DNA of 64,000 nucleotides from Phyllobacterium sp. YR531 (lineage in GTDB: Bacteria; Pseudomonadota; Alphaproteobacteria; Rhizobiales; Rhizobiaceae). The number at the start of each line of letters is the position of its first letter. The first letter of the stretch is position 1. Both the position numbers and the translations under genes were made by a program. Below, in pieces: positions 1 to 64,000 of this stretch. The notes beneath the pieces were generated by a model that was given only the letters and a program-made list of their open reading frames with translations, did no database searches and had not been told where the DNA came from. Where the stretch lies: contig NZ_AKIZ01000022.1 of NCBI RefSeq assembly GCF_000282595.1, positions 124,001-188,000 of the forward strand, given 5' to 3'.

Positions 1-2031
1 GGAAATGGAGCTGTTGGAACGGCGACAGGGCCGGTCAATGGGTTTGTGCCGAAGCGTACTGCGACGGGATCAAAAACGAATACACCAATCGAAGATTTAC
101 CACAGTCTGTATCGGTGGTTGGGCGTGACCAGATTGATGCGCAGGGCGCACAGAAGATTGATGAAGCTTTGCGCTACACAGCTGGGGTATTCGCCCAGCC
201 ATTCGGTGTCGATAATGATACGAACTGGATTTATATCCGTGGCTTCGATGCTACCGCAAAAGGGACCTATCTCGATGGCTTGCAGAATTTCAGTTATGGA
301 TTTGGTGGGTTTCTTATTGATTCATTTGGGATTGAACGGATTGAAGTGCTGAAAGGCCCTGCCTCCGTTCTGTACGGTGGGAGTAATCCTGGCGGTATTG
401 TCAATTACATTAGCAAGCGGCCCAATGGCGAACGTATCCGTTATGTTGAATCCGGTATCAATAGTTACGGCAATGCATATCTGGGGTTCGATATTGGTGA
501 CAAAGCGTCGGACGCTGTAGATTATCGCATAAACGGCAAAATTGGGGGCGGAGATAACTATACAGATTTCTCAGAAGAGTTTCGCGGCGTAATAAACCCT
601 AGCATTACGTGGAAGCCAGACGATGCAACTAAGTTGACACTAACCGCCAATTATACCCATCTAGATGCAACGCATGATGGAGGCGGTTTCTTACCTTATT
701 ATGGCACTGTGGTGCCTACGAAATTTGGCAAAATTGACCCAAAATCAAACTTTACTGAGCCTTCTGTAGATAATTATGATCGTGAACAGGTTTCGGTGGG
801 TTACGAGTTTGAACATACATTCGATAATGATTGGTCTTTCCGTCAAAATGCCCGCTACGGTCGTGCCAATGTGAAAGAGCAATCATTATATGCGTTTGGT
901 TATGCCAGTGGGCCGTTTGGTTTTGCAGAGCAGCCAGATCTAACAGATAATCTCACGCGTATTAACTTCAAGCACGATACAACGGTTAACAACTTTCTGG
1001 TTGATAACCAGCTGGAAGGTATCGTTAATACTGGTGCAATTGAACATACATTGCTTTTCGGCGCAGAGTACAAATACTTCAACATTGACCACGTGCAGGC
1101 AAGTGGTGACGGAACGCCAATCAGTGGAGGTAATCCGGTTCACGGTGCGCCACAACCACCGTTGCGTCCACCATATATCGATCAGGTTGTAAAGCAGCAT
1201 CAAATCGGAGTTTACGCTCAAGATCAGCTACGGTTCGGTGATGGCTGGCTTGTCACCTTGAATGGGCGTTATGATTATGTCGACACAGAAGCAACGGGAC
1301 TTCCTTCCTACAAAGGTAATGACGGTAGGGCCAGCGGGCGAGTTGGAATTGCATATGATTTTGACAATGGACTAACGCCATATGCAAGTGTCGCAACTTT
1401 CTTCAGCCCGGAAATCGGGGTAACTGGCAACCTTGAGTTCTTTAAGCCTGAGACCGGTGAACAGTACGAAGTTGGTGTAAAGTATCGTCCAGAATGGTTT
1501 GACGGGTTGATTACTGCCTCGCTTTTCGACCTTACAAAGAAAAATGTTGTAACTGGTGGATTCCGCCAAGAAACGCAGATTGGCGAAGTTAATTCGCGTG
1601 GATTCGAGGTAGAGGCTCAAGCCAATATCGATGATGCTTGGAAGGTGACCGCTGCTTTTACAGCCTACGACCTGAAGGTAAAAGACGATGCAGACGAAAG
1701 TATCATCGGCAAGCGTCCATTTCTCCTCCCCGAAACCCAAGCCTCATTGTTTGCCCAATACACTGTGCAAACTGGAAAGCTTGAAGGGTTGGCACTTGGC
1801 GCAGGCGTTCGTTACGTGGGGTCGAGTTATGCCGATAAAGCAAATACCCTCAAAGTTCCTGACGTGGCGTTACTGGATTTGAAGGTTGGTTATAAGAAGG
1901 ACAACTGGGGTGTCGATTTGAATGTCACCAATGTCTTCGACAAAGAGTTTGTTTCTGGCTGCCAAGGTGTGAATGTCTGTTCCTATGGCGAAGGTCGCAA
2001 AGCGCTTCTGAAAGCCCACGTGACTTGGTAA
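1..2031 (+). CDS. TonB-dependent siderophore receptor (partial, 5' end outside window)
   Basis: Outer-membrane receptor that takes up a ferric siderophore, probably a hydroxamate given the fhuDB genes after it. The frame is open from the first base, so signal peptide and TonB box lie outside the window; 676 residues are visible. The plug domain is recognisable by EDLPQSVSVV (about residue 31), YIRGFDA and the IERIEVLKGPASVLYG block; the rest is a long beta-barrel. The two cysteines in SGCQGVNVCSYG near the C-terminus are common in FhuA/FoxA-type receptors, and the protein ends on an aromatic residue (HVTW), as outer-membrane barrels do. The exact ligand cannot be read from the sequence. Confidence 0.93.
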   Translation, partial: GNGAVGTATGPVNGFVPKRTATGSKTNTPIEDLPQSVSVVGRDQIDAQGAQKIDEALRYTAGVFAQPFGVDNDTNWIYIRGFDATAKGTYLDGLQNFSYGFGGFLIDSFGIERIEVLKGPASVLYGGSNPGGIVNYISKRPNGERIRYVESGINSYGNAYLGFDIGDKASDAVDYRINGKIGGGDNYTDFSEEFRGVINPSITWKPDDATKLTLTANYTHLDATHDGGGFLPYYGTVVPTKFGKIDPKSNFTEPSVDNYDREQVSVGYEFEHTFDNDWSFRQNARYGRANVKEQSLYAFGYASGPFGFAEQPDLTDNLTRINFKHDTTVNNFLVDNQLEGIVNTGAIEHTLLFGAEYKYFNIDHVQASGDGTPISGGNPVHGAPQPPLRPPYIDQVVKQHQIGVYAQDQLRFGDGWLVTLNGRYDYVDTEATGLPSYKGNDGRASGRVGIAYDFDNGLTPYASVATFFSPEIGVTGNLEFFKPETGEQYEVGVKYRPEWFDGLITASLFDLTKKNVVTGGFRQETQIGEVNSRGFEVEAQANIDDAWKVTAAFTAYDLKVKDDADESIIGKRPFLLPETQASLFAQYTVQTGKLEGLALGAGVRYVGSSYADKANTLKVPDVALLDLKVGYKKDNWGVDLNVTNVFDKEFVSGCQGVNVCSYGEGRKALLKAHVTW

Positions 2032-2054
2032 ACTTGACATATTGATTGTTTATA

Positions 2055-2083
2055 CGGGATCACTGGATAGTCCGGTGGTCCCG
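2055..2083 (+). terminator. Strong intercistronic hairpin between receptor and fhuD
   Basis: A 13-bp stem (two of the pairs are G-U) runs from CGGGATCACTGGA (2055-2067) to its complement at 2071-2083 with a 3-base loop. It is followed only by TTGTCA, not a long U tract, so it may be a partial terminator or an RNA-stabilising element that keeps receptor mRNA in excess over fhuDB. The hairpin is seen directly; its role is inference. Confidence 0.6.
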
Positions 2084-2103
2084 TTGTCAGATGAAGTACA
2101 TTT

Positions 2104-3000
2104 ATGACTATTGATCGCCGAATAATAAATCGACGTACTATGCTGGCTCTTTCCATGGCAGCGATTTTACCAGCACGTTTTGCATATGCGCAGGAACAAC
2201 GAGTGGCAATTATCGATTGGGCTATGTTGGAAACGGCGCTAGCCATCGGGATTGTACCTGTTGCTGCTACGGAGCTTTTACAATTTCGGTCCATTGCGAT
2301 TGAGCCGGAGGTGCCAACAGGAGTCGCGGATCTGGGGCTACGGGGAACTCCCAATTTCGAAATGCTTCGCTTGGCTGCACCAGACATTATTCTCAGTTCC
2401 AATTTCTATGAGTACCGGCGAGCACATCTTGAACGCGTTGCGCCAGTTTTTTCAATGACTGTATACCAACCAGGAACGCCTCCTTATGGACTTGCAGAGA
2501 AAGTGGCGCTGGGGATTGGTGATAAACTTGGTAGAGCTACGAAAGCTGCTGCCTATGTGACCGATACATCTGCAATGATGATTGGTCTGCGGAAGCAATT
2601 GCAGGCCAAAGCCATTTCGCCAGTTTTTGTCATTAACATTGGCGATGCCAGGCACTTTCGGGCATTTGGAGCAGACAGCATGTTTGGGGATGTCGTAGCT
2701 CGGCTTGGCTTTAAAAATGCGTGGGGAGAGAAAAGCAGCTATTCCGCAACTGCTCCGGTTGGGATTGAAGCACTGGCCCGGGTGCCGGAAGCCTCAATCA
2801 TAATTGTGGGCCCAATTCCACCGGAAGCGGAAAAGGTACTGCCGCAAAGTGCCCTGTGGAACGCGCTTCCTGCAGTGAAAGCGGGCAGGGTAGTAAAGCT
2901 CCAACCTGTCAATCATTTTGGCGGCTTACCTGCTGCCCGGCGATTTGCAAGATTGGTTGCGGGTTCGTCGCTTTTTTCGAATAGCATCAATAATGGCTGA
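2104..3000 (+). CDS. fhuD: Ferric-hydroxamate ABC transporter substrate-binding protein
   Basis: Periplasmic binding protein that hands ferric hydroxamate siderophores to the FhuB permease. The 298-residue length fits FhuD. The N-terminus carries a twin-arginine signal (NRRTMLAL, Arg10-Arg11) with a likely cleavage site after AYA (residue 29), as in other FhuD proteins exported by Tat. Type III binding-protein features include IDWAMLETALAIG near the mature N-terminus, VPTGVADLGLRG and the APDIILSS strand. It lies 72 bp after the receptor gene and overlaps fhuB by 8 bp, which indicates translational coupling. Fur control is expected for the family, but the operon promoter is outside the window. 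Confidence 0.9.
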   Translation: MTIDRRIINRRTMLALSMAAILPARFAYAQEQRVAIIDWAMLETALAIGIVPVAATELLQFRSIAIEPEVPTGVADLGLRGTPNFEMLRLAAPDIILSSNFYEYRRAHLERVAPVFSMTVYQPGTPPYGLAEKVALGIGDKLGRATKAAAYVTDTSAMMIGLRKQLQAKAISPVFVINIGDARHFRAFGADSMFGDVVARLGFKNAWGEKSSYSATAPVGIEALARVPEASIIIVGPIPPEAEKVLPQSALWNALPAVKAGRVVKLQPVNHFGGLPAARRFARLVAGSSLFSNSINNG

Positions 3001-4975
3001 GGGTAGGTTGTTGCACAAAGGATCGCTACTCTGGAGCGCTTTGCTGGTTGTTGCAGCGGTGCTTTTTGCAGGACAGACCATTGCACAGCTTAGCCTTGCC
3101 ATAAGTGTCGCGCCAGAATTTGCTGGATTGCAGAATATAATCCTTATGGATTCCATTCTGCCACGCAGTGCAATGGCTATTCTTTGTGGAGCAGCGCTTG
3201 GTTTTTCAGGGCTGCTTCTTCAACGCGTTTTGCGAAATCCGATAGCCGAACCGTCAACACTCGGGATTTCGGCTGGTGCACAGCTCGCCATGGCAATAGC
3301 AATGTTGTATTTCCCAACCTTAATGGACGGCGGTCGTGAGGCCGTCGCTTTTACCGGCGGTCTTATCGCCGTGGTACTCATTCTTTCTCTGACATGGCAG
3401 CGGGGTCTTGAACCTGTATCTGTGGTACTGGCCGGTATGATGGTTTCGCTCACTGCGACAGCGGCGAGCGCGGCGTTGATCCTTGCGAACGGCGAATACA
3501 TGTTCTCCCTATTTATCTGGGGTGGCGGATCGCTGACCCAACAGAGCTGGGAACCGGTGTTCGGAATTGTGTGGAAACTTCTACTTGCAGGATCGGCATC
3601 CATTATTCTGCTACGGCCGCTATCTATTCTTGGCCTTGATGATGCGAGTGCGAAAAACCTCGGAGTGGCATTGCACGCTACACGTTTTCTAGTGGTCGGT
3701 CTCGCGGTCTGGTTGGCAACAAGCGTAACCGCTGAAGTTGGTATTATCGGGTTTGTAGGCTTGGCTGCTCCCGCTCTCGCGCGATTGACAGGTGCTCGAT
3801 CACAACAGCAGATGCTGCTGGCTACTCCGATCATAGGTGCAGTTCTATTGTGGCTTGCGGATGGTTTTGTACAATTGGCGGCAGGTTCCGGCGGCGAACG
3901 TATTCCTACAGGCGCAGCGACTGCATTGCTCGGCGGCCCTTTATTGCTTTGGCTACTGCCAAGGTTACGCATGTTTGAATGGCCATCGCTCAGTGCAAAA
4001 CCTGCTCCATCCCCGCGCGCGCAAAAGCCGTGGTGGACAATTACAGGACTGCTAGCTCTTGTCATTTTTAGTATCTGGATTGCACTTGTTCTAGGTCGCG
4101 GACCAAGTGGCTGGACGATCGCAAGTGGCGAGCTGTTTGGCGATCTATTGCAATGGCGTTGGCCTAGAACAGCGATCGCGGTTACTGTGGGCGCCATGCT
4201 GGCGGCCGCAGGTCAAATTATGCAACGCGTCACCGCAAACCCTCTCGCAAGCCCGGAAATTCTGGGTGTCGGTACAGGTGCAGGAGTGGGTATCGCAGTG
4301 CCGTTATTATTACTGACAGCGCCCAGCCAGTTTACTTTATTGGCAGGTGCAATGACGGGCTCTATCACCGTTCTGGCCTTCATGCTGGCAATGTCTGTGC
4401 GCAGTGGTTTTGGGCCTGAACGCCTCCTTCTTTCTGGTATAGCCATGGGGGCACTTTGTAGTGCCATACTTACTGCAATTATCGCGACGGGTAGCCCACA
4501 AGCTTTTGTGTTGCTTGGCTGGGTCAGCGGCTCCTCTACAGAACGATTGCCTGAAGAAGTGTGGATGGCACTGATTGCACTTCTTGTGCTGGTACTCCCA
4601 CTAATTCTAACCACACGCTGGCTTGATATGCTGCCGTTGGGTCGTCCAATTGGTGTGGAGACAGGTCTGCCTATTCGTGTAAGCCGGGGAATACTTATTG
4701 TATTATCCGCCTGCCTCACTGCTGTCGCATCGCTTTTCGTCGGCCCGCTAAGCTTTGTTGGATTGATTGCACCTCATCTTGCGCGCCTGATAGGTTTGCA
4801 TAGACCACAAATGGGTCTTGTGGGTTCCATGCTGATTGGCGGCGTCTTAATGATTTTATCTGACTGGCTCGCACGTATGGTGGCATTCCCCTATCAGCTG
4901 CCACTTGGATTGTTCGCGTCACTTATTTCCGGACCCTATCTTGTATGGTTGTTGAGCAAAGGGGCGCGAACCTAG
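2993..4975 (+). CDS. fhuB: Ferric-hydroxamate ABC transporter permease (fused, double-length)
   Basis: Inner-membrane permease moving ferric hydroxamates into the cytoplasm. The start at ATG 2993 overlaps the fhuD stop by 8 bp and gives 660 residues, the usual FhuB length; an in-frame start at 2918 would add 25 residues inside fhuD and is less likely. Two FecCD-type halves are fused in tandem (about residues 1-330 and 350-660). Each repeats the motifs: RNPIAEPSTLGISAGAQLA in the first half and NPLASPEILGVGTGAG in the second, then GFVGLAAPALARL and SFVGLIAPHLARL, which contact the ATPase. The ATPase FhuC is not encoded downstream and must come from elsewhere. The stop codon is shared with the convergent oxidoreductase gene. 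Confidence 0.94.
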   Translation: MAEGRLLHKGSLLWSALLVVAAVLFAGQTIAQLSLAISVAPEFAGLQNIILMDSILPRSAMAILCGAALGFSGLLLQRVLRNPIAEPSTLGISAGAQLAMAIAMLYFPTLMDGGREAVAFTGGLIAVVLILSLTWQRGLEPVSVVLAGMMVSLTATAASAALILANGEYMFSLFIWGGGSLTQQSWEPVFGIVWKLLLAGSASIILLRPLSILGLDDASAKNLGVALHATRFLVVGLAVWLATSVTAEVGIIGFVGLAAPALARLTGARSQQQMLLATPIIGAVLLWLADGFVQLAAGSGGERIPTGAATALLGGPLLLWLLPRLRMFEWPSLSAKPAPSPRAQKPWWTITGLLALVIFSIWIALVLGRGPSGWTIASGELFGDLLQWRWPRTAIAVTVGAMLAAAGQIMQRVTANPLASPEILGVGTGAGVGIAVPLLLLTAPSQFTLLAGAMTGSITVLAFMLAMSVRSGFGPERLLLSGIAMGALCSAILTAIIATGSPQAFVLLGWVSGSSTERLPEEVWMALIALLVLVLPLILTTRWLDMLPLGRPIGVETGLPIRVSRGILIVLSACLTAVASLFVGPLSFVGLIAPHLARLIGLHRPQMGLVGSMLIGGVLMILSDWLARMVAFPYQLPLGLFASLISGPYLVWLLSKGART

Positions 4976-6564
4976 TTGCGTGAGATCATGTCTGCGGCTT
5001 TTTCCGCAATCATGATCGTTGGCGAGTTGGTGTTGCCCGATATGATTGAAGGCATAATCGACGCATCAGCAATCCGTAGACCCTCAACACCACGTACTCG
5101 TAATTGCGGATCAACCACCGAATCTGGATCAGCACCCATTCGGCAAGTGCCTGCCGGATGGAATATTGTCGTTCCAATTGCACCAGCAGCTTCGAAAAGT
5201 TCGGCATCTGTCTGGTATTGCGGCCCTGGTTTGAACTCTTCCGGATTGAATTTTTGCAAAGGTTTCTGCGCAAGGATGTTGCGGGTAATTCTGATGGAGT
5301 CAGCCGCAACCTGCCGATCACTTTCGGTCGTCAGATAGTTCGGCTTTATGGCTGGCTGTGCTCGATGATCTGCTGATTTTATATGCACTGTGCCACGACT
5401 ATCGGGGCGTAAATTGCAGACGCTGGCAGTAAAGGCTGGAAATGTATGAACATTTTCGCCAAACTTTTCAAGTGACAGAGGTTGAACGTGATATTGCAGA
5501 TTGGCCGTCGCGAATGACGGGTCGGATCGAGTGAATACGCCAAGTTGACTGGGTGCCATAGACATGGGTCCCGATTGACGGACAAGGTATTCCAACGCGA
5601 TGGATGCTTTTCCCATCAGTCGATTTGCCTTCTCGTTGAGAGTGGGAATACCCGTTACTTTGTAAGCACAGCGAAGTTGCAAGTGATCTTGCAGGTTTTC
5701 GCCGACGTTACGCCGATCCAAAACGGTCTCGACGCCTGCCGCCTGCAAAACATCACCACGCCCTATACCGGATAGTTCCAGAATTTGAGGTGATCCAATG
5801 GAACCAGCGGAGAGTATTACTTCACGGCGGCATTGTACTCTACGAACAGCTCCAGCCTGATCAAACTCGACACCTTTAACGCTCGATCCATCCAGCACCA
5901 GTTTACGAACATGGCATCCCACTTGCACAGTAAGATTGGGTCGGTTTTTCGCAGGGCGCAGAAAGGCTTTTGACGTGTTCCAGCGAATACCTCGCCTCTG
6001 ATTAACCTTGAAATAAGACGAGCCCTCATTGTCACCACGATTAAAATCGTCTGTCCGTGGAATGCCAGCAGCTTCCGCAGCATCGCGAAAAGCATCCAGA
6101 ATATCCCAGTGAAGTCTGGCTTCCTCGACTCGCCATTCACCTCCGGCACCGTGGAACTCATTAGCTCCGAGATAATAGTCTTCTGACTTTTTGAAATAGG
6201 GCAGAACGTCATCCCATCCCCATCCAGCACAGCCATCCTGACGCCATAGATCGTAATCACGTGCCTGACCGCGCATGTAGATCATGCCGTTGATTGAGGA
6301 ACATCCGCCAAGAACCTTGCCGCGTGGATAGGCGAGGGATCGACCGTTCAGCCCTGCTTCTGCCTCGGTTGTGAAACACCAGTCAGTTCGTGGATTAGAG
6401 ATGCAGTAAAGATAGCCCACGGGAATATGTATCCAGTGGTAATTGTCCTTGCCGCCTGCCTCCAGTAACAGCACCGAGATATTCTTGTTTTCGGACAGGC
6501 GATTGGCAAGGGTACAGCCCGCCGTGCCAGCACCGACAATGACGTAGTCATAGACGTCACTCAT
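4972..6564 (-). CDS. GMC-family FAD oxidoreductase (choline dehydrogenase-like)
   Basis: Flavoprotein that oxidises an alcohol group; the family includes choline dehydrogenase, aryl-alcohol and alkanol dehydrogenases. In its 530 residues the FAD-binding site YVIVGAGTAGCTLANRL is at the N-terminus. GMC signature 1 (GKVLGGCSSINGMIY, about residues 84-98), signature 2 (GSIGSPQILELSGIG) and the C-terminal HPAGTCRMG and SGNTNSPTIMIAEKAADMI blocks are present. It is the last gene of the liv-type operon, 2 bp after livM, so its substrate may be what that importer brings in. Plain choline oxidation is not proven: no betB or betI homologue is adjacent. Its stop overlaps the fhuB stop at a shared CTAG. 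Confidence 0.88.
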   Translation of the reverse strand: MSDVYDYVIVGAGTAGCTLANRLSENKNISVLLLEAGGKDNYHWIHIPVGYLYCISNPRTDWCFTTEAEAGLNGRSLAYPRGKVLGGCSSINGMIYMRGQARDYDLWRQDGCAGWGWDDVLPYFKKSEDYYLGANEFHGAGGEWRVEEARLHWDILDAFRDAAEAAGIPRTDDFNRGDNEGSSYFKVNQRRGIRWNTSKAFLRPAKNRPNLTVQVGCHVRKLVLDGSSVKGVEFDQAGAVRRVQCRREVILSAGSIGSPQILELSGIGRGDVLQAAGVETVLDRRNVGENLQDHLQLRCAYKVTGIPTLNEKANRLMGKASIALEYLVRQSGPMSMAPSQLGVFTRSDPSFATANLQYHVQPLSLEKFGENVHTFPAFTASVCNLRPDSRGTVHIKSADHRAQPAIKPNYLTTESDRQVAADSIRITRNILAQKPLQKFNPEEFKPGPQYQTDAELFEAAGAIGTTIFHPAGTCRMGADPDSVVDPQLRVRGVEGLRIADASIMPSIISGNTNSPTIMIAEKAADMISRN

Positions 6565-6566
6565 GG

Positions 6567-7559
6567 TCAGTTTTCCGGCTTGCTTTCAAGCTTTTTGCCA
6601 AAACGGGATGCATAAAGCTCCCCAATAATTCCACGACGGAACACTAGAACGCAGATCATAAATATGACGCCTGTGATCACAGTTACAGGAAACTCAGATG
6701 TTGCCAGATAATTCTCGAGTGCCGAGATGAGAGCAGCACCAAATACCGGGCCGACCAATGTTCCTATGCCACCAAGAAGCGTCATGAGCACTACCTCGCC
6801 AGACATTTGCCAGCTAACATCAGTTAGCGTTGCAAATTGAAAGACGATTGCCTTGATCCCACCGGCAAGTCCGGTGAGAGCTGCAGACATGACGAAAGCT
6901 GCCAACTTGTAACGGGAAACTGAATAGCCGAGTGAAACAGCGCGGGGCTCATTTTCACGAATGGATTTCAAAATCATACCAAAAGGCGAGTTGATAATAC
7001 GCCAGATGAAAAACATCCCGATCAGAAAAACAGCGAGCACGAAGAAGTACATATTGAGCGACTGATTCAAATCGATAAAGCCAAACAAATAGCCGCGCGG
7101 CACGCCTTGTATGCCATCTTCGCCGTGGGTAAATGACGCTTGCAAGCAGAAGAAGAAAAACATCTGCGAGAGAGCCAAGGTAATCATCGTGGAGTAAATG
7201 CCCTGACGCCGTATGGCAAAAAAGCCGATGATCAGACCGAGAAACGCGGCTCCGGCAACGCCAACTAAAATGCCTAGTTCCGGCGGAAGTCCCCACTCCT
7301 TTACCGAATGAGCAGTAAAATAGGCAGCGCCCCCAAAGAATGCAGCATGTCCGAAAGAAAGAATGCCAGTGTAACCCAGAAGGAGATTGAAAGCGCAGGC
7401 AAAAAGCGCAAAGCACAGAACCTTCATCAGAAAAACCGGGTAGAAGTAGAATGGTGCAACTGCAAGCAGCGCAATGCCTGCAAGGATCAATGCAACTTCC
7501 AAGGTTAGAAAATTTCTTTTCGGAATGGAGGTGATAGCGGATTGTGTCATATCACGCAT
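6567..7559 (-). CDS. Branched-chain amino acid-type ABC transporter permease (LivM family)
   Basis: One of two inner-membrane permeases of an importer of the HAAT family, which carries branched-chain or aromatic amino acids, amides, urea and small organic acids. The 330 residues are mostly hydrophobic with LivM landmarks: NLLLGYTGILSFGHAAFFG near residue 60, ENEPRAVSLGY in a cytoplasmic loop and LLGGIGTLVGPVFGA late in the protein. It overlaps the livH-like gene by 8 bp. ATG 7559 is used; ATG 7550, three codons later, is equally possible. The substrate is unknown. Confidence 0.9.
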   Translation of the reverse strand: MRDMTQSAITSIPKRNFLTLEVALILAGIALLAVAPFYFYPVFLMKVLCFALFACAFNLLLGYTGILSFGHAAFFGGAAYFTAHSVKEWGLPPELGILVGVAGAAFLGLIIGFFAIRRQGIYSTMITLALSQMFFFFCLQASFTHGEDGIQGVPRGYLFGFIDLNQSLNMYFFVLAVFLIGMFFIWRIINSPFGMILKSIRENEPRAVSLGYSVSRYKLAAFVMSAALTGLAGGIKAIVFQFATLTDVSWQMSGEVVLMTLLGGIGTLVGPVFGAALISALENYLATSEFPVTVITGVIFMICVLVFRRGIIGELYASRFGKKLESKPEN

Positions 7560-8439
7560 CCTTTCCGAAGAGACCGGCAGGGCGCACTAGCAGCACGATT
7601 GCCATGATGACGAAGATGACAATGTTGGAAGCCTCCGGATAGAACACCTTTGTCAGGCCTTCTAAAATTCCGAGCATGTAGCCTGTGATTATAGCACCAA
7701 GAATTGATCCCATACCCCCCACGACCACTACTGCAAAGACGATAATGATGAGGTTCGATCCCATGAGCGGGCTGACCTGATAAATGGGCGCGGCAAGTAT
7801 TCCGGCCAACCCAGCCAGCCCGGCACCCAAGCCGTATGTGAAAGTAAGCAGTAGCGGCACGTTGATGCCAAAAGCGCGAACCAAAGTAGGGTTCTCTGTC
7901 GCTGCGCGGAGCTGCGACCCTAATCTGGTCTTTTCAATCAATAGCCACGTACCAAGGCAAACGACCAGAGATGCAAGCACCACGAAGCCGCGATATTTCG
8001 GCAGGAACATGAAACCCAGATTGTAACCGCCTGCCAAGGCGCTCGGGACTGCGTAAGGTTGTCCGGCAGCGCCATAGTAATAGCGGAACATACCCTCAAG
8101 TACGAGCGCCAATCCAAAGGTGAACAACAAACCGTACAAGTGGTCGAGATTATAAAGTCGCGAAAGCGCAACACGTTCAACGAACGCACCAGCAAGACCT
8201 ACTACAATGGGCGCCAGTATCAATGCGGGCCAGTAACCAATGCCGAGCTCCGCCAGTAACAAGTAACCAACAAACGCGCCAATCATATACTGAGCGCCGT
8301 GAGCGAAGTTGATTACACGCAGCAAGCCGAAGATGATCGCAAGTCCAAGGCTGAGCATTGCATAGAATGAGCCATTGATGAGCCCGATCAGCAATTGTCC
8401 GAGGAAGGCCTGAAGGGGGACGCCAAAAATCATAGTCAT
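7552..8439 (-). CDS. Branched-chain amino acid-type ABC transporter permease (LivH family)
   Basis: Second permease of the same HAAT-family importer, 295 residues and almost entirely membrane-spanning. It shows LivH hallmarks: GLINGSFYAMLSLGLAIIFGLLRVINFAHG at residues 19-48 (quoted as landmark in parts: GLINGSFYAML, GLLRVINFAHG), GINVPLLLTFTYGLGAGLAGLAG in the middle and VVVVGGMGSILGA near the C-terminus. It sits 1 bp after the livF-like gene and overlaps livM, so the permeases and ATPases are translated as one unit. ATG 8433 is an alternative start two codons later. Confidence 0.9.
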   Translation of the reverse strand: MTMIFGVPLQAFLGQLLIGLINGSFYAMLSLGLAIIFGLLRVINFAHGAQYMIGAFVGYLLLAELGIGYWPALILAPIVVGLAGAFVERVALSRLYNLDHLYGLLFTFGLALVLEGMFRYYYGAAGQPYAVPSALAGGYNLGFMFLPKYRGFVVLASLVVCLGTWLLIEKTRLGSQLRAATENPTLVRAFGINVPLLLTFTYGLGAGLAGLAGILAAPIYQVSPLMGSNLIIIVFAVVVVGGMGSILGAIITGYMLGILEGLTKVFYPEASNIVIFVIMAIVLLVRPAGLFGKDA

Positions 8440-8440
8440 T

Positions 8441-9145
8441 TTAAACCCCCAATGCTTCGTTGAGCATGGTCATTCGGCCCGGCAATTCATTAACTGGAAA
8501 ATTATCGATGACCTTTCCATGATCAATCACGTAAAAACGGTCAGCGACTTTGCTCGCAAAACGAAAGTTTTGCTCAACCAGAAGAACGGTCATACCCCGT
8601 TGCTTTAAGGTAACAAGTACTTCACCAATGCGCTGAATAATCACTGGAGCGAGACCTTCGGTAGGCTCATCCAACAAAATCAGTTTTACACCAGTGCGAA
8701 GAATGCGCGCTATTGCCAGCATTTGTTGTTCACCGCCGGAGAGCTTGGTGCCGGGGCTATTACGACGTTCCTTGAGATTGGGAAAGAGATCATAAATCTC
8801 TTCGATCGACATTCCCCCCTTTGCAACAACAGGTGGGAGACTGAGGTTTTCGTCAACAGACAGCGTTGCGAAGATGCCGCGCTCCTCTGGTACAAAGCCA
8901 ATACCAGCATGAGCTGCGCGATGTAGTGGCACCCGCATCATGTCATTGCCGTCAAAAGTGATTGTGCCAGTACGTTTGCGGATAATGCCCATGATTGAAC
9001 GAAGCGTGGTGGTTTTGCCGACACCGTTGCGTCCAAGCAACGTAACTGTTTCTCCCTGATGAATATCGAGATCAATCCCATGCAGTGCATGACCTTCACC
9101 ATACCAGGCATTGAGATTGCGAACTGAAAGAAGTGGTTCACTCAT
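8441..9145 (-). CDS. Branched-chain amino acid-type ABC transporter ATPase (LivF family)
   Basis: One of the two ATPases powering the HAAT-family importer. Starting at ATG 9145 gives 234 residues, the normal LivF length, and an 8-bp overlap with the preceding ATPase gene; an upstream in-frame start at 9181 would lie deep inside that gene. It has Walker A GRNGVGKT (residues 38-45), signature LSGGEQQMLAIARIL and Walker B LILLDEPTEGLAP, followed by LLVEQNFRFA. These match LivF rather than LivG, which has a longer helical insert after Walker A. Lies third in a six-gene operon running from the binding-protein gene to the GMC oxidoreductase. Confidence 0.92.
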   Translation of the reverse strand: MSEPLLSVRNLNAWYGEGHALHGIDLDIHQGETVTLLGRNGVGKTTTLRSIMGIIRKRTGTITFDGNDMMRVPLHRAAHAGIGFVPEERGIFATLSVDENLSLPPVVAKGGMSIEEIYDLFPNLKERRNSPGTKLSGGEQQMLAIARILRTGVKLILLDEPTEGLAPVIIQRIGEVLVTLKQRGMTVLLVEQNFRFASKVADRFYVIDHGKVIDNFPVNELPGRMTMLNEALGV

Positions 9146-9956
9146 GTTCAGTTCCCATATAGGCGACGCGCACACGTTCATCCTGACTTACGGTCTTGTA
9201 ATCGCCGGAAGTCAGAATTTCCCCGCGCTGAAGCACTGTGACCTGATCGCAAAGATCGGCGACGACTTTCAGATTGTGCTCGACCATAAGGATTGCACGA
9301 TCCTTTGCGACTTCACGGATAATGTCAGAGACAATATGAACATCCTCATGTCCCATACCCGCCATTGGTTCATCAAGGAGGAGAACTTTTGGATCAAGTG
9401 CAAGCGTTGTCGCGATTTCCAAAACCCGTTTACGGCCATATGAAAGATCCGCAGCAAGCTTGTTGCGAGCATCAGTCAGACCAACGGCTTCAATGAGTTC
9501 ATTGGCACGCTCGTTCAGTTTGTTCAGCGCACTTAACGGTCGCCAGAATTGGGTAGATAGATTTCCCGGACGTTGTAATGCCACGCGAACATTATCGAGC
9601 ACGGTCAGATGCGGAAACACGGCTGATATTTGAAACGAGCGAACAAGTCCCATGCGGGCGACACGTGCAGGATCAGTCTTAGTGATATCTTGATCCAGCA
9701 AGGTTATGGTTCCACTGGAAGGTTGCAAAAATTTTGTCAGCAGATTGAAAACAGTGGTCTTGCCTGCTCCATTTGGACCGATAAGTGCGTGAACCTTGGC
9801 GTGATGAACATCAAGATCAACATTGTTTACGGCAATAAAGCCACCGAAATCCCGGCGTAGGCCGCGAGCGGAAAGCACCACCCGCGATGCCTGATCCAAG
9901 GATGTGCCGGGAGAGGACAGTCCTCCCCCAAACGCAGTTGTAGCAAGACCTGTCAT
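9138..9956 (-). CDS. Branched-chain amino acid-type ABC transporter ATPase (LivG family)
   Basis: Second ATPase of the same importer, 272 residues. It has Walker A GPNGAGKT (residues 60-67), the LivG-type signature LSYGRKRVLEIATTLA and Walker B VLLLDEPMAGMGHEDV, then ILMVEHNLKVVADL. The N-terminal extension of about 25 residues before SARGLRRDFGG is longer than in typical LivG proteins, so a later start cannot be excluded. The gene lies 5 bp downstream of the binding-protein gene and overlaps the livF-like gene. Confidence 0.92.
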   Translation of the reverse strand: MTGLATTAFGGGLSSPGTSLDQASRVVLSARGLRRDFGGFIAVNNVDLDVHHAKVHALIGPNGAGKTTVFNLLTKFLQPSSGTITLLDQDITKTDPARVARMGLVRSFQISAVFPHLTVLDNVRVALQRPGNLSTQFWRPLSALNKLNERANELIEAVGLTDARNKLAADLSYGRKRVLEIATTLALDPKVLLLDEPMAGMGHEDVHIVSDIIREVAKDRAILMVEHNLKVVADLCDQVTVLQRGEILTSGDYKTVSQDERVRVAYMGTEHE

Positions 9957-9961
9957 ACGGC

Positions 9962-11167
9962 TTACTTTGCCAGATCGCAGCCGCTTTCGGCTGGTTTCAT
10001 GTAGGCCTCGTCACCAGGTACCGTGGCCAAGACCTTGTAATAGTCCCAAGGTGCCTTGCTTTCGTCCGGCTTCTTGACTTCCATAAGATAAACATCGCTG
10101 ATCAAGCGACCATTCGCGCCGACTTTTGCGCCACGCCCAAACACATCATCAACTGGCATTTCATGCATAGCCGCGGCGACCTTTTCGGTGTCGTCGGTGC
10201 CCGCCTTCTGAATAGCCTTGAGATATTGTGTCACCCCGGAATATGTAGCGGCTTGGATCATATTGGGCATGCGGCCTGTTCGATCAAAGAATTTCTTTCC
10301 GAAAGCGCGCGATTCATCGTCGCGATCCCAATAGAAGCTTTCTGTAAGAGTCAGCCCCTGCGCGGCCTCAAGGCCGAGACCATGAACTTCTGCCAATGTA
10401 AACAGCAATGCTGCGAGCCTTTGGCCACCGGCAACAATACCAAACTCAGCGGCCTGTTTAATTGCGTTTGCAGTATCGAGACCGGCATTAGCGAGGCCGA
10501 TAACCTTTGCACCTGAAGACTGGGCCTGCAGAAGGAATGAAGAATAATCACTTGTCGCAAGTGGATGACGGACCGAGCCTACAACCTTACCGCCCTTGGA
10601 AGTTACATACTTGCTAGTCTGCTCTTCGAGTGAGTAGCCGAAGGCATAGTCGGCAGTCAGGAAAAACCATGTGTCACCACCTGCGCCAACGAGAGCACCA
10701 CCTGTTCCAACGGCAAGAGCATGCGTGTCATATGCCCAATGAAAACCATAAGGTGAGCACTGCTTGCCAGTCAGCTCGGCGGTAGCAGCACCAGTGACCA
10801 GATCGATCTTTTTCTTTTCTTTCGAAATGCCCTGCACTGCGAGGGCTACAGATGATGTTGTCAATTCCATAATGGAATCGACCTGTTCCGTATCGTACCA
10901 CTGCCGTGCAATGTTTGAAGCGATATCGGCTTTGTTCTGGTGATCGGCGCTAATAACTTCGATGGGCGCGTCTAGAACTTTGCCACCGAAATCCTCTGCA
11001 GCCATTTTCGCCGCTTCGAACGACCATTTGCCACCGAAATCCGCATAGACGCCTGACTGGTCGTTAAGGATGCCGATCTTCACCTTGCCGTCGGAAATTT
11101 CCGCACTTGCCGCCGGCAATGCTGTAGCAGCCATTAATGCTGCGGTTATCGCGGTTAGAAGCTTCAT
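9962..11167 (-). CDS. Branched-chain amino acid-type ABC transporter substrate-binding protein
   Basis: Periplasmic binding protein of the Leu/Ile/Val-binding superfamily, first gene of the operon. ATG 11167 is preceded by a strong ribosome site (GGAGGAGACC) and opens a clear signal peptide, cleaved after AASA (residue 22), giving 401 residues. A frame-consistent start at 11242 lacks both. The mature N-terminus, ISDGKVKIGILNDQSGVYADFGG, is typical of the LivJ/amide-binding fold; a later VGANGRLISDVYLMEVKKP strand is common in binders of organic acids or amides as well as amino acids. The ligand is therefore open. Probable control by the divergent LysR regulator. Confidence 0.9.
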   Translation of the reverse strand: MKLLTAITAALMAATALPAASAEISDGKVKIGILNDQSGVYADFGGKWSFEAAKMAAEDFGGKVLDAPIEVISADHQNKADIASNIARQWYDTEQVDSIMELTTSSVALAVQGISKEKKKIDLVTGAATAELTGKQCSPYGFHWAYDTHALAVGTGGALVGAGGDTWFFLTADYAFGYSLEEQTSKYVTSKGGKVVGSVRHPLATSDYSSFLLQAQSSGAKVIGLANAGLDTANAIKQAAEFGIVAGGQRLAALLFTLAEVHGLGLEAAQGLTLTESFYWDRDDESRAFGKKFFDRTGRMPNMIQAATYSGVTQYLKAIQKAGTDDTEKVAAAMHEMPVDDVFGRGAKVGANGRLISDVYLMEVKKPDESKAPWDYYKVLATVPGDEAYMKPAESGCDLAK

Positions 11168-11258
11168 TCTTGGTCTCCTCCCAAAGATTAGTCGTTTGGC
11201 CGAACATCGTAGGATGATCCGCCATTGATGAATTAGTTCCAATTACCAGATGCCCGAT

Positions 11259-11278
11259 AGCGGCTGCGCTCAGCCGCT
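11259..11278 (-). promoter_or_regulatory. Perfect hairpin in the leader of the liv-type operon
   Basis: An 8-bp perfect stem AGCGGCTG/CAGCCGCT with a 4-base loop lies about 92 bp upstream of the binding-protein start, in the region that should be transcribed leader or promoter. No U tract follows, so it is not an obvious terminator. It may be a regulatory RNA hairpin or a dyad for a protein. The rest of the 297-bp divergent region shows no gene. Confidence 0.35.
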
Positions 11279-11402
11279 GTACGCTTGTTAGTTTCCTCCC
11301 TCAATTCAGCTTATTTTGCTGAATATTTATTCTTGCTATGATTGCGCCGTTTCTCCCGACCGGCAACCATGTTGTTGAAAAAAGTCTAACATTGACAAAT
11401 AA

Positions 11403-11447
11403 GTACACAAGTATCTAATTTCGCACATATTCTGTACGAAAGTGTAC
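11403..11447. promoter_or_regulatory. Candidate LysR-type operator upstream of the LysR gene
   Basis: GTACAC (11403-11408) and its complement GTGTAC (11442-11447) flank an A+T-rich segment, with a further TGTAC at 11433-11437, just upstream of the LysR gene and facing the liv-type operon. LysR proteins usually bind such interrupted dyads in a shared divergent promoter. The repeats are seen; binding is inferred. Confidence 0.35.
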
Positions 11448-11464
11448 AATTGAGGATTTTGAGA

Positions 11465-12376
11465 ATGCGGCAGTTTACGTGGGATGATCTTCAATATTTT
11501 CTGGCGGTTGCTCGTACCGGTCAATTGACCACCGCAGCACGTCGTTTGCGCACAAACCACGTAACGGTTTCGCGCAGGATAGATCGATTGGAAGAGGCGC
11601 TGGCGGCCCGCCTATTTGAGCGCAATCCTCGCGGTTATATTGTTACTGCACTTGGAGAGAAGCTTATCGAGTCCGCTGAGGTAATGGAACGCGAGGCTGA
11701 GCGTTTCCAAAATGAAGCATCGGGGGGAATCGCTTCTCCTAGCGGTGTTGTCCGGTTGAGCATTCTGGAAGGGTTCGCCAACTTCTTTCTTGCTGACCGG
11801 TTGCCCTTAATGACGCAATCCTATCCTGGGCTTTCAGTGGAGATGGTAACAATACAGCAGATTGTATCTCTCTCTCGGCGCGAGGCAGATTTATCGATAA
11901 CGCTTAACGCCAGCCGGACGGGACGCTATTACCAAGAAAAGCTTATGCCCTATCGGCTATTTGTCTATGGATCGGCAGATTATCTGGCGCGACACGCTAC
12001 GATCAGGCGGCAAGCGGATCTCTCGGAACACAGATTTATTGGCTACATAGAAGACATGATTTTTACGCCCGGCCTGGATTATATGCGGGAGATACTTCCG
12101 GGGTTGCGTGCCTCCTATCAAAGCTCAAGCATTTTTGCTCAACTCAGCGCCGCACGTACGGGTTTTGGCCTCTGTATTCTGCCCTATTATATTGCTTGCA
12201 TTTACCCGGAGTTGGTTCCAGTCCTTCCAAAGGAGCTGCATCTCAATCGTGACTATTGGCTTATTTGCCATGAGGATATTGTTAGTACGCCTCGGATAAA
12301 AGTCTTGAGCAATTTCATGAAATCTGAACTTGAAAGTCAGGCTGCAAATTTTGCAGGATTGCCCATTCTCAATTAA
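11465..12376 (+). CDS. LysR-family transcriptional regulator
   Basis: DNA-binding regulator, likely of the divergent liv-type importer operon. The N-terminal winged helix-turn-helix is clear (FTWDDLQYFLAVARTGQLTTAARRL followed by NHVTVSRRIDRLEEAL), with a periplasmic-binding-protein-like effector domain behind it. ATG 11465 has GAGG nine bases upstream and gives 303 residues, the normal size; TTG 11450 is an in-frame alternative. The gene abuts the convergent DAO-type oxidoreductase with no base between the stops. The co-inducer is unknown. Confidence 0.88.
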   Translation: MRQFTWDDLQYFLAVARTGQLTTAARRLRTNHVTVSRRIDRLEEALAARLFERNPRGYIVTALGEKLIESAEVMEREAERFQNEASGGIASPSGVVRLSILEGFANFFLADRLPLMTQSYPGLSVEMVTIQQIVSLSRREADLSITLNASRTGRYYQEKLMPYRLFVYGSADYLARHATIRRQADLSEHRFIGYIEDMIFTPGLDYMREILPGLRASYQSSSIFAQLSAARTGFGLCILPYYIACIYPELVPVLPKELHLNRDYWLICHEDIVSTPRIKVLSNFMKSELESQAANFAGLPILN

Positions 12377-13489
12377 TCATGAGAACCGAGTTGGTGATAA
12401 CTGCGGGAGCAGGTGTTCTACAGTGGTCTCTGGTGCACGTCCACTAATCAGAGCTGCCGCGAGGGCTGAGAGAGCAGGCGAAGTCTGGATGCCGTAACCG
12501 CCTTGTCCTGCAAGCCAAAAAAACCCATCTACCGTATTATCGAAGCCGGCAACTGGAGTTCTATCCGGCGCGAAGGTGCGTAAGCCTGCCCAGCTGCGCT
12601 CGACACGATTGACGGGGATAGTTACTGCTTGTTCGAAACGATAGAGACCTTCAGCAAGGATCATATCGTCAACATAAGCATCATGTGGCTCTACAGGAAT
12701 TTCATCTGCAGGAGAAACAAACATTCGCCCGCCATCAGGCTTGAGATACCAGGCTTCATTGACATCATCGACCAGTGGCCATTTGCGGATATCATGATCG
12801 TCGGGAGCTGGCAGCACTGCAATTGAGCGGCGCAGCGGTGTCAAACCTAGCGGTTTTGCGCCGAATATTACAGCAGTCAGGTCGGCCCACGCACCCGCAG
12901 CGTTGACAACAACTCTTGCGCTGAAAGTCTTTTCGGATGTCTCGACAAGCCACCCCCCGGCAACACGCTTCGCATTGACCACTTCAGCATTTGTAAAAAG
13001 CTTGACACCCAATGCGGACGCTTTGCGCAACCAGCCCTGATGCAGCGCGTTCACGTCAATGTCCTGTGCATCATCCTGATAAGCAGCCGCTTTGACGTAA
13101 TTGCGGCTGAGGATCGGCACCATAGAGATTGCTTTGTCGATTGAAATTGTCTCGATACCAGTCCCGTCGCGTATGAACGCTTCGCAGGTTTCGACGCCAT
13201 CTTCATCGGCAACTGTCAATGACCCCCTAGGTGTGAGCAGCGTATCCGGAAAGAAACTCGTGTCCCGATTATAAAACATTGGGGCGCTGGCTCGATTTAA
13301 CCCCCGAATGACATCATTACCATAATTGGGAATAAAGATGGCTGCAGAACGGGCTGTAGAATGGTAACCGGGCTGATTCTCGCGCTCCAGGATCACTACG
13401 CTATTTGTGTTGGCTAAAGCAGCTGCAGCACCTACACCGGCTATACCCGCACCGATGACAAGAACATCGGTTTCAATAATTTCAGTCAT
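12377..13489 (-). CDS. FAD-dependent amino-acid oxidase/dehydrogenase (DAO family)
   Basis: Flavoprotein of the glycine oxidase / D-amino-acid dehydrogenase family; it would oxidise an amine to an imine or keto acid. In its 370 residues the dinucleotide-binding fold DVLVIGAGIAGVGAAAALA is at the N-terminus, followed by GYHSTARSAAIF, the flavin-contact region of DAO proteins. The family also has the late ERSWAGLRTFAPDRTPVAGF and WLAGQGGYGIQTSPAL blocks seen here. It lies 8 bp after an agmatinase-family gene on the same strand, so the two are probably co-transcribed. Whether the substrate is a D-amino acid, sarcosine or another amine cannot be told. Confidence 0.85.
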   Translation of the reverse strand: MTEIIETDVLVIGAGIAGVGAAAALANTNSVVILERENQPGYHSTARSAAIFIPNYGNDVIRGLNRASAPMFYNRDTSFFPDTLLTPRGSLTVADEDGVETCEAFIRDGTGIETISIDKAISMVPILSRNYVKAAAYQDDAQDIDVNALHQGWLRKASALGVKLFTNAEVVNAKRVAGGWLVETSEKTFSARVVVNAAGAWADLTAVIFGAKPLGLTPLRRSIAVLPAPDDHDIRKWPLVDDVNEAWYLKPDGGRMFVSPADEIPVEPHDAYVDDMILAEGLYRFEQAVTIPVNRVERSWAGLRTFAPDRTPVAGFDNTVDGFFWLAGQGGYGIQTSPALSALAAALISGRAPETTVEHLLPQLSPTRFS

Positions 13490-13497
13490 GACAATCT

Positions 13498-14568
13498 CTA
13501 ATTCTTACTTGCCTGCGTTTGGACGAAAGGGCTAAAAACCAGCAAGCTGAGGATTTCGAATAATACTTGCGCGCCTGCATGCGCGGTGTTGGTGGTGGAG
13601 TCATATTGTGGTGCCACCTCGACCACATCGCCCCCTACAAGATTAATGCCTTTGAACCCTCGGATAAGTTCGAGTGCTTCACGTGTCGTTAACCCGCCAA
13701 CCTCAGGTGTACCAGTGCCCGGTGCAAAACTTGGATCAAGACTATCAATGTCGAATGAGAGGTAGGTAGGGCCTTCTCCGATTATCGCTTTGGCTTTCTC
13801 GATAATTGCCGGGATGCCCAGGCCGCTCACTTCTTCTGCATGGACTACGGTCATGCCGGACTCGTAGGAGAACTCCCACAAGTATTCCGCAGAGCCACGA
13901 ATACCGATCTGGATTGTTCGAGTTGGATCAAGTACTCCCTCAAGGACTGCGTTGCGAAATGGTCCGCCATGATGAAATTTGGTCTGGTCGAAAGCGCCTC
14001 CAGTATCACAATGCGCATCGATATGAATCATTCCAACCGCACCATTTTTGCCAACCGCTTTTAGAATTGGATGGCTAATTGAGTGATCGCCACCGACCGC
14101 CAAAGGTATGACACCTGCATCAACAATCTGATTGAATCGTCGTTCGATGTCATCATGGCTTTGCTCCAGTCTGTAACGGCTGACGAAGGGCACGTCGCCG
14201 ATGTCGGCAACCCGCAGATCGAATACAGGCGCGCAATCCAGAACGTGATTGTAAGGGCCGATTCGTTCAATTGTGCGAACAGCGCGTGGCCCGAAACGGG
14301 AACCCGGACGATTGGTTACGCCGAGATCCATAGGTACTCCAACTATCGCGACCTGCAGATTGCCGAAATCCGGATTGGAGGTGTCAACCGGCATATATGG
14401 TGCCGTGAGAAAAGTGGGTATTCCAGCATAAGGAGCAAGGCGAGTTCCACTTTTGGAGAATATCTTGTCAGCAACTTTTCGGAATCTTTCGTCGAACAAC
14501 TCACCACCATGGCTCTCACCATACTTGGCGCGCAACTCATTCAGTTTACTCTCGTCCCACGATGGCAT
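13498..14568 (-). CDS. Agmatinase/ureohydrolase-family enzyme
   Basis: Manganese ureohydrolase that cleaves urea from a guanidino compound such as agmatine or guanidinobutyrate. All metal motifs are present: GGDHSIS, DAHCDTG, and SFDIDSLDPSFAPGTGTPEVGG. Start ATG 14568 (MPSWDESK) gives 356 residues and has GGGAA upstream; an in-frame ATG at 14646 adds 26 residues without a ribosome site. The family cannot be split into agmatinase, guanidinobutyrase or guanidinopropionase from motifs alone. It is followed by the DAO-type oxidase and faces a divergent aminotransferase, which together suggest catabolism of an arginine-derived amine. Confidence 0.87.
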   Translation of the reverse strand: MPSWDESKLNELRAKYGESHGGELFDERFRKVADKIFSKSGTRLAPYAGIPTFLTAPYMPVDTSNPDFGNLQVAIVGVPMDLGVTNRPGSRFGPRAVRTIERIGPYNHVLDCAPVFDLRVADIGDVPFVSRYRLEQSHDDIERRFNQIVDAGVIPLAVGGDHSISHPILKAVGKNGAVGMIHIDAHCDTGGAFDQTKFHHGGPFRNAVLEGVLDPTRTIQIGIRGSAEYLWEFSYESGMTVVHAEEVSGLGIPAIIEKAKAIIGEGPTYLSFDIDSLDPSFAPGTGTPEVGGLTTREALELIRGFKGINLVGGDVVEVAPQYDSTTNTAHAGAQVLFEILSLLVFSPFVQTQASKN

Positions 14569-14744
14569 TATGCTGAGTTCCCAAAAATTTATGTCGTTGG
14601 TCGGGTAACCAGAACATCCTAAAGTGACGGGGAAATCAATTGTCATTATCGGAATATGCCATGCGAAATAGTCACAGATGACTTCGGTCGGATTGACGAT
14701 TAAGAAGCTCTTTGAACTCGGAAAAAACGATACAGGACTGATTC

Positions 14745-15920
14745 ATGGTTGCCGCTGGACTTAATAGCCTCGTAACGAATTTATCGTCGCCGCCAATACC
14801 GGCGGTTCAAGCTTGGGGAAAGTCGTACGATGGAAGCCAAGGTTCGCTGATTGACTTGTCGCAGGCTGTTCCCGGCTACCCGGCACACGAAAAGATGCTC
14901 CAGTGGCTTGGCGAGGCAGCGTCATCGCTGGCTTACACAAATTACGGTCCCATTGAAGGTGAAAACGTTTTGCGTGAAGCCTATGCCGCGCATGTGTCCG
15001 AGGTATATGGTGCAGAAGTAAGCGCCGATAATATTCATATCACGTCGGGATGTAATCAGGCGTTTGTCTGTGCATCTATGGTTGTGGCTTCTGCCGGAAG
15101 CACCATTCTTGTTACTGACCCATTCTATTTCAATCATGACACGACATTGTCCATGCTTGGAATTAAAATGCGGACAGTGGAATGCAGTGCACCAGAAGGA
15201 TTTGTGCCCACAATTGAAGCGATAAAGGTGGCGATGACCCCAGATGTCCGGGCAGTCGCACTGGTTACACCAAATAATCCGACTGGTGCTATTTACCCTG
15301 CAGACCGGCTGCTTGCGGTTCTCAATCTTTGCAGAGAACTGGGCATCTGGCTTATTCTTGATGAAACTTATCGTGATTTTCTGCCAGATGGAGCGGGCGC
15401 ACCACACGCGTTGTTTTCTGTTGGAGAGTGGGAAAACAACCTGATTCAGCTTTATAGTTTCTCAAAATCCTTGTGCATTCCCGGCCATCGGCTGGGAGCA
15501 ATAACAGCGGGTAGTGCAATCGTAGATGAGATTGCCAAAATAATGGACAATTTACAGATATGCCCGCCACGTGCGCCGCAAGCTGCCGTCGCACGAGCAT
15601 TGCCTGCATTAACAGAATGGCGAGATGGTAACCGCTTGGAAATCGAGTTGAGGGCTAAAGCTCTCCATGAAGTTATGGGCGGGCTAAATGAATGGAGGCT
15701 GGAATCTATAGGGGCTTATTTTGCCTTTGTCAGGCATCCATTCGAGAATGTTTCGTCAGTGACGGTAGCTGAGCAATTGGCAAAACGCGCGGGTATATTG
15801 GCAATTCCTGGGGAATATTTTGGCTCTAAGCAAACTTCATTCCTGAGATTTGCTTTTGCTAATGCCGACGCACCAACCATCCGCCAACTACGCGGAAGGT
15901 TGGCGAATTTCGAGCTTTAA
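14745..15920 (+). CDS. Class I/II pyridoxal-phosphate aminotransferase
   Basis: Cytoplasmic PLP-dependent aminotransferase of fold type I, 391 residues. The core is clear: ITSGCNQAF (phosphate-binding region), TPNNPTGAIYP, LILDETYRDF and SFSKSLCIPGHRLG, where the lysine of SFSK carries PLP. The substrate is unknown; subfamily resembles aspartate/aromatic or N-succinyldiaminopimelate-type enzymes. It is divergent from the agmatinase-family gene (176 bp apart), which suggests joint action on amino acids. An AGGA ribosome site precedes ATG 14745. Its TAA shares a TTAA tetranucleotide with the stop of the convergent ggt gene. Confidence 0.87.
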   Translation: MVAAGLNSLVTNLSSPPIPAVQAWGKSYDGSQGSLIDLSQAVPGYPAHEKMLQWLGEAASSLAYTNYGPIEGENVLREAYAAHVSEVYGAEVSADNIHITSGCNQAFVCASMVVASAGSTILVTDPFYFNHDTTLSMLGIKMRTVECSAPEGFVPTIEAIKVAMTPDVRAVALVTPNNPTGAIYPADRLLAVLNLCRELGIWLILDETYRDFLPDGAGAPHALFSVGEWENNLIQLYSFSKSLCIPGHRLGAITAGSAIVDEIAKIMDNLQICPPRAPQAAVARALPALTEWRDGNRLEIELRAKALHEVMGGLNEWRLESIGAYFAFVRHPFENVSSVTVAEQLAKRAGILAIPGEYFGSKQTSFLRFAFANADAPTIRQLRGRLANFEL

Positions 15921-17662
15921 TATCCTCGCGCCAAACCGGAGCCTGAGCGACTATCGATGGCACCATTATAGCGCGCACCGCCGCCTTTGGTAATTTCATC
16001 AAGATTCTTGCCGCCGACAAGAATACCCGCCGCTTGCCCCCAAATAGTCCAGTCCTTGTCGATACCAACATCATGACCCATTTCGGTCAGGATTTTAATG
16101 GTATCGGCAGAAAGCGCATAGGGCTCCATATAGACGCGGTCAGGCAACCATTGATGATGAATTCGCGGTGCATCGATGGCTTCCTGGATGTCCATACCGT
16201 GATCGATCACGTTAATGATTGCTTCGAGTGTAATAGTAATAATCCGAGCACCACCCGGGCTGCCAATGACCATAAAGGGCTTGCCATCCTTGGATACAAT
16301 TGTCGGACTCATTGAAGAAAGTGGGGTCTTTTTGGGTTGAATTGCGTTGGCTTCACCCTGTATCAAACCGTAAAGATTTGGAACGCCAGGTTTCGAAGTG
16401 AAATCATCCATTTCATTATTGAGCAAAATACCCGTACCTGCTGCGACAACACCCGCGCCGAATGAACCATTCAGCGTATAGGTTACAGCAACAGCATTGC
16501 CCTCATCATCTGCTATCGAATAGTGCGTTGTCTCTGTACTTTCACCGAAGCCTTTTGGTGTCAGCTCTTTGGAGACACCGGCCTTGTAAGGGCTGATCTT
16601 TTCACGGATATCTTTAGCGTATTGCTTATCCAGCAATTTGGAGACGGGATTATCGACAAAATCCGGGTCACCGAGTGAAGCGTTGCGATCAACATAGGCA
16701 TAGCGCATTGCCTCTGTCATGGCGTGAACGGTCTGGGCGGAGCCATAACCCAAATAGCCTAGTGGATATCCTTCGAGAATATTCAGTATCTCGCATATGA
16801 TCACACCGCCCGAACTTGGCGGCGGCGATGAAACAATGTCATAGCCGCGATAATTGCATTTCACAGGTTCGAGTTCGCGTACTTTGTATTGCTCAAAATC
16901 AGCTTTCGCTAGAACTCCGCCGCCTGCTTCGCTCGCCTTGACGATTGAATCGGCGATGCTGCCCTTATAAAATGCGTCTGCACCCTTTTCAGAAATTGCG
17001 GCGAGAGCTGCCGCCAAGTCCGCCTGCACCAACGTTTCTCCGATCGCGTAAGGTTTTGCATCCGGTTTCAGGAATATTGCAGATGCAGCCGGATCCTTGG
17101 ATAGTTTTTTATTGCCATTCTGCAGGGAAGCAATGTCACCCTGATCGAGCACAAAACCATCACGGGCAAAGCGAATAGCAGGTCCGATAAGCTCTTCTCG
17201 GGTTTTTGTGCCATATTTCTCCCGAGCCATTTCAAAACCCGCCACTGAGCCTGGTACGCCAACAGCCAGATACCCATTTGTACTACTGCCCTTAACGATA
17301 TTGCCTTTATCGTCGAGATACATTGTCTTGGTTGCTGCGAGGGGAGCTCTTTCACGGAAGTCGAGGAACGTTGTCTTGCCGTCCTTTAGCCGGATAGTCA
17401 TAAATCCGCCACCGCCAATATTTCCTGCGGTGGGATAAACGACAGCGAGCGCGTAGCCGACCGCGACAGCGGCATCGACGGCATTTCCACCGTTCTTCAA
17501 AATGTTGACGCCAACTTCAGATGCCAAGTGCTGAGCCGTAACGACCATGCCGTGTTCAGCGGCAACAGGCTCTGGCGCTGCGGAAAAAACCAGCGTCGCA
17601 GGCGCAAGAGCCAGCCCGAGTGTCGTGACAAAGACCCCTGTCTTCGCGAGGCAAATATCCAT
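15917..17662 (-). CDS. ggt: Gamma-glutamyltransferase precursor
   Basis: Periplasmic N-terminal-nucleophile enzyme that splits glutathione and other gamma-glutamyl compounds or transfers the glutamyl group. ATG 17662 follows GGGAGGAAAGTC and gives 581 residues with a signal peptide (cleavage near residue 28). Large-subunit motifs GYALAVVYPTAGNIGGGGFM and LDFRERAP are present; the autocleavage point and catalytic threonine lie in TTHYSIAD around residue 380, followed by GSFGAGVV and LLNNEMDDF of the small subunit. The GSPGGARII loop is intact, so the enzyme should mature normally. A glutathione S-transferase gene lies 91 bp upstream on the same strand. Confidence 0.94.
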   Translation of the reverse strand: MDICLAKTGVFVTTLGLALAPATLVFSAAPEPVAAEHGMVVTAQHLASEVGVNILKNGGNAVDAAVAVGYALAVVYPTAGNIGGGGFMTIRLKDGKTTFLDFRERAPLAATKTMYLDDKGNIVKGSSTNGYLAVGVPGSVAGFEMAREKYGTKTREELIGPAIRFARDGFVLDQGDIASLQNGNKKLSKDPAASAIFLKPDAKPYAIGETLVQADLAAALAAISEKGADAFYKGSIADSIVKASEAGGGVLAKADFEQYKVRELEPVKCNYRGYDIVSSPPPSSGGVIICEILNILEGYPLGYLGYGSAQTVHAMTEAMRYAYVDRNASLGDPDFVDNPVSKLLDKQYAKDIREKISPYKAGVSKELTPKGFGESTETTHYSIADDEGNAVAVTYTLNGSFGAGVVAAGTGILLNNEMDDFTSKPGVPNLYGLIQGEANAIQPKKTPLSSMSPTIVSKDGKPFMVIGSPGGARIITITLEAIINVIDHGMDIQEAIDAPRIHHQWLPDRVYMEPYALSADTIKILTEMGHDVGIDKDWTIWGQAAGILVGGKNLDEITKGGGARYNGAIDSRSGSGLARGY

Positions 17663-17753
17663 GACTTTCCTCCCTTTATTGAATGGGAGTAGTGGAGCCA
17701 ATTCAATCGCGCATGTCCAGTATTAATGTGGCGACAATAATTGGTTATAGCTG

Positions 17754-18485
17754 TCACGCATCCTGATCGAGTTCTGGATAATGCCTGAAGATGCCAGATG
17801 TATTGAAGTCCAAGCGACGGTCAGATCTGAGATATGCTTGGATATTTGGCAGATTTGCTACTTTATCATGCAAAGCTCCCAAGGCAGGATAATCTTTGGT
17901 CAAGTTTGCTGTGGCGCGAGGAAAAGCGTATCTGAGGCCTTCAAAAATCTGGAAAAGAGAAAGGTCGACGTAGGTTAGAGTATTGCTAATCGCATGCTCT
18001 TTTCCATCAGGGTTCTGATGAAGAATCCGTTCAAAATAATCGAGAAACTTGGGCATACGATGTTCAATGAAATCTTTAGCGCGCAATTTAGCTGCGCCCT
18101 TTTGATCTTCATAATATTGGGTGGTTGCAATTGGGTGATGTGTATCATGCACTTCAGCAATAAAATCCGTAATTGTCAGCTGAAGTCCGTTGGCAATTAG
18201 GCGGAGATTTTCGTTCTTTGGTGCAAGATTGAGTTTGGGTCCAAGGTAAAACAGGATGTTCGCGACATGCGACAGGATCAGATTTCCATCTTTTAAGAAC
18301 GGCGGAGCAAAGGGAAGCTGTGGTTCAGTCCTACTTTTAAGTATCTTCATCATAGCTTTGACACCGCGCCCGGTGCCTTGCTCACGTGCGACGTCGACGT
18401 ATTCAACGCCAGCTTCTTCCAACGCCAGTCTTATGAATTCACCGCGTCCTTGTAGTCCATCCCAATAATACAGCTCGTAGGGCAT
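17754..18485 (-). CDS. Glutathione S-transferase family protein
   Basis: Cytosolic thioredoxin-fold plus helical-domain GST. ATG 18485 has GGAG ten bases upstream and gives 243 residues; the frame extends seven codons further up without support. The N-terminal strand YELYYWDGLQGRGEFIRLALEEAG resembles the sigma/mu/alpha-type opening with a Tyr near the glutathione site, followed by PFAPPFLKDGNLILSHVANIL, where PPFL and the SH pair match the gamma-glutamyl-binding loop. The C-terminal domain carries YVDLSLFQIFEGLRY. Substrate unknown; with the adjacent ggt gene it suggests glutathione-conjugate metabolism. Confidence 0.85.
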   Translation of the reverse strand: MPYELYYWDGLQGRGEFIRLALEEAGVEYVDVAREQGTGRGVKAMMKILKSRTEPQLPFAPPFLKDGNLILSHVANILFYLGPKLNLAPKNENLRLIANGLQLTITDFIAEVHDTHHPIATTQYYEDQKGAAKLRAKDFIEHRMPKFLDYFERILHQNPDGKEHAISNTLTYVDLSLFQIFEGLRYAFPRATANLTKDYPALGALHDKVANLPNIQAYLRSDRRLDFNTSGIFRHYPELDQDA

Positions 18486-18545
18486 GAGTGTCTCCTGATG
18501 CTTCAACTATTGGCATAGGAGCAGTTTAATGTGGCAGGATAAAAC

Positions 18546-19514
18546 TTATTTTCGTCGGCGACGCAGCTGGTCGAAATAAACAATGACAATTATCAGAACG
18601 CCAGTAATCACACGCTGCCAGAAAGAGTTGACGTTGAGAAGATTCGCACCATTGTTGATAGTGGCAAGAATGAAAGCTCCAAGCAGTGGGCCCTGAACCG
18701 AGCCTACGGCCCCAAAGAGACTGGTGCCTCCAATCACAGAGGATGCAATGGCTTGAAGCTCCCAACCTTCAGCTTGTGTAGGATTACCAACACCAATGCG
18801 CGTAGCGAGCAAAATGCCAACGAAAGATGCGCAAACTGATGAGAGCGTATAGGCAAGGTAAATGGTGCGGTTGACGTTGACGCCGGAGAGCCGGGAAGCC
18901 TCAGCATTTGAACCAACAGAGAAAAGGTATCTGCCCCAGCGCGTGTGCTGAAGCAGAATGTAAGCCGGGATGCCTACAAGGATAACCATCCAGAACAGGT
19001 TTGGGATACCAAGAAAATCATTTCGCGAAAAGTTCGTAAAATCATCGTTGTTGATGGAAATGGTTGCGCCGTTTGTGATGAGGAGACCAATGCCGCGAAG
19101 CGACGTAAGCGTGGCCAACGTGATAATGAAGGGTGGCAGCCCCATTTTCACAATGCCGAAACCATGGAAAAGTCCAATACCAAGTCCAATTGCGAGCGTG
19201 ATCAGCACTGCGGCCCAAATCGGGAAACCATTTGCCAAGAGTAAAGCCACTATTGTGCTGGCAAACCCAGCTATCGCACCGACAGATAGATCAATGCCGC
19301 CGGTAATGATGACAAAGGTTTGGCCGACCGCAAGGATTGCTATCATTGCGCCTTGACGCAATAAATTGGCGATGTTGTTTGTAGTCCAGAATGTCGTGGT
19401 TGAAAGGCCAAGTACCAGCCAGAGCACCAGAAGAAGAGCGAACAATGTCAGCCCGAAGAGGATATTGTATCTTTTTTTGTGTGAGATGACAGGTTCCTTG
19501 GTGTCAACGCTCAT
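18546..19514 (-). CDS. Ribose-type sugar ABC transporter permease (RbsC family)
   Basis: Inner-membrane permease of a CUT2-class importer, 322 residues with about ten hydrophobic segments. Family landmarks are AILAVGQTFVIITGGIDLSVG, IVALLLANGFPIW and ALASS-like ELQAIASSVIGGTSLFGAVGSV. It overlaps the ATPase gene by 4 bp (ATGA), showing translational coupling. The sugar is unknown; the aldo/keto reductase at the head of the operon points to an aldose such as fucose or a related sugar. Confidence 0.91.
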   Translation of the reverse strand: MSVDTKEPVISHKKRYNILFGLTLFALLLVLWLVLGLSTTTFWTTNNIANLLRQGAMIAILAVGQTFVIITGGIDLSVGAIAGFASTIVALLLANGFPIWAAVLITLAIGLGIGLFHGFGIVKMGLPPFIITLATLTSLRGIGLLITNGATISINNDDFTNFSRNDFLGIPNLFWMVILVGIPAYILLQHTRWGRYLFSVGSNAEASRLSGVNVNRTIYLAYTLSSVCASFVGILLATRIGVGNPTQAEGWELQAIASSVIGGTSLFGAVGSVQGPLLGAFILATINNGANLLNVNSFWQRVITGVLIIVIVYFDQLRRRRK

Positions 19515-21097
19515 GATGACGACTCTCCGGATGAATTTGGTATGGCCGGAGCCGAACCAAGCGCTTTTGTCAAAATGTCCTCATGGCTGGTCGATTTGAA
19601 TTGATGAGTAGCTACCATTTCACCACGCCGAAAGACGTGCAGCGTGTCAGCCAGTTCGTAGACCTCCGGCAGATATGAAGAGATCAGGATGATGCCAGCT
19701 CCCTTGGAGAGCAAGGATGAGAAGAGGCGATAAATCTCGGCTTTGGTGCCAACGTCCACACCAACGGTGGGCTCATCAAAGATAAAGAGTTTAGCGCCGT
19801 GATTTAGCCATTTGCCAATGACGATCTTTTGCTGATTGCCTCCAGAAAGGCTCGCAGCACTAGCACTGCGTGTCGATGTTTTTATCCGAAGATCTGCAAT
19901 CTGGCGGTCAGCTTGGCTTGACTCTTCAGTTTTGGAAATAAGTCCACCATGACTAAGTTTTGTATAAACCGGCAAGTTGAGGTTAAGGCTTACGGGCAGC
20001 GACAGGCAGAGCCCCTGATCTCGGCGGCTTTCTGGTGCCAACGCAATGCCGAGCTTTATGGCATCCTTTTCGTTGCGAATATTGACTTCTTCGCCTTGCC
20101 ACCAAATGGAGCCAGAGGATTTTGCATGCCGACCAAAAACGGTAGTGACAAATTCACTGCGTCCGGCGCCTATCAAACCGTAGAGACCAATGATTTCGCC
20201 CTCCCGCACTGTGAGCGAGATATCTTCGAAGCCATCGCCGGATAGGTTACGGGTCTCCAGAATAGGCTTGCCGAATTCGAAGCTGTCCTTGTGATAGATC
20301 TGTTCGATGGACCTGTTGATCATCATCGCGATCAGTTCATTTTCGTTGGTCTCAGCAATCTCTCGCGTTCCGACCAATGTTCCATCCCGTAGAACAGACA
20401 CCCGATCCGCCAGCTCAAAGACTTCTTCCATCCGGTGACTGATATAAACAATAGTCACACCGCTCGCCTGCATTCGCCGTATAAGAGCAAAAAGCTGCAT
20501 CCCCTCCTTGCGCGTTAGATACGCTGTCGGCTCGTCAAATATAAGAAACTGCGCTCCTCTTGTCGCGGCGCGCGCTGTTGCAATCAGTTGTTGCTGGCCA
20601 ATCGTCAAGTCGCCAAGAGTGACATGAGCAGGGAGGTCGAAACCTAGATCATCGAGTATCTTCTGTGCTTCTCGCACCATATTGCGATGTCGGAGTAATC
20701 CAAACCGCAGATGCTCTTCACCCAGAAAGATGTTGGCAGCGACACTAAGGTGGGGACAAAGAACTACCTCTTGATGAACCGCGTTAATGCCATGCTTGAT
20801 AGCTTCGACCGGCGTTCCCAAGGCCACGGGTTCGCCATGCCAGTAAACGTCTCCACCAGTGCGCGGAATGACTCCGGTTAGAAGCTTAATGAGGGTAGAT
20901 TTTCCCGCGCCATTTTCGCCGACGATGGCATGTATTTCACCTGCTTTGAAGGCTAGGTCGGTCGGTTTTAAAGCATGGGTGCCGAAGTACTGTTTCTCAA
21001 GTTTCTGCAACTCGAGGATAGGTAAATCGGCTGCCGTGGCCGCAGCTATTGCATCAGTTCTATTTGGGGTGCGTGATGCAATACCTTGATCTGTCAT
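19511..21097 (-). CDS. Ribose-type sugar ABC transporter ATPase (tandem domains)
   Basis: Cytoplasmic ATPase of the CUT2 importer, 528 residues with two fused nucleotide-binding domains. The first has intact Walker A GENGAGKST (residues 60-68), LTIGQQQLIATARAA and Walker B FLIFDEPTAYL. The second has a degenerate Walker A (GLIGAGRSEFV), signature LSGGNQQKIVIGKWL and LFIFDEPTVGVDVGTKAEIY. This pattern of one active and one degenerate site is normal for RbsA/MglA/XylG. It lies between binding-protein and permease genes. Confidence 0.93.
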   Translation of the reverse strand: MTDQGIASRTPNRTDAIAAATAADLPILELQKLEKQYFGTHALKPTDLAFKAGEIHAIVGENGAGKSTLIKLLTGVIPRTGGDVYWHGEPVALGTPVEAIKHGINAVHQEVVLCPHLSVAANIFLGEEHLRFGLLRHRNMVREAQKILDDLGFDLPAHVTLGDLTIGQQQLIATARAATRGAQFLIFDEPTAYLTRKEGMQLFALIRRMQASGVTIVYISHRMEEVFELADRVSVLRDGTLVGTREIAETNENELIAMMINRSIEQIYHKDSFEFGKPILETRNLSGDGFEDISLTVREGEIIGLYGLIGAGRSEFVTTVFGRHAKSSGSIWWQGEEVNIRNEKDAIKLGIALAPESRRDQGLCLSLPVSLNLNLPVYTKLSHGGLISKTEESSQADRQIADLRIKTSTRSASAASLSGGNQQKIVIGKWLNHGAKLFIFDEPTVGVDVGTKAEIYRLFSSLLSKGAGIILISSYLPEVYELADTLHVFRRGEMVATHQFKSTSHEDILTKALGSAPAIPNSSGESSS

Positions 21098-21130
21098 GGC
21101 AGCCTCTATTATTGGAAAGTACGGCCCCGG

Positions 21131-22123
21131 TCAGTCAAGCTTCGGGTTCAGTAACTCCTGCGCACGCGGCTCATTCATATTTGCCTTGGTTATCAGATTG
21201 GCACCGGTATCGACGTTCGTCTCAACTTTCTCACCTTTCGATGCGGCAAGTGCTGTTTTCACCCCATCGTAACCCATTCGGAACGGATCCTGTACAACCA
21301 AAGCGTAGAGCACGCCGTCGCTCAAGAACTTAACCAGCTTTTCATCACTATCAAAAGCAATAACCTTGATTTTATCTTGAGCCTTGTTTTCGGCAATTGC
21401 CTGACCGGCGCCCTGTCCCATAATCAGATTTGAGGCGAAGATTCCCCGCAAATCAGGATTGGCAGTGATCAAATCGGTCGTGATATTCAGGCCAGTTGTT
21501 GCCTGACCATCTGCTACCTTGTCAGCCACCAGTTTTATGCCGGGATATTTTGCAGCAAGCTGCTCCTTGAAACCTTTTGCCCGCTGATCAAGAGAACCGA
21601 CACCCGGCAAAGCGGTGATAATTGCAACGTCGCCCTCCGCCTTGCCGTATTTTTCGGTGATCGCTGTTGCCAGACCATCTGCGGCCACACGGCCTCCTTC
21701 AACGTTGTCTGTCGTAAGGAATGAGGTGAATGCCTTGGAATCAGCTGCGGAATCGATCCCAATGATTTTTACGGATTTTGCGGCCTCATCAATGGGTTTG
21801 CCAAGCGCCTTGAATTCTGTCGGAGAAATAACAATTGCAGCAGGCGCGCCAGAAACGGCATTTTCTAATATCGAGATTTGACCGTTTATATCCGACTCGG
21901 CTTGCGCTCCAAGTTCTGGAACTTTGACGCCAAGATCTTTGCCAGCTTTCCGTGCTCCTGCAAGCACAATTTGCCAATAGAACGATGTCGTATCTTTTAC
22001 GATGATGGGGATGGTTACTTCCTGCGCCCGAACAGGCCCTGTTCCCATGACGGCAGCCATAATGGCAACACCCGTGGCGCCGAGCAGGATTCTACGATTG
22101 AGGCATTTTCCAAAAGAAGTCAT
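21131..22123 (-). CDS. Ribose-type sugar ABC transporter substrate-binding protein
   Basis: Periplasmic sugar-binding protein (Peripla_BP_4 fold) of the CUT2 importer. ATG 22123 follows GGAGAGGAACC and gives 330 residues; the upstream extension to 22195 is unsupported. The N-terminus has NRRILLG (Arg10-Arg11), a twin-arginine-like signal, with likely cleavage after VRA (residue 33). The mature start TIPIIVKDTTSFYWQIVLAGARKAG and later ILENAVSGAPAAIVISPTE and GIDSAADSKAF blocks are typical of RbsB-like proteins. Ligand unknown. Confidence 0.89.
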   Translation of the reverse strand: MTSFGKCLNRRILLGATGVAIMAAVMGTGPVRAQEVTIPIIVKDTTSFYWQIVLAGARKAGKDLGVKVPELGAQAESDINGQISILENAVSGAPAAIVISPTEFKALGKPIDEAAKSVKIIGIDSAADSKAFTSFLTTDNVEGGRVAADGLATAITEKYGKAEGDVAIITALPGVGSLDQRAKGFKEQLAAKYPGIKLVADKVADGQATTGLNITTDLITANPDLRGIFASNLIMGQGAGQAIAENKAQDKIKVIAFDSDEKLVKFLSDGVLYALVVQDPFRMGYDGVKTALAASKGEKVETNVDTGANLITKANMNEPRAQELLNPKLD

Positions 22124-22201
22124 TTTGAGGTTCCTCTCCAAGCGCCTTCTTGTTTGGTGGCAGGCAGGGTCGTGGCGCACGCAACTCTGCCTCAAAAGCT
22201 C

Positions 22202-23188
22202 CTACCTGATAGCGAATTGCTCCACTTCGGTGAAAAACTCTTCGGGTATCGTAATATTCAACAAGCCCATGTTCCTTGTGAGACTGGCAGCTTTGGCAGT
22301 CCCGATGAGAACATTTGCAACTGATTGCTTACGCAGAGGGAATTGCAGAGCTGCTGCAGCGAGTGGGATGGAGTGGGCCTTCGCGAGGGCCTCCATAGAC
22401 TGAACACGCTTCAGTACATCGTCAGATGCGGGACCGTAATCAAAATGAGCTCCCGGCACTGGTCCTGTTGCTAGTATGCCGGAGTTGAAAACGCCGCCTA
22501 TGACCAAGGAAATCTTCCTGCTGCTGCACTCATTCAGCAACCCTCGCTCAGCCGACCTATCCAGCAAAGAGTATCGGCCAGCCAGAAGAATGCAGTCTAT
22601 ATGGCTATGCGCAATGACATCCATACATACTTCAACCTCGTTTACGCCAAGACCGTAGGCCGATATCGCGCCAGATGCTTTCAACTCCTCCAGGGCTTTC
22701 ATGCCAGTATCGAGAAGCTGCCGCTGAAATACGGCATTCCTCTCACGGCCATGAGTGTAGGAACCGATATCATGCACGTAGAGTATATCTATGCGGTTGA
22801 GCCCAAGACGGGCAAAACTAAACTCAAATGATCGCATAATGCCATCATAGCTATAATCGTAATCTACGGTGAAGGGCAGGGGATTGACGTAGGAATGATC
22901 CGGAACTTGATCGTCTGGTACTGGGCGAAGCAGACGCCCCACCTTCGTGGAAAGGACGTAACTATCTCTTGGTTTAGACCGTAGAAAATCACCCGTTCGC
23001 CGTTCGGACAATCCAAATCCGTAAAATGGAGCCGTATCAAAATAGCGCAGTCCTGCATCCCAGGCGGATTGCAGCGCGGCAACAGCATCATCGCGCGGAC
23101 ACTCTTTGTAGAGCCCGCCAATAGCTGCGCCACCAAAACCGAATTGGGTAACAGTTAATGGCGTCGTGCCTATTTTTCGGGTTTCCAA
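22202..23188 (-). CDS. Aldo/keto reductase (D-threo-aldose/L-fucose or pyridoxal dehydrogenase type)
   Basis: Cytoplasmic NAD(P)-linked aldo/keto reductase, 328 residues. The tetrad is in place: DTAPFYG (Asp, Tyr), LSTKVGR (Lys) and ILYVHDIG (His). The long insert around RPVPDDQVPDHSYV and the FGFGGAAIGGLYKE opening match the subfamily with D-threo-aldose 1-dehydrogenase (L-fucose dehydrogenase) and pyridoxal 4-dehydrogenase. It is the first gene of the CUT2 importer operon, 78 bp ahead of the binding protein, so it probably acts on the imported sugar. Divergent GntR regulator at 23296. Confidence 0.87.
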   Translation of the reverse strand: METRKIGTTPLTVTQFGFGGAAIGGLYKECPRDDAVAALQSAWDAGLRYFDTAPFYGFGLSERRTGDFLRSKPRDSYVLSTKVGRLLRPVPDDQVPDHSYVNPLPFTVDYDYSYDGIMRSFEFSFARLGLNRIDILYVHDIGSYTHGRERNAVFQRQLLDTGMKALEELKASGAISAYGLGVNEVEVCMDVIAHSHIDCILLAGRYSLLDRSAERGLLNECSSRKISLVIGGVFNSGILATGPVPGAHFDYGPASDDVLKRVQSMEALAKAHSIPLAAAALQFPLRKQSVANVLIGTAKAASLTRNMGLLNITIPEEFFTEVEQFAIR

Positions 23189-23295
23189 AGCGCTCCTCCC
23201 AGATACGCAAAGTCTTCTAGTCTTTTATCGACAAAAAACCTTTCCAGTCAATTGCTCTTGTGCCTAAATGTTTAAGAGAATGCGTAGGGGGTAGA

Positions 23296-24195
23296 ATGTC
23301 CAAGCAGAATACGGTCTTCAAAGAGGGCTACAATAGGTTTTTGCGGCTGTTGCGCCAAGGCACGTTGCTGCAGTCTGAAGCCGAGCTTGCTGGTCTTTTG
23401 AGTATCAGCCGGACCACCGTCAGGGCCATTCTAAAAAACATGGTGGAGGCGGGGCTTGTCGAGAACGGAAAGCAGGGCAGGAGGGTTTTACGTAAACCCA
23501 ATTCCAAGGATTACTTTCCCGATGCTCAGACAGATTCTCTTGCAGAGATTATTGAACGGAGTTTTATGAAACGTATTCTTGCCGGTGGCGCCCAGCCGGG
23601 AATGCACATCAATGAGCTTGAGTTGGCACGTGATATTGGCGTCGGAACCTCAAGTGTTCGTGAATTTTTGATACGATTCAGTCGCTTTGGTTTAATTGAG
23701 AAGCGCAAAAACAGTCACTGGGTATTAAAGGGCTTCACACGGGAATTTGCACTGGAACTGTTCGAAATTCGCGAGATATTCGAACTCAGATCGGCAGTCG
23801 CATTCGCCAAGCTGCCAGATGATCATCCGGCCCGAGCCAAGCTGGACGGCCTTGAGTTAGAGCACCAGACTCTTCTGCGCGAAATTGACACTCGCTACAC
23901 TGAGTTTTCTGAGCTGGACGAACGATTTCACAGATTGATCCATTCGGCGTCTCACAACCGGTTCGTGGATGATTTCTATGACATCATCGCTATTGTGTTT
24001 CACTACCACTATCAGTGGAATAAGTTGCATGCACAACAACGTAATACTCGAGCTCTTGAAGAGCATTTGGCATATATTGACGCGCTCCGTTCCCGAGACC
24101 CGGCCATGGTCAACAAGGCCTGCCGAGCCCACCTGAAGTCAGCGCGTGAAACTCTGCTACAGTCAATAATGACCAAAGACAGCCAGCCGGATTAG
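23296..24195 (+). CDS. GntR-family (FadR/FCD) transcriptional regulator with an extra N-terminal HTH
   Basis: Likely repressor of the divergent sugar-importer operon. ATG 23296 is preceded by GGGGG and gives 299 residues. It is longer than typical FCD regulators because two winged-helix segments appear: one at about residues 25-65 (ELAGLLSISRTTVRAILKNMVEAGLVE) and a second at about 75-140 (INELELARDIGVGTSSVREFLIRFSRFGLIE). An FCD ligand domain follows, with metal-type residues in ELDERFHRLIH and the late EEHLAYIDAL. The stop abuts that of tex directly (TAGCTA). The effector is unknown. Confidence 0.85.
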   Translation: MSKQNTVFKEGYNRFLRLLRQGTLLQSEAELAGLLSISRTTVRAILKNMVEAGLVENGKQGRRVLRKPNSKDYFPDAQTDSLAEIIERSFMKRILAGGAQPGMHINELELARDIGVGTSSVREFLIRFSRFGLIEKRKNSHWVLKGFTREFALELFEIREIFELRSAVAFAKLPDDHPARAKLDGLELEHQTLLREIDTRYTEFSELDERFHRLIHSASHNRFVDDFYDIIAIVFHYHYQWNKLHAQQRNTRALEEHLAYIDALRSRDPAMVNKACRAHLKSARETLLQSIMTKDSQPD

Positions 24196-26502
24196 CTATT
24201 TTTTACGCATAGCATCGGCCAAAGCCGCTCCAAATGCACCTTGCGAAGTTGAGTTTTGTGGCTGCGGAGATGGCTTTCGTGTTTGGGGCGTACTGGCAGA
24301 AGGACGGGGCGTGCGTGGATTGTCATTGCCACCTCCGTCTTTGCGCATCGTCAGGCTGATACGATTGCGTTTTGGATCGACATCGACAACACGGACTTTG
24401 ACTACATCTCCGGCTTTGACCACTTCATGGGCGTCTTTGACAAACCGGTCTGCTAGTTGAGAAAGGTGAACGAGGCCGTCTTGATGCACCCCGATATCAA
24501 CAAATGCGCCGAAAGCGGCCACATTGGTAACGGTACCTTCAAGCTGCATGCCGGGCTCGAGGTCCTTTATATTGTCCACGCCTTCAGCAAAGGTAGCAGT
24601 CTTGAACTCCGGTCTCGGGTCACGGCCAGGTTTTTCCAGCTCTGCGATAATATCGCGAACTGTTGGCAAGCCAAAACGGTCGTCCACAAAAAGTCGCGGA
24701 TCGAGTGCCTTCAAAGCTGCATTATCATTCATCAGCGCGCGCACATCCCTTCCGCAAGCACTGACGATTTTCTTTGCAACGCCATAAGCTTCAGGATGCA
24801 CGGCGGATGCGTCGAGAGGTTCATTGCCATCGCTGATACGCAGAAATCCGGCGCATTGTTCGAAAGCGCGAGGCCCGAGACGAGCAACCTTGAGCAACTC
24901 CCGCCGAGTCTTGAAAGGACCAACTTCATTACGATGAGCAATGATAGCCTCAGCCAGAGATGCCCCCAAACCAGAGATGCGCGCCAGCAATGAAGCGGAC
25001 GCGGTATTCAAATCGACGCCAACAGCATTCACGGCATCTTCCACAACACCTTCAAGCGATCGCGCCAGGCGATATTGATCGACATCGTGTTGATATTGAC
25101 CAACGCCAATCGATTTTGGTTCAATTTTGACCAGTTCTGCCAACGGGTCTTGGAGGCGCCGAGCTATGGAGACTGCTCCACGTAACGAAACATCCAGTGT
25201 TGGAAACTCGGCAGCAGCCGTTGCGGAAGCGGAGTACACCGAGGCTCCAGCCTCGCTCACGATAACCTTTAATGGCTTTGGTGCAGGCATATCACCTAGC
25301 ATATCGGCCACGAGTTTTTCTGTTTCGCGGCTACCCGTTCCGTTTCCGATGGCGATGAGTTGGATCTTGTGCTTCGCGACGAGCTTTGACAGTTCCGCCT
25401 GCGTCCCTCTTACGTCGTTGCGTGGTGGGAATGGATAAACCGTCGTGGTGTCGAGTAGTTTTCCTGTACCATCAACTACAGCAACTTTAACTCCGGTGCG
25501 GATACCCGGGTCCAGCCCCATCGTCGCGCGGGATCCAGCAGGCGCTGCCAGCAGTAGGTCTTTGAGATTCCGTGCAAACACCCGAATGGCCTCTTCTTCA
25601 GATCTTTCGCGCAATGCTGTCATCAAATCAACAGAGAGGTTTAGCGAAAGCCGGATACGCCACGTCCAGCGAACGACGTCCAGCAGCCAAGTATCTGCCG
25701 CGCTATTTCCTGAAATCGAATAGGCTTCCGCGATCATCCGCTCAACTGGTTTGATTGCCGCTGTTTCATCGGCGTCAATCTCTATGTCGAGTGAAAGGAC
25801 TTCTTCGTTCCGACCACGTAACATGGCAAGTGCACGATGACTGGGCGCAGTAGCCCACCGCTCAAAATGGTTAAAGTAGTCGGAAAACTTTGCACCGGCC
25901 TCCTGCTTGCCGTCAACCACCTTGGCACGCAGCACGGCTCGATCCTTCATATAATTTCGCAATCGACCAATCAGATCGGCATTCTCGGAAAATCTTTCGA
26001 CCAGGATATCGCGAGCGCCATCCAAAGCTACTTTTACGTCCGGAACTTCGGTGGTGACAAAGGTTTTCGCAAATTCGAATGGAACCGTTCGCCTGTCTGA
26101 CAGTATCGTGTCCGCCAAAGGACCAAGGCCTCTTTCACGTGCAATTTCCGCTTTGGTTCGACGTTTTGGCTTGTATGGCAGGTATATATCTTCCAACTCA
26201 GCTTTAGTAATTGCTCCAGCGATCTTTCCTTCAAGTTCTGAGGTCAGTTTCCCTTGGCTGCGGATTTCGGTGAGGATCGTGTCGCGACGTGCTTCTAGTT
26301 CCCGCAAATAGATCAATCGCTCATCAAGATTCCGCAATTGCGTGTCGTCCAGCGCTCCGGTTGCTTCCTTGCGATAACGAGCGATGAAGGGGACTGTAGC
26401 CCCGCCATCGAGCAATTCTATTGCAGCATTAACTTGTTCGGCGCGCGCGTTGATTTCTGTGGCAATAAGGCGGGCAATTTTGGCAGTATTGATAACAGGC
26501 AC
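24196..26502 (-). CDS. tex: Tex-family RNA-binding transcription accessory protein
   Basis: Cytoplasmic nucleic-acid-binding protein of the Tex/Spt6 family; homologues affect transcription and RNA turnover. In its 768 residues the order is Tex N-terminal helical domain ([23 protein letters not shown]), a YqgF/RuvC-like domain ([21 protein letters not shown], about 330-450), helix-hairpin-helix pair ([20 protein letters not shown], about 490-560) and a C-terminal S1 domain ([27 protein letters not shown], about 645-720, given here as landmark). A Ser/Pro/Gln-rich tail ends the protein. The start is GTG 26502; no in-frame ATG lies upstream. Housekeeping gene between two sugar clusters. Confidence 0.95.
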
Positions 26503-26580
26503 GAGGTATCCATAAAATCATGATCGGGCGACCAACATAGTGGCGCCCGACCATGACCGCAATCGCTTGGGAGCGATGGT

Positions 26581-27720
26581 TTATTGCTTTTTCAACAGTG
26601 ATTTGGCTTCCTTGATTCCCAACGCTTCCGGTCTGGAACAGCTCGTTCTGATGTCGATGAATTTCTTTTCTTCGCCTGATCGGAGGATCGAAACCATCAC
26701 ATCTACGCCGTGTAATGCGCGCTCCAGTGAACAGCGGATGTCACGACCTTGGAGGATTGCTACGGCCATATCGGCAAGACCTGCTGTACGGTAATTCGCC
26801 ATCACGCCCTGGGAATGTTTCTGATTAGGGACGCCCAAAGGATGACTCCAAGGTTTAATGGGCTTTGCCTTCTTTCCGGGCTTTGCCAATCTTACTTCTC
26901 CGCCGAAGAAGTTCGGGTCGGGGAGGAACAACGAGCCGTCCGTGCCATAAAGTTCCATATTGGGGTGATTATGCGCCCAGACGTCCCAACTTGCTGACAG
27001 CGTGACTGATGCACCGCTTTCAAACTCAAGCAAGGCCTGGATTGTTGTTGGTGTAGTCACACTGATTTTCTCACCGGCGCGGGGCATACTGGAAATTGTT
27101 CGAGTTGGACTGGCCATTGATGTAAGCGCAGCAACACGGCGTACGGGTCCGATGAGATTAACGAGGTTGGCAATATAATACGGACCCAAGTCGAGGATTG
27201 GCCCACCACCTGGTCGGAAGAAAAAGTCGGGGTTTGGGTGCCAGTGCTCCATTCCATGGCTCATCACGTGCGCCGTGCCAGAGGTTAAAGTGCCAACTTG
27301 CCCGTCATCAACCAATTTGCGAGCAAGCTGATGTGCGCCACCAAGAAAGGTGTCTGGCGCGCAGCCAGCCTTAACGTTTTTTTGGGCCGCGAGTTTTTGG
27401 AGGTCCAACCCGTCCTTGAGCGAAAGCGTTAAAGGCTTTTCTGAATAGAGGTGTTTGCCCGCAGACAGAATTTGTTTGGATACATCGAAATGCGCATCCG
27501 GAATGGTGAGATTTACAACAAGATCGATGTCGTCGCTGGAGAGCAGAGCATCTATGCTTCTTGCTTCTACGCCAAACTCAGATGCACGAGCAATTGCAGC
27601 TTTATTGTTGATGTCGGCAACGGCACGGATTTCTACGCCTTTAAAGAGTGGTGCAAGCCCTAGATAGGTCGCAGATATATTGCCCGAGCCGATAATGCCG
27701 ACGCTTAATGTCTTGGCCAT
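26581..27720 (-). CDS. Gfo/Idh/MocA-family dehydrogenase
   Basis: NAD(P)-dependent sugar or sugar-derivative dehydrogenase, 379 residues. The Rossmann domain opens with SVGIIGSGNISATYLGLA, and the family motif EKPLTLSL (catalytic-lysine region) follows SAGKHLYS near residue 95. The C-terminal alpha/beta domain carries GGGPILDLGPYYI. It is the last gene of the 26.6-32.7 kb sugar operon, 29 bp after the TIM-barrel isomerase gene. In this setting the pair may oxidise an imported sugar and then convert the keto product; this is inference. Confidence 0.9.
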   Translation of the reverse strand: MAKTLSVGIIGSGNISATYLGLAPLFKGVEIRAVADINNKAAIARASEFGVEARSIDALLSSDDIDLVVNLTIPDAHFDVSKQILSAGKHLYSEKPLTLSLKDGLDLQKLAAQKNVKAGCAPDTFLGGAHQLARKLVDDGQVGTLTSGTAHVMSHGMEHWHPNPDFFFRPGGGPILDLGPYYIANLVNLIGPVRRVAALTSMASPTRTISSMPRAGEKISVTTPTTIQALLEFESGASVTLSASWDVWAHNHPNMELYGTDGSLFLPDPNFFGGEVRLAKPGKKAKPIKPWSHPLGVPNQKHSQGVMANYRTAGLADMAVAILQGRDIRCSLERALHGVDVMVSILRSGEEKKFIDIRTSCSRPEALGIKEAKSLLKKQ

Positions 27721-27749
27721 TGTCTTAGTCTTTCTCTTATGCCGAAACT

Positions 27750-28496
27750 TTAAAGTGCTTTTACTGTCGCGATAGACCGGCGAGCGAAACGTTCGTCATC
27801 TGCTGGCTTGTCGTGCTCCATGACAAAGTACTTTACTGGTGTGTCCTTCAACGCTGTGAGAAGTGATTTCCAATCCACCGTGCCGTATCCAACGTCGGCC
27901 CAACCATCCTCATTGGTGTTCTCTCCGGGTGGGGCGATGTCTTTGACGTGAACTGCACCAATGCGTGAGCCATAACTCTTGATCCATTCAAATGGATCAC
28001 CTCCACCGCGGATTATCCAGGCGATGTCAGCCTCCCATGATATGCTGGGAGCGGCGTCGAAAATCAGTTTTTGCGGAATAGAGCCGTCGGGTAGAGCCAC
28101 GAATTCGAAATCATGATTGTGCCAGCCAAAGGTAAAGCCCGCTTTACTGTAAACGGTGTTCGCTGCTTCGAGTCGTTGGCCAAATTTGGTCCAACCGGCA
28201 GCGTTTGTCGGGCGCTGTTCTGCGGCCAAATGGGGGCAGTATACGGCTTTTATGCCCAATGTCCCTGCAATATCGATTACTTTTTGAGGGTCACCCTCAA
28301 GCAAATCAATGCTGAAGTGCCCGGAAGGCATTGTGAGACCATTCGCATCAAGCAATGCTCTCGTCGATTTCAAATCAGCGAAGACCCCGCCATAACCCTC
28401 TACCTGTGAGTACCCTTGGCGCTTCAACATCTCCAGTGTCCTTTCGAGGGGAGGGAAATCGCGGGAGCTGTAGAGTTGGTAGGAAAAGTCGGTCAT
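27750..28496 (-). CDS. Sugar phosphate isomerase/epimerase-like TIM-barrel protein
   Basis: Xylose-isomerase-like TIM barrel (AP endonuclease 2 superfamily), 248 residues; members are divalent-metal sugar isomerases, epimerases or lyases. Visible landmarks include LKRQGYSQVEGYGGVF, GHFSIDLLEG, FGWHNHDFEF (metal-site region), SWEADIAWIIRGG and AVHVKDIAPPG. It lies between the ABC ATPase gene and the Gfo/Idh gene of the same operon. Relatives of this pairing act in inositol and 3-keto-sugar metabolism, so isomerisation or cleavage of a keto-sugar is plausible. Confidence 0.86.
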   Translation of the reverse strand: MTDFSYQLYSSRDFPPLERTLEMLKRQGYSQVEGYGGVFADLKSTRALLDANGLTMPSGHFSIDLLEGDPQKVIDIAGTLGIKAVYCPHLAAEQRPTNAAGWTKFGQRLEAANTVYSKAGFTFGWHNHDFEFVALPDGSIPQKLIFDAAPSISWEADIAWIIRGGGDPFEWIKSYGSRIGAVHVKDIAPPGENTNEDGWADVGYGTVDWKSLLTALKDTPVKYFVMEHDKPADDERFARRSIATVKAL

Positions 28497-28528
28497 CAGA
28501 TTCTCCGTATTTCTGCGTCGTCTTGGGA

Positions 28529-29626
28529 TTAAATGCGCTCTTCAGTCGTGGCATCGAATAACGACGCCATAGCGGGATTGAAGCTCAGGAAAACTTTTTC
28601 GCCAGGCATATAGCGTCTGCCGGAATCAACGCGGACTGAGATCGGTTTGCCGGCAACCTTCAGCCAGACGAGGCTGTCAGCGCCCATCGGCTCGTCGAGG
28701 TCGACAACGGCTTCGCACGACAAACCTTTCTGGCCGGGCTTGTCTGTAATTGCGATATGTTCGGGCCGGAAGCCAAAGATAACATCGCGTTCATTCGTCA
28801 GCTTTTCCTGTGTCTCATACTTTGCCAAGGAAACAGTAAGGTCGGCTGCTGTGAATGAGAAAGCGCCGTCTATTTCCGTAAGCTTGCCTCTCAAAAAATT
28901 CATCGCAGGCGAGCCGATAAAACTGGCAACGAAAAGATTGCGAGGTTTGTTGTAGATGGTCAGTGGCTCATCCAGCTGTTGTATCAGCCCGCCTTTCATT
29001 ACCGCGATCCGATCTGCCAGCGTTAAAGCTTCAATCTGGTCATGCGTGACGTAGATCATCGTATTCGCGAGCTTATGATGCAGGCGTTTAATCTCGACGC
29101 GTAACTCTGAGCGCAATTTAGCATCAAGGTTTGATAGTGGTTCATCGAACAGGAAAACATCCACGTCACGAACGAGAGCCCGCCCGATAGCCACACGTTG
29201 GCGCTGACCGCCAGAAAGCGCAGCGGGTTTGCGCTGTAGCAATGGTTCCAGCTGTAAAATATCCGCTGCGTTAGCAATACGCTGCTGTATCTCTGCCTTT
29301 GCAAGTCCTGCAACTCGCAGGCCGAAGGAAAGGTTCTTCTCTACGGTCATTTGCGGATAGAGAGCATATGACTGAAAGACCATACCTATGCCGCGATCCT
29401 TCGGTTCTTCCCAGGTTACATTCTTGCCTTTGATGAATATTTGCCCTTCGGAGATGTCCAGAAGTCCTGCAATGCAGTTGAGCAATGTTGATTTTCCACA
29501 ACCTGACGGTCCAAGAAGCACAAGAAATTCACCATCGGCTACCTCAATGTTAAGGTCTTTCAAAACACTGACAGAACCGAAACTGACCGAGAGATCTTTG
29601 ATTGAAACGCTGTTCACAATAATCAC
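28529..29626 (-). CDS. Carbohydrate ABC transporter ATPase (MalK/UgpC type)
   Basis: ATPase of a CUT1 sugar importer, 365 residues. It has Walker [10 protein letters not shown] (residues 39-47), signature [18 protein letters not shown] and Walker [18 protein letters not shown]-terminal MalK regulatory TOBE region starts near VFGFRPEHI. The GTG start at 29626 overlaps the upstream permease stop by 4 bp (GTGA); a second GTG at 29617, better spaced from AAGGG, is an alternative. It works with the two permeases and the binding protein just upstream. Confidence 0.93.
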
Positions 29627-30525
29627 CCTTTGACGGCGCCAGCGGCTATACCTCTGACGAAATATTTGCCTGAGAAAAAATAGACGAGTAGCGGCACGGC
29701 ACCGGTCAGAATGGTGGCGGCCATGTTGACGTTGTATTCCTTCACGCCCTGCGTGGAGTTGACGATGTTATTAAGCTGAACAGTCATTGGAACATTCTTT
29801 GAGCCGGCGAAAATCACACCGAAAAGAAAATCATTCCAAATGCCTGTAACCTGCATGATTACGGCGACAACGAAGATCGGTGCAGATAATGGCACCATGA
29901 TCTGAAAGAAAATACGCCAGAATCCTGCGCCGTCGACGCGCGCGGCCTTGAACAATTCAGTTGGCAGGGAAGCGAAATAATTGCGGAAAAGCAGCGTCAG
30001 AATAGGCATGCCGAAGATCGTGTGAATTACAATGATGCCCGTCAACGTCCCAAAGATGCCAAGCTCACGCGTAATGATCACGAGCGGATAAAGCATAACT
30101 TGATATGGAATGAATGCGCCGAAGAGGAGGATGCTGAAGAATATCTCCGACCCCTTGAACCGCCAGTTTGCCAGTGCATATCCATTAACTGATGCTATCA
30201 GGATCGATACGATCACACTGGGGATCATGATCTTGACGGAATTCCAGAAGCCAACTTTCAGACCTTCACAATAGAGACCCGTGCAGGCGCTCGTCCAAGC
30301 TGTACTCCAAGGCTGGAATGTAATTTCAACAGGTGTAGAGAAGATGTTGCCCAGACGAATTTCTGGCATGCCCTTTAAGGAAGTTACGATCATCACATAG
30401 AGTGGCAGGATGTAATAAAGCGCTGCGACCAGTAGTATGCCGTAGATCATGATGGTCGCTGGAGCGAAGGTTCTCGTCGGGCGCTTACCGCGCGGCTCGG
30501 TCGGTAAAGTGCTGATTGCAGTCAT
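29623..30525 (-). CDS. Carbohydrate ABC transporter permease (MalG type)
   Basis: Inner-membrane permease of the CUT1 importer. ATG 30525 overlaps the preceding permease stop (ATGA) and has GGAGGAAAGC upstream, giving 300 residues; the longer frame from 30561 lacks this. Six hydrophobic segments are evident, and the EAA loop that contacts the ATPase is [20 protein letters not shown]. GtsC-like proteins of glucose/mannose importers look similar. Confidence 0.91.
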
Positions 30526-31415
30526 TTCTGCTTTCCTCCACGATATTCCATGAGAGCCCAAGGAATGACGATAATCAGAACGGTGGTCAGCATGATTGTG
30601 GAGGCAGCAAGACCTTGTCCAAGGTTCGCCCGCCGGAACATGAATTCGTAGACATATTTGGCAGGCACTTCACTGGCATTGCCGGGACCGCCGCCGGTCA
30701 AAGCCACTACGAGATCATAGACACGCACAATCCCCGTTGAGATTAGTACGATGGTGGTTATGAAAACTGGGCGCATCATGGGAATGACAATGAAAAGATA
30801 TGTTTTCCAGATGGGGATTCCGTCAACACGCGACGCTTTCCAAATGTCTTCGTCAATACCCCGCAAGCCTGCCAGCATAAGCGCCATAACAAGGCCGGTG
30901 CCGTGCCAAAGTCCCGCTATGACAATAGCGTAAATGGCATAACGCTGATTATTGAGAATTGAGAAAGTGAAGGTTTCAAATCCCAAGTCACGGACAACGC
31001 GCTGTATGCCAAATGTTGGAGTGAGTATCCACTGCCAGACAAGCCCAGTGACAATGAATGAAAGTGCATAGGGATAAAGGAAAACGGTTCGGAATGCGCC
31101 CTCAAAACGGATTTTCTGATCCATGAGAGCAGCAAGAATAAATCCGATCACTGTTGAAAAGACCAACGTGAAGATGCCAAAAATACCGAGATTTATGGCT
31201 GATATGTTCCAGCGTGGCGTTGTGAAGAGCCGCGCGTACTGATCAAAACCAACGAAGGTAAGTTCTGGCAGAGATCTCGATGAGGTGAAGGAAAGGACCA
31301 CAGTCCAAAGCGTGCAGCCAATGAAAACAACGAGTACCGTTGCTATCATGGGTATTGCTGCCACTTTGGCATTCAGGTTCTTGAAGATGGTATTGGGGCG
31401 CGTTGTAGCACTCAT
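30522..31415 (-). CDS. Carbohydrate ABC transporter permease (MalF type)
   Basis: First permease of the CUT1 importer, about 297 residues with six hydrophobic segments. The EAA loop reads DEDIWKASRVDGIPIWKTYL. Two ATG codons sit side by side (31418 and 31415); the second is better spaced from GGAG and is used. It overlaps the MalG-type gene by 4 bp and lies 66 bp after the binding-protein gene. GtsB-like in overall appearance. Confidence 0.9.
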   Translation of the reverse strand: MSATTRPNTIFKNLNAKVAAIPMIATVLVVFIGCTLWTVVLSFTSSRSLPELTFVGFDQYARLFTTPRWNISAINLGIFGIFTLVFSTVIGFILAALMDQKIRFEGAFRTVFLYPYALSFIVTGLVWQWILTPTFGIQRVVRDLGFETFTFSILNNQRYAIYAIVIAGLWHGTGLVMALMLAGLRGIDEDIWKASRVDGIPIWKTYLFIVIPMMRPVFITTIVLISTGIVRVYDLVVALTGGGPGNASEVPAKYVYEFMFRRANLGQGLAASTIMLTTVLIIVIPWALMEYRGGKQK

Positions 31416-31481
31416 CATGATCTCCGCCAGACCTGCGTCAGACTCGACATTTTTTGAAGATGCCAGGTCACAGCGAGGTGA

Positions 31482-32726
31482 TTATTGTGCTTGTTCGATA
31501 ATGCTTACGAAGCGTGCTTGAGCATCCTCGACTGTCATGCTGGCGTCCGCGAAGAACTCTTTTGACAGGTCTTCAACCTCAAGCTTTGAATCCGGAGATA
31601 GAAGCTGATTGACGGATGGCACGACGTTGTCGAGCTTGTTAAGCACCGCTATGCCCTTCTTCATGCATGCATTTGCGGCGGCAAGATCGACATCGCCGCG
31701 GATTGGAAGCGATCCCTTCGCTAGATTGAAGGCCACCTGCGTTTCTTTTGAAACAAGCATGCTGGCAAGCTTCAATTGCGCTTTGGTCACTTCAGGATTT
31801 TCATTCTTCGGGAAATAGAACGCATCACCGCCGGTATTGAGGACAGGATTGTTCCCGAGCCCCAGCAAACAGTCATAATCTTTGCCTGCTATTTTGCCGG
31901 CAACACCAAATTCTCCCTGCGCCCAATCACCCATGATCTGTGCACTTGCCTTGCCTCCAATGACAAGACTTGTCGCCTCATTCCACGAGCGCCCGACGTA
32001 TCCCGGATCAGCCAACTCACGTGCTTGGGCATAAGCTTCGAAAACCGCCGTCATCTCGGGGCTTGCTGCAGCGGTAGCGTCTTTGTCACGATAGACTTTG
32101 AGGAAAAGGTCTTTGCCTCCGATTGAAGAAACCATGTCGTTGAAGATGAGATTGACTTGCCAGGCGTCGCCCGTTGCCAAAGGAATAATATCTTTCTCTT
32201 TGAGTTTCGGGCCAGCAGCCACAAACTCCTGCCAGTTTGCAGGCACCGGCACGCCGCCTGCTTTAAATGCCTCAGGATTTACCCACATCCATTGTTCCGT
32301 GTGAATATTGACGGGAACGCAGTAGATTTTACCCTCATACTTACAGGCATCAAAAAGTTTGGAGGGTCTGATAAAATCAGCCCAACCTTCCTTGGTTGCG
32401 ATCTCTGTCAGGTCAGTCATCAGCCCGGCCTTGACCAAGTCTTCTGCATCCCGGCCCGTATTAAGCTGCGTCGCACCCATGGGATTTCCGCCAAGAATGC
32501 GACTGACTATGATCGGAGTCGCTGTGCTGCCGCTGCCGGCGATCGCGCCGTCCACCCACTTGTCGCCACCTAATTTGTCGTAGGATTCAGCCAATACTTT
32601 AGCGGCCGCTGCTTCGCCACCGGCTGTCCACCAATGCGTGACCTCAAGGTCGGCGGCGTTGGCGTTATTTGCAGTTATAAGGATTGTCGAAGCGGCTAAT
32701 GCGGCAAAAGCTGTACTGTAACGCAT
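31482..32726 (-). CDS. Carbohydrate ABC transporter substrate-binding protein (GtsA-like)
   Basis: Periplasmic binding protein of the CUT1 importer and first gene of the operon. ATG 32726 follows GGGAGGAAAAG and gives 414 residues with a Sec signal cleaved after ANA (residue 24); the frame continues upstream to 32786 without a ribosome site. The mature start DLEVTHWWTAGGEAAAAKVL and the MGATQLNTGRDAEDL block resemble glucose/mannose-binding proteins of the GtsA/GlcE group. The candidate LacI operator at 32742-32755 sits immediately in front of the ribosome site. Sugar unproven. Confidence 0.9.
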   Translation of the reverse strand: MRYSTAFAALAASTILITANNANAADLEVTHWWTAGGEAAAAKVLAESYDKLGGDKWVDGAIAGSGSTATPIIVSRILGGNPMGATQLNTGRDAEDLVKAGLMTDLTEIATKEGWADFIRPSKLFDACKYEGKIYCVPVNIHTEQWMWVNPEAFKAGGVPVPANWQEFVAAGPKLKEKDIIPLATGDAWQVNLIFNDMVSSIGGKDLFLKVYRDKDATAAASPEMTAVFEAYAQARELADPGYVGRSWNEATSLVIGGKASAQIMGDWAQGEFGVAGKIAGKDYDCLLGLGNNPVLNTGGDAFYFPKNENPEVTKAQLKLASMLVSKETQVAFNLAKGSLPIRGDVDLAAANACMKKGIAVLNKLDNVVPSVNQLLSPDSKLEVEDLSKEFFADASMTVEDAQARFVSIIEQAQ

Positions 32727-32741
32727 CTTTTCCTCCCAAAT

Positions 32742-32755
32742 CTGAAACGTTACAG
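32742..32755. promoter_or_regulatory. Candidate LacI-family operator O1 (CTGAAACGTTACAG)
   Basis: A 14-bp near-palindrome with central CG, typical of LacI-family sites, 15 bp upstream of the start of the sugar-binding-protein gene. The same sequence with one base changed recurs at 32973-32986. Placement right before the ribosome site suits repression of the sugar operon by the divergent LacI regulator. Confidence 0.7.
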
Positions 32756-33031
32756 GTAGGCTAAACCAAAGTTTCCTGCGGCGCAATTCCCCTTGGCTTA
32801 AAATTTTATGAAGATGGATTTCAGGGCGCGGAATGCAAAAAATCTCATAGAATGAATAATATAAAGGTCTTTTAAGCAGTTTTGTTAATTGCCAAAAGGT
32901 GTTGATTGGGTTTAGGCTGACACGAGAATGCCGAAATCCTTACACAAGAAAATTTCGGATATGTGTCGCTGTCTGAAACGATACAGAAAAGTTGCGCGTG
33001 CTAAGGAGATACTGGAGTTAGCCATAATATA
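32756..33031. other. Intergenic region between sugar operon and its LacI regulator
   Basis: The 305 bp between the two divergent starts (32727-33031) hold two copies of the candidate operator and A+T-rich segments around 32800-32900 suited to promoters. I see no convincing gene or RNA in it. Confidence 0.6.
32973..32986. promoter_or_regulatory. Candidate LacI-family operator O2 (CTGAAACGATACAG)
   Basis: Second copy of the motif at 32742-32755, differing at one central base. It lies 46 bp upstream of the LacI gene, a position suited to autoregulation. The two sites are 231 bp apart, close to 22 turns of B-DNA at 10.5 bp per turn, so a repression loop is possible. Confidence 0.7.
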
Positions 33032-34075
33032 ATGAAGACAAAAGATGTTAACCGGGCTCCAAAAAATGAAATGGTCGAACTACCTGAAGGCGAACGCCCT
33101 ACTTTGAAGACGATTGCCTTTATGGCGGGTCTTGGAGTAACGACTGTTTCCCGTGCTTTAAAGGATGCGCCGGAAATTGGTCGGGCGACTAAAAATCGCG
33201 TACAGCTTATTGCCAAACAGATTGGCTACCGCCCAAACCGTGCGGGGGTAAGACTGCGCACCGGAAAGACCAATGTCATTAGTCTCGTGCTTAATGCGCA
33301 GTCTGAAATTATGGGTCTAACGTCAAATATGGTGTACGGCATTTCAGAGATATTGTCGCAAACGCCCTATCATCTGACCGTTACTCCCTACTCGGTCGAA
33401 AACGATCCGATGCAGCCAATTCGTTATATAGTCGAGACCGGATCTGCAGATGGTATCATCATGTCACGTACCGAGCCTGATGATGCTCGTGTGCGGTATC
33501 TTACGGAACACGGCGTTCCTTTTGCCACGCACGGACGAACTGAAATGGGAATCGAGCATCCATTTCATGATTTTGACAATGAAGCGTTTGCCTTCAAGTC
33601 TGCAAAGAGCTTGCTGTTGAAAGGACGAAACAAGATTGCCATGATGGCAGGTCCAACTTCGGCGGTGACATACCACAGACATCTGGAGCGTGGTTTTTCG
33701 CGGGCTATCGAAGAAGGAAAAGCGCAAGCCATTCTGGTCCCCGATATTGATGTCGACACGTCGCTAGAACGCATTCGCGATCGAACGGAAGAAATCATGT
33801 CCGGGTCCAATCGTCCTGACGGGATTGTCTGTTGTAGCGGAAGTGCAGCTATCGCCTTGGTTGCTGGAATAGAGGCCGCTGGACTTAAGATCGGCAGGGA
33901 TGTCGATCTCGTGTCAAAACAGTCAACTGACGTACTGAGGTGGTTTCGACCCGAAATCATTGTTTTTAATGAAGACATTCGACATGCCGGGCGGGAGTTG
34001 GCACGCGCTGTTTTGCGCCGTATCGACGGCGTAGATGCGAGCGAGTTGCAAAGTTTGAGCTATCCTGAAGAATAG
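33032..34075 (+). CDS. LacI-family transcriptional regulator (first sugar cluster)
   Basis: Probable repressor of the divergent CUT1 operon. In its 347 residues the LacI helix-turn-helix follows a 25-residue leader: TLKTIAFMAGLGVTTVSRALKDAPEIG, then the hinge IGYRPNRAGVRLRTGKTN. A periplasmic-binding-protein-like effector domain follows (VISLVLNAQSEIMG, DGIIMSRTEPDDAR, KIAMMAGPTS, DGIVCCSGSAAIALVAG). AglR/ThuR-type regulators of alpha-glucoside or trehalose uptake look similar, but the ligand is not proven. It is the closest gene to the two candidate operators. Confidence 0.89.
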   Translation: MKTKDVNRAPKNEMVELPEGERPTLKTIAFMAGLGVTTVSRALKDAPEIGRATKNRVQLIAKQIGYRPNRAGVRLRTGKTNVISLVLNAQSEIMGLTSNMVYGISEILSQTPYHLTVTPYSVENDPMQPIRYIVETGSADGIIMSRTEPDDARVRYLTEHGVPFATHGRTEMGIEHPFHDFDNEAFAFKSAKSLLLKGRNKIAMMAGPTSAVTYHRHLERGFSRAIEEGKAQAILVPDIDVDTSLERIRDRTEEIMSGSNRPDGIVCCSGSAAIALVAGIEAAGLKIGRDVDLVSKQSTDVLRWFRPEIIVFNEDIRHAGRELARAVLRRIDGVDASELQSLSYPEE

Positions 34076-34091
34076 TTCACTGTTTCGCGTG

Positions 34092-34126
34092 GTATGGGGG
34101 AATGCTTGAAGTGACATCCCCCATAC
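34092..34126. terminator. Hairpin between convergent LacI gene and ftsK-like gene
   Basis: A perfect 10-bp stem GTATGGGGGA (34092-34101) pairs with TCCCCCATAC (34117-34126) around a 15-base loop. It fills the 55-bp gap between the two convergent stops. No U tract follows on either strand, so it is likely a rho-dependent stop or RNA-end stabiliser serving both genes. Confidence 0.5.
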
Positions 34127-34130
34127 TGAC

Positions 34131-36608
34131 TTAGTTATTCTCGTTCAGTATTTCGCGTTTTCCGACATGGTTGGCAGGGCCTACCAATCCTTCTTTCTCC
34201 ATACGCTCGACGAGTGAAGCGGCACGATTATAACCAATTTGCAGCCGGCGCTGGATATAAGATGTCGAGCATTTTTTATCTCGCAACATGATTTTCACTG
34301 CTTGGTCGTAGAGTTCGTTTCCATCCTCAGAGGCCATGCTCCCCTTATCGAAAACAGCACCCTCCTCGCTTTCGACCTCTTCTTCCTCGGATTCGTCGGC
34401 AGTTACGGTATCGAGATAATCAGGCTGGCCTTGCGCTTTCAAATGCGTGACAATCTGCTCAACTTCTTCATCCGAGACGAAGGGACCGTGAACACGGGCA
34501 ATTCTCCCGCCACCAATCATATGCAGCATGTCGCCCTGGCCTAATAATTGCTCGGCGCCTTGTTCACCTAAAATAGTTCGGCTGTCGATTTTGGACGTGA
34601 CCTGGAAAGAGATACGTGTCGGAAAGTTTGCTTTGATAGTACCGGTAATCACATCAACAGACGGACGCTGTGTCGCCATGATGAGGTGAATACCGGCCGC
34701 CCGCGCCATTTGAGCAAGGCGCTGAATTGCGCCTTCGATGTCTTTGCCGGCGACCATCATCAGGTCTGCCATTTCATCGACGATGATGACAATATATGGC
34801 ATTGCCGTCAGGTCTATTTCTTCCTGCTCATACTCAGGTGTGCCGGTGCCTTTATCGAAGCCGGTTTGGACCGTGCACATTACAGTTTCACCCTTTTCAC
34901 GGGCACTGGCAACGCGGGCGTTGAATCCGTCAATATTACGGACACCGAGCTTCGACATCTTGCGATATCGGTCTTCCATCTCGCGCACGGCCCATTTCAA
35001 CGCCATGACGGCCTTCTTGGGGTCGGTAACGACAGGGGTAAGCAGATGTGGAATACCGTCATAGATTGATAGTTCCAGCATCTTTGGATCGACCATGATC
35101 AGCCGGCACTCATCCGGGGTCAGGCGATAAAGCAAAGACAGGATCATTGTATTGATCGCAACGGATTTCCCTGATCCTGTTGTACCTGCCACCAGCAAAT
35201 GTGGCATCTTGGCAAGTTCAGCAATTACAGGTTCGCCACCGATAGTCTTTCCAAGACATAGAGCCAATTTGAACTTGGTCTTGTCGAAACTGTCGGACTC
35301 GATCATCTCTCTCAAGAAGACCGTTTCGCGTGTCGTATTTGGCAACTCAATGCCGATAACATTCCGACCAGGAACAACCGCAACACGGGCCGATAGCGCA
35401 GACATGGAACGTGCAATATCGTCCGCCAGACCTATCACACGTGAGGACTTTACACCCGGTGCGGGCTCGAATTCGTATAGAGTAACTACTGGACCCGGAC
35501 GGACATGAATAATCTCACCGCGGATGCCAAAATCCTCGAGCACGCTCTCAAGCAAGCCGGCGTTTTGTTCCAGAGTCTCTTGCGAGATTGTAACTGTATC
35601 TTGTGTCGTGGGTTCCTGTAGCAACTCGACTGGCGGTTTTTCGTAGCCAATATGACTCGCCGGTGCCACACGCGTTTCAATACCGCCAACAATCGCAAGG
35701 CGCCTTTGTGGAGCAAGTGTTGGTGTTTGGGTGGGTACAATCTGTGAGGCAGTTTCGCGCTGTTGTACGATCACACGTTGCTGAATAATAGGAGCAGTCT
35801 CAGGCTCCGTAATTACGGCGGCCACGACTGGTTCGATAATTTCTTCGTCTGCAACTTCGATGCCTATCTGTGCCTGCTCAGTGGTGATGGGGCTTGGCAT
35901 TACATTCGGATGATCCGAAATTTCGGAGGTAGAGACTTTTTTGTACTCCATGATACGGAAACGCGCGGTAATCTGGTCGGGGCTGTATTGTATCTTTTTT
36001 GGCTGCACGTAAGCGGATACGATTGGAGCCACTTCGGTCGTCACGCCTATGGTTTCCCAAAATGCAAAATCCGACACATATGCGTAAGCAGAGGTTTCTG
36101 TCCTTTTGATCACGGGTATAGTCGCTGCGGAAATTGCCAGTCCTTTGGCTATCACTGGGGTATGATTGCCAACTGAGGCTGGTAAGCGATCTGGCCTCAC
36201 GTTGGCATGAGTGGTGGATGTTTTGGATACTGCTACTGGGGCTCTTATGGTTGCCGGAACGGTTGTAGGTGCTAGTGAATCCTGTTTTGGCTTTTCTGCA
36301 GAGAGTTCTTTGCCTTTTTGCAATTCGCTATCGGGCGTCCGGGTAAACCGGACGTTTTCAGACAAAGAAAACATGCGCTTCGAAATAGGTGCCATAGCAG
36401 AATCTGGCAGGGTATAACCAGCGCTTTGCAAACGCTCCATGGGATGCGTAGATGCAATTGGCTGCTCAGGTCGACGAACGTTGACCGGAGCGTAAGCAGG
36501 GACCGTTTCTACTTTAGTGGTAGGCTCTATTGCAGGAGATGTAGAATCGACTTCTGTTGCGTCATAGTCATCTGATTTTACTGGGAAATTTGTTCTGGAA
36601 ATATGCAT
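34131..36608 (-). CDS. FtsK/SpoIIIE-family DNA translocase without membrane domain
   Basis: Hexameric DNA pump acting in chromosome segregation. In its 825 residues the motor starts only after about residue 330: alpha/beta core with [21 protein letters not shown], Walker A GTTGSGKS (about 475-482), Walker [24 protein letters not shown] and a C-terminal gamma winged helix ([22 protein letters not shown]) that reads polar DNA motifs. The first 330 residues are Pro/Thr/Val-rich and look disordered; the four N-terminal membrane helices of canonical FtsK are absent. It lies 182 bp downstream of a tail-less ftsZ on the same strand, with a terminator between them. Most likely a second FtsK copy; the gene for the membrane-anchored form would be elsewhere. 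Confidence 0.9.
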
Positions 36609-36719
36609 GATGCCTGCGAACGAAACGGGATGAAGTGACCGGAATTGTGCAGCTCTAGAAATAGAAAATGAAGGTTAACAACTCTCTACCGAGTACTGGA
36701 TTCTTGTCACTCAGAACGT

Positions 36720-36754
36720 AAAAAAATATCCCGGAGTTTGATACTCCGGGATAT
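36720..36754 (-). terminator. Rho-independent terminator after ftsZ-like gene
   Basis: Perfect 12-bp inverted repeat (arms 36726-36737 and 36743-36754, loop of 5) followed on the minus strand by six T residues. It lies 37 bp after the ftsZ stop and before ftsK, so the two genes are probably separate or only partly linked transcription units. Confidence 0.85.
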
Positions 36755-36790
36755 CCAAATTAGAAATTCATCGAGCAAATAAAGTCGGCG

Positions 36791-37804
36791 TCAAGCCTGG
36801 CGTTGAAGCAACGCCCCAGATGCATGTGCAGTGTTATTCACGCCGTCAATCCCGGTCGCAACGACCGATACACGGAAAACACCTTCCAGAGCATCGTCAA
36901 ATGTTGCGCCGAGAATAATATTTGCCTGATCATCCACTTCTTCACGGATTCGGGTCGCTGCCTCATCAACCTCAAAAAGTGTCATGTCTCGACCACCTGA
37001 GATTGAGACAAGCACTCCTTTAGCGCCTTTCATTGATTCGACATCAAGCAATGGATTGGCAATTGCCGCCTCTGCCGCTGCCTGAGCGCGCCCCTGACCG
37101 GTACCTTCACCGGTGCCCATCATCGCACGGCCCATATCACGCATCACCGAGCGAACATCCGCGAAATCAAGGTTGATAAGGCCTTCTCTTACCATCAGGT
37201 CGGTGATGCAGGCGACGCCCGAATATAGAACCCGATCAGCAATAGCAAAGGCGTCGGCGAAGGTCGTATTGGCGCTAGCAACACGGAAAAGATTTTGGTT
37301 GGGTATGACGATCAGTGTATCTGCGCTTTCCCGCAATGCCTCCAGGCCCTCTTCAGCCATACGCATACGACGTGTACCTTCGAACGAAAACGGCTTCGTC
37401 ACAACACCTACTGTCAGGATGCCTGCGGACCGTGCGGCGCGTGCAATAACCGGGGCTGCACCTGTTCCAGTACCGCCACCCATACCGGCCGTGACAAAGC
37501 ACATATGCGTGCCTGTCAGATGATCCATGATTTCGTCAATGCTTTCTTCTGCAGCGGCTCGACCGATCTCAGGATGTGAGCCCGCGCCAAGACCTTGCGT
37601 AACGTTCGCACCGAGCTGGATCAATCTGGTCGCTTTCGACATCGACAGTGCCTGCGCGTCGGTATTGGCAACGATAAACTGTGTTCCCTGCAGATTTTCG
37701 CGGATCATGTTGTTAACTGCATTGCCGCCGCCACCTCCAACACCGAACACCGTAATATTCGGCTTCATCTCGGAAATTTCCGGTTTTTGGAGGTTGATCG
37801 ACAT
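36791..37804 (-). CDS. FtsZ paralogue lacking linker and C-terminal peptide
   Basis: Tubulin-like GTPase. In its 337 residues the GTP-binding signature [13 protein letters not shown] is intact (about residues 107-120), as are the early [13 protein letters not shown] loop and the T7 synergy loop [11 protein letters not shown] (about 209-219), so polymerisation and GTP hydrolysis are possible. The protein stops at SGALLQRQA soon after the VSVVATGID strand. The long linker and the conserved C-terminal peptide that binds FtsA and other anchors are missing; canonical FtsZ proteins in this order exceed 500 residues. It is therefore a second, short FtsZ like those in rhizobia, unlikely to tether to the membrane alone. 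Confidence 0.93.
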
Positions 37805-38004
37805 AGCGCAATCCTTGTTCCGCGCCGCTCAGTGTTCTCGGCGTACAGGTCTAAATCTTAAAACATCGTATCCGGGAGAATCAAAATTGATAACACCCCG
37901 GATGCGGCGGCAAAGAATCAGAAGGAGGTTTGCTGCGCAAGCCCTGAATCGGTCACTTATCGTATCGCCGATGTTTTTCTCGGTATTGTATACCGGGCAT
38001 GGGT

Positions 38005-39867
38005 TCACAAAAGCGCGCTGTTACCCATGATCGTAACGCTAACACCTTGTTCTACAATCAGCCTTTGAAGAGCGGAAACGTTTGGCTTTGCCGGTAAAGA
38101 TTTCAGTGCCTCTTTCACCGTCTGTGGGTTCGTTTGGGCGATGAACGCTGCAACAAGAATACTTTCTCCAGCGGGTATATCACCGACGAGTTGAGGCAGC
38201 GTGGTTTTTGTTGCGACGAGGTTGGTATTGGGTGGCGCATGATGAACCCGGGCATTTCGAATAACCGTAGAACCTAAATCGATCACAGCAGAGAGGTCTG
38301 TTGCCGTCTCGATTGAAGCATGAAGGCCCTCGGCTGTTATTTTTTCCTTGTTTGTGTAGTCACGCCCAACCGCAAAGCCACCTTCAATAGTTTTCAACGG
38401 TCGAGGGGTATCGATCCGATGAACTCGGATATGGAAAGGCCCATCCCAATAAAGCCAGGTATGGACGGTAACGTCTGTGTAGGGACGCCATCGGGAATAA
38501 AGGGTCCCGTCTGCAATCATCGCTTTCTCGTTGGTTTCGCGGGTCCTGAAATGTTTTCCATCGTCTGAGAACCCAATCATTCCATCTAAAACAGCTTCAT
38601 CGAACCGAACTTGGTCACTTTCGATGCTGAATCCATACCGGGCAGAGTAAGCAAACTTTGCGTATTTTTCCGAACCATGACGCATCTGCAAACATTGCTG
38701 TCCCGAACTTAGTGCGATTGCATCTCCCGGCGGGTTGGAAATAATAAATCCGGGATGCAGTTGGATAGCAGGTTTGGCTTCTTTTGCGTAAGGGACTTCG
38801 TCTTCCGACCAGAATGGGTGAGTGGAGGGCAGGGCGAGAGGTAGAAAGGCTTTCATTGCCCAATAGGGTGATTGAGGAGAATTATAACTCTCAGACATCA
38901 AAAGATTTGGATAGGTATAACCTATCGACAGCGTCCCATCGCTATTCGAGACTGGTTTGGAAGCCCACCAACGGAGATGACGCAGATAAAAGCCCTTCAA
39001 GACGCCCCAAGGGAGTGCTTCGACATTTGCAAAGGCTAGAGCGCCAAAGAAACCTGCTGGCGCACAACGATACGTTAACGACCGGCCAAAAACGAGGCCT
39101 GCTCCATCGTCGGCAAACCACCGGCAAATATCCGATGCAATAAGATGAGCTCGTTGTTTATACTGCTCTGCCAACTTGTTGGGCTGAAGAGCCGCCAGGA
39201 TCAATCCATAATAGTGAAACGCAAAGGGAATATAATAATCTACGCGCCGGATTGGACCATCACTGTACCAGCCGTCTCCGACATAAAACGTGTCCAGATC
39301 CGCTTCATATTGTTCATCGAGTTTCTGATTGTACTCGATGCCAACGGCTCGCAGGCCCATGCCGAGAAGAAGGCGAAAAAACTTCCAGTTGTTGTTATGA
39401 TATTCGACGCCATGAGCTGCGACGAGATATCTGGCAACGTTATGCTTTGACTCGTTACTCAACGGCTCCCAGATTTTGTGGGGAACCAGTTTGAGTGCAA
39501 AACCGATTGCCGCAAGCTCAACTAAACGTTGATTTTTATCTGGAACTGCGCCCCAAAATTCCGAATGAAGCGGATTCGTACCTGAAGCTAGCCCCCTGCA
39601 TATTGGCTCCCAATCGATCCAGTCCGCTCCTCCTATCTGAGCCGGTACAAGCCCCCAAAGAAGCCGCGAGAAGCCTTCAAGATCTGCCGAAGGTTGATCG
39701 AAATGAGCAGCTCCCACTCCGCGACGAATTCGGGCGCCACCCATAGAGCGGAACTTTTCCAGAGGTGCGGCCAGCGCTGCTACTGCTTGCTCCACGTCAT
39801 TTCTGCTTTGAAAGGGGTTGCCCTCCAATATCCGAAAGGAGTTCGGAGGGAATACAATATCAGGCAT
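38005..39867 (-). CDS. DUF2264 domain-containing protein
   Basis: Predicted cytoplasmic alpha/alpha-barrel protein of 620 residues with no signal peptide. It belongs to DUF2264, recognised by the N-terminal SADLEGFSRLLWGLVP block, NPLHSEFWG, HNNNWKFFRLLLGMGL and GWYSDGPIRRVDYYIPFAFHYYGL. The family is common in polysaccharide-degradation loci and fold-related to heparinase/uronate hydrolases, but its reaction is not established. It follows the binding-protein gene of the second CUT1 importer, 78 bp downstream, and probably processes imported oligosaccharides with the GH88 enzyme across the divergent promoter. Confidence 0.86.
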   Translation of the reverse strand: MPDIVFPPNSFRILEGNPFQSRNDVEQAVAALAAPLEKFRSMGGARIRRGVGAAHFDQPSADLEGFSRLLWGLVPAQIGGADWIDWEPICRGLASGTNPLHSEFWGAVPDKNQRLVELAAIGFALKLVPHKIWEPLSNESKHNVARYLVAAHGVEYHNNNWKFFRLLLGMGLRAVGIEYNQKLDEQYEADLDTFYVGDGWYSDGPIRRVDYYIPFAFHYYGLILAALQPNKLAEQYKQRAHLIASDICRWFADDGAGLVFGRSLTYRCAPAGFFGALAFANVEALPWGVLKGFYLRHLRWWASKPVSNSDGTLSIGYTYPNLLMSESYNSPQSPYWAMKAFLPLALPSTHPFWSEDEVPYAKEAKPAIQLHPGFIISNPPGDAIALSSGQQCLQMRHGSEKYAKFAYSARYGFSIESDQVRFDEAVLDGMIGFSDDGKHFRTRETNEKAMIADGTLYSRWRPYTDVTVHTWLYWDGPFHIRVHRIDTPRPLKTIEGGFAVGRDYTNKEKITAEGLHASIETATDLSAVIDLGSTVIRNARVHHAPPNTNLVATKTTLPQLVGDIPAGESILVAAFIAQTNPQTVKEALKSLPAKPNVSALQRLIVEQGVSVTIMGNSALL

Positions 39868-39896
39868 TTTTTAGGTTCCAAAGTTTGTAACATGAA

Positions 39897-39916
39897 CGCG
39901 AGATAGATATCTCGCG
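39897..39916 (-). repeat. Intergenic hairpin between binding-protein and DUF2264 genes
   Basis: A perfect 9-bp inverted repeat CGCGAGATA/TATCTCGCG with a 2-base centre. No U tract follows. It may protect the 3' end of the upstream transporter mRNA or lower DUF2264 expression; role inferred. Confidence 0.5.
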
Positions 39917-39945
39917 CCACTTGTTGCCGTAACGGTATGAGAAAA

Positions 39946-41232
39946 TCAGCTTTTCAGAATGCGCTTGCCTTGAGAAATCAGCTCGGCACCAGCTTCAGCA
40001 GGGGTGAGATTTCCATAGGCCAGTTTCAGGCCAATTGGCATGAAAGCCCGGGTGTTAAACTCGGTTGCCCCAAGTGGTATTTGTGGGGGGTAAGGCCCAA
40101 CACGATCTGCGATGTTGTTGATGTAGGCGACGGTCTTTTTTGCGAGCTCGTCGATCGTTGGCGTTATGGTTTGTTGAATATCAAGATTAACCGGGACACC
40201 GCGTTCAATCCCGAGAATATTCCCGGCATCCTTGTCATTGATGAAGTAATCAAGAAACTCTGCCGCAATTTCCTGATTTTTGCTTTGACTGGAAATGGCC
40301 CATATCAGAGCCGGGCGATAGAATAGGCCGCTTGGAGCAGTCTTATTCGCTATTGGCGTGGAGGTTATTTCCAGTGGTCCCTTATACACCGCTTGATAGG
40401 CTGGTAGGAGATTTGAGTAGGTCATCGCAATGACCGCATTGCCAGTCGTCAGTGGATTGGTCTCAACCAGACTTTTGTCCATGGATTGCACCTCCGCAGG
40501 TGTGCAACCGCCCTGCTTTGAGAGGTTCTGCCAATATGTATACCATTCGGTGGCGTCATCTGCCGTGAACCCAAGTTTACCATCTTCTGTGTACATTGAT
40601 TTGTCACGCTGGCGGAGCCAACCCGTGAACATTGAATTGTAATGCGCACAATTTCCTACGGCCCAGACATTGTCCTTCCCCATGAATTTTGTCAGTTCGA
40701 TACAGGTCTTGGCAAAATCCTCCCAGCTTGTATTTGAGTCTGGTGGAGCGATGTTCGCCTTGGCAAAGATATCCTTATCGTAGAGCATCGCACATGCGTT
40801 TAGCGCGATAGGTATTCCGGAGATTTGTCCATCAACTTTGCAAAGATCCAAAGAGCCAGGAGCTAGTCGTTCCGTACGAATCTTCTTTCCAAAATAGCTG
40901 TCGAGAGGCAAAGCTGCTTTTCTACGTCCATAATCAGCAAAGGAATTAGGCTCTAGCTGGAAGATATCCGGCAAATTTCCACCGGCCATCATAGTGGTAA
41001 GTTTTGACCAATAGTCCGCGCCAGCAGTTTCTGCATTGATGGTAACGCCGCTATGAGTTTTTGAGAATAATGCTGCGACATCTTGGGTTCGCTTTGCCCG
41101 GCCGGGTGTCCCCCACCAATACAAGCGCAGCCTGGTCTCCTGCGCCAATGCGTGTGTTATGCCTGAAAGAGATGCAGCAGCACCCATACCCAGGACTGCG
41201 CTGTTCATTAGCATTTGTCTTCTATTGATCAT
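39946..41232 (-). CDS. Carbohydrate ABC transporter substrate-binding protein (second importer)
   Basis: Periplasmic sugar-binding protein of the CUT1 class. ATG 41232 follows GGAGGAGCACGTG and gives 428 residues; upstream in-frame ATGs at 41247 and 41259 are unsupported. The signal has a twin-arginine opening NRRQML (Arg4-Arg5), cleaved after ALA (residue 30), so Tat export is possible. The mature start TRLRLYWWGTPGRAKRTQDVAALF and GGNLPDIFQLEPNSFADYGRR block are typical of oligosaccharide/uronate binders. It is the fourth gene of the importer operon (permease, permease, ATPase, binding protein), an unusual position for the most abundant component. Confidence 0.89.
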   Translation of the reverse strand: MINRRQMLMNSAVLGMGAAASLSGITHALAQETRLRLYWWGTPGRAKRTQDVAALFSKTHSGVTINAETAGADYWSKLTTMMAGGNLPDIFQLEPNSFADYGRRKAALPLDSYFGKKIRTERLAPGSLDLCKVDGQISGIPIALNACAMLYDKDIFAKANIAPPDSNTSWEDFAKTCIELTKFMGKDNVWAVGNCAHYNSMFTGWLRQRDKSMYTEDGKLGFTADDATEWYTYWQNLSKQGGCTPAEVQSMDKSLVETNPLTTGNAVIAMTYSNLLPAYQAVYKGPLEITSTPIANKTAPSGLFYRPALIWAISSQSKNQEIAAEFLDYFINDKDAGNILGIERGVPVNLDIQQTITPTIDELAKKTVAYINNIADRVGPYPPQIPLGATEFNTRAFMPIGLKLAYGNLTPAEAGAELISQGKRILKS

Positions 41233-41269
41233 CACGTGCTCCTCCATCGTTGCGATCAAATTTTCTTCT

Positions 41270-42352
41270 TTAGTCGTTCAATCGATTTCCATCTGAACCA
41301 AAAAGGTGGCAATGCTGATGAGAGATACCGACGTTCAACATATCCCCGGAGGCAATCGCTCTTTGCCCTTCGAGGACAGCAATCAGGCTCTGTCCATCTT
41401 GAAGTTGGCCATAAGCAACGGTTTGCCCGCCTAGCTGCTCAACATGGCTGACCGCCATCGAACCAAGCAAAACATCGGCTTTTGGATCGGTTGAGATATG
41501 TTCCGGGCGCACGCCCAAACTGAATTTCATGCCAGGTTCGGCCTGGAGCGTTGTCGGAATACTCAGCCGCGTATCGGCCAAAGAAAACTTTGCATTCACG
41601 TCGGTAGACGTACGAAAATCTATATTGAGGAAGTTCATCTTCGGGCTACCGATAAAGCCCGCAATAAACTTGTTCGCGGGTTTGTTATAAAGTTCGAGCG
41701 GACGCCCACATTGCTCAATATTACCGCTTCTCAAAACCACGATACGGTCTGCAAGAGTCATGGCTTCAACTTGATCATGGGTCACGTAGATCATGGTTGC
41801 ACCGAGCTCTTTGTGCAGTTTGGCAATTTCAACACGCGTCTGTACGCGCAGTTCAGCATCGAGATTGGAGAGTGGTTCATCGAAAAGGAAAATGTTTGGC
41901 TCACGAACAATGGCGCGTCCAATGGCGACCCGCTGACGCTGTCCTCCGGACAATGCTTTGGGTTTTCGATCTAAAAGATGCGTAATTTGCAGAATGTCTG
42001 CTGCCTTTTGCACACGTACTTTTATTTCTGCGCGCGGCAAACCTGCGGTTTCCAGCCCGAATGCCATATTCTTGTAGACGCTCATATGCGGGTACAGCGC
42101 ATAAGATTGAAATACCATTGCGATACCGCGCTCTGAGGGCGGCACTTCATTCATGAGGGCGCCGTTGATAGTGAGTTCGCCACCACTTATCGGCTCAAGT
42201 CCAGCAATCATGCGGAGCAGAGTAGATTTACCGCAACCGGAAGGGCCGACGAAAACAATGAACTCGCCCTTGTTGATTTCAAGATTCACGCCGTTGATGA
42301 CGTCCACCGTACCAAAGCGCTTGTCTATGTTCTTCAGTGCGAGATCTACCAT
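41270..42352 (-). CDS. Carbohydrate ABC transporter ATPase (MalK/UgpC type, second importer)
   Basis: ATPase of the second CUT1 importer, 360 residues. Walker [10 protein letters not shown] (residues 36-44), signature [18 protein letters not shown] and Walker [16 protein letters not shown] are intact, and a MalK-type C-terminal domain follows LGVRPEHI. GAAGGTT precedes the start. It is clearly homologous to the ATPase at 28529-29626 but diverges in the C-terminal domain. It is 55 bp after the MalG-type permease gene. Confidence 0.93.
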   Translation of the reverse strand: MVDLALKNIDKRFGTVDVINGVNLEINKGEFIVFVGPSGCGKSTLLRMIAGLEPISGGELTINGALMNEVPPSERGIAMVFQSYALYPHMSVYKNMAFGLETAGLPRAEIKVRVQKAADILQITHLLDRKPKALSGGQRQRVAIGRAIVREPNIFLFDEPLSNLDAELRVQTRVEIAKLHKELGATMIYVTHDQVEAMTLADRIVVLRSGNIEQCGRPLELYNKPANKFIAGFIGSPKMNFLNIDFRTSTDVNAKFSLADTRLSIPTTLQAEPGMKFSLGVRPEHISTDPKADVLLGSMAVSHVEQLGGQTVAYGQLQDGQSLIAVLEGQRAIASGDMLNVGISHQHCHLFGSDGNRLND

Positions 42353-42407
42353 TTTGAACCTTCAAGAATGCCGTAATTTGGATCGCGTAAAACTCGTTGA
42401 GATAAGC

Positions 42408-43277
42408 TCATCGTTTCATTCCAGTGGTAGCGATGCCCTCAATCAGCAATCGCTGGAATAGAATGAACAGAATGAAAATGGGAAAGACTGTCAGCGTAGA
42501 CATGGCAAACAAAGCGCTCCAGTCAGACTGTGCAGTCGAATCTACGAACGATCTCAAGCCGAGCTGTACCGTGTAATTCTGGATGTCGTTGAGATAGATA
42601 AGCGGTGCGAAGAAGTCGTCCCACGTCCAAATGAAGGAAAATACGGCGGCTGTGGCCAAAACTGGCATTGAGAGTGGAAGAATGATCTTGAAATAAATGC
42701 GCCATGGGCCGCAGCCGTCCATGATCGCTGCTTCATCCAGCTCTTTCGGCAATCCTCGAAAGAACTGCACCATGAGGAACACGAAAAACGCATCGATGGC
42801 GAGGAACTTAGGGACGACCAAAGGCAGGATTGTGTTGACCCAGCCAAGCTTCAAAAACAGTACATACTGGGGAATAAGTACCGCGTGTTGAGGCATGATC
42901 AACGTGCCAAGCATTAAAGCAAACCAGAAGTCGCGGCCAAAAAACCGCAATCTTGTGAACGCATATGCGGCGAGCGAACATGAAATAAGATTGCCCACTA
43001 CTGCAAGGACCGACACCATCAGCGAGTTGAAGAACAATTTGCTGAAGCTGACACTAAGTCCATTCCAGCCACGAACATAGGCATCAAACGATAAGGTGTC
43101 CGGAATTAACGATACTGAAGTGAAAATCTCATCGTTTGGTTTGAATGAACTGGAGATCATCCAGAGCAATGGATAAAGCATTATCAAGCTTGCAGCCGTC
43201 AAAAGGCAGTATTTGACAATACGTTTTGACGTAAAAAGCAAACCTGATGAGTTTTGATGGGCGCTGAGATCAGTCAT
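42408..43277 (-). CDS. Carbohydrate ABC transporter permease (MalG type, second importer)
   Basis: Inner-membrane permease of 289 residues. ATG 43277 overlaps the preceding permease stop by 8 bp; the in-frame extension to 43373 would lie inside that gene and is rejected. Six membrane segments follow an N-terminal cytoplasmic tail. The ATPase-contact loop is ELDEAAIMDGCGPWRIYFKI. The protein ends ...EGIATTGMKR, usual for UgpE-like permeases. Confidence 0.9.
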   Translation of the reverse strand: MTDLSAHQNSSGLLFTSKRIVKYCLLTAASLIMLYPLLWMISSSFKPNDEIFTSVSLIPDTLSFDAYVRGWNGLSVSFSKLFFNSLMVSVLAVVGNLISCSLAAYAFTRLRFFGRDFWFALMLGTLIMPQHAVLIPQYVLFLKLGWVNTILPLVVPKFLAIDAFFVFLMVQFFRGLPKELDEAAIMDGCGPWRIYFKIILPLSMPVLATAAVFSFIWTWDDFFAPLIYLNDIQNYTVQLGLRSFVDSTAQSDWSALFAMSTLTVFPIFILFILFQRLLIEGIATTGMKR

Positions 43278-44175
43278 CGTAATGCACCCAATATTTTGCA
43301 GATAAGAATGATAGCGCGGTGAAAATCGCAATGATAACCACCAGCACCCATGCAAGCGCCGATGCATAGCCAATATGGAGGTTCACGAACGCCTCCTGGA
43401 AAAGGTAGAGCGTGTAGAAGAGAGTGCTGTCGATAGGTCCACCTTCGCCGCCGCTGATCACGAAGGCGGAAGTGAATGCTTTAAAGGCATCGATCGTTTG
43501 AATAACCGCATTGAAGAAGATCACTGGCGTCAACAAGGGTAAGGTTATCTTGAAAAACTGCCGTGCCCGACTGGCTCCATCAATGCTCGCTGCTTCGTAC
43601 ATATCGAGCGGAATTTGCCGAAGGCCGGCAAGAAAGATGATCATAGACGATCCGAACTGCCATATCGCCAACAAGACCAATGTATACAGCGCCGTAGAAG
43701 GATTTGAAATCCAGCTGGGGCCGTCGTAGCCGAAAGCGTATTCCAGCCCTCGGTTCAGCAAACCATCTCCCGCAAAAATCTGTCGCCAAAGAAAGGCTAT
43801 GGCCACAGTGCCACCAAGCAGTGATGGCAGATAGAAAATGGCGCGAAAGACTGCCAGCCCACGCAGCCCCTTATTTAATGCCACTGCAATGCTCAGCGCA
43901 AAAATCAGCTTTAACGGCACCGATAGCACCACGAATGTGAATGTAACATTCATAGCTGTCCAGAAGCGCGGATCATCTGATGCGATGCGGACATAGTTAT
44001 CGAGGCCGATCCATTCAGGCGGTGCCATCAAGCCGTAATCTGTAAACGAGAGATAGATGGATGTTGCGATTGGACCAATGGTCAAGGCTGCAAATCCTAC
44101 CAGCCATGGCAACAGAAAGCTGTAGCTCACCAATTGCCGTTTAAAGCGGCGTGACATGGGCTGGGCAAAACTCAT
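43270..44175 (-). CDS. Carbohydrate ABC transporter permease (MalF type, second importer)
   Basis: First gene of the second importer operon, 301 residues with six membrane segments (SFLLPWLVGFAALTIGPIATSIYLSFTDYGL opening, quoted as landmark in part: FLLPWLVGFAAL). The EAA loop is DMYEAASIDGASRARQFFKI. ATG 44175 is used; ATG 44157 six codons later is an alternative, and neither has a strong ribosome site. It is divergent from the GH88 gene. Confidence 0.89.
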   Translation of the reverse strand: MSFAQPMSRRFKRQLVSYSFLLPWLVGFAALTIGPIATSIYLSFTDYGLMAPPEWIGLDNYVRIASDDPRFWTAMNVTFTFVVLSVPLKLIFALSIAVALNKGLRGLAVFRAIFYLPSLLGGTVAIAFLWRQIFAGDGLLNRGLEYAFGYDGPSWISNPSTALYTLVLLAIWQFGSSMIIFLAGLRQIPLDMYEAASIDGASRARQFFKITLPLLTPVIFFNAVIQTIDAFKAFTSAFVISGGEGGPIDSTLFYTLYLFQEAFVNLHIGYASALAWVLVVIIAIFTALSFLSAKYWVHYDD

Positions 44176-44200
44176 TCGCCCGTAACCATAAAAACCATGT

Positions 44201-44357
44201 CACGAAATTTTCGTTCTATTTTCGTGAGCAAGTCCACCTCCCATAAGTGCCTAAAACCATATCTCCCGAATACAATGGGTCGCAGTGAATATTGCATTAG
44301 CGAAAATGTCAAACGAAAAAATATAATTGACGAAACTTACGCATAGTGCGAAACTAT
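44201..44357. promoter_or_regulatory. Candidate operators in the divergent promoter of the GH88/importer locus
   Basis: The 204-bp divergent region holds three dyads: CACGAAA (44201-44207) with TTTCGTG (44220-44226); CATTAGCGAAAATG (44295-44308), a partial palindrome centred on CG like LacI-family sites; and ATAGT...ACTAT (44343-44357) just before the GH88 ribosome site. They are possible sites for the LacI regulator at 45637. Binding is inference and each site is weaker than those of the first sugar cluster. Confidence 0.35.
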
Positions 44358-44379
44358 TTTAACTGAAGAGGAAATTTTT

Positions 44380-45567
44380 ATGAAAGCGCAATTCGATACT
44401 TATTTTGGCAGTGTTGTTCTCCCTGCAAGCTCCAACCGATTGGTGCACCAAAAAGCATTGGAGCGATGCTTGGAGAGGCTTCAGAACAAACTGCCCACGC
44501 TTGGCGTTCGTAACCCGAAAATTGGCATCGATAATCTGACGTGGTCATACTGCAGGCCGGGTGATTGGGTTATCAGTTTTTTATCCGGACAGCTTTGGCT
44601 TGGGCTGCAATTAACAGGAGATTCCGTATTCTTAAATGCGGCTCGTGCTCGGCGCTCGGCTTTCCGAGATATATTGCGGGATCGTCGCGCTCAAAATCAT
44701 GATCTCGGCTTTCAATTTTCTCTAAGCTGCGTTGCCGATTGGCGGACTACGGGCTCCAAGGAAGCTCGGGAAATGGCTCTTGAAGCGGCTAGAAATCTGC
44801 TCTGGAGATATTGCCAGCAAGGCAAATATATTCAGGCCTGGAATGCGCGTCCGGGGCAGGGCGAGGATCGTGTTGAATTCGTTGCGGGTCGGATGATCGC
44901 TGACACGATGCAAAATCTAGCCCTACTATATTGGGCAGCAGATGAGACCGGAAATCCGGATTTCTCCGACGTTGCGAATGGTCACGCAGAAACGACAGCC
45001 AAATATTTGGTCAGAGAAGACGATACCAGCTTTCATACATTTGTATTCGACAAGGTATCTGGTAGGCCGCTCCGTGGTGAAACGCATCAAGGTTATGCCC
45101 ATGATTCCTGCTGGTCGCGGGGGCAGGCATGGATGATTCATGGATTTGCTCAATCCGCACTCACAACTAGGAACGACGCCTATCTGGATATTGCAAAGCG
45201 GCTTGCGGCAAAAGCAGAGAATCTCATGGGATCATCCAATGTTCCTGTTTGGGATTTCGGTGTGCCCGATTCCGCAAACGCTCCTAGAGACAGCTCTGCA
45301 GGAGCGATAATGGCTGCCGGCGTCTATATAATTGCCGATTTGGTGCCGGACGCGGAGGCCGCTCGCTGGAAGGCTCTTGCCGATCGTCTTTTGCAAGGCC
45401 TCTTGGACGAGTGTGATCTTACAAAGAATCCGCAAGCCGAAGGGCTTCTTGCACATGGCGCGGCACACGTTACTGCAGGCTACGCAGATACAATGCTTCC
45501 TTACGGCGATTATTATTTTATGGAGGCTCTCATGCGTTCGCTTGGCCACACGGAATTCTTCTGGTAG
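44380..45567 (+). CDS. Glycoside hydrolase family 88 (unsaturated glucuronyl/uronyl hydrolase)
   Basis: Cytoplasmic enzyme with no signal peptide, 395 residues, that hydrates and so releases the unsaturated uronic acid left at oligosaccharide ends by polysaccharide lyases. Two acidic residues match, in order, the pair essential in characterised family members: Asp108 in NHDLGF and Asp175 in ADTMQN. The HDSCWSRGQAWMIHGFAQSA block is a further signature. GAGGAA lies nine bases before ATG 44380. Divergent from the second importer and upstream of a LacI regulator, so the importer probably brings in unsaturated oligosaccharides. No polysaccharide lyase is encoded here. Confidence 0.89.
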   Translation: MKAQFDTYFGSVVLPASSNRLVHQKALERCLERLQNKLPTLGVRNPKIGIDNLTWSYCRPGDWVISFLSGQLWLGLQLTGDSVFLNAARARRSAFRDILRDRRAQNHDLGFQFSLSCVADWRTTGSKEAREMALEAARNLLWRYCQQGKYIQAWNARPGQGEDRVEFVAGRMIADTMQNLALLYWAADETGNPDFSDVANGHAETTAKYLVREDDTSFHTFVFDKVSGRPLRGETHQGYAHDSCWSRGQAWMIHGFAQSALTTRNDAYLDIAKRLAAKAENLMGSSNVPVWDFGVPDSANAPRDSSAGAIMAAGVYIIADLVPDAEAARWKALADRLLQGLLDECDLTKNPQAEGLLAHGAAHVTAGYADTMLPYGDYYFMEALMRSLGHTEFFW

Positions 45568-45596
45568 TCAACGAGTATAATACATCCACCATGTTA

Positions 45597-45606
45597 AAAC
45601 GCGTTT
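45597..45606. promoter_or_regulatory. Perfect palindrome upstream of the second LacI gene
   Basis: AAACGCGTTT lies 30 bp before the LacI start. LacI-family operators often resemble this, though its centre is GC rather than CG. Possible autoregulatory site; low confidence. Confidence 0.3.
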
Positions 45607-45636
45607 CCGCTAAAGGTGTGGTACGGATACTTTGAA

Positions 45637-46680
45637 ATGAATGATGACATAGTAGCAACTGTAACGCTGCACGACATTGCGAAAGCAGCGGGCGTTTCAG
45701 TTGCGTCAGTTTCCAAGGTACTGAACAATCGCCCCGGTGTTGGTGATGAGAGCCGTCGTCGCATTATCGGAATTGCCGACAAGATGGGCTATCAAGCCCG
45801 CGCGTCTAAGGGGCAGTCTTCTGCCGCTGTGGAACGGGTGACGATAATAACGCCCGGTGAGTATTATTCGAATTCTCAATTTTATGCTGACGTGATCAAA
45901 GGCATTCTGGATGCGGCATCATCACAAGCGGTCTCTGTAGATGTCAGGCTGATCGGGCGGTATATGCCAGAGGCAGATTCGGACATTGAGAAAATATTGA
46001 AGGAAACAGCGTCAGGAGCATTCCTGCTTGTTGGACTCGACTATCCTGAGATCATAGAACGGATTGTCGTAAGTGGTTTTCCAGCAATCATTGTGAACGG
46101 CGCTGACCGTTCTATGCGCATAAGTAGCGTGACCCCCGATAACAGGTCCGCAGGTTGGTTGGCCACGTGCCGTCTTTTGGCTGCAGGGCACCGCAGGATC
46201 ATGCATGTGACTCTACCTCATCGAACGTCTCTTGTGCGCCGGATGGACGGGTTTAGAGATGCACTGGAAGAGGCCGGGCTTGGGTTTGACCGATCGCGTG
46301 ATGTTCTGGATCTTGGCAAAGAGGGAGTGCTTGAGTACCAATCTGCACTTGCGGTGAAGCGCGCATTGGAAGACGGTCGTTTCGATGGCGTTACGGCCTT
46401 ATTTTGCAGCAGTGATCTTGTCGCGCTCGGGGTCGTGGATGGATTGAAAGAAGCCGGCTTCGCGATACCTGAAGCTTTTTCGATTATCGGGATAGATGAC
46501 GTGGCTATAGCTTTATATAGCAGGCCGCCATTGACAACGATACGTGTCGACAGGCTCGAGCTAGGGCGCGTCGGGTTTCTGATGCTTCAGGAGAAAATCT
46601 CCAATCCCTCCATCGGCGTACGCCATGTGGACATTGGTGTTGAGTTGATCGAGCGCAGCACAGTCGCCGTAGTAGGCTGA
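45637..46680 (+). CDS. LacI-family transcriptional regulator (second sugar cluster)
   Basis: Probable repressor of the GH88 and importer genes. ATG 45637 gives 347 residues and leaves a normal LacI N-terminus; an in-frame GTG at 45616 is an alternative. The helix-turn-helix is TLHDIAKAAGVSVASVSKVLNNRPGVG, and the effector domain carries VTIITPGEYYSNSQFYADVIKG, DGVTALFCSSDLVALGVVDGL and SIIGIDDVAIALYSRPPLTTI. The gene lies 69 bp after the GH88 gene, same strand, and may be co-transcribed with it. Confidence 0.89.
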   Translation: MNDDIVATVTLHDIAKAAGVSVASVSKVLNNRPGVGDESRRRIIGIADKMGYQARASKGQSSAAVERVTIITPGEYYSNSQFYADVIKGILDAASSQAVSVDVRLIGRYMPEADSDIEKILKETASGAFLLVGLDYPEIIERIVVSGFPAIIVNGADRSMRISSVTPDNRSAGWLATCRLLAAGHRRIMHVTLPHRTSLVRRMDGFRDALEEAGLGFDRSRDVLDLGKEGVLEYQSALAVKRALEDGRFDGVTALFCSSDLVALGVVDGLKEAGFAIPEAFSIIGIDDVAIALYSRPPLTTIRVDRLELGRVGFLMLQEKISNPSIGVRHVDIGVELIERSTVAVVG

Positions 46681-46783
46681 TCTGTCATTAGCTATATTGC
46701 ATCATTAACGGATGCATTCCTTATTAAATCTCCCTAGTCTTCCCCGAGTTAGGTGGCACCAAAGCTTTATAAGGAAGGTTTCC

Positions 46784-48772
46784 ATGTCTGATATTCTTGA
46801 CTTGCACCCCATCTCGCGTCGTTCGCTTCTGGCTGGCATGGCAGCAACATCAGCTCTCTTGTTGTTACATCCATTTTCAGCACGCGCATCCTCCAATCAG
46901 GCTCACTTGCGACTGATGGAAACGACGGATATCCATGTAAACGTTTTTCCCTATGATTATTACGCTGACAAACCAAATGATACGATGGGCTTGGCTCGTA
47001 CGGCGACGATCATGGACGCGATCCGAGCCGAGGCCACCAATTCGCTGCTCATCGATAATGGTGACTTTCTTCAGGGCAATCCGATGGGCGACTACATCGC
47101 TTATCAGCGCAGTATGAAGGAAGGCGATGTTCATCCAGTTATCAAAGCCATGAATGTGCTTGGCTATGATGTAGGAACACTGGGTAATCATGAATTCAAC
47201 TATGGCCTTGATTACATGTTCAAGGTCGTTGGGGGCTCCAACTTTCCTTACGTATGCGCAAATCTGACGAAGGGAAAACTTGCCGCCGACCCGAAGCAGG
47301 ATGAACTCTTCTTCAAACCCTACGTGATCTTAGAAAAGACCATCAAAGATGGATCCGGCGCTGAGAGCCCGGTCAAGATCGGGTTTATAGGATTTGTTCC
47401 ACCTCAAATCATGTTGTGGGATATCAAGAATCTGGAGGGGAAAGCCCAAACACGCGACATCATTGAGGCAGCGAAAGCTTGGGTACCTGCAATGAAAGAA
47501 GAAGGCGCTGATATTGTTGTAGCCTTGTCCCATTCGGGAATCGATGGAGCTCCACTGTCGGATCGGATGGAAAATGCGTCTCTTTATCTTGCGGGCGTAG
47601 AAGGCATTGATGCAATTTTTACAGGCCATCAACATTTGGTTTTCCCAGGACCGAAAAGTTGGGACGGCATTGCCGGTGCTGATCCAGTCAAAGGTACCTT
47701 GTCAGGGAAGCCTGCCGTTATGGCGGGCTTTTGGGGCTCGCACCTCGGACTGATTGATCTTCTGCTTGAACGGGACGGGAAGGGTTGGAAAGTTGCCGAT
47801 TTCACGGCTGAAGCTCGTCCGATCTATCATCGTGACGATGCGAAAAAAGTTGTTGCGGATGTTGCCGACAAGTCCGCCGTGGTCGAAGCGGCAAACGCTG
47901 AGCATGAAGCTACACTGACATATGTTCGGACTCCCGTGGGTAAAACGTCAGCTCCGCTTTATTCCTATTTTGCTTTGGTCGCTGACGATCCTTCGGTTCA
48001 GATCGTGTCCCAGGCACAGACTTGGTACATCAAGGAAATGCTTAAGGAAACGGACTACAAGGATTTGCCTGTTCTGTCGGCAGCAGCTCCTTTTAAAGCT
48101 GGGGGGCGTGGTGGTGCTGACTATTATACAGATGTTCCTGCAGGTGATATTGCGATCAAGAACGTGGCCGATCTTTACCTCTATCCCAATACGGTGCAGG
48201 CGGTAGCAATTACTGGCGAACAGGTGAAGAATTGGCTCGAAATGTCTGCTGGCATGTTCAATCACGTGCCAGTGGGGTCGAAGGATGCAATTCTGCTGAA
48301 TACTGACTTCCCGTCTTATAATTTCGACGTGATTGACGGAGTAACCTATGAAATAGACTTGTCGCAGGAGCGAAAATTCGACAATGACGGCAAGATAATC
48401 AATGCCGATTCAAACCGCATTCAGAATCTTCAGTTTAACGGTATGCCGATAGATGCATTGCAAAAGTTTGTTGTTGTAACAAACAATTATCGTGCTGGTG
48501 GCGGAGGGAAGTTCCCGGAAATTGCAGCAGATAAGGTAATCTTCGTAGCACCCGATACAAATCGTGACGTTATTGTGCGCTATATCATTGAACAGGGCAC
48601 GATCAATCCATCTGCCGATTCCAATTGGAAATTTAAAGCGCTACGCGGAACAACGGCCATTTTTGAAAGTGGTCCTAAAGCAAAGCAGTTTCTTGCTGAT
48701 CTGAAGAGCGTGACAATTGAAGATGCTGGCGAGGGAACTGACGGTTTTACCAAGTTCCGGCTGGTTCTCTAA
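46784..48772 (+). CDS. cpdB: 2',3'-cyclic-nucleotide 2'-phosphodiesterase/3'-nucleotidase precursor
   Basis: Periplasmic bifunctional enzyme that lets cells use external nucleotides. ATG 46784 follows AAGGAAGG and gives 662 residues, the family length; an earlier in-frame ATG at 46712 lacks a ribosome site. The N-terminus has SRRSLLAG, a twin-arginine signal, cleaved near ARAS (residue 36). Metallophosphatase motifs are intact: TTDIHVNVF, DNGDFLQGNP, LGNHEFNYGLD, VALSHSGID and TGHQHLVFPG. The C-terminal 5'-nucleotidase domain includes NNYRAGGGGKFPE. Not obviously linked to its neighbours. Confidence 0.93.
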   Translation: MSDILDLHPISRRSLLAGMAATSALLLLHPFSARASSNQAHLRLMETTDIHVNVFPYDYYADKPNDTMGLARTATIMDAIRAEATNSLLIDNGDFLQGNPMGDYIAYQRSMKEGDVHPVIKAMNVLGYDVGTLGNHEFNYGLDYMFKVVGGSNFPYVCANLTKGKLAADPKQDELFFKPYVILEKTIKDGSGAESPVKIGFIGFVPPQIMLWDIKNLEGKAQTRDIIEAAKAWVPAMKEEGADIVVALSHSGIDGAPLSDRMENASLYLAGVEGIDAIFTGHQHLVFPGPKSWDGIAGADPVKGTLSGKPAVMAGFWGSHLGLIDLLLERDGKGWKVADFTAEARPIYHRDDAKKVVADVADKSAVVEAANAEHEATLTYVRTPVGKTSAPLYSYFALVADDPSVQIVSQAQTWYIKEMLKETDYKDLPVLSAAAPFKAGGRGGADYYTDVPAGDIAIKNVADLYLYPNTVQAVAITGEQVKNWLEMSAGMFNHVPVGSKDAILLNTDFPSYNFDVIDGVTYEIDLSQERKFDNDGKIINADSNRIQNLQFNGMPIDALQKFVVVTNNYRAGGGGKFPEIAADKVIFVAPDTNRDVIVRYIIEQGTINPSADSNWKFKALRGTTAIFESGPKAKQFLADLKSVTIEDAGEGTDGFTKFRLVL

Positions 48773-48798
48773 ATACGAGCAGCAGTCATGCATTGATG

Positions 48799-48817
48799 GT
48801 TACAAAATGAGTAACTA
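48799..48817. promoter_or_regulatory. Candidate MarR-family operator upstream of the MFS gene
   Basis: GTTAC (48799-48803) and GTAAC (48811-48815) form an inverted repeat around 7 bases, extended by TA to GTAACTA. It shares the string GTTACAAAA and the 7-mer TAGTTAC (as its complement) with the region upstream of hmgA. Suggests control by the MarR regulator at 50139. Confidence 0.45.
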
Positions 48818-48852
48818 GAACGCCTTCCGGTTTATACAATCGGGAGGATACG

Positions 48853-50142
48853 ATGGACCAGAACAACGTCGGAAAAAGTGCAAGACTTCTTTTTGCTAGT
48901 TCAGTGGGCACCATAATTGAATGGTACGACTTTTTCGTCTTTGCCACCTGTGCAGTTTTGGTCTTCGACAAAGCATTCTTTCCGACAGCCGATCCAATGA
49001 TTGGTGTTCTCCTTGGACTGAGCACTTTTGCCATTGGTTTCATTGCTCGTCCGTTGGGCGGTATTATTTTTGGCGTTCTTGGCGACCGCATAGGTCGCAA
49101 GAATGCGCTGGTTGTAAGCCTCGCCATGATGGGGGGCGCAACCTTTGCCATGGGGCTACTGCCAACCTACGCATCAGTGGGTGTTCTTGCACCTGTGTTG
49201 CTTGTTGCCTTGCGTATTTTGCAAGGCGTTGCAGTAGGGGGCGAAGCGACAGGAGCGCTGTTAATTGTTGCCGAATCCATGCCAGGCAAACAACGCGGGT
49301 TCTGGACCAGCTTTCCAATGATTGGCGGTCCAGCGGCCAATGTGCTGGCAGCAGCCACGATCAGCTACCTCACGCTGCGATTCGGCGAGCAGGCCTTTAT
49401 TGATTGGGCTTGGCGATTGCCCTTTCTCTTTTCAATTGTGCTCGTTGTCCTCGGTTTTTGGATGCGGCGCCGCGTGGAAGAATCTCCGGCTTTCATTGAG
49501 CTTGCCGAAAAGCGTAAAACGATACCAGCAGCGCCGTTATCTGAAGCCTTCAAGCATTTCAGTAAACCAATGGGACAAGTGTTTCTGGTTAAAACGGCAG
49601 AGAATACTTTGTTCTATCTCTTTACCACCTTCTTTCTTGTATTGACGGTTCAATTTCTTGGTTTGGCGCGCTCGGTTGGTGTTGGTGCCTTGTTCTGGGG
49701 ATCTATCCTTGAAGTAGTGGTCATTATGGCAGCTGCCTACGCATCTGATCTGTTTGGGCGCAAACCCTTGATGCTGATCGGGCTTTTGGGAGGATTGGCT
49801 GCCGGTGCCTATCTATTCAGTCTTCCACACGGTGCTGATCCACAGACTGGACTCCGAGCAACTCTGCTAACATTGACATTTCATGGCATCATTGTTGGAA
49901 GCATGGCACCATTTTTTACAGAACTTTTTCCAACGCATGTTCGCTATTCAGCCATGTCAATCAGTTATCAGGTCGCGTCCGTTGTAGGAGGCTCTTTAGC
50001 GCCACTAATTGCAACGCTTTTACTCAACGCGACGGGCTCTCCACACGCCGTAATAATCTACGCGGCGGTGATGGTGGTTCCGGGTATTTTATGTGTCCTT
50101 CTCTCACGTGAAACGCGTGGAATAGATTTAACTGGAATCTAG
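48853..50142 (+). CDS. MFS transporter, metabolite:proton symporter (MHS) family
   Basis: Inner-membrane 12-helix secondary carrier, 429 residues. It has the MHS hallmarks: SSVGTIIEWYDFFVFATCAVLVF at the start, FLARPLGG-like GFIARPLGGIIFGVLGDRIGRKNAL and LQGVAVGGEATGALLIVAE. Relatives move shikimate, alpha-ketoglutarate, proline/betaine and aromatic acids. GGGAGGATACG precedes ATG 48853. The gene ends on a CTAG shared with the stop of the MarR gene, next to the homogentisate genes, and has a similar operator-like dyad; transport of an aromatic acid of the tyrosine route is plausible. Confidence 0.9.
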   Translation: MDQNNVGKSARLLFASSVGTIIEWYDFFVFATCAVLVFDKAFFPTADPMIGVLLGLSTFAIGFIARPLGGIIFGVLGDRIGRKNALVVSLAMMGGATFAMGLLPTYASVGVLAPVLLVALRILQGVAVGGEATGALLIVAESMPGKQRGFWTSFPMIGGPAANVLAAATISYLTLRFGEQAFIDWAWRLPFLFSIVLVVLGFWMRRRVEESPAFIELAEKRKTIPAAPLSEAFKHFSKPMGQVFLVKTAENTLFYLFTTFFLVLTVQFLGLARSVGVGALFWGSILEVVVIMAAAYASDLFGRKPLMLIGLLGGLAAGAYLFSLPHGADPQTGLRATLLTLTFHGIIVGSMAPFFTELFPTHVRYSAMSISYQVASVVGGSLAPLIATLLLNATGSPHAVIIYAAVMVVPGILCVLLSRETRGIDLTGI

Positions 50143-50621
50143 TCATCATTGATCGAAGGGGTGGCGAAGAGTCGGTAATATGCTTCTAACGCAGCTAGTC
50201 CGGCCTTCAAATCTCGTGTTCCACGTTCACCGAGCTTGCCAAACAAATCCGTCTCAAAGTCATGAGCAAGTTTCGCCAAATGTTCGTATGCCTTAAGGCC
50301 GGCCGACGTAAGTTCCAGATGTTCTGTTCGACGGTCAGCATCATCGCGTCGACGTTTCAGCCAGCGGCGTTGTTCCAAAGCAAAAACTGCGCGGCTGACT
50401 TTGGTTTTATGCATTGAAGAATGGTGACCGATGGCGGTGGCAGTCTGTGCACCAAACTGACCTAGAGTTGCCAATGTACGCCACTCGGGGCGGGTTAATC
50501 CGTATTGTTCCCGGTACTGGCTGGAGAAGCGCCGACTAATAGACTCCGCTGCCTTGTTTAATCTGTAAGGAGTGAAATTCTCCAGGATAAGCGCTGCCTG
50601 TTCCAGTGTCCTACTTGTCAT
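50139..50621 (-). CDS. MarR-family regulator (probable homogentisate-pathway repressor)
   Basis: Winged-helix regulator of 160 residues. Visible features: TRPEWRTLATLGQFGAQTATAIG, HHSSMHKTKVSRAVFALEQRRWLKRRRDDADRRTEHLELT, quoted in part as KTKVSRAVFALEQRRWLKR (recognition helix) and DADRRTEHLELT (wing). It is divergent from hmgA with 75 bp between the starts; HmgR-type MarR proteins commonly repress this pathway and respond to homogentisate. Inference from position, not ligand evidence. Confidence 0.83.
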   Translation of the reverse strand: MTSRTLEQAALILENFTPYRLNKAAESISRRFSSQYREQYGLTRPEWRTLATLGQFGAQTATAIGHHSSMHKTKVSRAVFALEQRRWLKRRRDDADRRTEHLELTSAGLKAYEHLAKLAHDFETDLFGKLGERGTRDLKAGLAALEAYYRLFATPSINDD

Positions 50622-50645
50622 AATCGGTATCCTCTCTGTTCTTGA

Positions 50646-50678
50646 TAGTTACAAAAAAGATCGTCACAAATGCAACTA
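50646..50678. promoter_or_regulatory. Candidate MarR-family operator upstream of hmgA
   Basis: TAGTTAC (50646-50652) and GCAACTA (50672-50678) form an imperfect inverted repeat in the 75-bp gap between the MarR gene and hmgA, and the left arm continues as GTTACAAAA, which recurs before the MFS gene. Position fits divergent repression. Confidence 0.5.
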
Positions 50679-50696
50679 AATTGATGGAGGATCGAT

Positions 50697-52016
50697 ATGA
50701 CCGCCCTTAGCTACATGCCGGGATTTGGTAATGATTTCGAAACAGAGTCGCTTCCAGGTGCCTTGCCCCAAGGGCAAAACTCACCTCAACGCTGCGCCTA
50801 CGGTCTTTACGCAGAGCAATTGTCTGGTTCGCCGTTTACCGCCCCGAGGGGCATAAATGAGCGTTCGTGGCTCTACCGCATTCGGCCTTCTGTCAAACAT
50901 AGTGGTCGCTTTACACCTGTAACGCGGGAACACTGGAAGACAGCACCCAAACTGGATGATCACGAACTGCCAATTGGTCAACTTCGCTGGAATCCTACGC
51001 CAATACCTAGTGATGCTGTAAACTTCATCGACAGCATTCGCACCATGACAACTGCGGGCGATGTCCATGGACAGGCTGGCATGGCGGCTCACGTTTATGC
51101 GTTCAATCAAGATATGGATGATGACTATTTCTTCAATGCGGATGGAGAAATGCTCTTGGTGCCGGACCAGGGCGACCTTCGCATTTTTACGGAGATGGGT
51201 ATCATTGAAATAGAGCCATCTGAAATTTGCATTATACCGCGTGGCATGATGTTCAAGGTTGCGGCGCTGGATGGTCAGGCACGAGGTTATATTTGCGAAA
51301 ATTATGGTGCGAAATTCTCTTTGCCGGACCGGGGCCCTATTGGGGCCAATTGCCTCGCCAATCCTCGTGATTTTAAAACACCAGTTGCTGCTTTCGAAGA
51401 AAAAGAAAGCCCATGCTGTTTGCATGTAAAGTGGTGCGGCAAATTTTACGAGACGCGGCTTGGTCATTCGCCGTTGGATGTGGTTGCATGGCATGGAAAT
51501 TACGCACCATATAAGTATGATCTACGCACGTTCTCACCTGTGGGGGCGATACTCTTCGATCATCCAGACCCTTCAATTTTCACGGTCCTTACAGCGCCAT
51601 CCGGTGAAGAAGGAACGGCAAATGTTGATTTCGTTATATTTCCCCCGCGATGGCTTGTAGCGGAACATAGTTTTCGCCCGCCTTGGTATCATCGGAATAT
51701 TATGTCGGAATTCATGGGCCTGATTTACGGGCAGTATGATGCGAAGGAAGAAGGATTCACGCCGGGAGGCATGAGCTTGCACAACATGATGCTGGCGCAT
51801 GGTCCTGATACTATGGGTTTCAACAAGGCGTCGACTGTTGAACTGAAGCCGCAGCGATTGGAAAATACGATGGCCTTCATGTTTGAAACGCGATTTCCAC
51901 AGCATCTCACGCGCTTTGCTGCAGAACTGGATACGCTGCAGCAAAATTATGCGGATTGCTGGTCGGGCTTGAAGAAGCGATTCAACGGTACACCTGAAGG
52001 GGACTGGTCGGAATGA
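50697..52016 (+). CDS. hmgA: Homogentisate 1,2-dioxygenase
   Basis: Cytoplasmic non-haem iron enzyme that opens the homogentisate ring to maleylacetoacetate. The 439 residues match the family length, and all three iron ligands are present: His332 and Glu338 in [10 protein letters not shown], and His368 in LAHGPD. The N-terminal [20 protein letters not shown] is a diagnostic block. ATG 50697 follows GGAGGATCGAT. It is first in an operon with fahA (4-bp overlap) and maiA, under likely control of the divergent MarR protein. Confidence 0.97.
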
Positions 52017-53026
52017 AACTTGCATCTATAAAGAATGGTACCCGTGACGGCAAACTGGTCATCGTTTCCAGGGATTTGACCCACTACACAGATGCCTCGT
52101 TTCTTGCCCCGACACTGCAGTCGGCTTTGGATAACTGGGCAAGGATCGCGCCTCATCTACAATCTCTAGCCACCAGCTTGGATCATGCAGCTGTGCCAAC
52201 CGCACGCTTTCACGAACATGAAGCTTTGTCCCCGTTACCGCGTTCCTATCAATGGGCCGATGGCTCAGCATACGTCAATCATGTAGAACTCGTCCGAAAA
52301 GCACGCAATGCTGAAATGCCGGAAAGCTTTTGGACAGACCCACTTATGTATCAAGGCGGGTCGGATAGTTTCCTTAGCCCACGTGACCCTATCCGGATGG
52401 TCGACGAAGCTTATGGGATAGACATGGAAGGGGAGGTCGCCGTCATCGTCGACGATGTTGCCATGGGAGCGACCATCGATGAAGCCCGGGCCGCTATCCG
52501 TCTTATCATGCTAGTCAATGATGTCAGTTTACGCGGGCTAATACCGGCGGAACTAGGGAAAGGTTTTGGCTTTTTCCAATCGAAGCCTTCCTCTGCGTTT
52601 TCGCCCGTAGCCGTTACACCAGATGAGTTGGGCGAGGCTTGGGATGGTGGTAAACTACATTTGCCACTCCAGGTTGATCTCAATGGCATACCCTTTGGCC
52701 GCGCAAATGCGGGAATGGACATGACTTTTGATTTTCCAACACTGATTGCTCACGCCGCCAAGACAAGGCCATTGTCTGCGGGTGCAATTATTGGATCTGG
52801 AACGGTATCAAACAAACTTGGTGGTGGCCCGGGAAAACCAGTCAATGAAGGCGGCGCTGGTTATTCATGTATCGCAGAAATTCGCATGATCGAGACTATC
52901 AGTAATGGGGTTGCGCAAACTCCATTCATGCGGTTTGGCGATGTCGTTCGTATCGAAATGCGTGATAGCGATGGGCGCTCAGTTTTTGGCGCTATTGAAC
53001 AACAGGTCGAAAAATATGAACGCTGA
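52013..53026 (+). CDS. fahA: Fumarylacetoacetase
   Basis: Hydrolase releasing fumarate and acetoacetate in the last step of tyrosine degradation. It is the shorter bacterial form with 337 residues. Metal-site motifs are visible: [14 protein letters not shown]-type stretch ([16 protein letters not shown]), the [10 protein letters not shown] loop, and [21 protein letters not shown] near the active site. The gene overlaps hmgA by 4 bp (ATGA) and maiA by 11 bp, so the three are translated together. Animal-type FAH is longer and starts differently; this is the proteobacterial HmgB type. Confidence 0.93.
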
Positions 53027-53654
53027 TGTGAAGCTGTACGACTATTGGCGATCGTCGGCTAGTTATCGAGTTCGCATAGCACTCAATAGCCTTGATATAA
53101 TCTATGAACGCGTTCCAGTTGATTTGCTCAAGGCTGAACACAAAGGGCGTGAGAACATTGCGCGAAATCCGCAAGGTCTTGTGCCTACGTTAGTGCTAGG
53201 TGATAAAATATTGACCCAGTCATTGGCAATTATCGAGTATTTGAACGAGACCCATCCAGACGCAGGCTTTCTTCCCGAAAGTCCACTGGGGAGGCAGCGG
53301 GTTCGTGCTTTGTCCTATGCCATAGCGATGGAAATTCATCCAATCTGCAACATGAATGTTGCAGCTCATGTTGTGTCACTAACCGGCGACGGAGACGTTG
53401 CACGTGGGGACTGGATGCGGAAGTTTATCTCTGAGGGGCTTATGTCCGTTGAACTGATGTTGGATCATTCTGAAACTGGCGCATTCTGTCATGGCGACAC
53501 GCCCGGCATGGCCGACTTTTGTCTTGTACCTCAGATTTACAATGCAAAACGATGGGGAGTGGAGCTTGGCAATCTTCCCCGGGTCAATGAGATTACCGAA
53601 CGTTGCAACGAACTACCGGCTTTTGTAGCGGCCCACCCCGATCAAGTTAAATAA
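53016..53654 (+). CDS. maiA: Maleylacetoacetate isomerase (zeta-class GST)
   Basis: Glutathione-dependent isomerase turning maleylacetoacetate into fumarylacetoacetate. Start ATG 53016 overlaps the fahA stop by 11 bp and gives 212 residues; a longer in-frame start at 52905 would add 37 residues inside fahA. The zeta-class signature is YWRSSASYRVRIAL (the Cys of SSC is Ala here, as in many bacterial members), followed by NPQGLVPTLVLGDKILTQSLAIIEYL. The C-terminal part has PGMADFCLVPQIYNA. End of the hmgA operon; a hairpin follows. Confidence 0.94.
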   Translation: MNADVKLYDYWRSSASYRVRIALNSLDIIYERVPVDLLKAEHKGRENIARNPQGLVPTLVLGDKILTQSLAIIEYLNETHPDAGFLPESPLGRQRVRALSYAIAMEIHPICNMNVAAHVVSLTGDGDVARGDWMRKFISEGLMSVELMLDHSETGAFCHGDTPGMADFCLVPQIYNAKRWGVELGNLPRVNEITERCNELPAFVAAHPDQVK

Positions 53655-53656
53655 CA

Positions 53657-53678
53657 GCAGCGGAGCTTACTCCGCTGC
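53657..53678 (+). terminator. Hairpin terminator after the hmgA-fahA-maiA operon
   Basis: A perfect 9-bp stem GCAGCGGAG/CTCCGCTGC with a 4-base loop starts 2 bp after the maiA stop and is followed by ATCCATTTTTAT. It overlaps the last codons and stop of the convergent hppD gene. Good candidate for the operon's terminator. Confidence 0.7.
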
Positions 53679-54779
53679 ATCCATTTTTATCACACCACGC
53701 CGAATCTGATCTTCTTCAATTGATTCAAAGAGTGCACGGAAGTTACCTTCGCCAAACCCTTCGTCGCCCTTGCGTTGGATGAATTCGAAAAAGATTGGGC
53801 CGATGACAGTTTTAGAGAATATCTGCAGCAGAATTTTGGTCATGCCGCCGTCAACAACGCCTTCACCGTCGATGAGAATGCCATGCTTTCTCATGCGATC
53901 AAGTGGCTCATCGTGTCCGTTGACCCGTTCCTGAGACTTTTCGTAGTACGTTTCCGGCGGGCCCGGCATGAACTTCAAGCCATTTTGATCCAGCCTGTCC
54001 GTAGCGTCGTAAATTGCTTCTGTACCGACAGCGATATGTTGAATTCCTTCGCCCTTATACTTGCGCAAATATTCCTCGATCTGGCTCTTGTCATCAGTCG
54101 ATTCATTCAAGGGGATGCGGATTTTGCCGCAAGGCGAGGTAATTGCCCGTGAAACAAGGCCAGTGAACTTTCCGGCTATGTCGAAGAAATGAATCTGTTT
54201 GAAGCCGAAGAGCTCGCGATAGAATGCCCACCATTTATCCATGTTCCCGCGATACACATTATGGGTAAGGTGGTCGAGATAATAGAAGCCAACGCCTTCC
54301 GGCTTGGGGTCTTGCTCACCGAGCCAATCAAACTCCGCGCTATAAGCCGATCCTTTATCGCCATAAGTATCCACGAAATAGAGCATTGATCCGCCAATAC
54401 CAACTATGGCTGGCACGTCCAGAGTCTTGTCGTTTCCTTCATAGGGTGTAGCACCCTTGGCGACAGCATGATCGAACGCGTGCTTGGCGTCGACGACGCG
54501 CCATGCCATTGAGGGCGCACAAGGGCCATGCTCTCCAACGAATTTCATGGCATGCGAGCCTGGTTCAGCATTCAGCAGATAATTGATGTCGCCCTGACGC
54601 CACAGCGTAATCTGTTTGGTCTTATGGCGAGCGACAGGCGTGTAACCCATTCGCGTAAAAAGCTCTTCGAGCTTCTGTGGTTCTGGATGAGAAAACTCGA
54701 CAAACTCAAATCCATCCGTACCGGCCGGATTGTCTTTGCTGATTGTTGCTTTTGGCGCGTCGTGCGGAAACGGACCCAT
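53667..54779 (-). CDS. hppD: 4-hydroxyphenylpyruvate dioxygenase
   Basis: Non-haem iron enzyme converting 4-hydroxyphenylpyruvate to homogentisate, feeding hmgA. ATG 54779 follows GGAGGAATAAAT and gives 370 residues; the in-frame extension to 54827 is unsupported. The C-terminal domain has the ligands in order: His in HLTHNVYRG, His in IQHIAVGT and Glu in RALFESIE. The FEFIQRKGDEGFGEGNF block is diagnostic. It is transcribed convergently to the hmgA operon and divergently from an Lrp-type regulator. Confidence 0.96.
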   Translation of the reverse strand: MGPFPHDAPKATISKDNPAGTDGFEFVEFSHPEPQKLEELFTRMGYTPVARHKTKQITLWRQGDINYLLNAEPGSHAMKFVGEHGPCAPSMAWRVVDAKHAFDHAVAKGATPYEGNDKTLDVPAIVGIGGSMLYFVDTYGDKGSAYSAEFDWLGEQDPKPEGVGFYYLDHLTHNVYRGNMDKWWAFYRELFGFKQIHFFDIAGKFTGLVSRAITSPCGKIRIPLNESTDDKSQIEEYLRKYKGEGIQHIAVGTEAIYDATDRLDQNGLKFMPGPPETYYEKSQERVNGHDEPLDRMRKHGILIDGEGVVDGGMTKILLQIFSKTVIGPIFFEFIQRKGDEGFGEGNFRALFESIEEDQIRRGVIKMDAAE

Positions 54780-54816
54780 ATTTATTCCTCCATCGGTTGC
54801 GAGGATTATGACGCAA

Positions 54817-54836
54817 ATTGCCTGCAATGTGTTTGC
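54817..54836. promoter_or_regulatory. Candidate Lrp/AsnC site in the hppD-lrp divergent region
   Basis: ATTGCCTGCAAT (54817-54828) is a short perfect dyad inside GCAAA...TTTGC (54813-54836) in the 122-bp gap between the divergent starts. Lrp-family proteins bind such A+T-flanked dyads. Position supports autoregulation and hppD control; low confidence on sequence alone. Confidence 0.35.
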
Positions 54837-54901
54837 ATTTGTACGCTCAATAACGCTATGATACGCACGATATGTGCATGAAATAATATAAAGGTGCGTA
54901 G

Positions 54902-55363
54902 TTGGACCATATTGACGCTTCAGACCGCAAAATACTCTTTTGTCTTCAGCAAGATGGGCGACTCACAAATAACGAGTTGTCAGAGAAGATCAGCCTATCG
55001 CCCTCGCAATGTTCACGCCGTCGCACAAGGCTTGAAGAAGAAGGTTTTATTCGTGGTTATCGTGCTGAAATTGACCGCGAAAAACTTGGTTTAGGTATCG
55101 TCAACATCATTTCCGTTACGCTCGCCACGCATAATCGTGATAATGCCCAGCGGTTTTCCCAACTGATTTCCAAGCTTCCACAAGTGATGGAAGCTCACGC
55201 TTTAACCGGGGAAATGGATTACTTCATTAAAGTTGTCACACCGGATTTACGAGCACTTTCGGCTTTCGTGAACGAGGTATTATTGCCTCATGAATCGGTT
55301 CAGAACGTCAAGACGGCCATTGTTCTTGAGACCCTCAAAGAGGATGGGCGTTTGCCTATATAA
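54902..55363 (+). CDS. Lrp/AsnC-family transcriptional regulator
   Basis: Amino-acid-responsive regulator of 153 residues. The helix-turn-helix DHIDASDRKILFCLQQDGRLTNNELSEKISLSPSQCSRRRTRLEEEG is clear (landmarks: DASDRKILFCLQQDGR and LSPSQCSRRRTRLEEEG), followed by a RAM domain with MEAHALTGEMDYFIKVV. The start is TTG 54902, preceded by AAAGGTG; no in-frame ATG lies nearby. Divergent from hppD by 122 bp, so probably its activator, perhaps responding to tyrosine or phenylalanine. Confidence 0.9.
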   Translation: MDHIDASDRKILFCLQQDGRLTNNELSEKISLSPSQCSRRRTRLEEEGFIRGYRAEIDREKLGLGIVNIISVTLATHNRDNAQRFSQLISKLPQVMEAHALTGEMDYFIKVVTPDLRALSAFVNEVLLPHESVQNVKTAIVLETLKEDGRLPI

Positions 55364-55404
55364 GGAGATGGATTGATTGCAGTTGTCTACTGTTTACGGC
55401 ATCA

Positions 55405-55959
55405 TTGTTTGCATCAAACCATATACTGAAGGCGGGAAATCAACTGACCAAATCAAAAGGCTTTAGTCCGTCATTTCGGGTACTGCACTGGATTATTGCG
55501 ATGCTTGTTTTCGCGGTGTGGCCTCTCGGCATGCTGCTCAAATACTTCAAGGACGACGTAAAACTCGACTTTTATCTCTTGCATGAATCATTCGGATTTC
55601 TGGTGCTGTGGCTCATGCTGCTCCGGTTGGGAATGCGGTTGAGCCAAGGTCGGCCAGCACATCACGATGACTGGACCGGTATTATATCAAGGATAGTTCA
55701 CTGGTTGTTATACGTCGCGTTGATCGTCATGCCAGTCAGCGGTTTCCTGGCCACAAATGCGCACGGTTTTCCTCTCCGATGGTTTGGCGTAGTTCCAGTT
55801 TGGAGTCCGATTGGGCGCGAACCTACGATTGCCCCAATCTTTAGCATTGTTCACTCAGGCACTGCATGGCTAATTCTAACCTTGGTTGGGTTACATATTG
55901 CAGGAGCACTGTTCCATCGAATAATTCGCAGAGACGATGTTTTTCAAAGGATGCTTTAA
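55405..55959 (+). CDS. Cytochrome b561-family protein
   Basis: Four-helix inner-membrane di-haem electron carrier, about 184 residues. Haem-ligand histidines appear in the expected helices: FRVLHWIIAM, LLHESFGFLVLW, SRIVHWLLY and FSIVHSGTAW, with a late GLHIAGALFHR. The DUF/CybB length is matched. No ATG is available in frame; TTG 55405 is used and the start is uncertain. Members pass electrons from quinols or superoxide to periplasmic acceptors. The stop shares TTAA with the convergent methyltransferase gene. No functional link to neighbours is obvious. Confidence 0.83.
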   Translation: MFASNHILKAGNQLTKSKGFSPSFRVLHWIIAMLVFAVWPLGMLLKYFKDDVKLDFYLLHESFGFLVLWLMLLRLGMRLSQGRPAHHDDWTGIISRIVHWLLYVALIVMPVSGFLATNAHGFPLRWFGVVPVWSPIGREPTIAPIFSIVHSGTAWLILTLVGLHIAGALFHRIIRRDDVFQRML

Positions 55960-56738
55960 ACAGGTAAAGCGAGAATATCGCAGTGGCCGACGACGCAGCC
56001 AGTACCAGCTTTCCCGATACGAAACTCCAACCAATTTACGATTGTTTCTCGTGCCAACATGACAGTTTCAGCAACTGCAGAAGCTAATCCATCAACGAAT
56101 ATTTGATGAAGTTCGACGGCATCTTCGTCAATTCTCCAGTCACTTTGGGCAACTTCAACATGGTAACCAATTTTTGTGAATAATGCAGTTAAAGCACGGG
56201 AAGATTCAGGACCGAGAGCTGGCCCAAGTCCCTTATCGGAACGCTGGTGGTCGTTGAACAATTTAACCACGGCAGCATCATCAGGGTGGGGGACATCGAA
56301 CATGATCTTCCCATTGTAATTTAAAGCAGCATATAGACCAATTCTATGTCTGGAGAGTTCATCTGCAAGCCTTTCGATAAATGCATTCGAACAAAGATCG
56401 AAAAGCGCCGACGCGCTAACAAGATCAGCTTCTCTTAGGCCCAGAAATGCCAAATCATTAAGGTCGGCGTTTTGGTAAATAATGTTGTTTTTTTGCTGAT
56501 GACGCCGAGCGGCCTGTTCAAGCAGACGTTCATCGAGGTCAACCAACCGCCAATTTGCGTCAGGAATTAGCGGTGCGATAGCTCTGTATGTCGATCCGGT
56601 ACCACTTCCTAAGTCCACGATAGTCTGCCGCTTTGCTTTTCGAACAAATTGAGCAGCCTTTTCCAGTAAGGTCCAATCGCGTGCGCGTCCATCTACCGGC
56701 TCACGCAGATCAAGCCAATGGATATCAAATCCGCTCAT
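55956..56738 (-). CDS. Class I SAM-dependent methyltransferase
   Basis: Predicted cytoplasmic methyltransferase of 260 residues. Motif I is VDLGSGTGST (residues 41-50), followed by WRLVDLDERLLEQAA (acidic ribose contact) and IYQNADLNDL. ATG 56738 has AAAAGG upstream and overlaps the glycosyltransferase gene by 14 bp; the frame extending to 56858 lies within that gene. It is the last gene of a four-gene operon with a glycosyltransferase, a PTPS-fold protein and a dehydrogenase. The acceptor is unknown; by context it is a small molecule or glycoside. Confidence 0.84.
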   Translation of the reverse strand: MSGFDIHWLDLREPVDGRARDWTLLEKAAQFVRKAKRQTIVDLGSGTGSTYRAIAPLIPDANWRLVDLDERLLEQAARRHQQKNNIIYQNADLNDLAFLGLREADLVSASALFDLCSNAFIERLADELSRHRIGLYAALNYNGKIMFDVPHPDDAAVVKLFNDHQRSDKGLGPALGPESSRALTALFTKIGYHVEVAQSDWRIDEDAVELHQIFVDGLASAVAETVMLARETIVNWLEFRIGKAGTGCVVGHCDILALPV

Positions 56739-57780
56739 TCGCTGCCTTTTCCAACACCTCCGAGAATAGTTTTCCAGTGTCTGTCCACGATGGTAGTAAT
56801 TTACTTTGACGGAATGAAGCCTCTGCCATTCCGTTTGCCAATTCGCGGTCGGTAACAATGCGTTTCAAAGCGTTGGCAAAAGCATCTGAATCATCTGGGG
56901 CGACAAGTATGCCAGCATCGGCGGGAACAACCTCTGATACCGCCCCTGCATCGCAGGCAACAATTGGCAGACCAAGTGATAATGCCTCGGCGAAGACCAT
57001 TCCATATCCCTCATATCGGCTCGCAAGTGCGAAAATATCAGATCGGGTGAATTCACTGCGAACATCGTCTATCTGTCCCACCAACACAACACGATCGCTA
57101 AGTTGGTTCTCTATGATTTGTTGTTGTAGCGTAGCGTCACAATGGGCATCCATGGTGCGGCTGCCTACAATCCTGCATTCCCAAGCCAGATGTTTGATTT
57201 TGTTCAATGCTGCAACGAGCACGTCGTAACCCTTACGGGGTATGATAGAGCCAACACTTAAAATAATCGGGACTTGTGAGGTTCGCTCAGCTTGAACATT
57301 TTGTTCGGTACCAGGTTTTGCCACGACGATCTTGGCGCCTGGAACATCATAATTTTCTATGAGCTGTTGACAGGTAGATGAAGACGTAACGAACACGGTA
57401 CTCGCGTGTTTCAACGCAAGGCGTTCAGAAGCCAACAGCGTACTTTGCTCCTGTTCCGTAATATTGCCTTCGGATGCAAGCGGGTGATGGACGAGTGCTA
57501 TGAAAGTAATTCTCTGCGCTAGGCGTTTTGCAATATCTCCGAGAGCTCCATAAGCCAAACCATCTATCAGTACGAGCGACTTTTCCGGTAAAGCGCCTAA
57601 CATCTCTTCCGTTCGCAGAATAGTATCATGGTCTGGAAAGGGGTACCCGGCACCAAGCGGAACCAAGTCTACATGCCATCCTAGATTGCGTAATTCCGAG
57701 ATGACTTTCCGATCATAGCCGTAGCCTCCGGTTTTAGCTTCTAGATCACCTGGGTAGGCAAAATATACCGAATGTTTCAC
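56725..57780 (-). CDS. Glycosyltransferase (GT4-type, GT-B fold)
   Basis: Retaining GT-B glycosyltransferase of 351 residues with no signal or membrane helix. The C-terminal donor domain is clear: VPIILSVGSIIPRKGYDVLVAAL, then SRYEGYGMVFAEALSLGLPIVACDAGAVSEVV (landmarks: YEGYGMVFAEAL, the E-x7-E region). The GTG start at 57780 overlaps the PTPS-fold gene (GTGA) and follows GAGGCAG. Sugar and acceptor are unknown. The operon context with a methyltransferase and oxidoreductase suggests decoration of a small metabolite or lipid precursor rather than a large polysaccharide. Confidence 0.87.
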   Translation of the reverse strand: MKHSVYFAYPGDLEAKTGGYGYDRKVISELRNLGWHVDLVPLGAGYPFPDHDTILRTEEMLGALPEKSLVLIDGLAYGALGDIAKRLAQRITFIALVHHPLASEGNITEQEQSTLLASERLALKHASTVFVTSSSTCQQLIENYDVPGAKIVVAKPGTEQNVQAERTSQVPIILSVGSIIPRKGYDVLVAALNKIKHLAWECRIVGSRTMDAHCDATLQQQIIENQLSDRVVLVGQIDDVRSEFTRSDIFALASRYEGYGMVFAEALSLGLPIVACDAGAVSEVVPADAGILVAPDDSDAFANALKRIVTDRELANGMAEASFRQSKLLPSWTDTGKLFSEVLEKAANERI

Positions 57781-58175
57781 AGATCTGCCTCATACCACCC
57801 GCGGGCAATGTGCGATTCATTCAGTAGTACCCTGATCTTGCAAATACGCTGACTTCCTTTACCAAAATCACCCGATAGCACGGCGGCTGCAAGCTGGTCG
57901 AATATGTACTTGGCAAGCACTTCAGTCGTGGTAATCTTGCCAGCGAACTCTTTCATTACGTCTAGGTTCTGGTAGTTGAGTGGCTGCAAAACCTTTGACA
58001 AGACAGTCGTTGCCAACCCTATGTCGACGGCCAAACCATCCTCGTCCAACTCCTTTGTAAAGAAGGCTGCATCGACAACAAATGTTGCGCCGTGCATTGC
58101 CTGCGCTGGTCCGAACACCGGGCGTTGCAGGCTGTGAGCAATCATAACGTGATCACGAACTTCAATGGCAAACAT
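57777..58175 (-). CDS. 6-pyruvoyl-tetrahydropterin synthase-fold protein with altered active site
   Basis: T-fold protein of 132 residues related to PTPS/QueD (6-carboxytetrahydropterin synthase). ATG 58175 follows GGAGGAACATTC. Typical landmarks remain: IAHSL (His14), GLAVDIG, ITTTEVLAKYIFDQL and the late VLLNESHIARGWYE. But the usual Cys-x3-His-Gly-His is AQAMHGA here: His28 stays while the Cys position is Ala24 and the third zinc His is Ala30, and the Asp-His pair before LN is missing (LQPLN). Ordinary PTPS or QueD catalysis is therefore doubtful. It lies between the BchC-like dehydrogenase and glycosyltransferase genes. Confidence 0.83.
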   Translation of the reverse strand: MFAIEVRDHVMIAHSLQRPVFGPAQAMHGATFVVDAAFFTKELDEDGLAVDIGLATTVLSKVLQPLNYQNLDVMKEFAGKITTTEVLAKYIFDQLAAAVLSGDFGKGSQRICKIRVLLNESHIARGWYEADL

Positions 58176-58194
58176 GAATGTTCCTCCGAAAGGT

Positions 58195-59178
58195 TCAGTA
58201 GACAATTCGGTGACAGAGTGTGGACGGTGATCCGAGAATTTCACCGTACTGTTGATCAAGCTCATCAAAAGGTGTTTCCCCGGAAAACAACGCGTCAAGT
58301 CTGCTGTCCGTCAACAGAGAGATTGCTGTACGAAGACGTCTTGTTGATGTCCAGCGTGCGCTCCGCCCCGCGGCTATTTTGCCGACTTGGGAACTTGCAA
58401 TAGAGAGTCGTTTTGAGTGGAAGCGTCCCCCAAGCGAGATTTCTACTTTTTTATCGCCGTACCAGCTTGCTTCTACAATACGTCCCTCGTAGCCAGCACA
58501 TTCGAACGCTTGATTAAGAGCTACGGCAGAGGCCGATGCATTGATCACCACGTCGCAATTGCGTGGTGTATCGTTCACCGATCCAAATGCGACTCCAAGA
58601 TGTCCAGCGACGTTCTTTCGGTCGGTATTGATGTCGATAAGAGTGGTTTCAGTACCGATAATACCCGTTGCAAGATAGGCAGTGAGCAATCCGACAATTC
58701 CGCCACCAAATACCACAACTCGATCACCGGGAAGTATGCTGGCATCCCAGATGATGTTGAGGGCGGTTTCCATATTTGCTGCCAATACAGCACGTTCAGG
58801 GGGAACAGCAGAGGGAATGACATACAGGTCAGTCGCTTCGACGACAAAATGCGTCTGGTGGGGATGAAGACAAAAGGCCGTGCAACCAAGAAGCTCTTGC
58901 GGCCCTGCCTGAACATTACCAACGACAGAATAGCCGTACTTAATAGGGAAGGCGAAGGTGCCTTCCTGATGAGGGCAGGCCATGGTTTCAAATTCACTTT
59001 GAGGGACATTGCCATTGAACACAAGTGATTCTGTACCACGGCTTATTGATCCATACTGCGCTCTTATCAGTATTTTACCACTGTTGAAGGGTGGCATTTT
59101 TGCGGTTCGCAAGGAGCAAACTCCCCGCTGGTCAATCCATAAAGCACGGGCTGATCTGTCTGAAAATTCCTGCGTCAC
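58195..59178 (-). CDS. BchC-like medium-chain dehydrogenase/reductase
   Basis: NAD(P)-dependent MDR-fold protein of 327 residues. The cofactor site is VVVFGGGIVGLLTAYLA in the second half. SRGTES (residues 46-51) and KYGYSVVG (80-87) replace the Cys and Gly-His-Glu zinc motifs of classical alcohol dehydrogenases; the same pattern is known in bacteriochlorophyllide dehydrogenase BchC. No photosynthesis genes are present, so it must act on another hydroxylated substrate. GTG start at 59178. First gene of the four-gene minus-strand operon, 19 bp before the PTPS-fold gene, divergent from a CDP-alcohol phosphatidyltransferase. Confidence 0.83.
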   Translation of the reverse strand: MTQEFSDRSARALWIDQRGVCSLRTAKMPPFNSGKILIRAQYGSISRGTESLVFNGNVPQSEFETMACPHQEGTFAFPIKYGYSVVGNVQAGPQELLGCTAFCLHPHQTHFVVEATDLYVIPSAVPPERAVLAANMETALNIIWDASILPGDRVVVFGGGIVGLLTAYLATGIIGTETTLIDINTDRKNVAGHLGVAFGSVNDTPRNCDVVINASASAVALNQAFECAGYEGRIVEASWYGDKKVEISLGGRFHSKRLSIASSQVGKIAAGRSARWTSTRRLRTAISLLTDSRLDALFSGETPFDELDQQYGEILGSPSTLCHRIVY

Positions 59179-59334
59179 TGCACAACCACTCTTTCTGCGT
59201 TACTCACGTTAGTCTTATAGAATGCCAGATGAAAGAAGGTGTTAGGTGACCACGTCACTTTTTATTGAGATTGCAAGCTTAGTGAGATGTTGCACATTTA
59301 TAGTAGTCAGCTAATGCTGGTTGCGGAGTGAAAA

Positions 59335-60093
59335 ATGACGGTAGAGACGGCAAACAGCATCAATACTCGTGAATTATCGCCACTCATTCAGAGTTCGCTT
59401 ATCACTTTGACCATTATCAGCGGCTTGGTGTGTGGGGCTTCCATTTGCTTGATGTATACAAGCAACCTCAGTTGGTGCTTCCCGCTATTTTCCATAACAG
59501 CGTATCTGTTGTCCGGTGTGTTCGTTTTGGCAAACTTGAGAGACTATCCTCATCGGCGCTTTGGTCCTGCCAACGCTGTTACGGCAATTAGGTCGGGTAT
59601 CACCTGTTTAATCGCCGGAACTCTTTTCGAGGCCGAACAGCTTACCAATACGACAATAGCGTGGGGAGTGGTGTCGGCGGCGGTGCTTGCCTTGCTTCTC
59701 GATGGTGTTGACGGCTACCTGGCTCGGCGTTCCTCGACAAATTCTGATTTTGGCGCGCGTTACGACATGGAGGTAGATGCAGCCTTGATCTTGTGTCTGT
59801 CGGTTTTGGTATATTTATCCGGGAAGGCAGATTGGTGGGTCATACTGATTGGAAGCATGCGCTATCTGTTTATAGTGGCACAACATTTTGATGCCCGACT
59901 TCAAGGGGAGTTGACGCCTGCGTGGAGGCGGCAAGTAATATGTGTGTTGCAGGTAATATGCCTTGGTATAATCCTGATACCGTCAATCGAGGCATCAGTT
60001 TCATCGCTGATTGCAGGGCTTAGCCTTGTTATGCTGAGTTACTCTTTCGGTCGCGACATCGTCTCATTGCTCCGTCAACCTACACCCCGTTAA
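59335..60093 (+). CDS. CDP-alcohol phosphatidyltransferase family protein
   Basis: Integral membrane enzyme joining a CDP-activated lipid or alcohol to an alcohol headgroup, 252 residues and about six helices. The full catalytic motif D-x2-DG-x2-AR-x8-G-x3-D-x3-D is present at residues 123-148 (DGVDGYLAR, then D at 144 and 148). The product is unknown; candidates are phosphatidylglycerol-phosphate, phosphatidylinositol-like or other headgroups. GGAG lies before ATG 59335. It converges on the flippase-like gene (shared TTAA) and diverges from the dehydrogenase operon. Confidence 0.88.
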   Translation: MTVETANSINTRELSPLIQSSLITLTIISGLVCGASICLMYTSNLSWCFPLFSITAYLLSGVFVLANLRDYPHRRFGPANAVTAIRSGITCLIAGTLFEAEQLTNTTIAWGVVSAAVLALLLDGVDGYLARRSSTNSDFGARYDMEVDAALILCLSVLVYLSGKADWWVILIGSMRYLFIVAQHFDARLQGELTPAWRRQVICVLQVICLGIILIPSIEASVSSLIAGLSLVMLSYSFGRDIVSLLRQPTPR

Positions 60094-61016
60094 CGGATAC
60101 GGAAAGGAAACTGCACAAGCAAGCCGAGGCCGGGTAATGCACCCAAAGTAACAATTACGCCATATAGCACACTGGCCGCAACACCTTGGCTTGCGGTCAG
60201 GCCTAGCAAAGGCCAGAGCATAGCGGCGGCGGCTTCGCGCGTTCCCCAGCCGCCAACAGTTATAGGAAGAGCCATAGTTAAAAGGCTTAGCGGGATTACT
60301 GTTATCAAGCCGATTACTGGAAGCGGAGCGCCGATGGCATTGGATGCCGTAGCAAAAACAGCGATATAGCTGGCGACGATGGTCAGACTGAGCGCACCTT
60401 GAACAAGCCATGCATAAGGAAGACCATAACAAGCAAATATGCTGCGCCCAATTTTCCGAATGAATTTACGCCACCAAAATGAACCGGAAAACCATACCAG
60501 CAAAGTCGCAACCGTTGCGAAAACTAGAATACCAAGCGCCACAAACAATAGAGTCAGTGCCTCGGATGGGCCCATTCCACCATTGAAGAACGGCCATGCA
60601 ATCAAGCCAATTGCGCCGACGAGGAGCAGGGCAATCTGTCCTGCAAATCGTTCTAACAAGATTGCCAGAACTGGGGTGCTCCATTTTTTGTCCGCCGAGC
60701 GACTACGAGCTGCCCGAATTACATCGCCAGCCATACCGCCTGGCAACGTCATGTTCACCAATGATCCAAGATAATAGTCGGCAATTGCTTGGGTGGGTTG
60801 CAGTGGATGGTCAAGTCGAGCGGCGGTGTAACACCAGCGCAAGGCGGATAGTACTATCTGAACTTGTACAAGGAAGATTCCAACAAGAACAAGTTCGGGT
60901 TTCGCACTACTCAAGCTTGCCATAATTGCCCTAGTGTCCGACAGGACAAAGGCTAGTACAACGAGGGTTATGCCGAAAACCGCTGTAGCAACATTTCTCC
61001 ATTTGCCGGAAATCAT
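60090..61016 (-). CDS. Lysylphosphatidylglycerol synthase-type transmembrane flippase (UPF0104-like)
   Basis: Polytopic inner-membrane protein of 308 residues with eight or so hydrophobic segments. LSALRWCYTAARLD, DYYLGSLVNMTLPGGMAGDVIRAAR and ALPITVGGWGTREAA are signatures of the LPG_synthase_TM/UPF0104 family, whose members flip or help translocate (glyco)lipids. No catalytic domain is fused. It is convergent with the CDP-alcohol phosphatidyltransferase gene and divergent from the sulfatase-fold gene with 71 bp between the starts, which suggests a lipid-export module. Confidence 0.86.
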   Translation of the reverse strand: MISGKWRNVATAVFGITLVVLAFVLSDTRAIMASLSSAKPELVLVGIFLVQVQIVLSALRWCYTAARLDHPLQPTQAIADYYLGSLVNMTLPGGMAGDVIRAARSRSADKKWSTPVLAILLERFAGQIALLLVGAIGLIAWPFFNGGMGPSEALTLLFVALGILVFATVATLLVWFSGSFWWRKFIRKIGRSIFACYGLPYAWLVQGALSLTIVASYIAVFATASNAIGAPLPVIGLITVIPLSLLTMALPITVGGWGTREAAAAMLWPLLGLTASQGVAASVLYGVIVTLGALPGLGLLVQFPFRIR

Positions 61017-61087
61017 ATGCTTGGTTGGCCCTCGGTTTAAATGTTGTAATCAGACGGTATTCGGCGGCACAAAATGATATTGAACAC

Positions 61088-62695
61088 ATGAAACATCAGG
61101 CACTTATCTTCTTTAAATTTTTCTGCGGTGCGATGGGCCGGTTACAGATGCCATTTGCCATTGTCATGCTCTTGTTGATCTTGAATTTGCCAACCAGTAT
61201 GGCGGATTTGCAAGTTAAAAGCTTTATCAAGTTGCAGATCGAATTGCTGGTTATTGTCCTCTTTCTAGCTGGGGTCGGAGCCAGATATTTTAAAGCAGCG
61301 CGACTGGCTGTTACAATTATCCTATCGCTCGTGTTGTTGTTGAAACTAGCAGATATTGCGACTTATGCTGCCTTTTCGCGTCAATTTAATCCATTATTTG
61401 ACTTGAAACTGCTATTTGATGGATGGAATGTTCTAACGGCAACGATAGGTCTGGTAGAGGCGTGGATTCTTGCCTCACTCATATTTCTTTGTTTCGTTTT
61501 TTTCATAGTTCTTGTCTATTGGTCTTTAGGGTCGTTTCGAGACACAAGAATTGCTATCCCATTAGCTTTGGGAGTGCTGATAAGTTTGGCCATTGCGTTT
61601 TCTTACCCGGGTAACGGTTGGATCGAGACTCGAACGTCCGAGCTGGTAGTTGATCGGGTTGCGATCGTTCAAAAGTCTTTAAGGGACAAACAGGCTTTTG
61701 AAGCCTTGCTTGAGAGAGACACGGCATCTGATGTCCCACTGGACCAACGCTTTGATGCGCTTCAAGGCAAGGACATAATTGTCGTTTTCATCGAGTCTTA
61801 CGGTGAGAGCGTAGTACGCGATCCGCGTTACTCAAATCTGATCAGCAAACGATTAGCAAATGTGGAGCAGCAAATCTCAGTTGCAGGATTAACATCCAAA
61901 AGTAGTTGGCTTCTATCGCCGACATCAGGAGGACTGAGTTGGCTAGCCCATGGAACGTTACTGTCAGGTGTTTGGGTGGACAGCCAACAGCGTTATACCC
62001 AACTGATCGAGAGCAAACGACCAAGCTTGAACAGATTATTTCAAGAAGCTGGCTGGCGCAGTGTCGCCGTTATGCCTGCTATTACCATGGACTGGCCGGA
62101 AGGCAATTATTTCGGTTACGACACGGTCTATGCCGCAAACAACCTCGGTTATAAAGGCAAGCCGTTCAATTGGGTCACCATGCCCGATCAGTACACGCTT
62201 TCAGCATTTCAAAACTTGGAGCGCAACGGTCCACATAAGCCTCTCATGGCTGAGATTGCTCTCATTTCCAGCCACGCACCTTGGACTCCTATACCTCATC
62301 TGGTTGATTGGTTGGAGGTCGGCGATGGGACGATCTTTAACGCGCAGGCTATCGCTGGTGAATCTCCTGAAATTGTGTGGCAGGATCACGAGCGGGTACG
62401 AGCGCAATACGCGGCTTCCATAGACTACGCGCTGGAAACTTTAGGGTCGTATATGGCGAGATATGGACGCAATACGGTCTTCATACTCTTGGGAGATCAT
62501 CAACCGGCTCCAATAATTACTGGGAACAACGCTTCTCGTGCCGTTCCCATCCATATTGTGTCCGATGATTCCGCGTTGCTGGAAAGACTCGATTCTAAAA
62601 AATGGAATCGCGGCATGATGCCTGAAACTCAAACAGCTGAACCTATGGACGGATTTCGTCAGGAATTACTCAGAAAATTCAGCAGTAAAAATTAA
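61088..62695 (+). CDS. LtaS/phosphoglycerol-transferase-like sulfatase-fold membrane protein
   Basis: Membrane-anchored alkaline-phosphatase-superfamily protein. ATG 61088 gives 536 residues; TTG 61025 is an in-frame alternative. Five N-terminal membrane segments (about residues 20-175) precede a periplasmic catalytic domain: VVFIESYGES (metal-ligand Glu near residue 235), LSPTSGGLSWLAHGTLLSG (nucleophile region), SSHAPWTPIPHL and ILLGDHQPAP (metal ligands near 470). This layout is that of lipoteichoic-acid synthase, OpgB and EptA-type transferases rather than simple sulfatases. It likely moves phosphoglycerol or another phospho-group onto an exported lipid or glycan. Paired with the adjacent flippase and CDP-alcohol phosphatidyltransferase. 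Confidence 0.87.
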   Translation: MKHQALIFFKFFCGAMGRLQMPFAIVMLLLILNLPTSMADLQVKSFIKLQIELLVIVLFLAGVGARYFKAARLAVTIILSLVLLLKLADIATYAAFSRQFNPLFDLKLLFDGWNVLTATIGLVEAWILASLIFLCFVFFIVLVYWSLGSFRDTRIAIPLALGVLISLAIAFSYPGNGWIETRTSELVVDRVAIVQKSLRDKQAFEALLERDTASDVPLDQRFDALQGKDIIVVFIESYGESVVRDPRYSNLISKRLANVEQQISVAGLTSKSSWLLSPTSGGLSWLAHGTLLSGVWVDSQQRYTQLIESKRPSLNRLFQEAGWRSVAVMPAITMDWPEGNYFGYDTVYAANNLGYKGKPFNWVTMPDQYTLSAFQNLERNGPHKPLMAEIALISSHAPWTPIPHLVDWLEVGDGTIFNAQAIAGESPEIVWQDHERVRAQYAASIDYALETLGSYMARYGRNTVFILLGDHQPAPIITGNNASRAVPIHIVSDDSALLERLDSKKWNRGMMPETQTAEPMDGFRQELLRKFSSKN

Positions 62696-62720
62696 AGCCG
62701 ATGAGCTCTTTCTGAGATTC

Positions 62721-62876
62721 TCAGAATGTACTGCAAATATTTGCCAGCAATACTGCAACGGCAACACCGACACCCAAGACCGTCAGATATCTGATTGGGC
62801 AGGAGTTGCAAGACCAAGCGGATTCATCATCCTCATTCAGGTCTTCATATTCCGAGATATTGCTCGCATTTTCCAT
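62721..62876 (-). CDS. Small acidic single-pass membrane protein (51 residues)
   Basis: Short gene with GGGGAACG nine bases before ATG 62876. The product begins with an acidic stretch (SEYEDLNEDDESAW, residues 8-21), then CNSC (Cys23, Cys26), then one hydrophobic helix of about 17 residues (TVLGVGVAVAVLLANIC), ending STF. Codon use is normal for the region and the reading frame is otherwise empty on both strands. No family recognised. It is convergent with the LtaS-like gene, 25 bp away, so it may be a partner or a separate small protein. Needs expression evidence. Confidence 0.55.
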   Translation of the reverse strand: MENASNISEYEDLNEDDESAWSCNSCPIRYLTVLGVGVAVAVLLANICSTF

Positions 62877-63011
62877 TCTGCGTTCCCCGTGCAGTTCTGG
62901 CTTGGCTCTACCTTAGCCTCACAACAGGTTTATGACGAGAGGGATTATTGCAATTTATTGTGGGAAGTAGATTTGTATTCTATTCCGTTGCTGCTCAGCA
63001 ACGCTCAACGT
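62877..63011. other. Short intergenic region
   Basis: The 135 bp between the small membrane protein and the PaaK-like gene is A+T-rich and probably holds the promoter of the small gene. I see no further gene or clear hairpin in it. Confidence 0.5.
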
Positions 63012-64000
63012 TTACTCATATTTTCTTTCGTCTGAAATCACCTTTCCATCATTTGGCAAGGTGCCGGGTGGTACGATTTGTACCTTGCCCCTTAGCTTTG
63101 TTGCGTCAAAAAGTGCGTTCGCAATGGAATCAGTGTTGTCGGCGTGGGTCTGCTCGACCATTAAAGTCATAGAATCCTGTTCATTTGCCCGGGTAACAAT
63201 CAATCTCAACCGACCTGGTGCAGAAATCCTTTTACTGATCAAATCAATCTGTTCGGGCCGTACAAACATGCCTTTGATTTTAGTCGTTTGATCCGCGCGA
63301 CCAAGCCAGCCTTTAATCCGCAGGTTCGTGCGCCCATCCGGGCTCGGTTCATCGATAATGCAAGAAAGGTCGCCTGTGGCAAACCTGAATAGCGGATAAT
63401 CTCGATTTGCCCGGGTAATTACAATCTCGCCCACTTCTCCGTGGGGGATACTCTCGCATGTGCCAGGACGCACAATTTCTAACAGGATGCCTTCATTAAT
63501 TACCATCCCCGGAGAATCACCCTCATAGGCAATGATGCCAAGATCGGCAGTGCCGTAACATTGCCTGACCGTTATTCCTCGTTCTTCCAATTCTTCGCGC
63601 AGTGATGTTGGAAGGGCCGCTCCTGATACAAGCGCCCGTCTGAGAAAACTTGTATCGCGACCAGTTTCCCTCGCTTTGTCGAGCAGGATTTTCAGGAAGT
63701 CCGGCGTGCCGACATAGGTATTTGGCCGATACTGGGCAATTGCCATAAGTTGATCGGCGGTGTTTCCCGGGCCAGCAGGAATAACTGCACAGCCCAACGC
63801 ATGGGCGCCACTTTCAAACATTGCACCGGCGGGTGTCAGGTGGTACGAAAACGTATTGAGAACAACATCTCCTTTTCTCACCCCGGCGGCATATAAGGCC
63901 CGCGCAGAACCCCACCAATCTCTGCCATGCCCTTCCGGATCGAATATCGGCCCGGGGGATATGAAAAGGCGAGCTAGATCGCCGAGAGAACTTGCATTGA
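63012..64000 (-). CDS. PaaK-like AMP-dependent ligase (partial, N-terminus outside window)
   Basis: Adenylate-forming enzyme of the phenylacetate-CoA ligase family, which activates carboxylic acids with ATP and CoA. The frame remains open to the right edge (through LFISPGPIFDPEG before the first internal GTG at 63881), so the gene is cut and only 328 C-terminal residues are visible. Motifs: NTFSYHLTPAGAMFE, ALVSGAALPTSLREELEE, QCYGTADLGIIAYE, YPLFRFATGDLS and KIKGMFVRPEQIDLI. Substrate unknown. It is the same strand as the 51-residue gene. Confidence 0.88.
   Translation of the reverse strand, partial: NASSLGDLARLFISPGPIFDPEGHGRDWWGSARALYAAGVRKGDVVLNTFSYHLTPAGAMFESGAHALGCAVIPAGPGNTADQLMAIAQYRPNTYVGTPDFLKILLDKARETGRDTSFLRRALVSGAALPTSLREELEERGITVRQCYGTADLGIIAYEGDSPGMVINEGILLEIVRPGTCESIPHGEVGEIVITRANRDYPLFRFATGDLSCIIDEPSPDGRTNLRIKGWLGRADQTTKIKGMFVRPEQIDLISKRISAPGRLRLIVTRANEQDSMTLMVEQTHADNTDSIANALFDATKLRGKVQIVPPGTLPNDGKVISDERKYE

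Follow-up and report, generated by a model that had tools for sequence, protein, structure and literature searches.

The window, by which we mean the whole stretch of 64,000 nucleotides of Phyllobacterium sp. YR531 DNA analysed here, contains a block of four genes for a medium-chain dehydrogenase (DH), a PTPS-fold protein (PTPS), a family-4 glycosyltransferase (GT) and a methyltransferase (MT), and this block is a real unit whose conservation in other genomes goes far beyond chance. We give about even chances to the proposal that the cluster in the window is a pared-down version of a widespread one, which would make a GTP-derived headgroup and couple it to a phospholipid. A search of the open-licence literature yielded no recognised description of such a cluster, no product, substrate or assay for it, and no mention of SCO6650, the closest structural relative of PTPS.

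Gene content and conservation of the four-gene block

The seven genes from MT to the LtaS-like transferase (SULF) are present where the first-pass annotation had placed them, and ORFs and profile matches agree with the broad families that it had named (Table 1). Its description of four overlapping minus-strand genes holds in so far as they form a tight operon, but most of the overlaps are artefacts that stem from the start codons of the longest ORFs. The MT start was placed at the ATG at 56738, where the homologues begin (longest ORF, 55956-56858), and that of PTPS was set by homologue support and an ATG (longest ORF, 57777-58298); with homologue-supported starts the PTPS/DH overlap is gone, the PTPS/GT overlap measures 4 bp and that of GT and MT about 14 bp. 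For SULF, the longest ORF runs from 61025. The membrane genes do not form the single divergent unit previously described, since CDP and SULF lie on the plus strand but the UPF0104 gene (FLP) lies on the minus strand, its end and that of the CDP gene overlapping by 4 bp. The dehydrogenase had been called BchC-like; a distant resemblance to BchC is indeed the best that NCBIfam offers, but a score of 52.4 bits against the TIGR01202 cut-off of 291 led us to reject the link. The cytochrome b561 gene is possibly part of the same system, as a recurrent neighbour of the block.

Table 1. Genes of the window considered in this study, with the profile matches that support their families.
Gene	Product	Coordinates	Strand	Profile match
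b561	Cytochrome b561-family protein	55405..55959	+	PF01292, 6e-28
MT	Class I SAM-dependent methyltransferase	55956..56738	-	PF13649, 8e-11
GT	Family-4 glycosyltransferase	56725..57780	-	PF00534, 1e-31
PTPS	SCO6650-type PTPS-fold protein, canonical catalytic residues lost	57777..58175	-	PF01242, 1.6e-19, over cut-off
DH	Medium-chain dehydrogenase, distant from BchC	58195..59178	-	ADH_zinc_N, below cut-off
CDP	CDP-alcohol phosphatidyltransferase	59335..60093	+	PF01066, 5.6e-16
FLP	UPF0104 / LPG_synthase_TM flippase-like membrane protein	60090..61016	-	PF03706, 1.1e-34
SULF	LtaS-like alkaline-phosphatase-superfamily membrane phosphotransferase	61088..62695	+	PF00884, 3.5e-8

The genome collection holds at least 583 relatives of PTPS, and the best 80 of these at least 583 served for the locus counts; 17 of the 80 loci were left out for short flanks, which leaves 63 named full-flank loci. 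Matches of 100 bits or less are excluded from the resulting co-occurrence counts, and some of these loci also went into building the HMMs. All four genes of the block are present in 52 of the 63 full-flank loci (GT in 56, DH in 61), so that the block is borne out as a conserved unit. Among the Hyphomicrobiales loci examined, 18 of 20 keep the same four genes in the same order; DH is displaced in one of the exceptions (L054), and the other (L055) has a displaced GT and yielded no MT. Genomes of other classes with matches were likewise included (five of six examined; G307 left out), and the actinobacterial loci L152, L162 and L176-L180 bring together CDP, DH, PTPS, GT, MT, FLP, a creatininase and RibA. 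PTPS also occurs as an orphan, namely in three (L153, L159, L160) of the 13 plasmid matches examined out of 20, whereas a plasmid of the root-nodule isolate Rhizobium sp. SL42 (L156) bears the full cluster. The strict glycosyltransferase pattern EGYG...AEA fits 67 of the 118 GT matches.

A PTPS-fold protein with replaced catalytic residues

The fold of the PTPS protein was confirmed with an AlphaFold model, whose target-normalised TM scores lie between 0.84 and 0.87 against the listed chains of 4ntk (QueD). With QueD/6-pyruvoyltetrahydropterin synthase (COG0720) it shares this fold, a PF01242 match and Glu161 near the C-terminus, which is invariant in the homologue alignment (L051, with a stop codon within the stretch, was left out). 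It differs from QueD in the residues of catalysis: in an alignment to 4ntk, 1b66, 3i2b and 2g64, the catalytic Cys and the third zinc His are replaced by Ala, and the Asp-His pair is mostly Asn-Tyr. The canonical C...HGH motif occurs in none of the 126 HMM matches (114 of them distinct), the residue after HG being A, G, S or T in every one, and the protein scores 33.2 bits against the cut-off of 89.25 for the QueD equivalog TIGR03367. PTPS had thus rightly been called degenerate, and we reject a canonical QueD/PTPS function in view of the residues lost in both the alignment and the motif count.

The nearest structure is that of Streptomyces coelicolor SCO6650 (3d7j; E 3.7e-40, 54% identity, TM 0.96 for the AlphaFold model), and this close match in sequence and fold places the protein in the SCO6650 subfamily. 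The 3d7j structure was released in 2008 under a title that names a PTPS homologue only. HMM matches in L176-L180 form a six-gene run, PTPS-GT-MT-FLP-creatininase-RibA, which fits SCO6650 to SCO6655 by gene number; inspection of the gaps in L176-L178 revealed no further convincing gene. Relative to the S. coelicolor system, the window cluster is without the cyclohydrolase, the creatininase and a dedicated reductase, and the LtaS-like enzyme is added. The portion of PMC5041015 considered here names the subfamilies PTPS-I to PTPS-IV, and a cluster of this kind was not found in that portion of the subfamily account.

All 11 annotated plasmid records examined label the PTPS gene as 6-carboxytetrahydropterin synthase, and nine add a queuosine GO term; the catalytic residues of PTPS contradict this label. 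The relatives in the genome collection, which are unannotated there, would be expected to receive it too. Even this more modest result is of consequence.

Partner enzymes and the membrane module

The clusters of relatives encode members of the GTP_cyclohydro2 and RibD_C families, to which RibA and RibD of the riboflavin pathway belong, but as dedicated extra copies; the 274-aa reductase of L065, for instance, consists of the RibD_C domain alone and is devoid of the deaminase domain. A RibD-C reductase is found in 46 and RibA (GTP cyclohydrolase II) in 32 of the 63 full-flank loci. Across 199 genomes of the order, 41 possess a dedicated RibD-C reductase and 40 of these 41 also possess a PTPS of the block type, the sole exception being a genome that is 56% complete (the weak PTPS matches of G088, G122, G151 and G176 were counted as absent, the shortened match of G083 as present). 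In neither the window genome nor its sister (G199) did searches find a dedicated RibD-C reductase, and each has one cyclohydrolase II only; three further genomes (G208, G212, G230) have the reductase, but again one cyclohydrolase II each. Because the window genome is without dedicated copies, these entry steps were invisible to the first-pass annotation. An HMM search of the seven creatininase loci found the RibD-C reductase in one only (L162).

The cyclohydrolases that stand beside a strong creatininase match (at least 340 bits; L152 was the seed) in actinobacterial loci all carry Met in place of the Tyr that follows K.RA in the alignment (7/7). Tyr is present in 46 of the other 48 RibA matches, among them those of L130 and L184, whose creatininase matches are weak; the remaining two (L048, L056) were unreadable. 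Creatininase-family ArfB is a deformylase. We take the Met of the creatininase-linked cyclohydrolases to be the change present in FAPy-forming SCO6655, for which Spoonamore 2006 reportedly described a Met variant of the Tyr position with FAPy as the product. PMC3509567 cites Spoonamore 2006 on Streptomyces GCH II enzymes whose activities are changed, and PMC2853524 gives SCO6655 as a GTP cyclohydrolase II.

CDP is present in 25, SULF in 21 and FLP in 19 of the 63 full-flank loci. The combination of the block with CDP, mostly together with the UPF0104 gene, is met again, though the genes are ordered differently, in Rhizobiaceae, Aureimonas/Fulvimarina, Rhodobacterales, other Pseudomonadota classes, Streptomyces and Microbacterium. 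The first-pass annotation had offered separate occurrence of the two halves as grounds for refuting its joint pathway, and this check did not refute it, given that CDP lies beside the block in these 25 loci and that Actinomycetota and other Pseudomonadota classes show the same pairing. The recurring link between the block, CDP and UPF0104 lends partial support to the putative lipid-headgroup pathway, but the membrane module is not obligatory and the entry enzymes had been missed; the strict two-halves version is weakened by PTPS-free CDP/SULF loci and by an OpgH-like alternative. An OpgH/MdoH-like gene occurs in 27 of the 63 loci, 26 of them without CDP (both genes, 1; MdoH only, 26; CDP only, 24; neither, 11-12). 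In the 199 genomes, 10 of the 16 with CDP also have PTPS (a moderate association, p 0.002; adjacent in 6 of the 16), and so do 7 of the 14 with SULF (not significant, p 0.06); both p values ignore relatedness. The CDP and SULF pair lies apart from PTPS in three genomes, in addition to those that have the pair but no PTPS.

The CDP motif D..DG..AR(8)G...D...D is intact in 51 of 52 matches, including that of the window (exception, L083), and the window protein has its best NCBIfam matches, all of them weak and under the cut-off, with pgsA and further synthases. FLP reaches 120.7 bits for PF03706 (cut-off 33.4) and 25.4 for TIGR00374 (cut-off 43.2), and may serve as a lipid flippase, the role predicted from its sequence. 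SULF combines N-terminal membrane helices with an AlkP-type domain, as judged from its predicted model and residues; E257, T300, D491 and H492 are invariant in 15 aligned rows, and we assume for them the roles of their LtaS counterparts, namely Thr nucleophile and metal ligands. The regular expression ESYG...T.GG fits 31 of 37 SULF matches. An NCBIfam search with SULF gave no match, and structure comparison gave LtaP/LtaS as the best PDB folds, with 13-15% identity to their chains among the matches listed; a putative likeness extends to OpgB, another phosphoglycerol transferase. LtaP and LtaS take a phospholipid as donor.

Proposed route and competing explanations

Most likely, the block converts a pyrimidine of the riboflavin branch, derived from GTP, into a glycosylated, methylated headgroup for attachment to a lipid. 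A GTP origin is suggested by the RibD-C and GTP cyclohydrolase II partners, by the 40/41 co-occurrence and by the Met-variant cyclohydrolases. Starting from the observed gene content, conservation, co-occurrence and intact or lost motifs, we infer each reaction, their order and the product as follows. GTP cyclohydrolase II would open GTP to 2,5-diamino-6-ribosylamino-pyrimidinone 5'-phosphate; in some Actinomycetota, the Met-variant cyclohydrolase would halt at the formylated intermediate, which a creatininase-type hydrolase would deformylate. The RibD-C reductase would then yield the ribityl form, and DH would oxidise its side chain. Deprived of canonical Cys/His/Asp chemistry, the PTPS-fold protein would work on the pyrimidine or pterin so formed. 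GT would attach a sugar, MT would add a methyl group, and the CDP-alcohol phosphatidyltransferase would couple a phosphatidyl group to a free hydroxyl. UPF0104 would flip the lipid, and the LtaS-like enzyme, where present, would transfer the phospho-headgroup to a periplasmic acceptor. In the window genome, where the dedicated reductase and cyclohydrolase are missing, the precursor would have to come from the riboflavin enzymes.

The product could instead be a soluble or exported glycosylated and methylated metabolite of the pterin or pyrimidine type (a cofactor, a signal or an antibiotic), with the membrane genes forming a separate phospholipid or periplasm module that often travels with the block. 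Such a reading would accommodate the 26 of 63 loci in which all or most of the block is found alongside an OpgH-like gene but no CDP, the 11-12 with neither, and the 6 of 199 genomes with a CDP and SULF pair but no PTPS; we consider it unlikely, since CDP and FLP stand beside the block in unrelated groups and in varied gene order, for which hitch-hiking is a poor explanation. The OpgH-like genes that take the place of CDP in PTPS loci also bear on the decoration of periplasmic glucans, in which an OpgB-like activity of the LtaS-like enzyme would carry the phospho-headgroup from the lipid to an osmoregulated periplasmic glucan, the acceptor being built through an OpgH-like gene elsewhere. In the PTPS-free loci L214, L215, L221 and L222 of one genus, CDP, SULF and FLP indeed lie beside MdoH-like and MdoG-like genes (Pfam/NCBIfam names verified on L214 only), and MdoG is present in 13 of 14 SULF genomes versus 91 of 185 others (p 0.0015, a statistic confounded by kinship). 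However, the search of the window genome found no MdoG, for which reason OpgG was also dismissed as a general partner; G037 and G038 carry CDP and the block without MdoG, and Actinomycetota, which are not known to synthesise osmoregulated periplasmic glucans, carry CDP and FLP with the block. Glucan decoration is, in our estimate, a distinctly unlikely function.

Recurrence of b561 (28 of the 63 full-flank loci, adjoining the block in the window, beside CDP/SULF in L214, L218 and L221 and beside SULF in L222, all four without the block) might point to a membrane-anchored, pterin- or flavin-like redox cofactor with the cytochrome b561 protein as its partner in electron exchange. This is improbable, as b561 is absent from the other 35 loci and was not found in L152, L162 and L175-L180, and no enzyme using such a redox cofactor was identified. 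Orphan PTPS genes and the variable membrane module are what one would see if the genes were chance neighbours with no joint function, an explanation to which we attach hardly any credence, given a block conserved across phyla, the 40/41 co-occurrence with the reductase and the core-block counts, which contradict chance.

Should the GTP-derived lipid headgroup prove true, a single pathway would give a function to the SCO6650-type PTPS, the extra RibD-C reductase, the additional copies of GTP cyclohydrolase II and the creatininases that partner them, and it would indicate a class of lipid or periplasmic headgroup, one that to our knowledge appears in no inventory. In a broader form, which we advance tentatively and hold to be somewhat unlikely, at least two phyla would make phospholipids with a glycosylated, methylated pterin or ribityl-pyrimidine headgroup from GTP via the riboflavin branch, using a PTPS-fold enzyme of new chemistry; many Alphaproteobacteria would pass headgroup and phosphate together to a periplasmic acceptor, in other lineages an OpgH-like glucan synthase would take the place of the module, and a single genus would import the precursor rather than make it. 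In L214 and L215, CDP, SULF and FLP form one run with an NMT1/THI5-type importer and a GT that is 57-60% identical to the GT of the PTPS clusters L087/L124, a gene content that looks as if an imported precursor stood in place of synthesis.

The four-gene block and its PTPS-fold protein

Seven genes were found within 55956-62695 of the window, and the broad families named for them in the first-pass annotation are backed by Pfam. Gene starts were reset by comparison with homologues, and those of the PTPS-fold protein (PTPS) and the methyltransferase (MT) were then checked on the sequence; an ATG was read at 61088 in the window sequence for the LtaS-like phosphotransferase (SULF). A 289-aa open reading frame of the window (63012-63881, minus strand) resembles PaaK-type AMP ligases, in their middle and C-terminal part only.

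Genes at the window locus, and a related run in PTPS-free genomes (L214 and L215)
Feature	Position	Strand	Remark
DH, medium-chain dehydrogenase	58195-59178	-	first in transcription order of block
PTPS-fold protein	57777-58175	-	second in transcription order; start revised from homologues
GT4 glycosyltransferase (GT)	56725-57780	-	third in transcription order
MT	55956-56738	-	last in transcription order; start revised from homologues
CDP-alcohol phosphatidyltransferase (CDP)	59335-60093	+	other side of block
UPF0104/LPG_synthase_TM protein (FLP)	60090-61016	-	other side of block
LtaS-like phosphotransferase (SULF)	61088-62695	+	other side of block
Cytochrome b561-family gene	55405-55959	+	abuts MT
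CDP, SULF, FLP, importer, GT4, FkbM run	L214:8136-16810		PTPS-free genome
CDP, SULF, FLP, importer, GT4, FkbM run	L215:1784-10477		PTPS-free genome

The four genes initially read as a tailoring operon form a conserved unit: DH, PTPS, GT and MT stand together and in order in 18 of the 20 neighbourhoods examined, the exceptions being L054, with a displaced DH, and L055, with a displaced GT and no MT found. Of 199 sampled genomes of the order, 54 encode a PTPS homologue (E <= 1e-15), as do 4 of 20 sampled Phyllobacterium genomes, the window genome counted. A scan of named genomes gave at least 583 PTPS relatives, the best 80 of which were used as loci; 63 of these have at least 6 kb on each side (the full-flank set), and scoring with profile HMMs made from clusters of called genes revealed the complete block in 52 of the 63.

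The PTPS model is good (block means of pLDDT at least 86 from residue 41 onward); it superimposes on SCO6650 with a TM score of 0.96 at 54% identity, and it also matches the QueD fold. Two His residues and the last Glu are shared with QueD and animal PTPS, but the catalytic Cys and the third zinc-binding His of those enzymes are both replaced by Ala, and their Asp-His pair is mostly Asn-Tyr. The 'degenerate PTPS' of the first-pass annotation is thus borne out; with these residues lost and the C...HGH motif present in none of 126 PTPS matches (114 distinct), a canonical QueD or PTPS identity is ruled out. A second PTPS-family gene of the window genome (G000:C35:1090-1443) scores better (100 bits) and is probably the true QueD.

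Riboflavin-type partners and probable precursor supply

The findings support a biosynthetic block that is conserved and is fed from GTP via riboflavin-type steps. The full-flank loci contain a RibD_C reductase (46/63), GTP cyclohydrolase II (RibA; 32/63), a cytochrome b561-family gene (28/63), an FkbM methyltransferase (24/63) and an inositol-phosphatase-family gene (10/63). The strongest sign that the block acts on a product of the first riboflavin steps is the co-occurrence of reductase and PTPS: a dedicated RibD_C reductase (E <= 1e-25) is encoded by 41 of 199 genomes of the order, and 40 of these also carry PTPS, the single exception (G123) being 56% complete.

At the same threshold, no dedicated reductase was found in the window genome, whose single cyclohydrolase II and single long RibD lie at G000:C19 and G000:C38, respectively; the sister genome G199 resembles it in having no dedicated reductase and a single cyclohydrolase II. 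Four weaker RibD_C-family matches (198-237 aa) lie elsewhere in the window genome, just one of which is found with the dedicated reductase as query (E 4e-4). Hence, the window block must either draw on riboflavin intermediates, take another substrate or be a remnant; decay appears disfavoured, since the open frames of the four block proteins and their 60-86% identity with those of G199 speak against it.

Fifteen loci were treated as actinobacterial (L152-L154, L159-L162 and L175-L182, the last group on the strength of the record title of the Aquiluna MAG G510). CDP is present in nine and FLP in ten, alongside all or most of the block; three are PTPS orphans, and two hold DH, PTPS and GT only. 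Seven possess a strong creatininase plus RibA, and the HMM detected a RibD_C reductase in just one of these (L162), a scarcity that argues against one uniform pathway, unless these loci rely on a divergent or distant reductase. In the alignment, RibA of all seven creatininase loci has Met at a position occupied by Tyr in 46 of 48 other matches (two unreadable); L175, a locus without creatininase, has Tyr. This Tyr-to-Met change reportedly halts the SCO6655 reaction at the formylated product (FAPy), and the creatininase-family enzyme ArfB strips such a formyl group; if so, both versions would yield the same pyrimidine. HMM matches give L176-L180 the six-gene order PTPS-GT-MT-FLP-creatininase-RibA (inspection of the gaps in L176-L178 gave no other convincing gene), a run that agrees in gene number with SCO6650-SCO6655 of S. 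coelicolor. On Streptomyces plasmids (L153, L159, L160), an orphan SCO6650-type PTPS lacks the block and neighbours cupin, MBL-fold, MEKHLA or YbaB, and BTAD-regulator genes.

The membrane module as a probable output of the block

Among the 63 full-flank loci, CDP and SULF are both present in 21, CDP alone in four and SULF alone in none, and FLP accompanies CDP in 18. An OpgH/MdoH-like gene and CDP are nearly exclusive of each other (both, 1; MdoH only, 26; CDP only, 24; neither, 12; p 2e-7). Of 52 CDP matches, 51 retain an intact motif; the SULF model combines membrane helices with an alkaline-phosphatase-type domain, is nearest to LtaP/LtaS, and has Glu257, Thr300, Asp491 and His492 invariant in an alignment of 15 rows. 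Five further loci from other Pseudomonadota classes (L183-L187, of six matching genomes) all hold CDP, FLP, DH, PTPS, GT and RibD_C, with MT detected by HMM in one.

Beside the OpgH-like gene of L113 (6053-7084, minus strand) is encoded a protein of about 340 aa that looks secreted; its type is clustered in 12 of 100 loci, and the one member scanned gave no Pfam or NCBIfam match. An OpgH-type cluster, with a PTPS 61% identical, also occurs in a MAG titled Bordetella parapertussis (L097), a title that probably reflects mis-binning.

The first-pass annotation had tentatively joined all seven genes in one pathway, in which a glycosylated, methylated headgroup is attached to a lipid, flipped and modified in the periplasm. 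CDP does recur with the block, but only 10 of the 16 CDP genomes of the order carry PTPS, adjacent in six (G000, G037, G038, G058, G095, G155) and apart in four (G055, G092, G116, G167), as do only 7 of the 14 SULF genomes (p 0.06). Besides the OpgH-like alternative, a strict joint pathway is also opposed by four PTPS-free loci from a single genus (L214, L215, L221 and L222, the CDP of L222 resting on a single search), where MdoH-like and MdoG-like genes, names checked on L214, accompany CDP, SULF and FLP. MdoG is found in 13 of 14 SULF genomes versus 91 of 185 others, and is absent from the window genome. In L214 and L215, the CDP/SULF/FLP run extends into an NMT1/THI5-type ABC importer, a GT4 and FkbM, the GT being 57-60% identical to that of the PTPS clusters L087 and L124; L221 and L222 contain no importer-GT-FkbM run in the 12 and 16 kb examined, respectively. 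A headgroup precursor might thus be imported rather than made in L214 and L215, a suggestion for which two loci of one genus provide thin evidence.

The data support the phosphatidyltransferase as a recurrent, not universal, output module of the block. The best single reading is putative headgroup synthesis followed by lipid attachment: the block would make the headgroup from the GTP-derived precursor, and CDP would attach it to a lipid. As a plausible extension, the headgroup may be transferred onward to a periplasmic acceptor in lineages with SULF. Genes of the endonuclease/exonuclease/phosphatase family turn up repeatedly next to FLP or close to the CDP/SULF run (L225:2329-3096, L214:3550-4302).
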